Below, piece by piece: positions 1 to 39,846 of a stretch of DNA of 39,846 nt. The translations under genes and the position numbers were made by a program. Each line of letters opens with the position of its first letter. Within the stretch, counting starts at the first letter, position 1. The DNA comes from Thermoplasmata archaeon. GTDB lineage: Archaea; Thermoplasmatota; Thermoplasmata; Thermoplasmatales; Thermoplasmataceae. The notes below the pieces were generated by a model. It was given only the letters and a program-made list of their open reading frames with translations, searched no databases and was not told the origin of the DNA. Where the stretch lies: the NCBI GenBank assembly GCA_021822985.1, contig JAKAPZ010000008.1, positions 1 to 39,846 on the forward strand, written 5' to 3'.

Positions 1-1
1 G

Positions 2-211
2 AATTCCATCACGGAAGGATTAGGCGGGAACAGTATCTACGTGGGAACATACGAGGATGGGCCGGGAGTTAGAATGGCCGTCCTGGAAGCAGGCAGGCTG
101 AAATCATTCACGGTGGAACACCTCAGGAATTCCATGAAAGAGAAGAGGATCGAAAGAATTGGAGAAGATCCTTCAACCTACAGTTTTCCGGTCAAGAAAA
201 TCAGATATTGA
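2..211 (+). CDS. C-terminal end of an unrecognised protein (cut by window start)
   Basis: An open frame runs from the first bases of the window to a TGA at 209-211 and gives 69 residues, ending in ...PSTYSFPVKKIRY. The codon choice (AGG, ATC, GAA, CTG) matches the confirmed genes. The segment is rich in glycine and charged residues and has no membrane segment. I do not recognise the family. Its last 39 bases overlap, tail to tail, the end of the alpha/beta hydrolase on the other strand. It was not in the ORF track because its start lies outside the window. That it is coding is likely but not certain. Confidence 0.6.
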   Translation, partial: NSITEGLGGNSIYVGTYEDGPGVRMAVLEAGRLKSFTVEHLRNSMKEKRIERIGEDPSTYSFPVKKIRY

Positions 212-889
212 GGCACATACTTCTTTGGGATGCGAAGAGTGTGAAGTGTGGCCCCCTCCTTCTATGACCACGAATCTTGAATTTTTCAGATGACTGTTCA
301 TAAATTTTCCATGCTCAATGCTTATCATGGAATCCCTGCTTCCCCAGATGATCAGGGCAGGTTTATCTATGGATTCCAGCATTTCGGATGTTATCCTGAA
401 AGTCTCGCCGGAATTTCTCAGCAGAATCTTTCTTATGACATCCTTCCTGTTGGAAGGGTTCATATTCATGACTCTTTTCACAAATGAATCCACTGATTCA
501 TCTCCCTCGTCCCCAACAGTCATGTTGGTACCTGCACTGCTTATGAGAATGATGCCCATAGAATTTCTGAATGCTGATTCGTGCTCAAGGCTTACCCATC
601 CCCCGTAGGAATTTCCACCGATGTAGAATTCCTTTATCCCCAGTTCATTGATGAGATCCTCTACCGCCTCAGACTGGGTTTTTATTGTTATGTCTTCTGG
701 CGAGTCTGATTTTCCATGCCCAAGAAGATCGGGAAAAACTAGCCCGTAGTATGGATCGATGCAGCCTGCAAGTTTCATGAAATTGTTTCCAAGCCCTCCA
801 AGGCCGTGAAGTAAAACCAGATATCTCTGCCCTGTCCTGAACATGAATGAAATCTGTCCATGCCTGGTCACTCTAAACAACCTTTCCAT
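173..889 (-). CDS. alpha/beta hydrolase
   Basis: This is a 238-residue alpha/beta-hydrolase-fold enzyme. The oxyanion-region HGLGG lies at about residues 28-32, the nucleophile elbow GNSYG puts the serine at residue 94, an acidic residue is at WGSRD (Asp186), and the catalytic histidine is in GGGHTSH (His214). The triad is complete. There is no signal peptide, so it should be cytoplasmic. The substrate cannot be told from sequence: esterases, lactonases, C-C bond hydrolases and haloperoxidase-like enzymes share this pattern. It is transcribed divergently from ppdK and its 3' end overlaps the end of the preceding plus-strand gene by 39 bases. Confidence 0.85.
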   Translation of the reverse strand: MERLFRVTRHGQISFMFRTGQRYLVLLHGLGGLGNNFMKLAGCIDPYYGLVFPDLLGHGKSDSPEDITIKTQSEAVEDLINELGIKEFYIGGNSYGGWVSLEHESAFRNSMGIILISSAGTNMTVGDEGDESVDSFVKRVMNMNPSNRKDVIRKILLRNSGETFRITSEMLESIDKPALIIWGSRDSMISIEHGKFMNSHLKNSRFVVIEGGGHTSHSSHPKEVCASISDFLDRKTVG

Positions 890-1000
890 ATAAAAATGTT
901 ATTACCCGATAAGGTAAAAATCTACTGCATAAAACATGATACAATTAATAAAATTGATTCTGAAGCTTTTCCATTCCAAAATTTACATTTCAACCCATAA

Positions 1001-1010
1001 GCTTTATCTA
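1001..1010 (+). promoter_or_regulatory. TATA-like box for ppdK
   Basis: The sequence gctttatcta is centred about 24 bases before the GTG at 1030, the spacing expected for a leaderless archaeal transcript. The adjacent ATG at 1028 is out of frame and followed at once by TGA, so GTG is the start. Confidence 0.55.
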
Positions 1011-1029
1011 TCAAAAAACATAAAACAAT

Positions 1030-3699
1030 GTGAACAGCAAGACGAAACTTATCTATATGTTCGAGGAAGGAGGGAAGGAGATGAAGGATCTCCTTGGCGG
1101 AAAGGGCGCTGGCCTTGCAGAAATGAGGAAGCTTGGGCTGCCGGTTCCGCATGGATTCATCATAACAACAGAGGCATGCATAATGTACCAGAAGGATGGG
1201 AAATTCCCTGCAGGGATGCTTGAGGATGCTCTTGACGCTCTGAAAAATGTGGAAAAATCTTCAGGGAAAAAATTCGGGGATGCAGAACATCCTCTCCTTG
1301 TTTCGGTGAGATCAGGGGCCCCCGTAAGCATGCCCGGAATGATGGATACCATACTGAATGTGGGACTCAATGATGAAACGGTGAAGGGGCTTGCAAAGGC
1401 AACCGGAAATACTAGATTCTCCCTTGACTCATACAGAAGGCTTAAACAGATGTTCGGAAATGTTGTTCTTGGAATTCCCCATGATGACTTTGAGGGAGTC
1501 ATAAGCAGCGTCAAGAAGAAATCCGGAAAACGCAGTGACATGGATCTTGGCGAAAAAGAGCTGAACACCATAATCGAACATTTTGACAACGTTTACAGGA
1601 ATCATGGATTCCAGTTTCCGAAGGATCCATATGAGCAGTTGAAAATGGCCATAAAGGCCGTGTTTGATTCATGGAATTCGGAGAGGGCCATAGCATACAG
1701 GGAACTTAACAACATACCTGAAACACTCGGGACTGCAGTGAACATCGTTACCATGGTCTTTGGAAACATGGGTAATGATTCAGCTACGGGTGTTGCATTC
1801 ACAAGAAACCCAAACACTGGGGACAACCAGATCATGGGAGAATACCTGAAGAATGCACAGGGAGAGGATGTTGTTGCAGGAATCAGGACTCCCCTTGAGA
1901 TATGGATGATGAAGGATGAATTCCCTGAAGCATGGAAGGAATTTGAAAGATGCTCAGCCCTTCTTGAAAAACATTACAAGGATATGCAGGACATTGAATT
2001 CACCATAGAAAAAGGAAAATTCTACCTTCTCCAGACAAGAAGCGGAAAGAGAAGCGCAAGGGCTGAAGTGAAGATTGCTGTGGACATGGCTGAGGAAAAA
2101 CTCATCGACAAAAAGGAGGCCATAATGAGGGTCACGCCAAAAACACTTGACACACTTTTCCACCCGCAGGTGAAGAAGGATGGAAGCGAAAAGATTCTTG
2201 GAAAGGGATTGGCAGCTTCACCCGGAGCAGCCTATGGAGAGATTGTGTTCTCGTCCGACAGGGCAATCCAGCTGGCCTCAGAGGGAAGAAATGTTATACT
2301 GGTCAGGCCGGAAACTACTGCAGATGATGTCAGGGGAATGTCTGCATCGGAGGGATTCCTGACACAGAAAGGGGGAATGACCTCCCATGCAGCGGTAGTT
2401 GCAAGGGCCATGGGCAAGCCTGCAGTGGTTGGCGTCGAGAGCATGAGCGTTGACATATCCGGAAGATCACTGACCATTGGGGAAGTGTCCCTGAACGAGG
2501 GCTCAACCATAACCGTGGATGGAACTTCCGGAGAATTCATTCTGGGAAAAACTCAGGTGGAAAAGCCAAGGGCTGATCATTATGTGGAGAAACTCCTGAA
2601 CTGGGCAGACGAATTCAGAACACTTGGAGTGAGGGCAAATGCAAACACGCCTGATGAGGCAGATCTCGCAAGGAAGAATGGAGGAGAGGGCATAGGGCTT
2701 GCAAGAACAGAGAGAATGTTCCTCGGAAATGAAAGAATTGGCATAATGCGTGCAATGATCATGAGCAGGACAAGAGATGACAGGAAGAGGCAACTTGACA
2801 TGCTTCTTCCAATGCAGATCCATGACTTCACCGAGTTCTTCAGAACCATGGAGGGGTATCCTGTCATCATAAGGCTTCTTGATCCGCCGCTTCATGAATT
2901 CCTTCCGGACAAAGAGGGCACACTCAACAAGCTGTACAAGCTGAAATTCAGCCTGCTGAATTCAAAGGATCCTGTGGAGATGGACAGGATACTTCACGAG
3001 ATAGCACAGGAAACTGAATTGCTTCTGGTCATAAAGAATCTTGAGGAATTCAACCCCATGCTTGGATTCAGGGGCTGCAGGCTTGGAATATCCTTCCCGG
3101 AGATATACGAAATGCAGGTCACGGCCATAATAAAAGCTGCCATAAATGTGCAGTCTGAAGGGAAGAAGATATTGCCTGAAATCATGATTCCGCTGGTCGG
3201 AACAGAAAGGGAACTTGAAGTTCTCAGGGAAAACCTGGAAAAGGTAGCCCGGAATGTCATGGGCAGGCATGAGATCGATTATAAATTCGGAACCATGATA
3301 GAGATACCAAGGGCATGCATAACTGCAGACCGGATTGCAAAACATGCAGACTTCTTCTCATTCGGAACAAACGATCTCACCCAGATGACCTTCGGATACA
3401 GCAGGGATGATGCTGAGGGCAAGTTCATGGGCAAGTATCTTGACAGTGGAATACTCCCCCATGATCCGTTCAGGACCGTGGATTTCGACGGTGTGGGTGA
3501 ACTGATGAAGATGGCTGTGGAGAAGGGAAGGAAGGGCAACAAAAAACTGGAAGTGGGAATCTGCGGAGAGCAGGGAGGAGATCCTGAAACGGTCGAATTC
3601 TGCCACAGAATAGGGCTGGACTATGTTTCTGCTTCTCCTTTCAGGATACCCATTGCAAGGCTTGCAGCAGCCAGAGCAGCACTTCAATATGGGAAATAA
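1030..3699 (+). CDS. ppdK: pyruvate, phosphate dikinase
   Basis: This 889-residue protein interconverts pyruvate, ATP and phosphate with phosphoenolpyruvate, AMP and pyrophosphate, linking glycolysis and gluconeogenesis. It has full family length with all three regions. The N-terminal nucleotide-binding part contains GGKGAGLAEM and SGAPVSMPGMMDTILNVG. The swivelling phosphohistidine domain contains GGMTSHAAVVAR with the histidine near residue 453. The C-terminal PEP/pyruvate barrel contains LGFRGCRLGI, FGTNDLTQMTFGYSRDD and the catalytic cysteine in CGEQGG near residue 845. The start is GTG, supported by the TATA spacing. It is monocistronic, with a T-rich stretch just after the stop. PPDK rather than PEP synthase is supported by the SMPGMMDTILN and TFGYSRDDAE signatures. 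Confidence 0.97.
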   Translation: MNSKTKLIYMFEEGGKEMKDLLGGKGAGLAEMRKLGLPVPHGFIITTEACIMYQKDGKFPAGMLEDALDALKNVEKSSGKKFGDAEHPLLVSVRSGAPVSMPGMMDTILNVGLNDETVKGLAKATGNTRFSLDSYRRLKQMFGNVVLGIPHDDFEGVISSVKKKSGKRSDMDLGEKELNTIIEHFDNVYRNHGFQFPKDPYEQLKMAIKAVFDSWNSERAIAYRELNNIPETLGTAVNIVTMVFGNMGNDSATGVAFTRNPNTGDNQIMGEYLKNAQGEDVVAGIRTPLEIWMMKDEFPEAWKEFERCSALLEKHYKDMQDIEFTIEKGKFYLLQTRSGKRSARAEVKIAVDMAEEKLIDKKEAIMRVTPKTLDTLFHPQVKKDGSEKILGKGLAASPGAAYGEIVFSSDRAIQLASEGRNVILVRPETTADDVRGMSASEGFLTQKGGMTSHAAVVARAMGKPAVVGVESMSVDISGRSLTIGEVSLNEGSTITVDGTSGEFILGKTQVEKPRADHYVEKLLNWADEFRTLGVRANANTPDEADLARKNGGEGIGLARTERMFLGNERIGIMRAMIMSRTRDDRKRQLDMLLPMQIHDFTEFFRTMEGYPVIIRLLDPPLHEFLPDKEGTLNKLYKLKFSLLNSKDPVEMDRILHEIAQETELLLVIKNLEEFNPMLGFRGCRLGISFPEIYEMQVTAIIKAAINVQSEGKKILPEIMIPLVGTERELEVLRENLEKVARNVMGRHEIDYKFGTMIEIPRACITADRIAKHADFFSFGTNDLTQMTFGYSRDDAEGKFMGKYLDSGILPHDPFRTVDFDGVGELMKMAVEKGRKGNKKLEVGICGEQGGDPETVEFCHRIGLDYVSASPFRIPIARLAAARAALQYGK

Positions 3700-3706
3700 A
3701 TTCCCA

Positions 3707-3724
3707 TTAACCCTTTTTTAAAAC
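3707..3724 (+). terminator. T-rich terminator after ppdK
   Basis: The sequence ttaacccttttttaaaac follows the ppdK stop by a few bases. A run of T without a stem is the usual archaeal terminator form. Confidence 0.4.
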
Positions 3725-3741
3725 ATATATACATACTGCAA

Positions 3742-3751
3742 TTCTTTTAAT
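3742..3751 (+). promoter_or_regulatory. TATA-like box for the formiminotransferase operon
   Basis: The sequence ttcttttaat is centred about 26 bases before the ATG at 3773 but only 17 before the upstream ATG at 3764. For a leaderless message this favours 3773. Confidence 0.45.
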
Positions 3752-3772
3752 TGTTATTCATATATGCCTGTC

Positions 3773-4669
3773 ATGAAACTTGTGGAGTGTGTTCCTAACT
3801 TCAGTGAAGGGAGAGACGCGGACAAGATCCAGAAAATAGTTGATGCGATAAAATCCGTGAATGGCGTAAAAATTCTTGATATGGAAATGGACGCAAACCA
3901 TAACAGGAGTGTTGTCACATTCACCTGCTCACCGGATGTTGCTGTTGAGGCTGCATTCCTGGGCATCAAAAGAGCTTCAGAACTTATAGACATGAATTCA
4001 CATTCAGGAGAACACCCAAGATTCGGAGCCTCTGATGTCATTCCTTTCATACCTGTGGCTGAAGTCACACTGAAGGAATGCATCGATCTTGCGGTGAAAC
4101 TTGGCGAGAGAGTGGGAAAGGAACTCAATATCCCTGTTTTCCTCTACGGAGAGGCTGCAAGGATCGAATGGAGGAAGGGACTGGAAAACATACGAAGCAA
4201 GACATTCCAGTTTGAGCAGATAAGGGAGACCATCACGCAGGAAAAATACATGCCTGATTTTGGTCCCTCAAAGGTAGGAACTGCAGGGGCATCCATAATC
4301 GGGGCCCGTGATTTTCTCATAGCATTCAACGTGAATCTCAGGACTGAAGACATGGAGACAGGAAAGAAGATTGCGAAATCCCTGAGGGCAAAAGACGGCG
4401 GATTCACCTTCGTGAAGGCCCTTGCCTTCTTCCTTGAGGATAAGAAATGCGTTCAGATATCAATGAATCTGACCAATTTCAGGAAGACTCCCATATACAG
4501 GGCCTATGAGCTGGTGAAAATGGAGGCTGCATCTTATGGCGTGGACGTGATGGAATCCGAACTCATCGGACTCATACCCATGGATGCCATGGCAGATGCA
4601 ATGAAGTTCTACATGAGGATGCATGGGTTTTCCACGGAACAGGTCTTTGAAAAGAAGGTGTGGAAATAA
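3773..4669 (+). CDS. ftcD: glutamate formiminotransferase
   Basis: This 298-residue protein transfers the formimino group of formimino-glutamate to tetrahydrofolate, a late step of histidine degradation. It covers the two formiminotransferase subdomains of FTCD-type proteins but lacks the fused cyclodeaminase, which is the next gene. Signatures are LVECVPNFSEGRD at the N-terminus, SGEHPRFGASDVIPFIPV with the conserved histidine, and GPSKVGTAGASIIGARDFLIAFNVNL. The track starts it at 3764, but family members begin only one or two residues before LVECVPN, and the TATA spacing also fits 3773. Its stop overlaps the next start (TAATG). The pathway partner hutI lies at 32.2-33.4 kb. Confidence 0.93.
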   Translation: MKLVECVPNFSEGRDADKIQKIVDAIKSVNGVKILDMEMDANHNRSVVTFTCSPDVAVEAAFLGIKRASELIDMNSHSGEHPRFGASDVIPFIPVAEVTLKECIDLAVKLGERVGKELNIPVFLYGEAARIEWRKGLENIRSKTFQFEQIRETITQEKYMPDFGPSKVGTAGASIIGARDFLIAFNVNLRTEDMETGKKIAKSLRAKDGGFTFVKALAFFLEDKKCVQISMNLTNFRKTPIYRAYELVKMEAASYGVDVMESELIGLIPMDAMADAMKFYMRMHGFSTEQVFEKKVWK

Positions 4670-5289
4670 TGGACTATAACAGGTTTGTTGATGAGCTGGC
4701 CTCTGATTCTTCTGCTCCTGGTGGAGGATCTGCCAGTGCAATGGCGGGAATAATTGCAGCATCTCTCACATCCATGGTTGCCGGACTCACCCTGAACAAG
4801 AAAGGATATGAGGATGTAAGCGAAACCATGAAGAATATCATCACGGAAACAGGACAGATTAGAAACAGGCTTGAGGGACTGATGCAGGAAGATACAGACG
4901 CCTTCCTCAAACTGATGGATGCCATGAAAATGCCAAAAGGAACCCAGCAGGAGAAGGATGCAAGAAAAATTGAGATTGAGAAATCCATGAAGGGGGCTAT
5001 CGTGACCCCATGGAAGATCGCATCCCTGTGCCACAGGATCCTGAGAATTGCATATATGCTCTCAAAAGAAGGAAACTCCAACGCCATAACAGATGCTGGC
5101 GCATCCATGAAAATCGCCAGGGCAGCCATAGAATCTTCACTTCTCAACGTGAAGATCAATATTTCATACATAAAGAATGAAAAATTCAGGGATGAAGAGA
5201 AAATGAAGATGAAACTCTTTCTGGAGGATGTGGAATCCATATACAGCCAGGGAATGAAGGTTCTTGATGCAGCACTTGGAGGCGCGTGA
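4669..5289 (+). CDS. formiminotetrahydrofolate cyclodeaminase
   Basis: This 206-residue protein converts 5-formimino-THF to 5,10-methenyl-THF and ammonia. The N-terminal FVDELASDSSAPGGGSASAM is the family hallmark (PGGGS), followed by a small-residue helix; the rest is helical and charged, and the length fits the stand-alone enzyme. In animals this domain is fused to formiminotransferase; here the two are adjacent genes joined by a TAATG stop-start overlap. A GTG at 4660 would add three residues, but the overlap makes ATG at 4669 the simpler start. The enzyme family also includes serine-cycle and purine-fermentation proteins, but the formiminotransferase neighbour fixes the role. Confidence 0.9.
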   Translation: MDYNRFVDELASDSSAPGGGSASAMAGIIAASLTSMVAGLTLNKKGYEDVSETMKNIITETGQIRNRLEGLMQEDTDAFLKLMDAMKMPKGTQQEKDARKIEIEKSMKGAIVTPWKIASLCHRILRIAYMLSKEGNSNAITDAGASMKIARAAIESSLLNVKINISYIKNEKFRDEEKMKMKLFLEDVESIYSQGMKVLDAALGGA

Positions 5290-6518
5290 ATGTGGATGAG
5301 CACCATAAGATCCCCACAATTGAGGATATAACTGAAGCACAGAAATTTCTCATTGGAAAGGCGGAGAAAACGCCACTCCTGTATTCCAAGACCTTTTCTG
5401 ACATGTTCGGTGCTCCCATTTACCTGAAACTGGAGAATTTCCAGAAGACCGGTTCCTTCAAGACAAGGGGGGCCCTTGTGAAGATGTCAAAACTTACCGA
5501 TCAGGAAAAGAGATCAGGAGTTGTTGCATCCAGTGCAGGGAACCATGCACAGGGTGTTGCATATGCTGCGAAGATAAGCAGCATCGATGCCAAGATCGTG
5601 ATGCCTACCTACACCATAAGCGCAAAGATCAATGCCGTGAGGAATTATGGGGCCAATGTTGTGCTGAAAGGCGAGAGCTATGCAGAAGCATTCAGGGAAG
5701 CAAAGAGGATAAGCGATGAAGAAAAAAGATGCTTCATAGACGGGTTCAATGACAGGTGGATCATGGCAGGACAGGGAACTGTTGGCCTTGAAATATGCGA
5801 CGAACTTCCTGATGTTGGCAATGTGATCGTGCCTGTAGGAGGAGGGGGCATCATTTCCGGAATAGCCACTGCAGTGAAGAATCTCAAGCCTGACACCATG
5901 GTATATGGTGTGCAGAGCGAGAACTGCGACTGCGTCATGCAGTACATGAAAAATGGAAACATAACTGGATCAAGAGGATTCACCATTGCTGATGGTATTG
6001 CAGTGCAGAACCCGGGAGATCTCAATCTTGAGATCATCAGGAAGAATGTGGATTCACTTGTTTCTGTGAATGATGAACAGATGGCATACGCACTTTACAA
6101 ACTTCTCGAGAGACAGAAGATTGTCGTGGAGGCTTCTGGCGCAGCACCCCTGGCAGCACTCATGGCAGGAAAGATCAACCTCAGGGGAAAGAAAACTGTG
6201 CTTGTGGTATCAGGAGGAAATATTGATCCCCTTCTCCTGTCCAAAATAATATACAGGGCAATGGAGGTTGACATGGGCCTTGTAAGAATAGCGTGCAAGA
6301 TACCTGACAGGCCCGGAACGCTTCACAGGATCACATCTGCCATTTCTTCCTCCGGGGCAAACATATTCCATGCGGAGGTGGACAATCTTTCAGAGGATAC
6401 GCCCATCGGATATCAGAGCATAAGATTCAGCATCAACGTGAGAGACAAGGAACATCTGGAAATACTTCTTGATCTGCTCAGGAGTTCCGGATATCCCTTC
6501 CATATCGTGAAGGACTGA
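5286..6518 (+). CDS. ilvA: threonine/serine ammonia-lyase with ACT domain
   Basis: This 410-residue PLP enzyme deaminates threonine (and probably serine) to a 2-oxo acid and ammonia. The PLP lysine is in TGSFKTRGA (Lys59), the asparagine loop is SSAGNHAQGVA, and the phosphate-binding loop is VGGGGIISG. Residues about 335-410 form one ACT domain (VRIACKIPDRPGTLHRITSA), seen in catabolic threonine dehydratases that respond to small effectors. The GTG start overlaps the cyclodeaminase stop (GTGA), so translation is likely coupled. Co-transcription with one-carbon enzymes suggests amino acid catabolism, with serine as a possible physiological substrate. Its stop abuts the stop of the convergent GTPase with no spacer (TGATCA). 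Confidence 0.92.
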   Translation: MNVDEHHKIPTIEDITEAQKFLIGKAEKTPLLYSKTFSDMFGAPIYLKLENFQKTGSFKTRGALVKMSKLTDQEKRSGVVASSAGNHAQGVAYAAKISSIDAKIVMPTYTISAKINAVRNYGANVVLKGESYAEAFREAKRISDEEKRCFIDGFNDRWIMAGQGTVGLEICDELPDVGNVIVPVGGGGIISGIATAVKNLKPDTMVYGVQSENCDCVMQYMKNGNITGSRGFTIADGIAVQNPGDLNLEIIRKNVDSLVSVNDEQMAYALYKLLERQKIVVEASGAAPLAALMAGKINLRGKKTVLVVSGGNIDPLLLSKIIYRAMEVDMGLVRIACKIPDRPGTLHRITSAISSSGANIFHAEVDNLSEDTPIGYQSIRFSINVRDKEHLEILLDLLRSSGYPFHIVKD

Positions 6519-7622
6519 TCAATTCCTGCTGATTATGGTCACAATATCTTCATCCGAGAGAGGATAATCCATTCCCACCCTCATTTCATTTATTTTTGAT
6601 GAATGGCTTGTGAGCATTGCATACCTGAAAGAATCCATCATCTCCCTGCTTATCTTCCTGCAGACTTCCTTCACCGTTGCTCCATCCTTCAGAACCAGGG
6701 GCCTTTCAAAATCTGTATTTCCTGCCCTGTCCCTCATGTAGACCCTTATAAGATCAAGTGATTCGTAAATGTTCTCCTTCAGCTCATCTATTCCTGTCTT
6801 TTTGGTAGCAGATACCTTGATCACCTTTCCAAAGGCATTCATGCTCTTCACGAGTTTCTCATCATGGGGCATATCCATCTTATTCACTGCGACCACGGCA
6901 GGCAGATATACCACATTTCCCCTGAAGAAATCAATCAGATCGTCATCGTTTACGACCTCCCTGATGTATATTTCCGCATTTGTTATCTTGAACTGGCGTG
7001 CCATTTCCCTTATTCTGTCATCATCCATCTCAACTGTTTTCGGTTTCCTGACCTTGATGCCGCCTGTGGTTGTTTTCTTCAGAGATATGTTCTTTCTTCT
7101 CCTGTTCACAACTATTCCCGCTTTCCTCAGTTCCTCTATGATCCTGTCCATTCCCTTGCACAGGTTGTCAGTTACAAGTATTATCAGGTTTGCTGCCCTG
7201 ACCATGCTCAGAACCTCCCTGCCCCTTCCGGATCCCGTGGCTGCATTCTCAATTATGCCCGGAAGATCCAGTATCTGTATCTGTGCTCCTTTGTACTTCA
7301 GTGTGCCGGGTACAACCCTGAGAGTGGTGAATGCGAAATTGCCCACTTCGCTTGCTGTGCCCGTGATGACATTGAGAAGCGAACTTTTTCCAACGTTAGG
7401 ATAACCTACGAAGGCCACTGTGGCATCTCCCGATTTCGGTACGGAGAAACCTGTACCCCCTCCGGAATGCTTATGCGATTCCGCTTCCATCTGGAGCTTT
7501 GCCATCTTCGCCTTCAGTAAACCAATATGAGACTCTGTGGCCTTGTTATACTTGGTCTTTTTTATCTCCTCTTCAATTTCCTTTATCCTATCCTCAATTG
7601 TGGGCAATGCTACTGTAGTCAT
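6519..7622 (-). CDS. DRG-family GTP-binding protein with TGS domain
   Basis: This 367-residue protein belongs to the Obg/DRG class of translation-associated GTPases conserved in archaea and eukaryotes. It begins with a basic coiled helix (DRIKEIEEEIKKTKYNKATE), followed by the G domain with G1 GYPNVGKSS (residues 73-81), the DLPG switch and NKMD. The region between residues about 165 and 245 is the DRG-specific insert. The C-terminal about 75 residues form a TGS domain (VYMRDRAGNTDFERPLVLKDGATVKEV). It probably acts on ribosomes as a homologue of eukaryotic DRG1/DRG2. It stands alone, convergent with ilvA and divergent from the next membrane-protein gene. Confidence 0.93.
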   Translation of the reverse strand: MTTVALPTIEDRIKEIEEEIKKTKYNKATESHIGLLKAKMAKLQMEAESHKHSGGGTGFSVPKSGDATVAFVGYPNVGKSSLLNVITGTASEVGNFAFTTLRVVPGTLKYKGAQIQILDLPGIIENAATGSGRGREVLSMVRAANLIILVTDNLCKGMDRIIEELRKAGIVVNRRRKNISLKKTTTGGIKVRKPKTVEMDDDRIREMARQFKITNAEIYIREVVNDDDLIDFFRGNVVYLPAVVAVNKMDMPHDEKLVKSMNAFGKVIKVSATKKTGIDELKENIYESLDLIRVYMRDRAGNTDFERPLVLKDGATVKEVCRKISREMMDSFRYAMLTSHSSKINEMRVGMDYPLSDEDIVTIISRN

Positions 7623-7764
7623 TCGCTATAATTCTATATTGCGATCATGTTGCATACAAAATCGAATGAAGGCAATTGAGAATTCAGGAATTTTTGAAAA
7701 TTGTATGGCTTCATAAAAGCTGTGTGCTCCGCTGACATTACCTTCTGCTGAACGCTTGCAATAG

Positions 7765-7778
7765 TTAAAATATAAATT
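7765..7778 (+). promoter_or_regulatory. TATA-like box for the 177-residue membrane protein
   Basis: The sequence ttaaaatataaatt is centred about 23-24 bases before the ATG at 7795, as for a leaderless start. Confidence 0.5.
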
Positions 7779-7794
7779 TTGTATTTCTAAATTC

Positions 7795-8328
7795 ATGAGG
7801 AAAAATGTAGTAATCACAGGAATTGTGATTATGATAATTGCCATTGCAATGGCGGGAACAGGCATTTATCTTATTGAACAGGGTGCAGGAATCAATAAAT
7901 CATCAGAATTGAATCTTGGCAATGGAGCATATGCAATTGAACCAATATATGTGAATTCCACAAATGGAATAATTGTGGTTACTTCCCAGGCAGATAATGT
8001 TTACCTTATACCATACTCCGACTTCAGCAACAACATTACCCAATCCACTGCAAAAGCTGATGCCATATCCCCCAATTCCAATACCACCTCTTCTGGCATA
8101 ACAAGCGTGTCATTCACATCCCTCTCAGTGGGAAAATACGCTGCAGTGTCGTTTTCCAGCAGTGATCCTTCATTGGCACTGGTCAGTTCAAGCCTTAATG
8201 GCCTTATTACGGATGGGATCCTGACATTGATAGGGGGCATCATGTTCATAGTGGCCATCGTTGTTATCATATACGGGCTTCTCAAGAAGAACAGGCCACC
8301 GATCATAGACGGAGATATACCATATTAA
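7795..8328 (+). CDS. membrane protein with two transmembrane segments, unknown function
   Basis: This 177-residue protein has a strongly hydrophobic N-terminal segment (VVITGIVIMIIAIAMAGTGIYL, residues about 5-26) and a second near the C-terminus (GILTLIGGIMFIVAIVVIIYGLL, about 141-164). Between them lies a roughly 110-residue, Ser/Thr/Asn-rich region that would face outside, ending with a short basic cytoplasmic tail (KKNRPPII). The layout resembles small envelope proteins of Thermoplasmatales, which lack a rigid wall, but I do not recognise a named family. It has its own TATA box and a pyrimidine-rich stretch after the stop, so it is probably monocistronic. The 79-residue minus-strand ORF across its start is a shadow. 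Confidence 0.75.
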   Translation: MRKNVVITGIVIMIIAIAMAGTGIYLIEQGAGINKSSELNLGNGAYAIEPIYVNSTNGIIVVTSQADNVYLIPYSDFSNNITQSTAKADAISPNSNTTSSGITSVSFTSLSVGKYAAVSFSSSDPSLALVSSSLNGLITDGILTLIGGIMFIVAIVVIIYGLLKKNRPPIIDGDIPY

Positions 8329-8464
8329 AACCCATTTTCCATTTTTTGTTCTTTAACCAGCCTGATAGGTATTTTTAAAGAGCACAATGTTTGAAAATTC
8401 TGCAAATTCTTTAAGATAAAATAAATCCAAAAATAGCTCGCTAATATGTGCAAAAAAAATTGGT

Positions 8465-8659
8465 TTAGTTTGAGTTTCTTTTCACTTTGCTGCTGTCATC
8501 GGGTAGAAGAATTACCTTGTATGTAAGGCTGAAGAAAATCCATGTTATGGCTATTGCTATAAGCAGGGCATTCTGGTACACTGCAAGTGAAATGATGAAA
8601 ATTATTATAGGTAAAAGGTACAGGAATGTACCTCTTATGTATTCTACCCAATTGAACAT
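8465..8659 (-). CDS. small membrane protein downstream of ribosomal protein L12
   Basis: This 64-residue protein has two hydrophobic helices (FLYLLPIIIFIISLAVY and ALLIAIAITWIFFSLTY) and a basic, polar tail (DDSSKVKRNSN). It starts four bases after the L12 stop and is therefore almost certainly read through from the ribosomal stalk operon. The function is unknown. The opposite-strand 63-residue ORF covering it is much less hydrophobic and has no upstream context. The coding call rests on the tight spacing and the coherent two-helix pattern. Confidence 0.6.
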   Translation of the reverse strand: MFNWVEYIRGTFLYLLPIIIFIISLAVYQNALLIAIAITWIFFSLTYKVILLPDDSSKVKRNSN

Positions 8660-8663
8660 ATTC

Positions 8664-8972
8664 TCATCCGAACAGTGAGCTCAGGCCAGCCATTGCGTCT
8701 TCGTCGTTTGCTTCCTGCTTCTCCTCTGCTTTCGGTTCCTCTTTCTTTGGTGCAGATTCTGCCTTTCCATGTGCAGGTGCGGCAGCGACTGCTGCAACTG
8801 ATGCGTTCTTTATGGCATCGTCTATGTTTACCTCTTTCAGGCTTGAAACAAGAGCTTTAAGTCTTGCCTCATCGGGGCTGACTCCAGCCTCTGAAAGCAG
8901 TTTTTTCAGTTTGTCCTCATCTATTTCCTTGCCTGCTGCATGGAGCAGCAGAGCGCCGTATACATATTCCAT
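8664..8972 (-). CDS. rpl12: ribosomal protein P1/L12 (stalk acidic protein)
   Basis: This 102-residue protein is the flexible stalk protein that recruits translation factors to the large subunit. The N-terminal helical dimerisation domain is [22 protein letters not shown], followed by an Ala-rich hinge and a Glu/Lys-rich tail ending [12 protein letters not shown]-like (here [12 protein letters not shown]), the archaeal/eukaryotic P1 type rather than the bacterial L7/L12 type. It follows the L10 stop by 14 bases. Confidence 0.96.
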
Positions 8973-8986
8973 TTTTTATACCTCCT

Positions 8987-9898
8987 TTATCCGAAAAGGG
9001 CTCCGAACCCTTCTCCTACATCTTCTTCCTTTGGTTCTTCTGATTTTGCTTCTTCTTTTGTTTCATTCTTCTCTTCTGCAACTTCTTTTCCGGGTGTGGA
9101 ATTCATGAATATTATGTCAATATTCCCTTCCTCAACGAAATTGGAAGCTATAGCCAGAGACTCAGCTTCCATTCTTGCCTTCACTATCATGTCAGGAATT
9201 ATTTCCTTCACCATGAAGGTTGCACTCTTTGCCACTGCCTTGGCCCCGGCAAATGCTGTTGCAATCATGGACATGACGGTTGCTGGTGTAAGAGACATGG
9301 CTTCCCTGTCAAATATTACTCCACCCTCATAGGCAGTGATCACGTCAACTCCTACGTCCAGCGGGAATATTTCAAGTTTTTCCATTATCTTTGCTTTGTC
9401 CCTGCTTATTTTTTCTCCCTTCTTCACGAACACTGTTTCTTTTTTAATTACTATCTTTCCCTTCTCAATGGCTGTCTGCAACCCTACCTTCTGAAATTCG
9501 CTTATCATTGGCCCGGGTGGGAAATTGGTTTCCTTTGCAGCCACGATTATGTCCTCAGCTGCTATTTCTCCTCCCCTTGCAGCTGCTTTCTGCCTTGAGT
9601 CGTGAAGTGTTGAATACAGTGACACGGGTGAAAGTTCAGTTGTGATAAGTGCTATCTGTCCGTTTATGAAAGGCTCAAGATTCTTTATGTTTGGAAGTTT
9701 AACTTTCTCAATTGACTTTTCGAGAAGCGTTCCTCTTAGAACTCTTATCCTTGCTTTGCCCCTGAGTGCCCTTCTTATGCCCTGAAGTTGTTTTGTCCTT
9801 ATGCCTTTGATGCTCACGAGTGCAGTTACAGGACTGTTGCTTATTTCAGTCGAAAGGTTTTTTACAAAGTCAACTTTCCATTTTGGTACGTTACTCAT
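8987..9898 (-). CDS. rplP0: ribosomal protein P0 / L10 (stalk base)
   Basis: This 303-residue protein anchors the L12 dimers to the L11-binding region of 23S rRNA. The rRNA-binding domain begins WKVDFVKNLSTEISNSPVTALVSIKGIR, an insertion domain lies in the middle (LDVGVDVITAYEGG), and the helical spine for P1 binding leads to a charged linker and the terminal GEGFGALFG motif shared with P1. Its ATG overlaps the L1 stop (ATGA), so L1 and L10 are translationally coupled. Confidence 0.96.
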   Translation of the reverse strand: MSNVPKWKVDFVKNLSTEISNSPVTALVSIKGIRTKQLQGIRRALRGKARIRVLRGTLLEKSIEKVKLPNIKNLEPFINGQIALITTELSPVSLYSTLHDSRQKAAARGGEIAAEDIIVAAKETNFPPGPMISEFQKVGLQTAIEKGKIVIKKETVFVKKGEKISRDKAKIMEKLEIFPLDVGVDVITAYEGGVIFDREAMSLTPATVMSMIATAFAGAKAVAKSATFMVKEIIPDMIVKARMEAESLAIASNFVEEGNIDIIFMNSTPGKEVAEEKNETKEEAKSEEPKEEDVGEGFGALFG

Positions 9899-10539
9899 TG
9901 AAACTCAACCTCCCCTATTTTCACTGCCTTCCCCATGGTAGATTTGATGTAAACAGAGTCTATGTTGCCGGAACCTTTCTCAAGTTTCCCTATTATTCTC
10001 TTCAATACTTCCCTGATGTTTGCAGCAATGGCCTCATCACTCATTGAAAGTGTTCCAACAGGCACATGGAATGTTCTTCTGTCCCTGCTTCTGACCCTAA
10101 CAGTTCTCTTGAGTGAAGTTATCATTGAAGCTGGATCCTGTCCCGGTGGGATTGCCCTTGGAACCTTTCCCCTTGGACCGAGAACCTGACCCAGTGACTT
10201 TCCTATGGATGTCATAAGGGTTGTCTCGGCAATGAAGAAATCAATGCCCCCTACCAGTGACTTAAATCCTTTCTTGTCGTCAGCAAATTTTGAAAGATCC
10301 TCAGCACCAAAAACGTAATCTGCGACGCTTTTTGCTTTTGTCTTCATGTCTTCGCTTCCGAAAACAGCTATCTTTATCTCTTTACCTCTCCCTGATGGAA
10401 GAACTATCTCTTCATTAATCCTGTTTTTGGGATTAGAGAGATCAACTCCTCTCAGGTTTATGGAAATTTCCAGGCTTTCTGTAAATTTCCTCTGTTTTTC
10501 ATTTTGTTTTGACTGCTTTATCTTCTCTTCCAGTGTCAT
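9895..10539 (-). CDS. rpl1: ribosomal protein L1
   Basis: This 214-residue protein forms the L1 stalk at the tRNA exit side of the large subunit. It carries the family motif LGQVLGPRGKVPRAIPPG and the flanking RTVRVRSRDRRTFHVPVGTLSMSDEAIAANI. The start ATG is preceded by a good Shine-Dalgarno (ggaggg in the sense direction, plus strand about 10545-10550). A gap of about 120 bases separates it from L11 and contains its own TATA-like element, so L1-L10-L12 may be a separate transcript. Archaeal L1 is known to repress its own operon by binding its mRNA. Confidence 0.96.
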   Translation of the reverse strand: MTLEEKIKQSKQNEKQRKFTESLEISINLRGVDLSNPKNRINEEIVLPSGRGKEIKIAVFGSEDMKTKAKSVADYVFGAEDLSKFADDKKGFKSLVGGIDFFIAETTLMTSIGKSLGQVLGPRGKVPRAIPPGQDPASMITSLKRTVRVRSRDRRTFHVPVGTLSMSDEAIAANIREVLKRIIGKLEKGSGNIDSVYIKSTMGKAVKIGEVEFQ

Positions 10540-10600
10540 ATTACCCTCCTGCAGATTGCAGTATAACGGGTCTGGCCATCAGGCCAAATTATTATACGCT
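10540..10600 (-). promoter_or_regulatory. leader of the L1-L10-L12 operon: TATA box, small hairpin, Shine-Dalgarno
   Basis: Read on the minus strand, the region has a TATA-like tataataat (plus 10589-10598), a perfect 5-bp hairpin tggcc-tgat-ggcca (plus 10573-10586), and ggaggg just before the ATG. The hairpin falls near the expected transcript start. A Shine-Dalgarno is unusual here, since most first genes in the window look leaderless. A role in L1 autoregulation is only a guess. Confidence 0.4.
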
Positions 10601-10662
10601 ACCCTGATCCGTATTTATGATTAAATACTTTCCCAACTTAATGGTTTTTCGCTTCTTTCTGT

Positions 10663-11133
10663 CTAAAGCTTTATTTCCCCGGATTTTATGAGTTTCTGGA
10701 CTTCGTTTGCGTCCTTTCCCTCGACTTTAATCCCCAGTGAAAAAGCTGTTCCAAGAACCTCGAGCACTGCACCCATGAGATCGTTCGCCATCATTGAGTC
10801 CATCTTTGCTGACGCAACTTTCGTTATCTGCTCCAGTGTTGCATCTCCTGCAACAACTTCCTTTCTCTTTCCTGATGCTGTTTCAATGCCAAGTTCCTTC
10901 TTGAGAAGAGCCGATGTTGGTGGGATTCCGACTTTGATCTCATACAGTTTTTTGGCTGCGTCTGTCACGACAAGTGTTATGGGTACCTGCATCCCTGCAA
11001 AGTCCTTTGTTTTTTCATTTATTTCCTTCACTATCTGCCCAAGGTTGAGACCCAGCGGCCCCAGAGCAGGCCCAAGTGGTGGCCCTGTTGTTGCCTTTCC
11101 GCCCTCTACCATTGTCTTTACTTCCTGTGCCAT
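10663..11133 (-). CDS. rpl11: ribosomal protein L11
   Basis: This 156-residue protein binds the GTPase-associated centre of 23S rRNA. The N-terminal EVKTMVEGGKATTGPPLGPALGPLG and the proline-rich GPPLGPALGPLGLN motif are typical; the C-terminal rRNA-binding domain includes VGIPPTSALLKKELGIETASG. The track begins it at 11157 (MSIRHGIHMAQEV...), but the only TATA-like element lies 8 bases from that codon and about 32 from ATG 11133, and family members start near MAQEVKTMVEGG, so I place the start at 11133. It heads the stalk cluster and is divergent from the comB homologue. Confidence 0.95.
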   Translation of the reverse strand: MAQEVKTMVEGGKATTGPPLGPALGPLGLNLGQIVKEINEKTKDFAGMQVPITLVVTDAAKKLYEIKVGIPPTSALLKKELGIETASGKRKEVVAGDATLEQITKVASAKMDSMMANDLMGAVLEVLGTAFSLGIKVEGKDANEVQKLIKSGEIKL

Positions 11134-11158
11134 ATGAATACCATGCCGTATACTCATT

Positions 11159-11170
11159 TCTTTTTAATAC
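11159..11170. promoter_or_regulatory. shared TATA-like element between L11 and the comB homologue
   Basis: The single AT-rich element ctttttaatac reads as a TATA box in both directions. It is centred about 25 bases before the comB GTG (11190) on the plus strand and about 32 bases before the L11 ATG (11133) on the minus strand. No second candidate exists in the 56-base gap. Confidence 0.45.
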
Positions 11171-11189
11171 TTTTTCACCTTATGGTGAT

Positions 11190-11855
11190 GTGAAAGTTAA
11201 CATCGTTGAAGGCAGGAAAACTCATGATTACGATAAATCTGCAAAGATACTTGTGGATGTTTACAGATCCACTTCCACAATACCTATAATGTTAAAGAAG
11301 GGGGCCCAGAGGATAATCCCGTTTTCCCTGTTGAAACAGGCAAGGGAAATGAAGAAGAGAAATCCTGAATATATTATTGCAGGAGAGAGATATGGATTCA
11401 AGATTCCTGGTTTTGACATGTCCAATTCACCCTATGAATCTGCCCACAAGGATTTATCGGGGAAGACCATAATTTTTTCGTCCACCAATGGAACGAAAGC
11501 ACTTGAAAAAATCAAGGCATCAGAGGTCATATATGTGGCTTCATTCGTAAATTTCTCTTCTACCTGCTCGGATATAATCGAATCTGGCATTGATAAAATA
11601 GATGTGATTCTTTCTGGAAGGCCCGATGGAAAAGCAGATGAAGACCTGTATTTCGGGCTTGCTGTGAAGGAGATGCTTGTGGATGGAAAAGACAGATCAG
11701 ATCATTATATCACTGAAACAAGGAATGGTTCAGGCACCAAAAGGCTTACCATGATTGGAGGAGGCAGGGACGTAACGTATTCGCTGAAAAAAAATTATGC
11801 AGACTTCCCCGTCATATACAGAGATGGAAACATAATCAGGAAATATCCTGAATAA
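11190..11855 (+). CDS. comB: ComB-family 2-phosphosulfolactate phosphatase homologue
   Basis: This 221-residue protein resembles 2-phosphosulfolactate phosphatase, a Mg-dependent enzyme of coenzyme M synthesis. Signatures are ILVDVYRSTSTIPIMLKKGA (family: D-x-R-A/S-T-T-I), IAGERYGFKIPGFDMSNSP, GKTIIFSSTNGTKAL, and a C-terminal region resembling the family. The track's start at 11076 would run through the L11 gene and its promoter; GTG at 11190 fits both the family and the TATA spacing. Coenzyme M synthesis is not expected in a non-methanogenic Thermoplasmatales organism, so the true substrate may be another phosphoester. Its 3' end overlaps the convergent mptE end by 20 bases. Confidence 0.85.
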   Translation: MKVNIVEGRKTHDYDKSAKILVDVYRSTSTIPIMLKKGAQRIIPFSLLKQAREMKKRNPEYIIAGERYGFKIPGFDMSNSPYESAHKDLSGKTIIFSSTNGTKALEKIKASEVIYVASFVNFSSTCSDIIESGIDKIDVILSGRPDGKADEDLYFGLAVKEMLVDGKDRSDHYITETRNGSGTKRLTMIGGGRDVTYSLKKNYADFPVIYRDGNIIRKYPE

Positions 11856-12498
11856 ATCTTATTTTGGCTCCTTCCTCGATTTCCCTGTCTATGATTCTTC
11901 TTGCATATCCAAGTTTCCTTTTCTTTGTGCCAAGATTTCCTTTGCCATAAGGTGCCTGAAAATCGAAACCAGCAAGTATGATCTCTGATGCTCCAAGTTT
12001 TTCAGAAATTTTCACTGATCTGTCACCATCTGTGAAACCTTCAGGATTATACATATCAGTGCAGTTCTGGCAGGTTGGTATGAATAAGCCCTTAAAATTT
12101 GGAACATATTTCCTGATTCGATCCATGTTGTCGCCATGTGAATGGATGAAGATAATGGAACCCTGCATGCAGAAATTTATAATTTTATCCATGTCCCCAT
12201 CAAGATCCGTGACGATAATATGCGGCACAATTTCTTTTCTAATTTTTCCTATTGCAGAGTCTGCTACCACAACTACAGTATTTTGATCCATGAGATCATT
12301 AAGCTTTTCATTGGAAAAATTTTCAGCATTCCCGATCACGAGGAATCTCTTCCCGCTTAATTTCAGAGCCCTGTTCCACATTATTTCACTGAACGAATCC
12401 TGTGAATGAAGCAATTCTGCCGACGTGGAATCCATTGAAAAATTCAATTTGAGGTCTTTTTTCATCTCTGCATATAATTCTCCCCAGAATCTGCTCAT
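11836..12498 (-). CDS. mptE: archaeal 6-hydroxymethyl-7,8-dihydropterin pyrophosphokinase (MptE-like)
   Basis: This 220-residue protein matches the archaeal MptE/DUF115 family, which activates 6-hydroxymethyl-dihydropterin with ATP for tetrahydrofolate or methanopterin synthesis. Characteristic segments are LVIGNAENF (nucleotide-binding loop), VVVADSAIG, PHIIVTDLDGD (family hallmark with metal-binding aspartates), IFIHSHGDN and ILAGFDF. It is unrelated to bacterial FolK. The formiminotransferase and cyclodeaminase in this window need a folate-type carrier, so the enzyme fits the cell's one-carbon metabolism. Its ATG overlaps the stop of the DUF373 gene (ATGA), so the two are co-transcribed. 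Confidence 0.88.
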   Translation of the reverse strand: MSRFWGELYAEMKKDLKLNFSMDSTSAELLHSQDSFSEIMWNRALKLSGKRFLVIGNAENFSNEKLNDLMDQNTVVVVADSAIGKIRKEIVPHIIVTDLDGDMDKIINFCMQGSIIFIHSHGDNMDRIRKYVPNFKGLFIPTCQNCTDMYNPEGFTDGDRSVKISEKLGASEIILAGFDFQAPYGKGNLGTKKRKLGYARRIIDREIEEGAKIRFIQDIS

Positions 12499-13619
12499 GC
12501 ACTCTCTTCTTCCGTCGCAATCCCTGTTTCCGGAACTGATTTTCTCCTTCTTATTCCCGCAGTTATAAGGGCAATTGCGAGACCTGAGAGTATCAATCCT
12601 ATAGACAGTATTGAATAATTAAAATTTGAGAACTTCAATGAATACCTTATGTATCCAATTATGCCGTAGAGCAGCAACTCGGCAGATATAGAGAAAGCTA
12701 TGGCATAATATATGCTATCCATCTTCTCTGAGCCTGCAACATAAATGTCCACAACCTTGAACAGGCCCCTTGAGCCTATGGAGGCATAAATCCAAATGCT
12801 GAACTGCTGCAAAAATATGAGTATGTTATTGAGCAGATTTCCAGTGGATGAAAGAATTGTGTAAGTTGATGCAATCCCAACAAAGAATATTCCGAGGGAT
12901 ATTATGGTGGATATGAACATGATTCTGGCCTGTTCTGAATATTCCCTCAATTTATGCGAGAGAAGTATCATGTTGTCCTTAAGCAGGAATCCCTTTTCCG
13001 TGAAGTATGCACCTATAACTACTATCACAAGTATGAATGCATAGAAAGATGAGTTGCTGTTTGTGCTTCCATATATGGCAAATGCAATTGCAAAGCCCAG
13101 TGCGGCCAGACCATAGGTCAGGAGTATAAGCCCGATAGGCATGGCTATCTTCCTCACAAGCTTCTTGTCCTGCATTGCTCTTACTATATAGTAGTACATT
13201 GACTCAATATTCTGATTATGGCGGACAATAATGTGTTTAATGTATCTTATGGGGGCCCTTGAAAGTATTAACGGAAGAATATAATCATCTTCGGCACCAT
13301 CCGAAATAAGTATGACATCCTTGTATTTACCGGGCTGCATTATCATTTCAAGCTGGGATCCTATGATTTCATCTGATTTTGGTCCAACATCATCATCTCC
13401 AGTAACAAGAGCTATGTCCACATCTTCTCCCTTTGATTGAAGCATTTCATAATGTTTCAGCGCACCGAAAAGGGCATTGGAATCTGAATCTTCAGGATCC
13501 GTAGCAATTAGTTTGACCGCTGCATTGTAGCACTGGGAGTATCCCAGAATGGGGCCCTTTATGCGAGCCTTTTCTCCGAAGTCGTTGTCCCTGTCTACAT
13601 TCAATATTAAAGTGGTCAT
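12495..13619 (-). CDS. DUF373 family membrane protein
   Basis: This 374-residue protein has an N-terminal soluble domain of about 140 residues (LILNVDRDNDFGEKARIKGP, ALVTGDDDVGPKSDEIIGSQ) followed by about seven hydrophobic segments. The N-terminal motifs are those of DUF373, an archaea-specific family of unknown function. DNDFG and GDDDVG put acidic clusters on what is probably the cytoplasmic side, possibly a metal or nucleotide site. A small winged-helix gene lies upstream and mptE is translationally coupled downstream. The N-terminal topology and the function are not established. Confidence 0.85.
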   Translation of the reverse strand: MTTLILNVDRDNDFGEKARIKGPILGYSQCYNAAVKLIATDPEDSDSNALFGALKHYEMLQSKGEDVDIALVTGDDDVGPKSDEIIGSQLEMIMQPGKYKDVILISDGAEDDYILPLILSRAPIRYIKHIIVRHNQNIESMYYYIVRAMQDKKLVRKIAMPIGLILLTYGLAALGFAIAFAIYGSTNSNSSFYAFILVIVVIGAYFTEKGFLLKDNMILLSHKLREYSEQARIMFISTIISLGIFFVGIASTYTILSSTGNLLNNILIFLQQFSIWIYASIGSRGLFKVVDIYVAGSEKMDSIYYAIAFSISAELLLYGIIGYIRYSLKFSNFNYSILSIGLILSGLAIALITAGIRRRKSVPETGIATEEESA

Positions 13620-13665
13620 CTTTGTATATAAATAATTAAAAATGGCTATTTAAAATATCCCTAAT

Positions 13666-13881
13666 TTATTTTGAAGCATAATAACCGGCACTTTTCTGCC
13701 TTGCTATCCTCTTCACATACCCCTTGTTGAGAAGCTCCTGCAAAGCAGCGTTTACAATGGCCTTTCCAAGAGATACCCCTTTCATTATATCATCTGCAGT
13801 TTTAAGCTTGTCGTCTGACACAGCACCCAGTTTTTTCAGGCTTTCATACACCTTCTTTGCGTTTGGAGACAATTCATCCAT
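13666..13881 (-). CDS. small winged-helix DNA-binding protein
   Basis: This 71-residue protein reads as a single winged-helix domain: helix 1 SPNAKKVYESLKKLG, a KTADDIMKGV second helix, the recognition-helix candidate KAIVNAALQELLNKGYV, and the wing KRIARQKSAGYYA. It is probably a transcription factor or chromatin-associated regulator of the kind abundant in Thermoplasmatales. It has its own TATA box 23 bases from the ATG. It lies 46 bases upstream of the DUF373 gene and may be read with it. The target is unknown. Confidence 0.75.
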   Translation of the reverse strand: MDELSPNAKKVYESLKKLGAVSDDKLKTADDIMKGVSLGKAIVNAALQELLNKGYVKRIARQKSAGYYASK

Positions 13882-13898
13882 TTGAGCACCATGAGTAC

Positions 13899-13908
13899 AT
13901 TATATATG
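13899..13908 (-). promoter_or_regulatory. TATA-like box for the winged-helix gene
   Basis: The element attatatatg (plus strand) is centred about 23 bases before the ATG at 13881, as for a leaderless transcript. Confidence 0.45.
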
Positions 13909-14044
13909 TGTATTTATTAATTGCTTCATTGGAAATGTTCAAATTCTCAATGATGAGTTGCGAATATCTGTTTGACCATGAATGAACTTTGAACTGAATT
14001 GCCAATTCTCATGAATTGAGATGTCTCCTGATATACATGAAGTT

Positions 14045-14521
14045 TCAGCAAATTCTGCTGTGGCCCAATGAAGGAATGCAGAGGTATACCTTTACCTGAT
14101 TCATCCTGAAAGCATGCACATGTTCTAGCCAGATGGAAAAATCCCATTTCAAAGCGATAAAGATTACGTTTTGCGTTTCAGATCTGCACTTCACGCTTAT
14201 ATGCTCCATTGCCTGGAATATTCTTTTTTCCACTCCATCCCTGTACCCTATGGCAACAACGAGATCTCTTTGGCATGTTCCGGGTTTTCCTCCGGGTATG
14301 ACATTTATACCCATGGAATGGTGATCATAAGTTGAAGTGCTACCAAAAATAGCTTTAATAATGCCCTCTCCTGTTAATTTTGAGTACATTCCCAATGGCA
14401 TGTCGTAATATATATCTTTTTCATAATTATCTGGAAAATGGTAAATCTCATTATGATAACTATCTATTCTCTGCAGAATTTGTCCTAAATATCCTGATAT
14501 TTCCTCATCCATAAATTTCAT
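14045..14521 (-). CDS. hypothetical protein, unrecognised
   Basis: I do not recognise this 158-residue protein. The track extends it to 14623, but the upstream part is AT-rich and a TATA-like element (plus 14542-14553) lies 24 bases before ATG 14521 (MKFMDEEISGYLGQ). It has no membrane segment. It contains a glycine/proline stretch (INVIPGGKPGTCQRDLVVAIGY), several His, Cys and Trp residues, and alternating hydrophobic patterns typical of a small alpha/beta domain. It lies back to back with the S53 protease gene. A second minus-strand ORF (13947-14147) overlaps its end in another frame, so a C-terminal frameshift cannot be ruled out. Confidence 0.55.
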   Translation of the reverse strand: MKFMDEEISGYLGQILQRIDSYHNEIYHFPDNYEKDIYYDMPLGMYSKLTGEGIIKAIFGSTSTYDHHSMGINVIPGGKPGTCQRDLVVAIGYRDGVEKRIFQAMEHISVKCRSETQNVIFIALKWDFSIWLEHVHAFRMNQVKVYLCIPSLGHSRIC

Positions 14522-14682
14522 AATTTGTAAACCTTGGTACACGATAAATCTTTCGTTTTGTGGACGGTGAAATTTTAACTTTTTTATGCGAAGAAAAAGT
14601 GCTATTTCTTCCCAATTTTTCACTGTTTTTTATATGTCCTATCTTTTTAAAAATAGAATTTGTACCACTATATAATATATGG

Positions 14683-14695
14683 TTATATTTTAATA
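14683..14695 (+). promoter_or_regulatory. TATA-like box for the S53 protease
   Basis: The sequence ttatattttaata is centred about 27 bases before ATG 14716, which supports that start over the 14560 start in the track. Confidence 0.5.
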
Positions 14696-14715
14696 CCAAA
14701 TACAATTGCATTAAT

Positions 14716-15969
14716 ATGGACAAACAGGAAAACAGGAGAAAAGCGCTAGTCATGGGCATAACAGTCCTGGCCATATTTGGATTTACGGGAATATTTATTC
14801 CTATGGCCGAAGGATCGGGTCATGCAATACCACTAGTGGAAACTGTGCACAGCAACCCATGGTTCCTACATGGAAATGTGAGAGGAGCATCCAGCTCACC
14901 AAATTCATATCCGGGCTATATTCCAATTCAGATCTGGAATGCATACCAGTATACCTCAACCGGTTCCTATAACACGAGTTATGGAAGCGGCGAAACCATA
15001 GCTATTGTGGACGCTTATGGCAGCCCCACCATTGCAAGTGACGTAAAAACATTTGATCAGCAGTTTGGATTGCCTGCAGTAAATTTGCAGATTGTGCAAC
15101 CCTTTGGAAAGGTCAGCAAGAATTCAGGATGGGCCCTTGAGACATCCCTGGATGTGGAGTGGGCACATGCAATGGCACCAGCCGCAAAGATAGTGCTGAT
15201 TGAGACACCTTCTGCATCAAACACCTACCTGATAAATGATGCAATAAATTACGCTTATAACACAACCCACGCAAACGTAATATCTATGTCCTGGGGAGAG
15301 GCTGAGAGCAAAGTCAGCAGTTCCAGCCTTGCACAGTACGCTTCAATATTCTCATATGTTGCCAGCCATGGTGTGATACTTGTGGCTGCATCTGGAGACA
15401 GCGGAGCGAATGATGGAACATCATCACCAACTGTCAACTACCCTGCATCAGACCCATCCGTGGTTGGAGCAGGCGGAACAACACTCTATATCAGTGGTGC
15501 ATCTTCAACCGGTGGATCATACGGAACTGAATATGCATGGAATAGTTCAGGAGGAGGAATAAGCTCCTATTTCACAGAACCATCATACCAGACTGCAGCA
15601 GGAATATCACTCTCTGGCAGAGGTGTTCCTGATGTATCATACGATGCAAACCCAAACACCGGCGTATGGGTCTATGACTCTACAGTTGATCAGGGCCAGA
15701 AAGGATGGATACAGGTTGGAGGAACGAGTGCAGCATCACCACAGTGGGCAGCAATATTTGCAGATGCTCAGGCAATTGATGGCTCATCCTCAATAAACGG
15801 CGCAAACGTGCATTCCCTGTTATATGGCATATATAGCAGCAGCAACTACCAGAACGACTTCCATGACATAACACTGGGAAACAATGGAGCGTACTCTGCT
15901 GGTACTGGCTACGATGAAGTGACAGGAATCGGAAGCCCCATAGTCTATAACCTTATAACAAACCTCTGA
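14716..15969 (+). CDS. secreted sedolisin-type (S53) acid protease
   Basis: This 417-residue protein is a serine-carboxyl peptidase, active at low pH. A basic N-terminus and hydrophobic segment (ALVMGITVLAIFGFTGIFI, residues about 10-28) form a signal peptide. The catalytic set is complete: Glu142 and Asp146 in ALETSLDVEW, Asp228 in ASGDSGA, and Ser338 in GGTSAASP. The C-terminal FHDITLGNNG and YDEVTGIGSP fit the calcium site of the family. Only about 40 residues separate the signal from the catalytic domain, so the long prodomain usual in sedolisins is missing. It probably degrades external protein in an acid habitat. The track's earlier start at 14560 is rejected on the TATA and signal peptide evidence. 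Confidence 0.9.
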   Translation: MDKQENRRKALVMGITVLAIFGFTGIFIPMAEGSGHAIPLVETVHSNPWFLHGNVRGASSSPNSYPGYIPIQIWNAYQYTSTGSYNTSYGSGETIAIVDAYGSPTIASDVKTFDQQFGLPAVNLQIVQPFGKVSKNSGWALETSLDVEWAHAMAPAAKIVLIETPSASNTYLINDAINYAYNTTHANVISMSWGEAESKVSSSSLAQYASIFSYVASHGVILVAASGDSGANDGTSSPTVNYPASDPSVVGAGGTTLYISGASSTGGSYGTEYAWNSSGGGISSYFTEPSYQTAAGISLSGRGVPDVSYDANPNTGVWVYDSTVDQGQKGWIQVGGTSAASPQWAAIFADAQAIDGSSSINGANVHSLLYGIYSSSNYQNDFHDITLGNNGAYSAGTGYDEVTGIGSPIVYNLITNL

Positions 15970-15987
15970 TACTTTTTTTAAGTATCA
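15967..15987 (+). terminator. hairpin terminator after the S53 protease
   Basis: A perfect 8-bp inverted repeat, tgatactt-ttttt-aagtatca, starts at the stop codon itself and is followed by a long T-rich run (aaattttatttttttaat). Confidence 0.6.
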
Positions 15988-16191
15988 AATTTTATTTTTT
16001 TAATAATTTTATACAAAATCGCATTATGCGTATAAATCATCTTATTTGCAACAAAAATTTATATTTATTACCTGAAAAAATAATTTGAAAGTTCGCATAA
16101 TACGGAGAATTAAGAGTAATATTCTGATATGATTAGAAATAATATTTTTAAAGAAATACTCGATTTTAAAAGCTGTTTTAGTATTATAAAT

Positions 16192-16197
16192 GTATAC
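16192..16197. promoter_or_regulatory. GTATAC operator candidate, distal site of the MFS promoter
   Basis: The site atGTATACac is centred about 21 bases upstream of the TATA centre of the transporter promoter and exactly 30 bases (about three helical turns) from the proximal GGTATACC site. See the finding on the GTATAC regulon. Confidence 0.5.
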
Positions 16198-16210
16198 ACA
16201 ATAAGGAAAC

Positions 16211-16220
16211 ATTAAATATA
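16211..16220 (+). promoter_or_regulatory. TATA-like box for the MFS-SDR operon
   Basis: The sequence attaaatata is centred about 24 bases before ATG 16240. Confidence 0.5.
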
Positions 16221-16228
16221 GGTATACC
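16221..16228. promoter_or_regulatory. GGTATACC palindrome, proximal operator candidate of the MFS promoter
   Basis: This perfect 8-base palindrome directly abuts the TATA box and lies between it and the expected transcript start. A bound protein would block initiation. Confidence 0.5.
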
Positions 16229-16239
16229 ATGAATTAGGT

Positions 16240-17625
16240 ATGGAGTTAAAAGGTGTAGACAAATACTCTCGATTTACTCTTAGGCTCTGGATTTTGCTAC
16301 TGTTGCTGCTCATAGCTGGAAGTTTTATGAATTTCTTTGACTTTTTTATCATTGGATTCATTAATACTTTTATTACCAAGCCATGGCATATCAATGTCGG
16401 AGACGCAGCATGGCTTATACTTGCCTCTGGGTTGGGACTTGTCGTTGGCGGATTTAGCACAGGAAAACTAATGGACATGCATGGCAGGAAAATTATACTG
16501 ATTTTGAATGTTATTGTATATTCAGTTTTCAGTATATTGAGTGCATTTGTTCCCACAGGCAACTGGCAGCTTCTTGCTGTTTACAGATTTTTCCTTGGAA
16601 TAGGTGTAGGCGGTTCCTTTGCAGTTGTGTTTCCATATATTGCTGAATTTGCCCCAGCTTCAAGAAGAGGACTTCTCATTGGGCTTGTGGTAATAGGCAC
16701 TCCGGTCGGAACGCTTCTGGCTTCACTGAGTTCAGCTTTCCTGGAACCTATAATTGGTTACAGGGGACTGCTTCTTGAAGGCGGAATTCCTCTTCTCATG
16801 ATTCCCTTCCTGTTCCTGTTTGCATACGAATCCCCAAGATGGCTCATTGGAAAGGGTAAATTGGAAGAAGCAAGAACAGTCATCGCTAAAGTTTACAATC
16901 TTTCAAAAGACTCAGTAAAACTTAACCCTGAGGATTTTCCAAGTTTCAACAAGAAGACAAAATGGGCCGATCTTTTCAAATATCCAAAACCTCTGACCAC
17001 CACATGGATCATTAATTTCACACTTCAGTCTGTTTCATATAACTTCACAATCTGGGGCCCTGCAATTCTTATATTTGTGCTTGGCGTGAGCAAAACAGGT
17101 GCTGCATACCTGTTCATCTTTGTCTCACTTTCAGGATTGAGCGGAAGAGTCCTGATGGATCTCCTTCTGGACAAAATTGGCAGGAGACTCTCAGGCATTA
17201 TAACCAGCCTTGGTGCAGTGATATTTCTTGTACTTGCAGGAATATTCCACTCTGTTGTGATAGGGAGCGCATCTCTGTTTTACATACTTGCCATCGTGAG
17301 CTATTTCTTCCTTGATGCTAACTGGCCAGTACTGACAGTGGTTGGTTCAGAGTCATGGCCCCAGGAGATCAGAGGAACCGGATGGGGATCTGGTTATGGA
17401 TTTGGCGCATTCGGAAAGATTGCAGGTACAATCGTGCTTGCACTGCTTGTGGGAGTTGGAGTGTCCATATCTCCAAAACCGGATCTTGCAGGTATACTTC
17501 CAGTGTTCCTGTTCTTCGGCGTGATGATCTTCATAGCATTCCTGATGTTCCTGTTTATAGCACCAGATTACAAGGGCAAGTCACTGGAAGCTATTGACAG
17601 GGAGCAGGCAGAGGCTGCTCAATGA
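16240..17625 (+). CDS. MFS transporter, probably for sugars or organic acids
   Basis: This 461-residue protein has about twelve transmembrane segments and major facilitator signatures: DMHGRKIIL in the loop between helices 2 and 3, ESPRWLIGKGKLEEAR after helix 6 (the PESPRWL motif of the sugar porter family), and DKIGRRLSG in the second half. It is probably a proton-coupled importer. The proximity of catabolic genes and two GTATAC operator candidates in its promoter suggest it takes up the substrate degraded by the downstream genes. Its stop overlaps the SDR start (ATGA), so these two are translationally coupled. Confidence 0.92.
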   Translation: MELKGVDKYSRFTLRLWILLLLLLIAGSFMNFFDFFIIGFINTFITKPWHINVGDAAWLILASGLGLVVGGFSTGKLMDMHGRKIILILNVIVYSVFSILSAFVPTGNWQLLAVYRFFLGIGVGGSFAVVFPYIAEFAPASRRGLLIGLVVIGTPVGTLLASLSSAFLEPIIGYRGLLLEGGIPLLMIPFLFLFAYESPRWLIGKGKLEEARTVIAKVYNLSKDSVKLNPEDFPSFNKKTKWADLFKYPKPLTTTWIINFTLQSVSYNFTIWGPAILIFVLGVSKTGAAYLFIFVSLSGLSGRVLMDLLLDKIGRRLSGIITSLGAVIFLVLAGIFHSVVIGSASLFYILAIVSYFFLDANWPVLTVVGSESWPQEIRGTGWGSGYGFGAFGKIAGTIVLALLVGVGVSISPKPDLAGILPVFLFFGVMIFIAFLMFLFIAPDYKGKSLEAIDREQAEAAQ

Positions 17626-18581
17626 ATACACTCATAACAGGGGGCGGCATGATAGGAAGTCATGCTGCCTCTCTTTTAATTCAGAATAAAATTAATCCCA
17701 TCCTCATGGAATTGAGGCCCCAACAGGATTCAGTGAATGATATTCTTGGAAATAATGACATAAAAACCATTTCCGGCGATATGCTGGATTTTAATTTTTT
17801 TCTTGAAACTGTAAAAAAACACAGTATTGATTCCATTGTTCATACCGTTGCAAATCCAATGCTGAATGCGGGTGCAAATGACAACCCCTATGAAGCAATC
17901 AAGCTCAACATAATGGCAACAGCCAATGTTCTTGAAACTGCAAGAAAACTTGACATTGGAAGGGTTGTTTTCCTCAGTTCAGCAACCCTTGAGACCAATC
18001 TGAAACCTGCCTCCGAGATCGGGCAGATGAGCGAGGATAACATACCAAGAACCACAAACATATACTCAAGCACCAAGATTGCCTGTGAAAATCTCGGCCT
18101 GAACTATTCTGAACTTTATGGAACGGATTTCGTTTCCCTCAGGCCTGTTGGTGTATTCGGGCCATGGCTGGGAAAGGGCGGTGGTGGAAGATCTAACATG
18201 ATGAAGAATCTGATCGAGAACATTCTCCATGGCAGGGAGGGACTAATAAGCCCCTGGGTTGGGGAAATTGTGTACATAAAGGATGTCGCACTTTCTATCC
18301 TGAGAGCTCTTATCTCTGACAGCATAAAATTCAGGATCTATAACGTTGGAATGGGTGAAATATACAGTCCTGAACAGATTATCAGGATATTCAGCAAAGT
18401 ATCCCCCGGATCAAAAATAAGGGTGGAATCGGGTGGAGACATGCTAAAATTCAAGCCGGCAATTCTGGCAGAAAGGCCAATGGATTTGAAAAGAAGCAAA
18501 AATGAACTTGGATATGTGCCTGAATATCTAATGGAAGAAGCCATTCTGGACTACATGAAATGGTTCAGGCTTCACATCTGA
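17622..18581 (+). CDS. NAD-dependent epimerase/dehydratase (extended SDR)
   Basis: This 319-residue protein is an extended short-chain dehydrogenase/reductase. The N-terminal LITGGGMIGSHAA binds the dinucleotide; its glycine motif is one residue shorter than the usual TGGAGFIGSH. The catalytic serine region is VVFLSSATL and the YxxxK motif is YSSTKIACENL (Tyr148, Lys152). Family members include sugar-nucleotide epimerases, aldose and uronate dehydrogenases. Coupling to a transporter and proximity to UxaA-like dehydratase genes suggest oxidation or epimerisation of a free sugar or sugar acid; this is inference. It is the second gene of the MFS operon. Confidence 0.88.
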   Translation: MNTLITGGGMIGSHAASLLIQNKINPILMELRPQQDSVNDILGNNDIKTISGDMLDFNFFLETVKKHSIDSIVHTVANPMLNAGANDNPYEAIKLNIMATANVLETARKLDIGRVVFLSSATLETNLKPASEIGQMSEDNIPRTTNIYSSTKIACENLGLNYSELYGTDFVSLRPVGVFGPWLGKGGGGRSNMMKNLIENILHGREGLISPWVGEIVYIKDVALSILRALISDSIKFRIYNVGMGEIYSPEQIIRIFSKVSPGSKIRVESGGDMLKFKPAILAERPMDLKRSKNELGYVPEYLMEEAILDYMKWFRLHI

Positions 18582-18671
18582 TTGCCGTTTATCATGAAGA
18601 TTCGGAAAAAAATTCTATATAATTTATATTATCTTTAAATTTTGTTAATTGATGAATTTTATGCATATTAA

Positions 18672-18682
18672 TTGGTATACAA
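18672..18682. promoter_or_regulatory. GTATAC operator candidate of the cyclase operon (TTGGTATACAA)
   Basis: The site aatTGGTATACAActt closely resembles the AAATTGGTATACCAATTT consensus known for bacterial UxuR/ExuR. Its centre lies about 20 bases upstream of the TATA centre. Confidence 0.55.
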
Positions 18683-18691
18683 CTTCACAAA

Positions 18692-18733
18692 CGTTTTTAT
18701 ACTATTATCAATTTTATTGATGATATACTGGAG
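18692..18733 (+). promoter_or_regulatory. promoter of the cyclase-SAF-UxaA-ADH operon
   Basis: A TATA-like gtttttatac lies at 18692-18702. A perfect inverted repeat ATCAAT-TTT-ATTGAT at 18707-18721 covers the space between it and the expected transcript start, a repressor position. A Shine-Dalgarno-like ggag lies at 18730-18733, so this message seems to have a short leader. Confidence 0.5.
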
Positions 18734-18741
18734 ATGTTATA

Positions 18742-19401
18742 ATGAGTGTATTTATAGATTTGAGCCATAATTTTGAAAGGGGGATTCCGGTGCCAGACTG
18801 GCCCGGAGAGCACAGGCAGGAATTCGAACTGGACCAGTACAATGTCACCGTGAACAGCGGAACACAGAACAATCTCAGGATGAACCTGCACTGCGGGACA
18901 CATGTGGATGCGCCTTTCCACTACTGGAAAGAGGGAATGTCAGTGGAGAAGATCCCCATTGAAACAATGATTGGAAGATGTTATACAATAAAATTGAGCA
19001 AAAATGCGCTGGAAGGCATATCAGAAAAAGATCTCGAACCTCATGTGAAAAACATCAAGAGGGGACAGATGCTCTTCATCAACACCGGATGGTACAAGAA
19101 GTGGCCCACGAAGGAATATGAAACCTCATACCCATTCCTCTTTCCGGATGCCGGAAAACTCATTGCAAGCCTTGGAGTTTCAGTCCTTGGGCTGGATACC
19201 CCTGGACCAGACGCACCCATAAGAAGCGGAAAGAGAAAGGGAGATCCACTCCACATTGAACTGCTTTCAAAGAGCATGCCGATTATAGAGAACCTGGACA
19301 ATCTTGATCCCATAAGCGGCCTGGAATCTACTGTATATGCGCTCCCCATAAAGCTCTCGGGCTCAAGCGGCGCACCTGTAAGGGTGGTTGCATCCATATG
19401 A
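18742..19401 (+). CDS. cyclase-family metal-dependent hydrolase (kynurenine formamidase-like)
   Basis: This 219-residue protein carries the family motif HCGTHVDAPFH (residues 50-60), whose His and Asp bind zinc or manganese. The family hydrolyses amides and lactones or cyclises them; members include kynurenine formamidase and isatin hydrolase. Further conserved stretches are FIDLSHNFERGIPVP, LFINTGWYKKW and VLGLDTPGPDAP. It is the first gene of a four-gene operon with all junctions overlapping. Lacking tryptophan-degradation genes nearby, a sugar-acid lactone or similar substrate is more likely than formylkynurenine, but this is inference. Confidence 0.88.
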   Translation: MSVFIDLSHNFERGIPVPDWPGEHRQEFELDQYNVTVNSGTQNNLRMNLHCGTHVDAPFHYWKEGMSVEKIPIETMIGRCYTIKLSKNALEGISEKDLEPHVKNIKRGQMLFINTGWYKKWPTKEYETSYPFLFPDAGKLIASLGVSVLGLDTPGPDAPIRSGKRKGDPLHIELLSKSMPIIENLDNLDPISGLESTVYALPIKLSGSSGAPVRVVASI

Positions 19402-19691
19402 ACGCAGAAGAATTAAAAAGATCAAAGATAGTGCTCCTTTCCGCGGGCGATAATGTGGCAGTTGCCCTTATTCCAATTCAGAAGGGAGATATTGTTGAAA
19501 ACTCGGGCAAAAAAATTGAGGCCACTGACGACATAGATTTTGGGCACAAGATAGCCCTGAGAGACATTAAGAAGGATGATAACGTGATAAAATACGGTGA
19601 AATAATTGGTGTAGCAACGGAAAATATCGCAGTTGGATCCCATGTGCATGTGCATAATGTGAAATCATTGAGGGCTGATAAGCATGAGTGA
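19398..19691 (+). CDS. SAF-domain small subunit of a UxaA-family dehydratase/lyase
   Basis: This 97-residue protein matches the stand-alone N-terminal SAF domain of altronate dehydratase-like enzymes: DNVAVALIPIQKGDIVE, the central DIDFGHKIALRDIKKDDNVIKYGEIIGVAT and the terminal GSHVHVHNVKSLR, all typical of UxaA/GarD small domains. In E. coli altronate dehydratase both parts are one chain; here they are two, as in the SuyA/SuyB sulfolactate sulfo-lyase and many archaeal homologues. Its start overlaps the cyclase stop (ATGA) and its end overlaps the next start by 8 bases. Confidence 0.9.
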   Translation: MNAEELKRSKIVLLSAGDNVAVALIPIQKGDIVENSGKKIEATDDIDFGHKIALRDIKKDDNVIKYGEIIGVATENIAVGSHVHVHNVKSLRADKHE

Positions 19692-20832
19692 ATTGAACGC
19701 ATACCTGAACCCGGACGGAAAAGCTGCGCCAAGAAACCACAACCTGATTCTTTCACTAAACTCATTTTGCAACACTGCAGCACAGGGCATTCACAGATCT
19801 GTGAATCCGACAGTCCTCATAACTCACCCGCATGGAAGGAACGAGATTGGAATTAACAAGGAGAGGTTGAGGAAATCACTCATTGGAAATGCGTTGAATC
19901 CAAATGTTTTCTCTGTTCTTGTAGTGGGATACGAGGATAAAAGCACTTCATCATTCGTAAATGAACTCAGGGCGAAAACAAAGAAACCAGTGGAAAGCGT
20001 TCTTGTTCTTGACAATGGAACACTGGGGGCTACAAAGGAAGGGGCAGAAATAGCTTCAAGATTGTCCCAGATCAATTCCGAGTATTCCAGAGAAAAGTTC
20101 AGCATCTCGGATTTCACCATAGGCCTGAAATGCGGTGGAAGCGATGCAACCTCAGGAATAGTTTCCAATCCAGCCGTGGGAAAGGCAGTGGATCGTATCA
20201 TCAACATGAAAGGCACTGCCATATTCTCTGAAACAACCGAGATAATTGGGGCAGAGCATATACTGGCAAAAAGGGCAGCAAACAACAAGGTTGCTCTTGA
20301 CATACTGGAAGCGGCAAGAACGAATGAGGAGATGGCAATGTCTCTTGGTGTGGACCTGATTGGCACAAACCCTGTTCCGGATAATATCAGGGGAGGAATA
20401 AGCACCATTGAGGAAAAATCCATTGCTGCCATCATGAAATCCGGTTCAGGAAAAATTAATGGCGTGCTGGATTATGCATCCACTCCTCCTGACAGGGGCC
20501 TTTATTTCATGGATTCACCATCTGCGGCAACTGAAGTGCTGACTGCCATAACTGCCGGAGGGGCATCCATCATTCTTTTTACCACGGGTTCGGGTAATCC
20601 CGTGGGCTCTCCTGTTTCACCTGTCATAAAGATAACCGGAAACCCCTATGCTGCAAAGAAAATGAAGGAACACATAGATGTGGATATCAGTGAAGTCATA
20701 ACGGAAGGAAAGAGCCTCCAGGTTGGATCTGATAAGGTATACCGTATCCTGGAAAAAACCATTTCAGGAAGACTCACAAAATCTGAAATACTTCATCACG
20801 ATGAATTCGCACCGATACCGGTGGGACTATGA
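19684..20832 (+). CDS. UxaA-family dehydratase/lyase, large subunit
   Basis: This 382-residue protein matches the catalytic part of altronate/galactarate dehydratases and sulfolactate sulfo-lyase. It shows LKCGGSDATSGIVSNPAVG, the RGGISTIEEKSIAAIMKSG segment and FTTGSGNPVGSPVSPVIKITGN. The region that is often THxxGCG-like in relatives reads THPHGRNEIG here, so a cysteine is absent. Reaction: beta-elimination of water (or sulfite) from a hydroxy acid. The exact substrate (altronate, galactarate, another aldonate, sulfolactate) cannot be read from sequence. It forms a two-subunit enzyme with the preceding SAF protein, and is followed by a coupled alcohol dehydrogenase. Confidence 0.9.
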   Translation: MSELNAYLNPDGKAAPRNHNLILSLNSFCNTAAQGIHRSVNPTVLITHPHGRNEIGINKERLRKSLIGNALNPNVFSVLVVGYEDKSTSSFVNELRAKTKKPVESVLVLDNGTLGATKEGAEIASRLSQINSEYSREKFSISDFTIGLKCGGSDATSGIVSNPAVGKAVDRIINMKGTAIFSETTEIIGAEHILAKRAANNKVALDILEAARTNEEMAMSLGVDLIGTNPVPDNIRGGISTIEEKSIAAIMKSGSGKINGVLDYASTPPDRGLYFMDSPSAATEVLTAITAGGASIILFTTGSGNPVGSPVSPVIKITGNPYAAKKMKEHIDVDISEVITEGKSLQVGSDKVYRILEKTISGRLTKSEILHHDEFAPIPVGL

Positions 20833-21860
20833 CAGAAAACAATGCAATGGCCATACATCAATACGGGCAGGAACTTTCAATGGAAACCACCAGAATGGCC
20901 CCATTGAAAAGAGGATATGCAAGGGTCAGGATCAGGGCAAACGGCGTTTGCGCAACGGACGTGAAACTTGTGGATGGTGTTGGCTTCAAGCCTGCCCTTC
21001 CGTTCGTTCCCGGACATGAACCCTCAGGCATAGTGGAGGAGATGGAAACTGATGATCCGAGATACAAAGATTACATCGGCAAATCATTTGTCATTTCGCC
21101 TCACATAACATGTGGCGAATGCGAGAACTGCCTTTCAGGAAGGGAAAACATATGCCTCAACATGGTTGGAAGTCTCGGAATATCCATTAATGGCGCTTTT
21201 GCGCAGTACGTGGACATACCCCTGAAGAATCTTGTGGAGATGCCAGAGGGAATGGATCACTCTGTCGCAGCTCTTGCTGGAGGTGTGGTTGCAGTTCCGC
21301 TGGTTGCAATCAGGGCCCTTGGTAATCTCATGGAGAAGAATGTAGTGGTACTGGGATCAGGCGGACTTGCACTGGCAGCGATTCAGATTCTCAATAACCT
21401 GAGCGCTAAAGTAATAGTTGTGGGAAGAAAGGAAGAAAAACTCAGGGTTGCAAAGGAACTTGGGGCATCTGTTTCCATAAACAGCACCTCAGGCGATTAT
21501 GTGAAGGAAATTATGGAATACACTGGTGGCCGCGGTGCTGACAACGTTATAGATCTTGCAGGAGATCCAAAGGAAGTGCCAAAACTGCTCTCTGCGCTTA
21601 AGAGAGGCGGAACGCTTTCAATTGTGGGATATTCTTCATCTCAGATTTCATTGGATTACCGCAGGATCGCCCTTGATGCCATACAGATCAGAGGTTCAAG
21701 ATCCTATACCAGGAATGATCTCAGGCTTGCTGTCAACCTGATGAAATCCGGGAAAGTCATGCCCATTATTTCACACAAAGTGCCACTGGAGTCTGCAAAC
21801 AATGCAATTTCACTTGTCAGGAACGGTTCATCAATCGGCAGAGTCGTTTTGGAAATATGA
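20829..21860 (+). CDS. zinc-dependent alcohol/polyol dehydrogenase (MDR family)
   Basis: This 343-residue medium-chain dehydrogenase has the catalytic-zinc residues Cys41 (GVCATDVK) and His63-Glu64 (PGHEPSG), a structural-zinc lobe with four cysteines (Cys95, 98, 101, 109: CGECENCLSGRENIC), and the Rossmann motif VVVLGSGGLALAAIQI. It should oxidise a secondary or primary alcohol with NAD(P). It is the last gene of the cyclase operon (ATGA overlap with UxaA). Within the cluster it may oxidise a sugar, an aldonate, or an intermediate after dehydration. Confidence 0.92.
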   Translation: MTENNAMAIHQYGQELSMETTRMAPLKRGYARVRIRANGVCATDVKLVDGVGFKPALPFVPGHEPSGIVEEMETDDPRYKDYIGKSFVISPHITCGECENCLSGRENICLNMVGSLGISINGAFAQYVDIPLKNLVEMPEGMDHSVAALAGGVVAVPLVAIRALGNLMEKNVVVLGSGGLALAAIQILNNLSAKVIVVGRKEEKLRVAKELGASVSINSTSGDYVKEIMEYTGGRGADNVIDLAGDPKEVPKLLSALKRGGTLSIVGYSSSQISLDYRRIALDAIQIRGSRSYTRNDLRLAVNLMKSGKVMPIISHKVPLESANNAISLVRNGSSIGRVVLEI

Positions 21861-21902
21861 CTTAATAAATAATTTGATAATCAATTTCACAATCAAAAGT
21901 TT

Positions 21903-21919
21903 AATTTATTAATATATTT
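21903..21919 (+). promoter_or_regulatory. TATA region of the GntR gene
   Basis: The sequence taatttattaatatatt offers TATA positions matching starts at 21924 or 21936. Upstream, TTGATAATCAA (21874-21884) is a perfect inverted repeat, and ATAATCAATTTC (21877-21888) recurs exactly upstream of the DRE-TIM gene. Confidence 0.4.
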
Positions 21920-21923
21920 TATC

Positions 21924-22598
21924 ATGACAGTATACATGTTCGAGTCATCAAATCTTTCTAAAATTGCATACGAAAACATACTGAAACTCATTACAAGCGG
22001 TGAAATAAAACTCGGCTCACAGGTTTCCCAGAATGAACTTTCAAGAAAGTTCCCAATGAGCAGAACTCCGGTAAGGGAGGCCCTCTTCGCACTTGAAAAT
22101 CAGGGATTGCTTGAGAAGAATGGAACGAAATATTATGTTTCCTATATATCAAAGGAAGATGTCATCAAACTGTATGAAGTCAGGAAAATCCTTGAAGGAG
22201 GATCTGCAAAGATCTGTGCAATGAATCTCAATGATGCAGGAAGAAAAAGACTGGAGAATATCATGAGAAAATTGAAGATTCTCTCAGAATCTGAAGTTGC
22301 GACACCGGACGAGATTGCTGCTGAAAATGGTAACCTTCACCAGACCATAGCGGAGATGTCAGGAAATGCATATATTTACAAATTCATAATGGAAACCCTC
22401 CTGAAACTAAGGCTTGTGAGGATGAGCCTTCTCATATCCCAGGAGAGAAGGGTCGAAGAGTACAGGGATCACAAGATTATCGTGGATCATATACTGAAAG
22501 GAGAGGGGGAAAAAGCCTGTGCAGCAATGCAAACGCATGAGGATGCTGTGCTTGAATTTGCACGGAAAACAGTATTTAAAAAATTTTATGTGGACTGA
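21924..22598 (+). CDS. GntR-family transcriptional regulator, FCD (FadR) type
   Basis: This 224-residue regulator has an N-terminal winged helix (LGSQVSQNELSRKFPMSRTPVREALFALENQGLL), the classic GntR SRTPVREAL signature, and an all-helical FCD effector domain (VIKLYEVRKILEGGSAKICAMN, LHQTIAEMSGNAYIY, EYRDHKIIVDHILKGEGEKA) whose histidines and Asp commonly bind a metal and a carboxylate ligand. FCD regulators sense organic and sugar acids. The start may be ATG 21936 (MFESSNL), which would put the GTATAC at 21930 just before it. It probably controls the surrounding locus and itself. GntR/FCD proteins are mainly bacterial, so acquisition by transfer is plausible. Confidence 0.92.
   Translation: MTVYMFESSNLSKIAYENILKLITSGEIKLGSQVSQNELSRKFPMSRTPVREALFALENQGLLEKNGTKYYVSYISKEDVIKLYEVRKILEGGSAKICAMNLNDAGRKRLENIMRKLKILSESEVATPDEIAAENGNLHQTIAEMSGNAYIYKFIMETLLKLRLVRMSLLISQERRVEEYRDHKIIVDHILKGEGEKACAAMQTHEDAVLEFARKTVFKKFYVD
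21930..21935. promoter_or_regulatory. GTATAC operator candidate at the GntR start
   Basis: The site caGTATACatg lies between two possible start codons. At this position a bound GntR protein would repress its own gene. Confidence 0.45.
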
Positions 22599-22610
22599 AA
22601 AATTATTTCA

Positions 22611-22901
22611 TTATTTTTCAGGCATTACAGGCGGATTCATGAAACCGTTCCAGAATATTTCCCATCCCTTCATCACAAAGGTGGTCAGTCCACTGGCGAA
22701 GTAAGGATCCGAGGATGCAAGTTTTTTTGCCTCTTCAAGATCCTTTGTGTTCCAGACCAGGAATGATCCTGTGTTGTCCACCATTCTTCCTGCAAGTTTC
22801 AACTTGCCCTGTTCAAGCATTTTCTTAAGGAATTCCCTGTGAACTTTTTTCAGTTCATCTGAGGGCATCCTGACAAACGAAGTTATTTCTACAACAAACA
22901 T
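22611..22901 (-). CDS. YciI-like small protein
   Basis: This 96-residue protein matches the YCII family (ferredoxin-like fold, alpha/beta): MFVVEITSF at the N-terminus, HREFLKKMLEQGKLKLAGRMVDNTGSFLVW with the conserved His and Gly, and SDPYFASGLTTFVMKGWEIF with the Asp-Pro-Tyr motif. Members have been linked to catabolism of aromatic or sugar compounds and to dehalogenation-like chemistry, but the function is usually unknown. It follows the DRE-TIM gene by 14 bases, in the same operon. Its stop is 12 bases from the convergent GntR gene end. Confidence 0.85.
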   Translation of the reverse strand: MFVVEITSFVRMPSDELKKVHREFLKKMLEQGKLKLAGRMVDNTGSFLVWNTKDLEEAKKLASSDPYFASGLTTFVMKGWEIFWNGFMNPPVMPEK

Positions 22902-22915
22902 TCATATCGTCTCCT

Positions 22916-24136
22916 TCAGTCTTTCTCCATTAGGGCTTTCAGCTCATTGTCGTTCAGGGGCCCCTTCCTGGCAAGAGCCATCTTTTTAAGTTTTCTCAGC
23001 ACAGCAAGGGCCTCCTCATCAGTGAGACTCAGTCCGAACTTCTCAGCCTTGTAATGGATCGTGTCAATTCCGCTCTTCTTGCCGTTGATGATCTCAACCT
23101 TCCCATGCCCCACAAGTTCCGGTGAGAACGGAAACATTTCCATGGGCATGTTCATCTTTTCCAGCCTCCTCCACCAGCTTGCAAGAATTCCGGATTCGAC
23201 ATTGAATATGTGATCACCCACAATTGGCTTCTGTGGAGGGAAGTTCACTCCTGATCTCTCCCTTGCAAGAACCGCAAGTTCCCTGAGCATTTTGGTCTTC
23301 ACACCTGAATTTATCCCATAGAGATATTTCAGAGCCATTACACTCTCTTCCATGGATGCATTTCCGCTCCTTTCCCCGATTCCGGTGAGGCTCACATGAA
23401 TTGTGGAGGCCCCACCAAGAACGGCAGATATTGTGTTTGCAACAGCAAGTCCGAAATCGTTGTGTGCATGAATCTCTATGGGCTTGTTCACCTTTGATTT
23501 TATCTTCTTGATGAAAAATGTTGTTGCCTGCGGATTCAGGACGCCAAAAGTATCCGCAAGCGCGAATGAATCCATGTGGCCTTCGTCAACAACCTTTCCT
23601 GCAATTTTCCAGAATGTTTCAAAGGGGGCCCTTGTGGCATCAATGGTGAAGAATGTGACCTTCAGTCCATGCTCATGGGCATAAGAGGTGGCCTCCACAG
23701 ACAGTCTCACTGCTTTTTCAACATCCCAGCCATAAGCATTCTTTATGAGATGATCACTGGATGGAATCTCCATTACAATTCCTTCCACATCTGCACTGAG
23801 GGCACTGTCCACATCCCCCTTCATGCATCTTGCAAAGGAATATACCCTGCTTCCGAGACCGAGATGGGCTATCTCCTTAACCACGGATGCATCCTCAGGG
23901 GATACTGAAGGCATTCCGGCTTCTATCCTGTCCACACCTGCTTCGGAAAGTTTTGTCGCAATGGCGATCTTGTCATCCCTCCTGAAGGTGATCCGGGCCT
24001 GCTGCTCCCCGTCCCGAAGCGTCACGTCATGTATTTCCACCTTGTCCGGTATTTTCACATTTCCAAGAATCTCAGGATCAAAATCGTAAAAACTCACAAA
24101 ATAATCTTTTCCCTTGTGTTTTTCACCTTTTTCCAT
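22916..24136 (-). CDS. DRE-TIM metallolyase family protein (isopropylmalate/homocitrate synthase- or HMG-CoA lyase-like)
   Basis: This 406-residue protein has the full TIM-barrel set: HDVTLRDGEQQARITF (DRE motif, metal-binding Asp), EAGMPSVSPEDASVV, the HAHNDFGLAVANT metal site and TGIGERSGNASMEE. It lacks the C-terminal LeuA regulatory domain; the last about 120 residues instead resemble those of homocitrate/citramalate synthase relatives. It could condense a 2-oxo acid with acetyl-CoA or run in the lyase direction. Its place in a regulon with dehydratase and dehydrogenases, and with no amino acid biosynthesis genes near, makes a catabolic reaction more plausible; this is inference. It is co-transcribed with the YciI gene. 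Confidence 0.85.
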   Translation of the reverse strand: MEKGEKHKGKDYFVSFYDFDPEILGNVKIPDKVEIHDVTLRDGEQQARITFRRDDKIAIATKLSEAGVDRIEAGMPSVSPEDASVVKEIAHLGLGSRVYSFARCMKGDVDSALSADVEGIVMEIPSSDHLIKNAYGWDVEKAVRLSVEATSYAHEHGLKVTFFTIDATRAPFETFWKIAGKVVDEGHMDSFALADTFGVLNPQATTFFIKKIKSKVNKPIEIHAHNDFGLAVANTISAVLGGASTIHVSLTGIGERSGNASMEESVMALKYLYGINSGVKTKMLRELAVLARERSGVNFPPQKPIVGDHIFNVESGILASWWRRLEKMNMPMEMFPFSPELVGHGKVEIINGKKSGIDTIHYKAEKFGLSLTDEEALAVLRKLKKMALARKGPLNDNELKALMEKD

Positions 24137-24153
24137 ATATAACCATTGTTTCT

Positions 24154-24167
24154 CTTTATTAATATTT
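24154..24167 (-). promoter_or_regulatory. TATA-like box for the DRE-TIM/YciI operon
   Basis: On the minus strand this reads aaatattaataaag and is centred about 24 bases before ATG 24136. Confidence 0.45.
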
Positions 24168-24177
24168 TTCTATTACT

Positions 24178-24183
24178 GTATAC
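24178..24183. promoter_or_regulatory. GTATAC operator candidate of the DRE-TIM promoter
   Basis: The site ctGTATACacattataatcaatttc is centred about 20 bases upstream of the TATA centre, matching the spacing at the MFS and cyclase promoters. The adjoining ATAATCAATTTC also occurs in front of the GntR gene. Confidence 0.5.
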
Positions 24184-24255
24184 ACATTATAATCAATTTC
24201 TCGCATTTTCCATATACATGTATTTTGCCCCCAAGCTCATGTTGAGATCAATCAG

Positions 24256-24280
24256 GTTCAGGATTTGAACTCTGATCCTG
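24256..24280 (+). promoter_or_regulatory. nested inverted repeats upstream of the ABC operon
   Basis: The segment contains a perfect repeat GTTCA-GGATT-TGAAC (24256-24270) and an overlapping hairpin CAGGAT-n10-ATCCTG (24259-24280). It ends 30 bases before the preferred start of the ATPase gene. It could be an operator for the winged-helix protein at the end of the operon, or a leader hairpin. Confidence 0.35.
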
Positions 24281-24310
24281 TGTTTTATGATCCCATGGAA
24301 TGCCTTAAGC

Positions 24311-25099
24311 ATGATAGAAATACTGGATGCAACTGCGAGATATGACGGCAAAATTCAGAATATGCCTGTCAAAAACATAAATCTCCACCTTGACGGGGAA
24401 AAGATCGTGATCATTGGGCCAAACGGTTCAGGCAAAACGACCATTCTGAAGATGATCCTGGGACTCGCTGGCGTGACTTCAGGAAGCGTGAAAGTTTTTG
24501 GAAAGGATGTGGCCGAAATCACGAAAGAAACAAGAATTTCGACCAATCTTATGGAGGTTTACAAACTGATGGGAACGGATGTGCTTGATACCATAAGGAT
24601 CTATGCAGAACTCAAGGGAAAACATCCGGATGAGGCTCTTGAACTGGTAAGGGAATTCGGTCTTGAGGATACACTCAAAAAAAGGCTGCATCAACTCAGT
24701 TCAGGGCAGCAGAAAATCATAGGAAACATACTCGCCCTGAGTTTTTCTCCCTCGACTGTGCTTCTGGACGAACCATTCGACAATGTGGATCAGGGAAGGA
24801 GGATAAAGCTGGTCAATATTATAGAAAGAACAGATGCAGAAATAATCCTGAACACCCATGAACTTGACATACTGAAACGATTGAAAACATGGGGTCTGTA
24901 TTTCATCATTGAGGGCAGACTTTTTGGCAGGTTCAATGCATCAAAAGCAGACAGGCTTTACCTGAACAGTGGCGAGATTGCAGGATGTCTCACAGTAGTA
25001 GAAACGAGTTTCGGAAAGTATTCCATAACGGAGGATTCAGGGCAGGTTCCATTATCGTCTGCAAGAGATCTTCTGTCTGTTTTTGACGAGGTGCAGTGA
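24311..25099 (+). CDS. ABC transporter ATP-binding protein
   Basis: This 262-residue ATPase has Walker A GPNGSGKTT, the signature LSSGQQKI, Walker B TVLLDEPFD and the switch histidine in ILNTHELDI. The single nucleotide-binding domain is followed by about 45 extra residues. The track begins at 24287, but ATG 24311 (MIEILDATARYDG) is nearer to the usual N-terminus. Two membrane proteins follow in the same operon, and no substrate-binding protein is present, so this is probably an exporter or a system acting on the membrane rather than a classic importer. It is followed after one base by the first permease. Confidence 0.9.
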   Translation: MIEILDATARYDGKIQNMPVKNINLHLDGEKIVIIGPNGSGKTTILKMILGLAGVTSGSVKVFGKDVAEITKETRISTNLMEVYKLMGTDVLDTIRIYAELKGKHPDEALELVREFGLEDTLKKRLHQLSSGQQKIIGNILALSFSPSTVLLDEPFDNVDQGRRIKLVNIIERTDAEIILNTHELDILKRLKTWGLYFIIEGRLFGRFNASKADRLYLNSGEIAGCLTVVETSFGKYSITEDSGQVPLSSARDLLSVFDEVQ

Positions 25100-25100
25100 T

Positions 25101-25901
25101 ATGATTGCAAGATATTTCTTCAGTTCTCTGCTCAGGGATAAATCTCTGTGGGGCTGGGGGATCGGATTCATGTTCTTCTGGCTGTACATGGGAGCATTTG
25201 TTTTCAATTCATATTCAGGAACGGAGGAAGAGTGGCTTTTCACCGCTTCAGGATGGTTTTCCATCATAGGCCTCATTGCAGCAAGCATTGTTGCCACTAC
25301 CATTTCATATTCCATTTATTACAGCACATCTTCACTGGTCTACGTATTCAAGTACACAAATTTCAGTCCCCGTTCATACGTTTTGAATCTGGTAGGTGGT
25401 TCATCTCTTGTTAGCGCAGTTATAGGAACAATAATCATTCTATTCACAGCAGTATTGTTTAGCATAAGATCTGGATTTGCAGTTGTTCCAATGATGCCTG
25501 TCCAGGCAGTGTTTCTTTTTATACTGACAGGTATATTCATGTTCCTTTTTTCCCTTATAATGGTCATCCTGGTGAATAACTACCTGGGCATGAAGAACCG
25601 CTCATTTGTGAACTTGCTCCCGCAGCTTCTTTCATACATATTTGGTTTTTCTGAATTTGGAACGCCGCTTCCCATGAGTGTGATTTACGCAAGCCCCTTC
25701 AGTGATATCCCCAGACTTCTGTTCATGGTGTTTTCAGGAAAGGAGTCTCCCCAGAATATGTCAAGCTTTACGGGCCCTGTGGTCAATTCTTATATACTCC
25801 TTGCAAGTCTGTTATCGTGGATTGGCGTGATGTTCATAATCTCAATGCTGATGATCGGGAAAATAAGATCACGGTCTATTGAAGAAGGAAGGCATTTATG
25901 A
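25101..25901 (+). CDS. ABC transporter membrane subunit
   Basis: This 266-residue protein has about six hydrophobic segments, including IGFMFFWLYMGAFVF, SIIGLIAASIVATTISYSIYY and ILTGIFMFLFSLIMVILVNNYL. It fits the ABC-2 type membrane subunit by size and topology, though I see no distinct family motif. The track start at 25083 would overlap the ATPase end; ATG 25101 follows the ATPase stop by one base (TGATATG) and is preferred. A short, polar TM-flanking loop (GKESPQNMSSFTGPVV) precedes the last helix. Confidence 0.8.
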   Translation: MIARYFFSSLLRDKSLWGWGIGFMFFWLYMGAFVFNSYSGTEEEWLFTASGWFSIIGLIAASIVATTISYSIYYSTSSLVYVFKYTNFSPRSYVLNLVGGSSLVSAVIGTIIILFTAVLFSIRSGFAVVPMMPVQAVFLFILTGIFMFLFSLIMVILVNNYLGMKNRSFVNLLPQLLSYIFGFSEFGTPLPMSVIYASPFSDIPRLLFMVFSGKESPQNMSSFTGPVVNSYILLASLLSWIGVMFIISMLMIGKIRSRSIEEGRHL

Positions 25902-26590
25902 ACGGGAAAGCTGAGGATATATCAGAACATCTCAAAAAGATAGGAAAAACTGCTGTCAGGTTTGATTTCTACCTGATGAAAAGAGCATTCGGGATGTATT
26001 ACGCAACTTGGGCAGCGGCCATTTTCACACTGATGGTTCTGTCATACATATCTAATATTCCGGGACAATCAAATACTACTCTGACATTTTATGTGCTGCT
26101 GAATATAGGCGTGATCATTGTCGCCGTGGATTACACGCAGATTGTGTTCAGAAAGGCTTTCATGCTGTTCAGGCTGGAGTCAGATCTTCAGATGCAGTTT
26201 TCTCTCAAATCCTTTGGAAAGAACGCGGGCATCGGTCTCATGATATTGATTTTTGCCATGTTTGTGATCATAGGGATCAATTTGGTTTCGCCGGATGAAA
26301 GCACTGTTCTTTCCATGATAATTCTGTGGATAGTGGATTTTTACATATATATGACTGTCAGGATGTCCTTTGGAAAGATCCCGCCCGAAGGCATACTTGC
26401 AGTGGCAACATTCGCTTTCAGCAACACAGCATCAAGCATACTATTCCTTCAGACTGGAAACAACAACTCTACATTTCAGATATGGATGGTTACGGTTATA
26501 GGGTGGATCATTTCTTCGCTGTACTCTTTCTATAACGCCAGGAAGATGTATTCGTTGGAAGACGATAACTCAAGGGGAGGAATCAATTGA
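25898..26590 (+). CDS. second membrane protein of the ABC operon
   Basis: This 230-residue protein has about six hydrophobic segments (for example YATWAAAIFTLMVLSYI, GLMILIFAMFVIIGINLV, ILWIVDFYIYMTVRM). It overlaps the preceding permease by four bases (ATGA) and the following regulator. It is not clearly homologous to the first permease at the sequence level, but the position suggests a heteromeric membrane part. Its N-terminal about 30 residues are charged and cytoplasmic. Confidence 0.75.
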   Translation: MNGKAEDISEHLKKIGKTAVRFDFYLMKRAFGMYYATWAAAIFTLMVLSYISNIPGQSNTTLTFYVLLNIGVIIVAVDYTQIVFRKAFMLFRLESDLQMQFSLKSFGKNAGIGLMILIFAMFVIIGINLVSPDESTVLSMIILWIVDFYIYMTVRMSFGKIPPEGILAVATFAFSNTASSILFLQTGNNNSTFQIWMVTVIGWIISSLYSFYNARKMYSLEDDNSRGGIN

Positions 26591-26928
26591 GTTCTGGAGA
26601 GGAAAGCCCGGGAGATTCCCAGCACTTAAACGAACTCATCGAAACTCTGAGTATACAGTTGAGTGAACCTGTTATGAAATCAACAGCAAGGCTGATGATC
26701 ATAATATCCCTTGCATTGAACAGGAAATTGACTTTTACCGATCTTCTCACAATAACATCACTCGGGAAAGGGAGTCTCAGCAACCATCTTGATAAACTCA
26801 GGGAAGGGGGCCTAATAAAAATTAAAACTGTTTTCAGCCCCATCGGGCCAAGGGTGATGGTAGAGATCACGGAAGAGGGCATGAGTGCATATGAGAACTA
26901 TTCGAAAATACTGAAAAAACTTCTCTGA
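26587..26928 (+). CDS. winged-helix regulator of the ABC operon
   Basis: This 113-residue protein is a single winged-helix domain: helix STARLMIIISLALNRKLTF, TDLLTITSLGKGSLSNHLDKLREGGLIKIKTVF as the helix-turn-helix and wing start, and RVMVEITEEGMSAYENY at the end. The pattern matches small ArsR/MarR-like archaeal regulators that accompany ABC transporters. A TTG start overlaps the upstream stop (ATTGA), so translation is likely coupled. It probably controls its own operon, perhaps through the inverted repeats at 24256-24280. Confidence 0.8.
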   Translation: MSSGEESPGDSQHLNELIETLSIQLSEPVMKSTARLMIIISLALNRKLTFTDLLTITSLGKGSLSNHLDKLREGGLIKIKTVFSPIGPRVMVEITEEGMSAYENYSKILKKLL

Positions 26929-27021
26929 TGTAAAATTGTATCAGGAAAAACTGCAGTTATATTCATTTTTTCAATTCTGTATGATAAGAGGTCTTTACCA
27001 TGAATTATGATCTTCATTTTC

Positions 27022-27036
27022 CAATAATAATTATTG
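27022..27036. repeat. perfect palindrome in the gap before HMG-CoA synthase
   Basis: The sequence CAATAAT-A-ATTATTG lies about 90 bases after the ABC operon and 95 before the HMG-CoA synthase gene. It may be a terminator stem or an operator. Nothing else is evident in the 200-base gap except the downstream TATA box. Confidence 0.35.
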
Positions 27037-27095
27037 AAAAAGCGGATTTCCCCAGAACATAAACTAACACAATTGACGAATGCCATTAAGACAAT

Positions 27096-27112
27096 TTTTA
27101 TATAAAATAAAT
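27096..27112 (+). promoter_or_regulatory. TATA-like box for the HMG-CoA synthase operon
   Basis: The sequence tttttatataaaataaa is a strong archaeal TATA element centred about 28 bases before ATG 27132. Confidence 0.6.
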
Positions 27113-27131
27113 AAGTAACCAGCAGATCGAT

Positions 27132-28187
27132 ATGAGTGGGATAGTAAGTTACGGAAGCTATATACCACGTTACAGGATCAAACCGGAAGAAATCGCTAGA
27201 GTCTGGGGAGTGGATCCTGAAACAATAAAGAATGGTATATTCATACTTAGTAAATCTGTGCCCTCGCCTGATGAGGATGTGGCAACAATATCTGTTGAAT
27301 CCGCAAGAAATGCTCTCAGGAGAGGAGGACTGAAGGGGAAAGCCATAGAAGCAATATATGTTGGTTCTGAGAGCCATCCATATGCTGTCAAGCCTACTGC
27401 AACCATTGTTTCTGCAGCCATAGGAACCGATTTCAGCATGTTTGCAGCGGACTATGAGTTTGCATGCAAGGCAGGAACTGCAGGAATGCAGAATGTGCTG
27501 GGAATGGTCAACAGCGGGATTATTAAAACCGGAATGGCCATAGGATCAGACACCTCGCAGGGTGCTCCCGGAGATGTGCTTGAATATTCGGCATCTGCCG
27601 GAGGCACGGCAATGATCATCGGAAAGGAGAACGTTGCTGCCGAGATAAAATCGACACTCTCCGTGACATCGGACACTCCGGACTTCTGGAGAAGGGAGGG
27701 ACAGCCATACCCAACCCATGGAGAGAGATTCACGGGAGAGCCTGCATATTTCAGGCACATAACCACTGCATCAAAGATGATGATGGACAGGATGGGAACA
27801 AAACCAGAAGATTATGACTATGTCGTGTTCCACCAGCCAAACGGAAAATTTCCCACAAGGGCTGCCAAAATGCTCGGATTCACGGAAAAGCAGTACAATG
27901 AGGGGCTTCTCACCCCGTACATCGGAAACACATATTCGGGTTCGATGATGATGGGACTCTCATCCACACTTGATGTGGCAAAGGGGGGAGACAGGATACT
28001 TGCAGTTTCCTTTGGTTCCGGTGCAGGATCTGATGCGTTCCACATAGAGGTCACGGATGAAATAGAGAAACTGCAGGGCAGGAAAGTGACAACGGTAAAG
28101 GATATGCTTAAGGATGTGAAATTCCTGGATTATGCCATATATGCAAAGTTCAAGAGAAAAATAGTGTTTGGTGAGGAAATTGAGTAA
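27132..28187 (+). CDS. hydroxymethylglutaryl-CoA synthase
   Basis: This 351-residue enzyme condenses acetyl-CoA with acetoacetyl-CoA to HMG-CoA, the entry of the mevalonate route to archaeal isoprenoid lipids. The N-terminus [15 protein letters not shown] is typical of archaeal members. The catalytic residues are present: Glu80 in VGSES, the nucleophile Cys112 in FACKAGTAG, and the histidine in [10 protein letters not shown]. Its length fits the archaeal type. It heads a three-gene operon with a thiolase-like gene and a DUF35 protein; in methanogens these three products are known to form a channelling complex. Confidence 0.95.
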
Positions 28188-29343
28188 CGTATACGTAATT
28201 GGTGGAGGAGAATCAAAGTATGGGGAACTGTGGGACAGATCCCTCAGGGAAATAGCTGTGGAAGCAGGGCTGAAAGCTGTGGAAAATGCCGGAATAAGGA
28301 CGAAAGATCTTAATGCCATATACATGGGAAACAGCCTTGGGGGCCTCATAAGCAAGCAGGAACATCTCAGCGCACTGATGTCGGATTATGCAGGAATTGC
28401 TTCAGAATACATCCCGTCCATGAGAATTGAGGCATCCACCGCATCCGGTGGTGCTGCCTTCAGGCAGGCATATCTGTCCATCAAGTCTGGAGAACATGAC
28501 GTTGTCATGGTTGGTGGTGCAGAGAAGATGACGGAACTGTACGGAACCGAGATCATAGACATAACATCCTCCCTTGTGGACAGGGAATGGGAAGCCTTCA
28601 ACGGCGCAACACCCGCAGCACTTGCGGCTCTTTCTGCAAGGAAGTACATGAGAGATTTCAATGTGAAGAAGGAGGCCCTTGCAGCAATTTCAGTGAATGA
28701 TCACGCAAATGCGTCACTGAACGATAATGCACAGTACAGAAACAAGATAACAATTGAACAGGCCCTGAATGCCACACCCATTGCAGAACCGCTGAACCTC
28801 ATGGATTGCGCACCCATGACAGATGGTGCGTCAAGCGTCATACTTGCTTCAGAGAAATATGTGAAGGAACATGGATCGAAGGGTGTCAGAATAATGGGCT
28901 CAGCCGTATCCCAGGGGCCCTTTGCACTCCACAGCAGGAAATCATTCTACACCGTGGAACCTACTATAATATCCACAAAAAAGGCATTGGAACAGGCAAA
29001 GATCAAGCTTGGAGACATATCATTCGTGGAAATGCATGACTCATACAGTATTTACGGGCTTATGGCCCTTGAAGATCTTGGTTTTGCACAGAAAGGGCAT
29101 GCAAGCGAACTGGTGGAGAACGGAATCGGGCTCAACAGCAATCTTCCGGTCAATCCTTCAGGAGGACTCAAGGCCAAGGGATTTCCGTACGGAGCTGCAG
29201 GAGTGAGCCAGATCTATGAGGCATATCTCCAGTTGAGCGGAAAGGCAGGCAAGAGGCAGATCAAGAATGCATCATATGGCCTTCTGCACAACATGGCTGG
29301 ATCAGGTGCTGCATCTGTTGTTCATATACTGGGGGTGGAGTGA
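28171..29343 (+). CDS. thiolase-family protein (acetyl-CoA acetyltransferase homologue) with altered active site
   Basis: This protein of about 390 residues is homologous to archaeal acetyl-CoA acetyltransferases and lies between HMG-CoA synthase and DUF35. It keeps the fold motifs [23 protein letters not shown], the [13 protein letters not shown] segment, and GGLKAKG. Two catalytic positions differ: the usual EAACASGGAA reads [10 protein letters not shown] (threonine for the nucleophile cysteine, codon ACC at 28438), and the usual GHPxG reads GFPYG (phenylalanine for histidine, codon TTT at 29182). The start is uncertain: TTG 28168, GTG 28171 or TTG 28180, all inside the previous gene's end. 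It may be non-catalytic, or use a different mechanism. Confidence 0.88.
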
Positions 29344-29745
29344 ATGGGTGAACTGTCAAGAATGTGGAGAGAGATGCCAAGCAGGTACAGGATGCAGGGC
29401 GACAAATGCGGAAACTGCAGCCAGATATATTTCCCGCCAAGAGAAGTCTGTCCTGTCTGCCACAGGGACTCCATAGGAAAAATGCAGGAAGTTGACATAG
29501 ACGGCGCAGGTGAAATACTCAGTTTCACAGTGGTGCATGAGGCTCCCCCAGCCTTCCTGAGGCAGAAACCATACATAATAGCCCTTGTGAAGCTGAAAGA
29601 GGGCCCCGTCATAACAGGACAGATAGTGGATACGCTTCCTGAGGAAATAGACATAGGAACAAAGGTGAGAAGCGTATTCAGGAAGATATCAGAGGACGGA
29701 AAGAGCGGAGTAATCCACTACGGATACAAGTTCATTCCGGAATAA
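29344..29745 (+). CDS. DUF35 OB-fold/zinc-ribbon protein of the mevalonate complex
   Basis: This 133-residue protein has an N-terminal rubredoxin-like zinc ribbon with four cysteines (Cys22, 25, 36, 39: CGNCSQIYFPPREVCPVC) and a C-terminal OB fold (GEILSFTVVHEAPPAFL, RQKPYIIALVKLKEGPVITGQI). DUF35 proteins act as the scaffold joining thiolase and HMG-CoA synthase in the archaeal complex and also accompany other acyl-CoA enzymes. ATG 29344 directly follows the thiolase stop with no spacer. Its C-terminus lies 16 bases from the convergent dph2 end. Confidence 0.92.
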   Translation: MGELSRMWREMPSRYRMQGDKCGNCSQIYFPPREVCPVCHRDSIGKMQEVDIDGAGEILSFTVVHEAPPAFLRQKPYIIALVKLKEGPVITGQIVDTLPEEIDIGTKVRSVFRKISEDGKSGVIHYGYKFIPE

Positions 29746-29760
29746 TTTTTTCTTCTGGAA

Positions 29761-30768
29761 TCACTGATTGTCCACATTCACAATCTCATCAAAAATATAT
29801 TTCCCTTTTCCCTTTTTTTTGAACATCATCAGGAATTCCTGTGCAGTAAGTATGGGCATCGGATACCTGTCAAAATCATCTGTTGCAACTCTCGGGCATC
29901 CCGTGAAGATGATGCACTGGGCCATCATGTTCTGGAAGTCCACGGGATTTGATTCGTTTGCATAGGCAAGAACTGCAGTTTTTCCCATGGATTCTATCTC
30001 TTCCCTGATCTTCGTGGCAAGCTTCATCCTGTACTGCCCGACCTTGGTATCCACCACAATAACGAATCTGTCTGCGTCAAGGGCCCCTGCCATGTTTGCG
30101 TATCTTCTCCTGATTCTTCTGTCCGCCTCTTCCTTCATGGAATGAAGCATGAAGGGCTCACTCATCTCCACCACAAACACTTCCCTTTCCGTGGAAAGCT
30201 GGGCCCCCATGGAGTGGAATGTGCCCGTGCTCAGGATTATGTGGCAGTCTGCCCAGGTATCAAGATCATGAATCGGGCTGTAGTTGCATCCCAATACCTG
30301 TCCGGGATATTTCAGCCTTCCGTCATTGTTTCCCATCCTTGCTTCATATCCTTTATCCTTCAGGAATTCTATGAATTTCATTGCACTTTCCCTGTACTGT
30401 ATGGAATAGAGAACACCGATTTTCCTGTATCCCTTCTCCTCAAGAGATGTGAGGTCCAGCCCGGAGAATGTTTCTGCTGAGGGATAAATATATTCTTCAA
30501 ATATCACAGGAACTCCATAATTCACGTTGGGAATCTCCGTATGTCCCATCTGGACCACTGCATCCACATTCCCGTATTCATCCCTTGTTCCCGTGTCACA
30601 TGCACCGTAGAAACCTGATGAACTCACAATGACGGAAAAATTCTGAGATAATCTGGTGAAATATGAAAACACATGAGGTTTAAGTCCGTCCGGCAGCTGA
30701 AGAAGTATCCTTCTGGCATTTATCTCCTTAAGTTTTTTTATCACAGGATCCGGATCAAGATACACCAT
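29761..30768 (-). CDS. dph2: diphthamide biosynthesis enzyme Dph2
   Basis: This 335-residue radical-type enzyme transfers the 3-amino-3-carboxypropyl group from S-adenosylmethionine to a histidine of elongation factor 2, the first step of diphthamide formation. The three cysteines that hold the [4Fe-4S] cluster are visible in YGACDTGTRD, VLGCNYSP and FTGCPRVATDDFDRYP. It ends with a short charged tail. It is monocistronic; the Rieske gene lies upstream on the same strand with a 51-base gap. Confidence 0.95.
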   Translation of the reverse strand: MVYLDPDPVIKKLKEINARRILLQLPDGLKPHVFSYFTRLSQNFSVIVSSSGFYGACDTGTRDEYGNVDAVVQMGHTEIPNVNYGVPVIFEEYIYPSAETFSGLDLTSLEEKGYRKIGVLYSIQYRESAMKFIEFLKDKGYEARMGNNDGRLKYPGQVLGCNYSPIHDLDTWADCHIILSTGTFHSMGAQLSTEREVFVVEMSEPFMLHSMKEEADRRIRRRYANMAGALDADRFVIVVDTKVGQYRMKLATKIREEIESMGKTAVLAYANESNPVDFQNMMAQCIIFTGCPRVATDDFDRYPMPILTAQEFLMMFKKKGKGKYIFDEIVNVDNQ

Positions 30769-30819
30769 TGAGGAAGGATAATTCTTTTCACATATTGATT
30801 TTTGTGAATTTTGGTCAGA

Positions 30820-31152
30820 CTATGGAAGATCGACTTCGATGAATCCCTTATCTTCCCTGACCGGGTATGTTGAAAGCCCCAGCTTATCCATTGGTGCATT
30901 GGGGGCCACATATGGCGGTTTGACCATCTTTCCCGATTCAATCTCAAATTCTGCATCATGGCAGATGCACTTCACATTCATGCCCTCATGCTCAAGATGT
31001 CCAAGAATGCATTTTGCATGGGAACATACACCGTTCATTGCATGGAGTTTCCCGTTAACTGTGGACAGGAACACCACATTATCTCCAACTTTCACGCTTG
31101 TCCCTCCCACTTTTTCAAGTGCCTTCAGTGAAATTGTCTTATGCCAGACCAT
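30820..31152 (-). CDS. Rieske-type [2Fe-2S] ferredoxin
   Basis: This 110-residue soluble Rieske domain has both cluster boxes: CSHAKCILG (Cys-x-His) and CICHDAEFEIESG (Cys-x2-His), separated by about 17 residues. No membrane anchor or signal is visible, so it is a cytosolic electron carrier of the NirD/biphenyl-ferredoxin type rather than a bc1 subunit. It begins with an N-terminal beta domain (SLKALEKVGGTSVKVGDNVVF). Its partner oxidoreductase is not in the window. No clear TATA box at the usual distance is seen; tataatt lies too close to the start. Confidence 0.88.
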   Translation of the reverse strand: MVWHKTISLKALEKVGGTSVKVGDNVVFLSTVNGKLHAMNGVCSHAKCILGHLEHEGMNVKCICHDAEFEIESGKMVKPPYVAPNAPMDKLGLSTYPVREDKGFIEVDLP

Positions 31153-31265
31153 GCTTCATGTATAATTTACTGTCAAAAAAAACTTACTCAAATTAACATA
31201 GAAATTATTGCAAATTTATGAATTCTGCCATTTTTACATAAAAGGTAAAAACATAATCCAAAAAA

Positions 31266-31275
31266 ATTAAATATG
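31266..31275 (+). promoter_or_regulatory. TATA-like box for the 114-residue gene
   Basis: The sequence attaaatatg is centred about 26 bases before ATG 31296. Confidence 0.45.
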
Positions 31276-31295
31276 CCAAAACGTATTCATATTCT

Positions 31296-31640
31296 ATGAA
31301 ATATATAGAAGTTTCGGGTAAAATTGATGCTGAAACGCTTCAGAAAATATTTTCAAACGCAATTGGCGATGTTTCATTCGTAAAGGGTTTCAGATCAGAC
31401 AGCTCAGAGTCCCTCATGATGTGCGGAACCAAGTTCTTTTTCAGGACAAACGATACAATAGGGTTTGTGTTTCACACTTTCTATGATGGAAAAAGCACGA
31501 AAATTGATTTTGGAAGGATTGGGGGAGGCTCGGGTTTGCTGAATATCAAATGGGGAGCGGGAAACAAGGTTGAGGATGAGATTGCATATACCATAAAGCA
31601 CGCTGCTGAATCTGCAGGTATGACTGCAACTGAATCTTGA
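31296..31640 (+). CDS. hypothetical protein, unrecognised
   Basis: I do not recognise this 114-residue protein. It begins MKYIEVSGKIDAETLQKIF and looks like a small soluble alpha/beta domain with alternating strands (FFFRTNDTIGFVFHTFYDG, STKIDFGRIGGGSGLLNIKWG) and a C-terminal helix (EDEIAYTIKHAAESAG). Glycine-rich loops lie between the strands. It has its own TATA box and a second TATA for the following gene, so it is probably monocistronic. Codon use is like its neighbours. Confidence 0.7.
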   Translation: MKYIEVSGKIDAETLQKIFSNAIGDVSFVKGFRSDSSESLMMCGTKFFFRTNDTIGFVFHTFYDGKSTKIDFGRIGGGSGLLNIKWGAGNKVEDEIAYTIKHAAESAGMTATES

Positions 31641-31664
31641 ATTAGAGTCATATTAAGATATATA

Positions 31665-31677
31665 TTTATATAAATTT
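31665..31677 (+). promoter_or_regulatory. TATA-like box for the zinc-ribbon membrane protein
   Basis: The sequence tttatataaattt lies about 20-25 bases before ATG 31691. An out-of-frame ATG occurs at 31686. Confidence 0.45.
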
Positions 31678-31690
31678 AAATTAACATGTC

Positions 31691-32131
31691 ATGGTTGAAC
31701 AGGGCAGGACTTACTGCGATAGATGCGGAAATCCAATAGAATCTGGGCAGGTTACATGCCCCACATGCGGACATGTTAACGGAATTGCAAATGCAGACGG
31801 AATGAAAATTGAGAGGCCCCTTGGGGTGCTTGTTTTGGGAGGCCTCCAGATACTCTTTTCACTTGTGATTGTTTTAGTAGCTTTTTCATCGCCTGCTATC
31901 TCAACAATCTTTGGAAGCGAACTGGGAATATTTATTGGGTTCATCATGATTCTCCCTCTGTTATTTGGAATCTTTTTCATAATGGGATACAATTTTGCAA
32001 GGATCCTAATGATTATTGGTGCCATTATAGATATTCTATCCATAGTGGGAATCATATGGGGAATCATACTTCTATGGTACCTAACGAGACCTAATGTAGC
32101 AGCATATTTCCATCAGGGAAGATCACTCTGA
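31691..32131 (+). CDS. zinc-ribbon membrane protein, unknown function
   Basis: This 146-residue protein has an N-terminal zinc ribbon (Cys9, Cys12, Cys23, Cys26: YCDRCGNPIESGQVTCPTCGH), a short linker, and about three to four transmembrane segments (VLVLGGLQILFSLVIVLVAF, LGIFIGFIMILPLLFGIFFIMGY, LMIIGAIIDILSIVGIIWGIILLWYL) ending with a polar tail. The zinc_ribbon_2-like plus small-TM-domain architecture is common in archaea without assigned function. The last membrane segments resemble the DUF2127/DUF7144-type TM block, but I am not sure. Confidence 0.75.
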   Translation: MVEQGRTYCDRCGNPIESGQVTCPTCGHVNGIANADGMKIERPLGVLVLGGLQILFSLVIVLVAFSSPAISTIFGSELGIFIGFIMILPLLFGIFFIMGYNFARILMIIGAIIDILSIVGIIWGIILLWYLTRPNVAAYFHQGRSL

Positions 32132-32153
32132 TTCTTCCCCTCAATAATTTTAA

Positions 32154-33389
32154 TCAGTTGATTTCAAATTCTACAGGTTCTTCTGAACAGACTATTTTCC
32201 CGCCTCTTATGACAATGTATGGCTTCAGGGTGTCCCATAAATAGAATATGTCCCTCAGTTCATCTGCCCTGTAAAGAACAATGTCTGCATCCATTTTTTC
32301 CTCTATGGCCCCCTTTTTGTCCTGTATGTCAAGTGAATATGCAGCGTTGGCAGTCATGGCATTTAGCGTTTCTTCCACGGTGAGATGACAGAACCGTATT
32401 GCCAGATTTCCCACAAACTGCATATTGGTGACGGGATTCAGCGGTGAGTGATCACTTGCCACTGCAACAGGAACCCCATGCTCAATCCACTTCCTGCCGT
32501 CCGCATATTTTTCCCCAAGTGAGAATGCAGTTGAAGGAAGGATAGTTGCTACTGCTCCGGATCTCCTGACAGATTCCATTCCCTTCTCCTGCGTCTTGAG
32601 AAGGTGATCAACTGATCTTATGGGAAATTTATCACAAAGTCCTGTGGCCCCTATATCATCTATCTCATCTGCGTGAAGCCTGAGCGGAATCTTATCTTTC
32701 TGAGCATGGCTGAAATATTCTCCTACCTCATTCACATCAAAGGCCCCTGAATCGCAGAAAGCGTCAGTGAAGTCAAATGTGCCTTTCAATTGTGAAAGCA
32801 TTTTAACGGATTCTTCAAGATATTCCCTTCTCCCGGATTCCGGAGGCAATGCGTGAAGGGGCAGGAAAGTTTTCAGTATCCTTATATCATATGCTTTTTC
32901 AAGCATTTTCATCGTACTGATCATTCTCTTCTCTGATTCAAGTTCCAGTCCATACCCCGATTTCATCTCGACTGCAGTTACTCCGTTTCTCATGAAGGAT
33001 TCCAGCCTTACGGCGGTTTCTGAGAACAGATCGATTTCAGGAGAGGCCCTTGTATCCCTGACGGTTTTCAGTATTCCGTTGCCGGATTTCAAGAGATCCA
33101 GATACGTCATTCCCCCTGCCCTGAGCTCAAATTCTCTTGATCTGTTGCCTCCATAGAGCATATGGGTATGACTGTCGATAAAACCGGGAATTGCAATGAG
33201 TCCGGAACCGTCTATCCTCTCTGCACCGGGGACTCCTGTTCCACTCTCATATATGCCCCGTATTTTTCCTTCGGAAATATGAATGGATCTGTTTCCGGAA
33301 ATGGAAAGGGCCCCCTGCATGCTGCCCGAAAGGGGGCCTTTTTTGCCTGCCGTGTATATTCGCTTCACGTTCTCTATGATCAGTTCCAT
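32154..33389 (-). CDS. hutI: imidazolonepropionase
   Basis: This 411-residue amidohydrolase opens the imidazolone ring to formimino-glutamate, the third step of histidine degradation. Metal and substrate signatures are IDSHTHMLYGGNRSREFELR, VEMKSGYGLELESEKRMI, FLPLHALPPE, LHADEIDDIG and ASDHSPLNPVTNMQ. It provides the substrate of the formiminotransferase at 3.8 kb. Histidase and urocanase are not in this window. It stands alone, convergent with the zinc-ribbon gene and downstream of the peptidase gene (32 bases). Confidence 0.95.
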   Translation of the reverse strand: MELIIENVKRIYTAGKKGPLSGSMQGALSISGNRSIHISEGKIRGIYESGTGVPGAERIDGSGLIAIPGFIDSHTHMLYGGNRSREFELRAGGMTYLDLLKSGNGILKTVRDTRASPEIDLFSETAVRLESFMRNGVTAVEMKSGYGLELESEKRMISTMKMLEKAYDIRILKTFLPLHALPPESGRREYLEESVKMLSQLKGTFDFTDAFCDSGAFDVNEVGEYFSHAQKDKIPLRLHADEIDDIGATGLCDKFPIRSVDHLLKTQEKGMESVRRSGAVATILPSTAFSLGEKYADGRKWIEHGVPVAVASDHSPLNPVTNMQFVGNLAIRFCHLTVEETLNAMTANAAYSLDIQDKKGAIEEKMDADIVLYRADELRDIFYLWDTLKPYIVIRGGKIVCSEEPVEFEIN

Positions 33390-33421
33390 AGCCTGCCACT
33401 TCTCCCTTAATTATTTGGTTT

Positions 33422-34114
33422 TTATACGGCAAATCCTGTCAGATAAGATGCCATTGTGATGAAATATGCCATCGATATGAATATGATGAATGGTATATTA
33501 TATGAAACCATTGTTTTTCCCTTCCTTTCAAATTTCCTGAACTTCACGGTGTCAATATCTCCTGAGTAGGGGGCCATCATTCCCATGGATCCTGTGGTTC
33601 TTTTCATGATGTACATTGCCCATGAGAAAGCAAATGCGGAGCTCATGCCTGTATTCATGAAGAAAAGCATCGAGACAGGTATCTGCACATAGGGCGAAAT
33701 AGGAATATACAGGATATTCAGGGAGAACATTATTGCTATGAGCCCTTTGATGTCTCCCTTTCCAAAGAGGATTTCCCTGTATCCCATGAATGCCATCATA
33801 ATCATGAATATCCATGTGATCATTCCGGAGAAATCCGCAAGAGCTGACATTACTGCAAAACCTGCCACAGATATTATGGATACCCCTGCAAGATATACTG
33901 TGCTGTCCGCATCAATAAATACAATGAGGAAAAGAATAATTGCAAACAGTGCAATTATCAGCTGCCCTTCTAATACGGAAACTATGGCTGCCACAGCCAT
34001 TGCAGGAATAAAAAGTATGAAGGGCACGCTTCTCTTTTTATGATCCCTGAATGAAGCATATATCAGCGTAACAGCAACAACAATAAACTCAGGGGCCACA
34101 AGATACGGATTCAT
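33422..34114 (-). CDS. A24 prepilin/preflagellin-type leader peptidase
   Basis: This 230-residue membrane protein has about six hydrophobic segments and the two catalytic aspartates of the A24 family: Asp24 in YASFRDHKKRSVP and Asp121 in LFGKGDIKGL (GxGD). It cleaves the type III signal peptide of archaeal pilins or archaellins. No pilin, archaellin or assembly genes are in the window, so the substrates lie elsewhere. Its ATG overlaps the stop of a very short upstream reading frame (ATGA), see the finding at 34113-34179. Confidence 0.88.
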   Translation of the reverse strand: MNPYLVAPEFIVVAVTLIYASFRDHKKRSVPFILFIPAMAVAAIVSVLEGQLIIALFAIILFLIVFIDADSTVYLAGVSIISVAGFAVMSALADFSGMITWIFMIMMAFMGYREILFGKGDIKGLIAIMFSLNILYIPISPYVQIPVSMLFFMNTGMSSAFAFSWAMYIMKRTTGSMGMMAPYSGDIDTVKFRKFERKGKTMVSYNIPFIIFISMAYFITMASYLTGFAV

Positions 34115-34215
34115 TTCAGTTCTTCCTGCTTAATCATGAAGTCGTTCATATCAACTTCTCCCGTCAGACACAGGGTCCCTTCCACAAAAATAAGATGATG
34201 TCAGTGTTTTCAAAG

Positions 34216-34971
34216 TCACACCTCAAAAGTGGAAGAACCCACAAGTTGTTTTGCGCATTCCATGCTTCTGTATCCTATATTCCTGTTTTCAAGATGATCC
34301 CTCACATGGCTGTACGCCAGATCAGGAGTATTGTTCTCGTCGGAAAGATGGATCAGCACGATGTCTGTAGATGAATCTGCGCAATTCTCAAGAACCTCTG
34401 CGGCCTGGTAATTTGACAGATGTCCACGGGTACTCTCGATTCTTTTCTTCAGAACAGCGGAATAGGGGCCCGTCCTGAGCATTTCCAGATCATGGTTTGC
34501 CTCCATTGCAATGAGATCCGAATCCTGCAGTTTCTGGATGTGCTCCATAGGAAAATAGCCAAGATCAGAGAAAAGGGATATTTTCCTGTCGTTGTACCTG
34601 ATTATATAACCGACAGGATCAAGGGCATCATGGGATATGGGTATGGCTTCAACGACAAAATTTCCAATGATTGTGGTTTCCCTGATCGGATATGTTCCTG
34701 GAATTTTAAGCGCATCCCTCACCTTTGGCCTCATATATATGTCGCAGTTCAGCCTGTTTCTTGCAGCGCTGAGGCCCTTTGCATGATCAGAATGCTCATG
34801 TGTGAGGAATACAGAAAGGCTGCCGTATTTCAGGCCGATCTCCTCCGCCCTTGCCTGAAACTTCTTCACCGATATGCCAAAATCTATGACTATGGCGTCT
34901 TCCCCATCCCATAAAACAGTGGAATTTCCCTTACTGCCACTGGAAACAATATTCATCTTTATGTCATACAA
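34216..34971 (-). CDS. metallo-beta-lactamase-fold hydrolase
   Basis: This 251-residue protein has the MBL metal motif THEHSDHAKGL (residues 57-63 for HEHSDH), an upstream IVIDFGIS segment and downstream ISHDALDPVGYII, SLFSDLGYFP and HLSDENNTPD. The N-terminal MNIVSSGSKGNSTVLWDG is characteristic of the YycJ/WalJ-like branch, associated with RNA or DNA processing in bacteria. Two metals are expected. The role in archaea is unknown; 5'-exonuclease-like activity is a guess. A 100-base gap separates it from the peptidase gene. Confidence 0.88.
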   Translation of the reverse strand: MYDIKMNIVSSGSKGNSTVLWDGEDAIVIDFGISVKKFQARAEEIGLKYGSLSVFLTHEHSDHAKGLSAARNRLNCDIYMRPKVRDALKIPGTYPIRETTIIGNFVVEAIPISHDALDPVGYIIRYNDRKISLFSDLGYFPMEHIQKLQDSDLIAMEANHDLEMLRTGPYSAVLKKRIESTRGHLSNYQAAEVLENCADSSTDIVLIHLSDENNTPDLAYSHVRDHLENRNIGYRSMECAKQLVGSSTFEV

Positions 34972-35119
34972 TAAATGTGAATTTGTAATTTGTTCTTAAA
35001 TTTTACAGTGTTTCCTGCAAAACTTGGAAGTTTTTAATATGATATAAAACAGGATTCCATGATGGATTGCCTGGAAAAACAGCGTTTTTCAATATGCGGA
35101 AGAAAAATTTATGCGATCA
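34972..35119. other. 148-base intergenic stretch
   Basis: The stretch is AT-rich and holds a TATA-like tttttaatatg (35034-35044), followed by a possible 25-codon plus-strand ORF from ATG 35059 (MMDCLEKQRFSICGRKIYAI), for which I see no further support. It may instead encode a short RNA. Confidence 0.3.
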
Positions 35120-35284
35120 TTAAGACTGGCCATTAAATTTCTCAATTCTTGATTCGAGTTTTTTAAGTTCATAAGGGTCAAGAGGTTTTGATCTTTTTTC
35201 AAGTTTCCTTCTCAATTTTTCCCTCCTGGCCGCATCCCTGCAAAGATTCAGGACACCTATTTCATATTTTTCCAGTTCTCTCAT
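35120..35284 (-). CDS. 54-residue charged small protein (not in ORF track)
   Basis: Read on the minus strand, an ATG at 35284 opens a 54-residue frame: RELEKYEIGVLNLCRDAARR ... RSKPLDPYELKKLESRIEKF. It is lysine-, arginine- and glutamate-rich, predicted all-helical, with an amphipathic pattern like a short coiled coil. A TATA-like tttataaaat (plus 35309-35318) is centred 30 bases upstream of the ATG, right for a leaderless start. It was missed because it is below 60 residues. I do not recognise the family. Confidence 0.6.
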   Translation of the reverse strand: MRELEKYEIGVLNLCRDAARREKLRRKLEKRSKPLDPYELKKLESRIEKFNGQS

Positions 35285-35308
35285 GATATCTCATAAGAAT
35301 GTACCCCC

Positions 35309-35318
35309 ATTTTATAAA
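35309..35318 (-). promoter_or_regulatory. TATA-like box for the 54-residue gene
   Basis: On the minus strand it reads tttataaaat, about 30 bases before ATG 35284. Confidence 0.5.
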
Positions 35319-35419
35319 TTTTTCATGAGTGTGAAAATGTGGCAAAACTTTTGTTTTAAGCAGTTTGATTTCTCATCATGAATATTGTCTGCGAATCGAT
35401 TGTAAATGGTCCTTTATGA

Positions 35420-35665
35420 TGTAGGGAGTTTGTTAAAAACTTCTCAAGAGGAAGAGGGAATGAATCTTCTTATTTTTCATATATCCAAATGTTGGGGGCC
35501 ACTAACAGCATGGCAGAAATGGTCCTGAGACACCATGTCATATACAGGAAGATCACAAGTGGCAAAACGTCTGAAATGTGTTCAAATGCATACACAACAT
35601 TGATTTTCATAACATATAAGGTTAAACCTGAAGAAAAAAACTTTATCAAAGACGCTCTGAGATAA
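35420..35665 (+). pseudogene. remnant of an IS66-type transposase C-terminus
   Basis: An open frame of 81 codons with no good start gives residues including FSYIQMLGATNSMAEMVLRH and HVIYRKITSGKTSEMCSNAY. This matches the C-terminal part of IS66-family transposases, where a TNNxAER...RxxVxxRKIxxG-type stretch contains the last catalytic glutamate; here it is the Glu of NSMAEM. The N-terminal two thirds and any terminal repeats are missing, and an in-frame TGA lies directly upstream. It is a decayed insertion-sequence relic within the 490-base gap between the 54-residue gene and rpoK; the rest of that gap shows nothing else but the rpoK promoter. Confidence 0.65.
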
Positions 35666-35735
35666 ATCGTTTACAAATAAAGATCAGATCCGGAATGAGA
35701 TGCACATTCCACTGACCTGTTACTCTCAATGCAAA

Positions 35736-35760
35736 AAAACTTATACTATCTTTTATTACC
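35736..35760 (+). promoter_or_regulatory. promoter region of rpoK
   Basis: The sequence aaaaacttatactatcttttattac contains TATA-like ttatacta and tttatta about 20-35 bases before ATG 35779. Confidence 0.4.
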
Positions 35761-35778
35761 TAAAAGCGCACGGTGCTT

Positions 35779-35943
35779 ATGTCTTATACTAAATTTGAAA
35801 AAGCCAGAATAATTGGTGCAAGATCACTACAGATTTCCATGGGTGCTCCGGTAATTATTGATGTACCAAAACACATCATTGACCCGGTTGACATTGCAAT
35901 GCTTGAATTCGATAAAAGCGTGCTTCCCATAACAATAAGATAA
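35779..35943 (+). CDS. rpoK: DNA-directed RNA polymerase subunit K (Rpb6 homologue)
   Basis: This 54-residue protein reads [40 protein letters not shown] and ends SVLPITIR, the almost complete RpoK core that clamps RNA polymerase subunits. It was not in the ORF track because it is shorter than 60 residues. A GTG two codons upstream (35773) is in frame but ATG is preferred. The stop is followed by a T-rich run (aattttatttttatt) that probably ends transcription for both this gene and the convergent metG. It is short at the N-terminus compared with the family. Confidence 0.93.
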
Positions 35944-35962
35944 AATTTTATTTTTATTCGAG

Positions 35963-38086
35963 TTACCTTATTTGTGATCTGGATTCTACATTTCCATCCA
36001 CAGAAACAGGTTTCCCGTTTGCCATGAGGATCAGCCTTTTCCTGTTCAGCATCCCCGTAGGAACTGTTTTTCCATCTGACACATCTGTTCTGAGATCATA
36101 CTCCTTAAGGTCGTCAATCGCTATGGTGCCGGAATCATCATACGCCTCGTTGCCAAGTGTTATTTCCGTACCCTCTTTCTCATCAGTGGTCAGTATGTGT
36201 GCACCATTTGAATCCTGTGCGGCAAGGAGCATTCCTTGCGATTCGATTCCCCTTATTTTGGAATGCTTCAGGTTCTCAACCACGATTATCTTTCTTCCAA
36301 GGATCTTTTCCGGACTGTAGTATTTCTTCAGTCCGGCAACAAGGTCTATGACCTTTGTTCCGAGATCTACCTTGAAATGCAAAAGTGAATCTGCATTCGG
36401 ATGATCTTCAGCCTCGATGATCTTTCCGACCACAAGATGCATCTGGTTTGATCCTTCAGATTCAATCTCGATTTTGCTGAAAATGATTCCGCTCTCCTTT
36501 ATGTGGAAGTCACAATCCGATCCAAGATGGGAAAACATTTCATCCTTCACGTTGGGTTCACTGCCATGTACTGTTTTCCATGCCCTGATGGCCCCTGAGG
36601 GCACAAAAGGATAAATCATCAGTGTCAGGTATTCGATTGCTTTCAGGGAATGCCAGATCCTTGATGCTGTTGCATCCCTGTCTGTTTTTATGGTGTCCCA
36701 TGGCTTTGACTGGTTGAAATATGTATTCACAGCTTTGACGGATTCAAGCCAGATGGCAAGAGCTTTCCTGAATTCGATCCTGTCCATCTCTTCCCTGTAC
36801 TGTGCAAGTGACTGTTTCATCTTTTCCATCACTTCCCTGTCAAGATCATCCATGGGCCCCTGTTTCGGTACTATTCCCTTCCCTGCGGCAAAGGTGACAA
36901 CCCTGTTTACCAGGTTTCCGTATTTTCCATTCAGTTCAGAATTGACCTTCTCCTTCATTTCCTCAAGGGTGAAGTCTGAGTCCGATGATTCCGGGAGTAC
37001 GGATGAAACATAGTATCGTATGGAGTCCCTGTCCACATGTTCCAGAATCTCATTGACCGTATATCCTATCCCTCGTGACTTGGAGAATTTCTTTCCCCTG
37101 TATGTGAGGTATTCGTTTGCCGTAACCATCTTCGGGAGAGGATATTTTCCAGAAGCCATGTTCATTGCGGGAAGAAGTATGGAGTGGAAGAATATGTTGT
37201 CCTTCCCCATGAAATAGTATATGTTTCCGGAAGAATACATCTCTTTCCAGTAGTTTTCATCCCCCCTGATTCTTGAATATTTTATGGAGTTGGAAATGTA
37301 TCCCAGGAGAGCCTCAAACCAGACATAGATCCTCTTTCCCTCCATTCCTTCCATGGGAACCTTCACTCCCCAGTCCATGTCCCTTGTCATGGACCTGTCC
37401 TTCAGCCCGTCCTTTATCATGTTCAGGGAAAATATCCTGACATTGTTTCTCCACTCCTCCTTTCCCTGAAGCCATTCCCTTATCTCACTGTCAAGTTTTG
37501 AAGCAGTGAAGAATATATGATCTGTTTCCCTGAAATCAATGGGATTGCCGCAGATCGCACACCTTGGGTTTATGAGTTCCTGTGGCTCATTTATCCTTCC
37601 GCATTCATCGCACTGATCCCCTCTTGCACTCTCTGAGGAGCAGTTCGGGCAAGTTCCGTTGACATATCTGTCAGGTAGGAAGCGTTTGTCCACTGCGCAG
37701 TAGGATGCAATTATCATCCTCTTCTCAAGGTATCCCTTCTCCATGAGATCCATGAAGAATTTCTCAGAAAATTCCTGGTGAACCTCGTCCGTTGTCCTGC
37801 CAAAATAATCAAATTCAATATCCAGTTTCCTGAATGTTTCGAGATGTTCCTGATGGTAAATGGTGGCAATCTCCATGGGCGTCCTGCCCTCTTTCTCTGC
37901 CTTTATGGCTATGGGTGTCCCATATTCATCGCTTCCGCAGATGAACATTACCTCATGTCCTGAAATCCTGGAATACCTGTTGAATATATCCCCCGACAGA
38001 TAAGCCCCTGCTATGTGCCCTATGTGCAGGGAGTTGTTTGCATATGGCAATGCGCAGTTTATCACAATCTTAGTCTTCATTCTCAT
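35963..38086 (-). CDS. metG: methionyl-tRNA synthetase with C-terminal tRNA-binding domain
   Basis: This 707-residue class I synthetase has the HIGH motif in NNSLHIGHIAGAYL, two zinc-binding cysteine pairs (CPNCSSES, CDECG, plus CAICGNPI), the KFSKSRG (KMSKS) loop, an anticodon-binding helical domain, and from about residue 555 an EMAP/Trbp111-like OB domain (HLVVGKIIEAEDHPNADSLLHFKVDLG). Its ATG overlaps the lysS stop (ATGA). A second ATG two codons on is an alternative start. Confidence 0.96.
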   Translation of the reverse strand: MRMKTKIVINCALPYANNSLHIGHIAGAYLSGDIFNRYSRISGHEVMFICGSDEYGTPIAIKAEKEGRTPMEIATIYHQEHLETFRKLDIEFDYFGRTTDEVHQEFSEKFFMDLMEKGYLEKRMIIASYCAVDKRFLPDRYVNGTCPNCSSESARGDQCDECGRINEPQELINPRCAICGNPIDFRETDHIFFTASKLDSEIREWLQGKEEWRNNVRIFSLNMIKDGLKDRSMTRDMDWGVKVPMEGMEGKRIYVWFEALLGYISNSIKYSRIRGDENYWKEMYSSGNIYYFMGKDNIFFHSILLPAMNMASGKYPLPKMVTANEYLTYRGKKFSKSRGIGYTVNEILEHVDRDSIRYYVSSVLPESSDSDFTLEEMKEKVNSELNGKYGNLVNRVVTFAAGKGIVPKQGPMDDLDREVMEKMKQSLAQYREEMDRIEFRKALAIWLESVKAVNTYFNQSKPWDTIKTDRDATASRIWHSLKAIEYLTLMIYPFVPSGAIRAWKTVHGSEPNVKDEMFSHLGSDCDFHIKESGIIFSKIEIESEGSNQMHLVVGKIIEAEDHPNADSLLHFKVDLGTKVIDLVAGLKKYYSPEKILGRKIIVVENLKHSKIRGIESQGMLLAAQDSNGAHILTTDEKEGTEITLGNEAYDDSGTIAIDDLKEYDLRTDVSDGKTVPTGMLNRKRLILMANGKPVSVDGNVESRSQIR

Positions 38087-39585
38087 TCACCGCATAGAAA
38101 ACTCAATCTCTTCAGGACGGAATCCCTGTCGAGACCGGAAAGGAAGAAGCCTAGCCTGGGGCCCCTCTCCTTCCCTATTATTGCAATGTATATGGATGCA
38201 AATCCTGCTGCAGGTTCCATTCCGGATTTTTCAATGGCTTTCCTTGCTGATTCATGAATTGATTCCGGAGTCCAGCTTGCTGAAGCGGATAGCTCGGAAT
38301 GCAGGGCGCATATGACATTTTTCTGATCTGAATTCAACTCCACAGGATCAATTGTTCCGGATATCCTGAATTTTGATTCCTCCGGAGCATGAAGCCTGAT
38401 CCATTCCCTTGCCATGCTGATTCTCTCCTGGAGGATATCATCCCTGAATTTCACGTCTCCCCTGTTGATTATGCTTCCTATCCTGCTGTCGTCTGAATAT
38501 ATCTGCACCAGTGTGGTGAGATGCCTGTAGTCCGGTATCTCATCCTGGGATCTTCCTGCATCACAAAGATCAAGAATTGTCTTCTTGTCCGGATCCAGGT
38601 TTCCCTCCCTGAGCATCCTGTAAAGCCTTTCATATTCATCCACAAGATTCAAAAATCCTGCTCCCGGATCAAAATCAATGTATCTTGCAGGAGGAACCCT
38701 TGCAATTACATATCTTATGATTTCCGGTGGGGCAAACCTGAGCATCTCCTCTGCAGGTATGTTTATGCCCGTGGATGAGTGCATTGCCCCCTTCCCTTTC
38801 AGCAATATTCTCTCGAACATCATGGGTTCCGGTGCTTTGTATCCGAAAACCTGCTCGCTTATGGCCTTTCCCGTATCATAGGATCCGCCCTGTGTGCCAT
38901 GATCCTTGCCGAAAGGTTCCACCGTAACTCCGAGTATCTTCCATTTTGCGGGCCACTCCACCCTCCATGGAAGTTTTCCCTCGTCTTTGTATATATCACT
39001 CTCGCCCTTATGTCCGCATGAACATTCATAGGAGACTCTTCCATCCCTGTATCCAAGTACCTTTGCGCTGTTTATCCTGCCGCACTGCGCACATCTCGGA
39101 TTGTACGGAAACCAGTCATCTTCAATTTCCCTTCCTGAAAATTTCTCTAGGATATTCCTGATGGCATCCCTTTTCCTTATGGATTCGTCAATGATGTCCC
39201 CCAGCTTGCCATCCCGGTACAGTTCACCTGTCCTTATGACTTCAGGCCTGATATTCAGCCTGTCCATGGTCTTTATGAAGGGCTGGATGAAATATTCGGA
39301 ATACTTCAATGGCCCTTCAGGTGCAGGTATGTCCCTCAGTGGTTTTCCCACATGCTCTGCAAAGGATTCTGGAAGAAATGGGTAAACCTTCCTCAGTGGA
39401 TCAATATCATCACAGAGATAGATGAAATGAGAATCCATGTTCTCCATCTGGATGGATTTGTGTATGATGTCCCCGGTCATCACCTCCCTCACATTGCCAA
39501 AATGAATGAATCCGGAGGGGGAGATTCCCGTAGAAACCTTCTGCTTTCCGCTCATCTGAGAAGCGAACGATCTTCCCCAGTACAT
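38083..39585 (-). CDS. lysS: class I lysyl-tRNA synthetase
   Basis: This 500-residue enzyme is the class I LysRS typical of archaea, unrelated to the class II LysRS of most bacteria and eukaryotes. The HIGH-type motif is ISPSGFIHFGNVREV, the KMSKS-type loop is KGKGAMHSSTG, and an internal zinc ribbon is CAQCGRINSAKV ... CSCGH. PAKWKILGVTVEPFGKDHGTQGGSYDTG is highly typical. Its start follows the phosphoribosyltransferase stop by 2 bases and its end overlaps metG, so the three genes are one operon. Confidence 0.96.
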   Translation of the reverse strand: MYWGRSFASQMSGKQKVSTGISPSGFIHFGNVREVMTGDIIHKSIQMENMDSHFIYLCDDIDPLRKVYPFLPESFAEHVGKPLRDIPAPEGPLKYSEYFIQPFIKTMDRLNIRPEVIRTGELYRDGKLGDIIDESIRKRDAIRNILEKFSGREIEDDWFPYNPRCAQCGRINSAKVLGYRDGRVSYECSCGHKGESDIYKDEGKLPWRVEWPAKWKILGVTVEPFGKDHGTQGGSYDTGKAISEQVFGYKAPEPMMFERILLKGKGAMHSSTGINIPAEEMLRFAPPEIIRYVIARVPPARYIDFDPGAGFLNLVDEYERLYRMLREGNLDPDKKTILDLCDAGRSQDEIPDYRHLTTLVQIYSDDSRIGSIINRGDVKFRDDILQERISMAREWIRLHAPEESKFRISGTIDPVELNSDQKNVICALHSELSASASWTPESIHESARKAIEKSGMEPAAGFASIYIAIIGKERGPRLGFFLSGLDRDSVLKRLSFLCGE

Positions 39586-39587
39586 GT

Positions 39588-39846
39588 TTATTCTTTCCCA
39601 ATAAGTGAAGCCCTGAAAAGCGATCTTATTTTCACTCCGTCAATCTCGTCATCCTTCATCTTGGATACCAGAACAACCGCAAGCTTCACGTCTCCCCCCT
39701 CAGCCCTTATATCTTTTATCGTTCTCCTGAGGGTCTCCCCTGTGCTTGTAACATCGTCTATGACAACTATCTTCTTGTCCTTCACAGCTGCAAAATTGCT
39801 GCTGAAGTATCCGTCTTTCCTTGCAGGATGGGGCCTGTAGACTATG
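39588..39846 (-). CDS. phosphoribosyltransferase (orotate PRTase-like), N-terminus beyond window
   Basis: The frame is open to the window edge; 85 residues are visible. The PRPP-binding motif [18 protein letters not shown] is intact, preceded by [20 protein letters not shown]. In the track only the part from an internal GTG (39785) is listed. It is either orotate phosphoribosyltransferase (pyrE) or an archaeal PyrE-like regulator such as GfcR; the missing N-terminus, which would show or lack a DNA-binding domain, is needed to decide. It heads an operon with lysS and metG. Confidence 0.8.

Follow-up and report, generated by a model that had tools for sequence, protein, structure and literature searches.

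Genes and GTATAC boxes of the catabolic locus

The window (the whole stretch of DNA that was analysed, 39,846 nucleotides from a Thermoplasmata archaeon) contains a catabolic locus that opens with two units on the plus strand. The first comprises an MFS transporter gene (16240–17625; PF00083/PF07690) and, overlapping its stop codon, the gene for an NAD-dependent epimerase/dehydratase family protein (17622–18581; PF01370). The second encodes a cyclase-family hydrolase (18742–19401; PF04199), a SAF-domain small subunit (19398–19691; PF08666), the large subunit of an altronate/galactarate-type dehydratase (19684–20832; PF20629 and PF04295) and a zinc-dependent alcohol dehydrogenase (20829–21860; PF00107 and PF08240). 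It is followed, still on the plus strand, by the gene for a GntR/FCD regulator of the FadR subfamily (21936–22598; PF00392 and PF07729) and, in the opposite direction, by those for a DRE-TIM (isopropylmalate/homocitrate synthase-like) enzyme (22916–24136, minus strand; assigned from profile matches) and, downstream of it, a YciI-like protein (22611–22901, minus strand; PF03795). The NCBIfam matches of the locus proteins, namely, to galactarate dehydratase, L-threonine dehydrogenase, isopropylmalate/homocitrate synthase and an aromatic-acid symporter, all lie below cut-off; a sugar acid would be a plausible substrate class for the pathway.

The palindrome GTATAC begins at 16192, 16222, 18675, 21930 and 24178, exactly where the initial annotation had placed it, and each of the four promoter regions has at least one copy, again as claimed. 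The MFS promoter has a predicted distal operator, TGTATACA (16191–16198), a predicted TATA box (16212–16218, in the ATTAAATA region) and a predicted proximal operator, GGTATACC (16221–16228), between the TATA box and the start codon. In the cyclase operon, the putative operator GTATACA (18675–18681) precedes a predicted TATA box, TTTTATA (18695–18701); on the minus strand, the putative DRE-TIM operator (24177–24184) again reads TGTATACA, with a predicted TATA box, ATTAATA, at 24157–24163. The remaining copy (21930–21935) abuts the GntR gene and is a weak candidate for an autorepression site. For this gene, the start at ATG 21936 is more likely than that at 21924, which was rejected because the corresponding upstream ATG of G051 is not in frame; with the former, the GTATAC box touches the start codon.

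Chance had been judged a poor explanation for so many copies in some 650 b of gaps, and the counts bear this out. Five copies lie in the 655 b of the locus's four intergenic regions, against 0.21 expected from an intergenic background of nine in 28.3 kb of the window's genome (P = 2.7 × 10−6; 1.7 × 10−4 after correction for the 64 palindromic hexamers and 3.7 × 10−3 when an upper bound on the background rate is also applied). The background sample consisted of 277 kb in 20 stretches, in which GTATAC occurs at 0.20 per kb in coding and 0.32 per kb in intergenic DNA, together with whole-genome pattern counts (225 copies of GTATAC in 1.41 Mb). The window as a whole contains 13 copies, roughly twice the genome average, and eight of these fall inside coding sequence, which might be taken to point to chance or to a promoter feature that is general in the AT-rich DNA of the Thermoplasmatales. 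The coding copies are, however, near the background rate, and the excess is confined to the promoter copies. Dinucleotide shuffles overstate the window-wide excess, for they expect 2.3 copies per window, against about 6.4 at the actual genome average; a reversed-pattern control was uninformative, CATATG itself being about three times commoner than GTATAC. Against chance, only 4 of 164 promoter regions sampled elsewhere in the genome carry GTATAC, as compared with four of four at the locus, so that the motif is not equally common in unrelated promoters, and the full composite, in which the box stands at its fixed distance from TATA, is found in just one of the 164, itself likely to be a further target. 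Elsewhere in the window, a copy at 11148–11153 lies within the opening codons of the gene for ribosomal protein L11 (minus strand, ATG 11157), probably by chance.

Promoter architecture and conservation

A stack of 17 promoters from up to seven genomes, aligned without gaps, places the TATA box at +20 to +26, counting from the first base of GTATAC, with the two centres 20.5 bases apart; the spacing of 20–21 bases originally given is thus correct. Within the stack, GTATACA is invariant at 0 to +6 (the A at +6 is present in 17/17 promoters, and a T at −1 in 12/17), positions +14 to +16, corresponding to the BRE, are A-rich, and +21 is T. The TATA-proximal half of the palindrome is better conserved than the distal half. 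Identity is 0.58–1.0 across the box itself and drops to 0.2–0.5 just upstream of it, except between the closest pairs, so that in each promoter constraint ends, on the upstream side, with the box. From the start of the box to the ATG there are 48 b for MFS, 47 b for DRE-TIM, 67 b for the cyclase and 82 b for an acyl-CoA-ligase-like gene described below, and the distance from box to TATA is equal in all promoters, save for one additional base in one ligase copy; the spacing is fixed relative to TATA rather than to the start codon. The site therefore sits directly upstream of BRE/TATA at a constant distance, as is characteristic of an archaeal activator element. At 48 and 47 b from the box, the ATGs of MFS and DRE-TIM fall at the expected transcript start, and both genes are probably leaderless. 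The leadered genes are preceded by GGAGAT (cyclase) and by GGAGAT or GGAGAAC (ligase). In three species, a two-codon ATG-NNN-stop (ATGAATTAG, ATGAATTAA and ATGGTTTAG; window 16229–16237) follows the proximal GTATAC, ahead of the MFS start; it would be untranscribed if the MFS transcript is leaderless, and could otherwise be a mini-ORF.

Orthologues of the regulator are present in G056 (87% identity), G051 (76%), G084 (61%) and, as a contig-end fragment, G052. With the window's genome included, the box is kept at the corresponding position in five of five genomes for DRE-TIM, four of four for MFS (the distal site) and four of four for the cyclase (the relatives being G056, G051 and G084); it is also kept in the more distant G079 and G078, the cyclases of which are 47% identical. 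No box was found before four DRE-TIM matches at 34–43% identity, or before cyclase matches at ≤37% identity. In a distant clade, four promoters that lack an exact GTATAC, those of the cyclase of G082 and of adjacent MFS-like genes of G079, G078 and G082, keep a half-site, AATACA (or AATGCA), at the composite spacing. That G082 possesses both regulator and cyclase, with only a half-site in the cyclase promoter, is a point against the explanation that we favour below. The MFS proximal box lies 30 bp from the distal one in G000, G056 and G051 and is degenerate in G084 (kept, therefore, in 3/4 genomes), and the GntR-start box is seen in 2/4 (the window's genome and G056), being absent from both G051 and G084; for these reasons, the two boxes are less certain parts of the regulon.

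Distribution of the composite and the candidate binder

The whole-genome scan that had been proposed as a check was run with the composite and yielded a further target, an AMP-forming, acyl-CoA-ligase-like gene preceded by a composite at G000:C4:7245–7272. This composite is kept in G056 (protein 75% identical), where most of the flanking DNA has diverged. The surrounding stretch, G000:C4:4000–12000 (L178), holds two tandem acyl-CoA-ligase-like genes that are about 49% identical, and only the one at C4:5745–7190 has the composite before it. On the minus strand of G084:C8 (L175), a second MFS gene has a composite box exactly 48 b before its ATG and, judged from this promoter, is likely to be an extra regulon member; its best homologues within the genus are only about 45% identical.

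Composite counts in the five genomes with an orthologous regulator are 6, 3, 3, 5 and 5, where one of the G000 counts comes from reading the same palindrome on the opposite strand, and a G051-like DRE-TIM fragment, possibly cross-binned, contributes to those of G056 and G052. In the same two genera, ten genomes that lack the regulator give 0, 0, 0, 1, 0, 0, 1, 1, 0 and 0 (P = 7 × 10−4 for co-distribution). Since the counts are 3–6 with the regulator and 0–1 without it, promoters of these two genera do not carry the composite as a general element. The composite pattern has a higher background in genera richer in AT, with several matches in the absence of this regulator, and to that extent these genera speak for a general promoter feature; the few matches in congeners without the regulator and the conservation of a fixed spacing in other species speak against it. 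On the promoter stack, the cross-genome counts and the background promoters taken together, we reject chance, which we regard as extremely improbable. The conserved operator and its small regulon are genuine, and the proposal that a shared cis-element at fixed TATA spacing marks one regulon is upheld by the stack and by the counts across genomes. The G051-like fragment mentioned above occurs at contig ends in G052:C63 (L097) and G056:C56 (L089), shows no difference, in the part that was read, from the promoter and start of DRE-TIM in G051, and stands beside the genomes' own copies; it probably reflects cross-binning of co-occurring populations.

The presence of a GntR/FCD regulator, already recognized in the initial annotation, is confirmed by above-cut-off matches to PF00392 (42 bits) and PF07729 (74 bits). 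The three His columns of the FCD histidine triad are invariant in 15 homologues and Escherichia coli UxuR. Its recognition segment reads MSRTPVREAL, and homologues in site-bearing loci share MSRTPxREAL; near five aligned homologues reading SKTPIREA, no promoter GTATAC was seen. A phmmer search against the PDB matched GntR-family chains (e.g. 7xp0, 3fms/3sxy and NanR, 6on4); TAL-effector matches to residues 91–135 were discarded as spurious. In FadR-subfamily operators, GT and AC lie two or three bases apart, the GT-N2-AC members including the UxuR, PrpR, MdcY and GntR groups (PMC4494728). GTATAC fits the GT-N2-AC form, and the predicted operator has the palindromic GT/AC character of the subfamily, G-T-A-T-A-C being invariant in the 17 promoters. 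No regulator other than the FCD-GntR protein was found in the conserved locus, and this protein is likely to be the natural binder of the boxes. Some other regulator might be envisaged, given that targets exist outside the locus and that the box of the GntR gene itself is not conserved; the form of the site, the lack of any rival regulator in the conserved locus and the way in which composite counts track the GntR protein across related genomes make this improbable. Regulator and targets were mostly gained together, and co-distribution alone is thus no proof of the binder.

A kinship to UxuR/ExuR had also been suggested, and this part is not supported. The regulator scores 27.3 bits against a cut-off of 442 for the UxuR model, and does better on phosphonate-associated (88.5 bits) and NanR (73 bits) models; none of its NCBIfam equivalog matches reaches cut-off. 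The gntP–uxuA intergenic region of E. coli K-12 contains GGTCAACC and GGTTAACC and no GTATAC, and on the model score and this comparison membership of UxuR was rejected. The supposed likeness of the sites to the UxuR/ExuR operator is not borne out either: the TTGG..CCAA flanks vary, the cyclase promoters of the relatives reading CCAGTATACAA or GACGTATACAA. The GT-N2-AC pattern is shared by a section of the FadR subfamily that includes UxuR (PMC4494728), and the fit of GTATAC does not make the protein a UxuR.

Mode of regulation and known systems

We consider it probable that the GTATAC boxes are operators of the local FCD-GntR protein (21936–22598), activating from upstream of the BRE and repressing from the MFS proximal site. 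A GntR dimer would bind the palindrome, with T-GTATAC-A as its core; at the MFS, cyclase, DRE-TIM and ligase promoters, the operator would be presented just outside the BRE, its centre preceding that of the TATA box by 20.5 bp, or about two helical turns, where archaeal activators help to recruit TBP or TFB, and binding there would most likely activate. The second MFS operator, 30 bp downstream and between TATA and the start, should block initiation, and the GntR-start box may give autorepression in some species; the ligand would probably be a sugar acid or other carboxylate. We infer the sign of regulation, activating for upstream and repressing for downstream boxes, because archaeal activator sites and TrmBL1 positions behave in this way: TrmBL1 activates from sites upstream of the BRE and represses from sites downstream of TATA (PMC4706686), EarA, Ptr2 and the ara-box lie upstream of the BRE (PMC5512572), and XylR provides an archaeal activator site outside the BRE (PMC7264815). 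The more specific proposal, of a position-specific activator acting two helical turns upstream of TATA at at least four promoters and a repressor acting from the start-proximal MFS copy, is advanced tentatively.

Many bacterial FCD-GntR (FadR-subfamily) proteins are repressors, and a model in which the GntR protein represses everywhere from the same operator, hindering TFB or TBP beside the BRE until released by a pathway intermediate, is possible, if rather unlikely. The MFS proximal and GntR-start boxes do occupy repressor positions, and YtrASa, the only characterized archaeal GntR protein that we found, is a repressor (PMC6746942). Uniform repression would not, however, need one exact upstream position, and the exact conserved spacing upstream of the BRE at four promoters is more typical of activators.

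A bacterial regulator family acting on an archaeal promoter is of a kind already known, and each of several systems shares part of the arrangement proposed here. Bacterial FadR-subfamily regulators (PMC4494728) have the same PF00392 and PF07729 architecture, a GT-N2-AC palindrome core and a local catabolic regulon, but the present system differs in its TATA/BRE promoter with one fixed spacing and in having no NCBIfam equivalog orthology; that survey analysed no archaeal member. TrmBL1, with the glycolytic motif of the Thermococcales (PMC4706686), uses one palindrome either upstream of the BRE or downstream of TATA for a sugar regulon, as may be the case here, although it belongs to the TrmB family, has a longer motif (TATCAC-N5-GTGATA) and is global rather than local. 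The ara-box/XylR system of the Sulfolobales (PMC7264815; PMC5512572) also places a short palindrome immediately upstream of the BRE in several sugar-catabolism promoters, with a regulator gene nearby, but the motif (AACATGTT) and regulator are different and the lineage is crenarchaeal. YtrASa of Sulfolobus acidocaldarius (PMC6746942) is an archaeal GntR-family protein with a semi-palindromic site over the transcript start, comparable with the GntR-start box; in contrast, it belongs to the YtrA subfamily, has 121 aa and no FCD domain, and is a pure repressor of two membrane-protein loci. Its authors knew in 2019 of no earlier experimentally described archaeal GntR-like regulator (PMC6746942), and we found no archaeal FadR-subfamily (FCD) GntR regulon in the literature searched, which covered few subscription journals.

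If the position-specific reading is correct, this regulon would be the first of the FadR subfamily to be described from archaea, hosted by an uncultured, acid-loving archaeon in which a regulator of bacterial type is encoded among its targets, and one operator would suffice to test how the location of a site decides between activation and repression. Few archaeal activators have defined operators; the element provides a testable operator and predicts a regulon comprising four to five promoters in related, uncultured Thermoplasmatales, with natural variants available in the form of half-sites and of one- and two-operator promoters. It also ties the DRE-TIM enzyme and the acyl-CoA-ligase-like gene to the same catabolic locus. 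In G081:C43 (L056), the genes next to a paralogous FCD-GntR gene of the MSRTP type resemble, by eye, prpD (2-methylcitrate dehydratase) and prpB (2-methylisocitrate lyase); no GTATAC was seen at their promoter, and the neighbourhood recalls bacterial PrpR loci.
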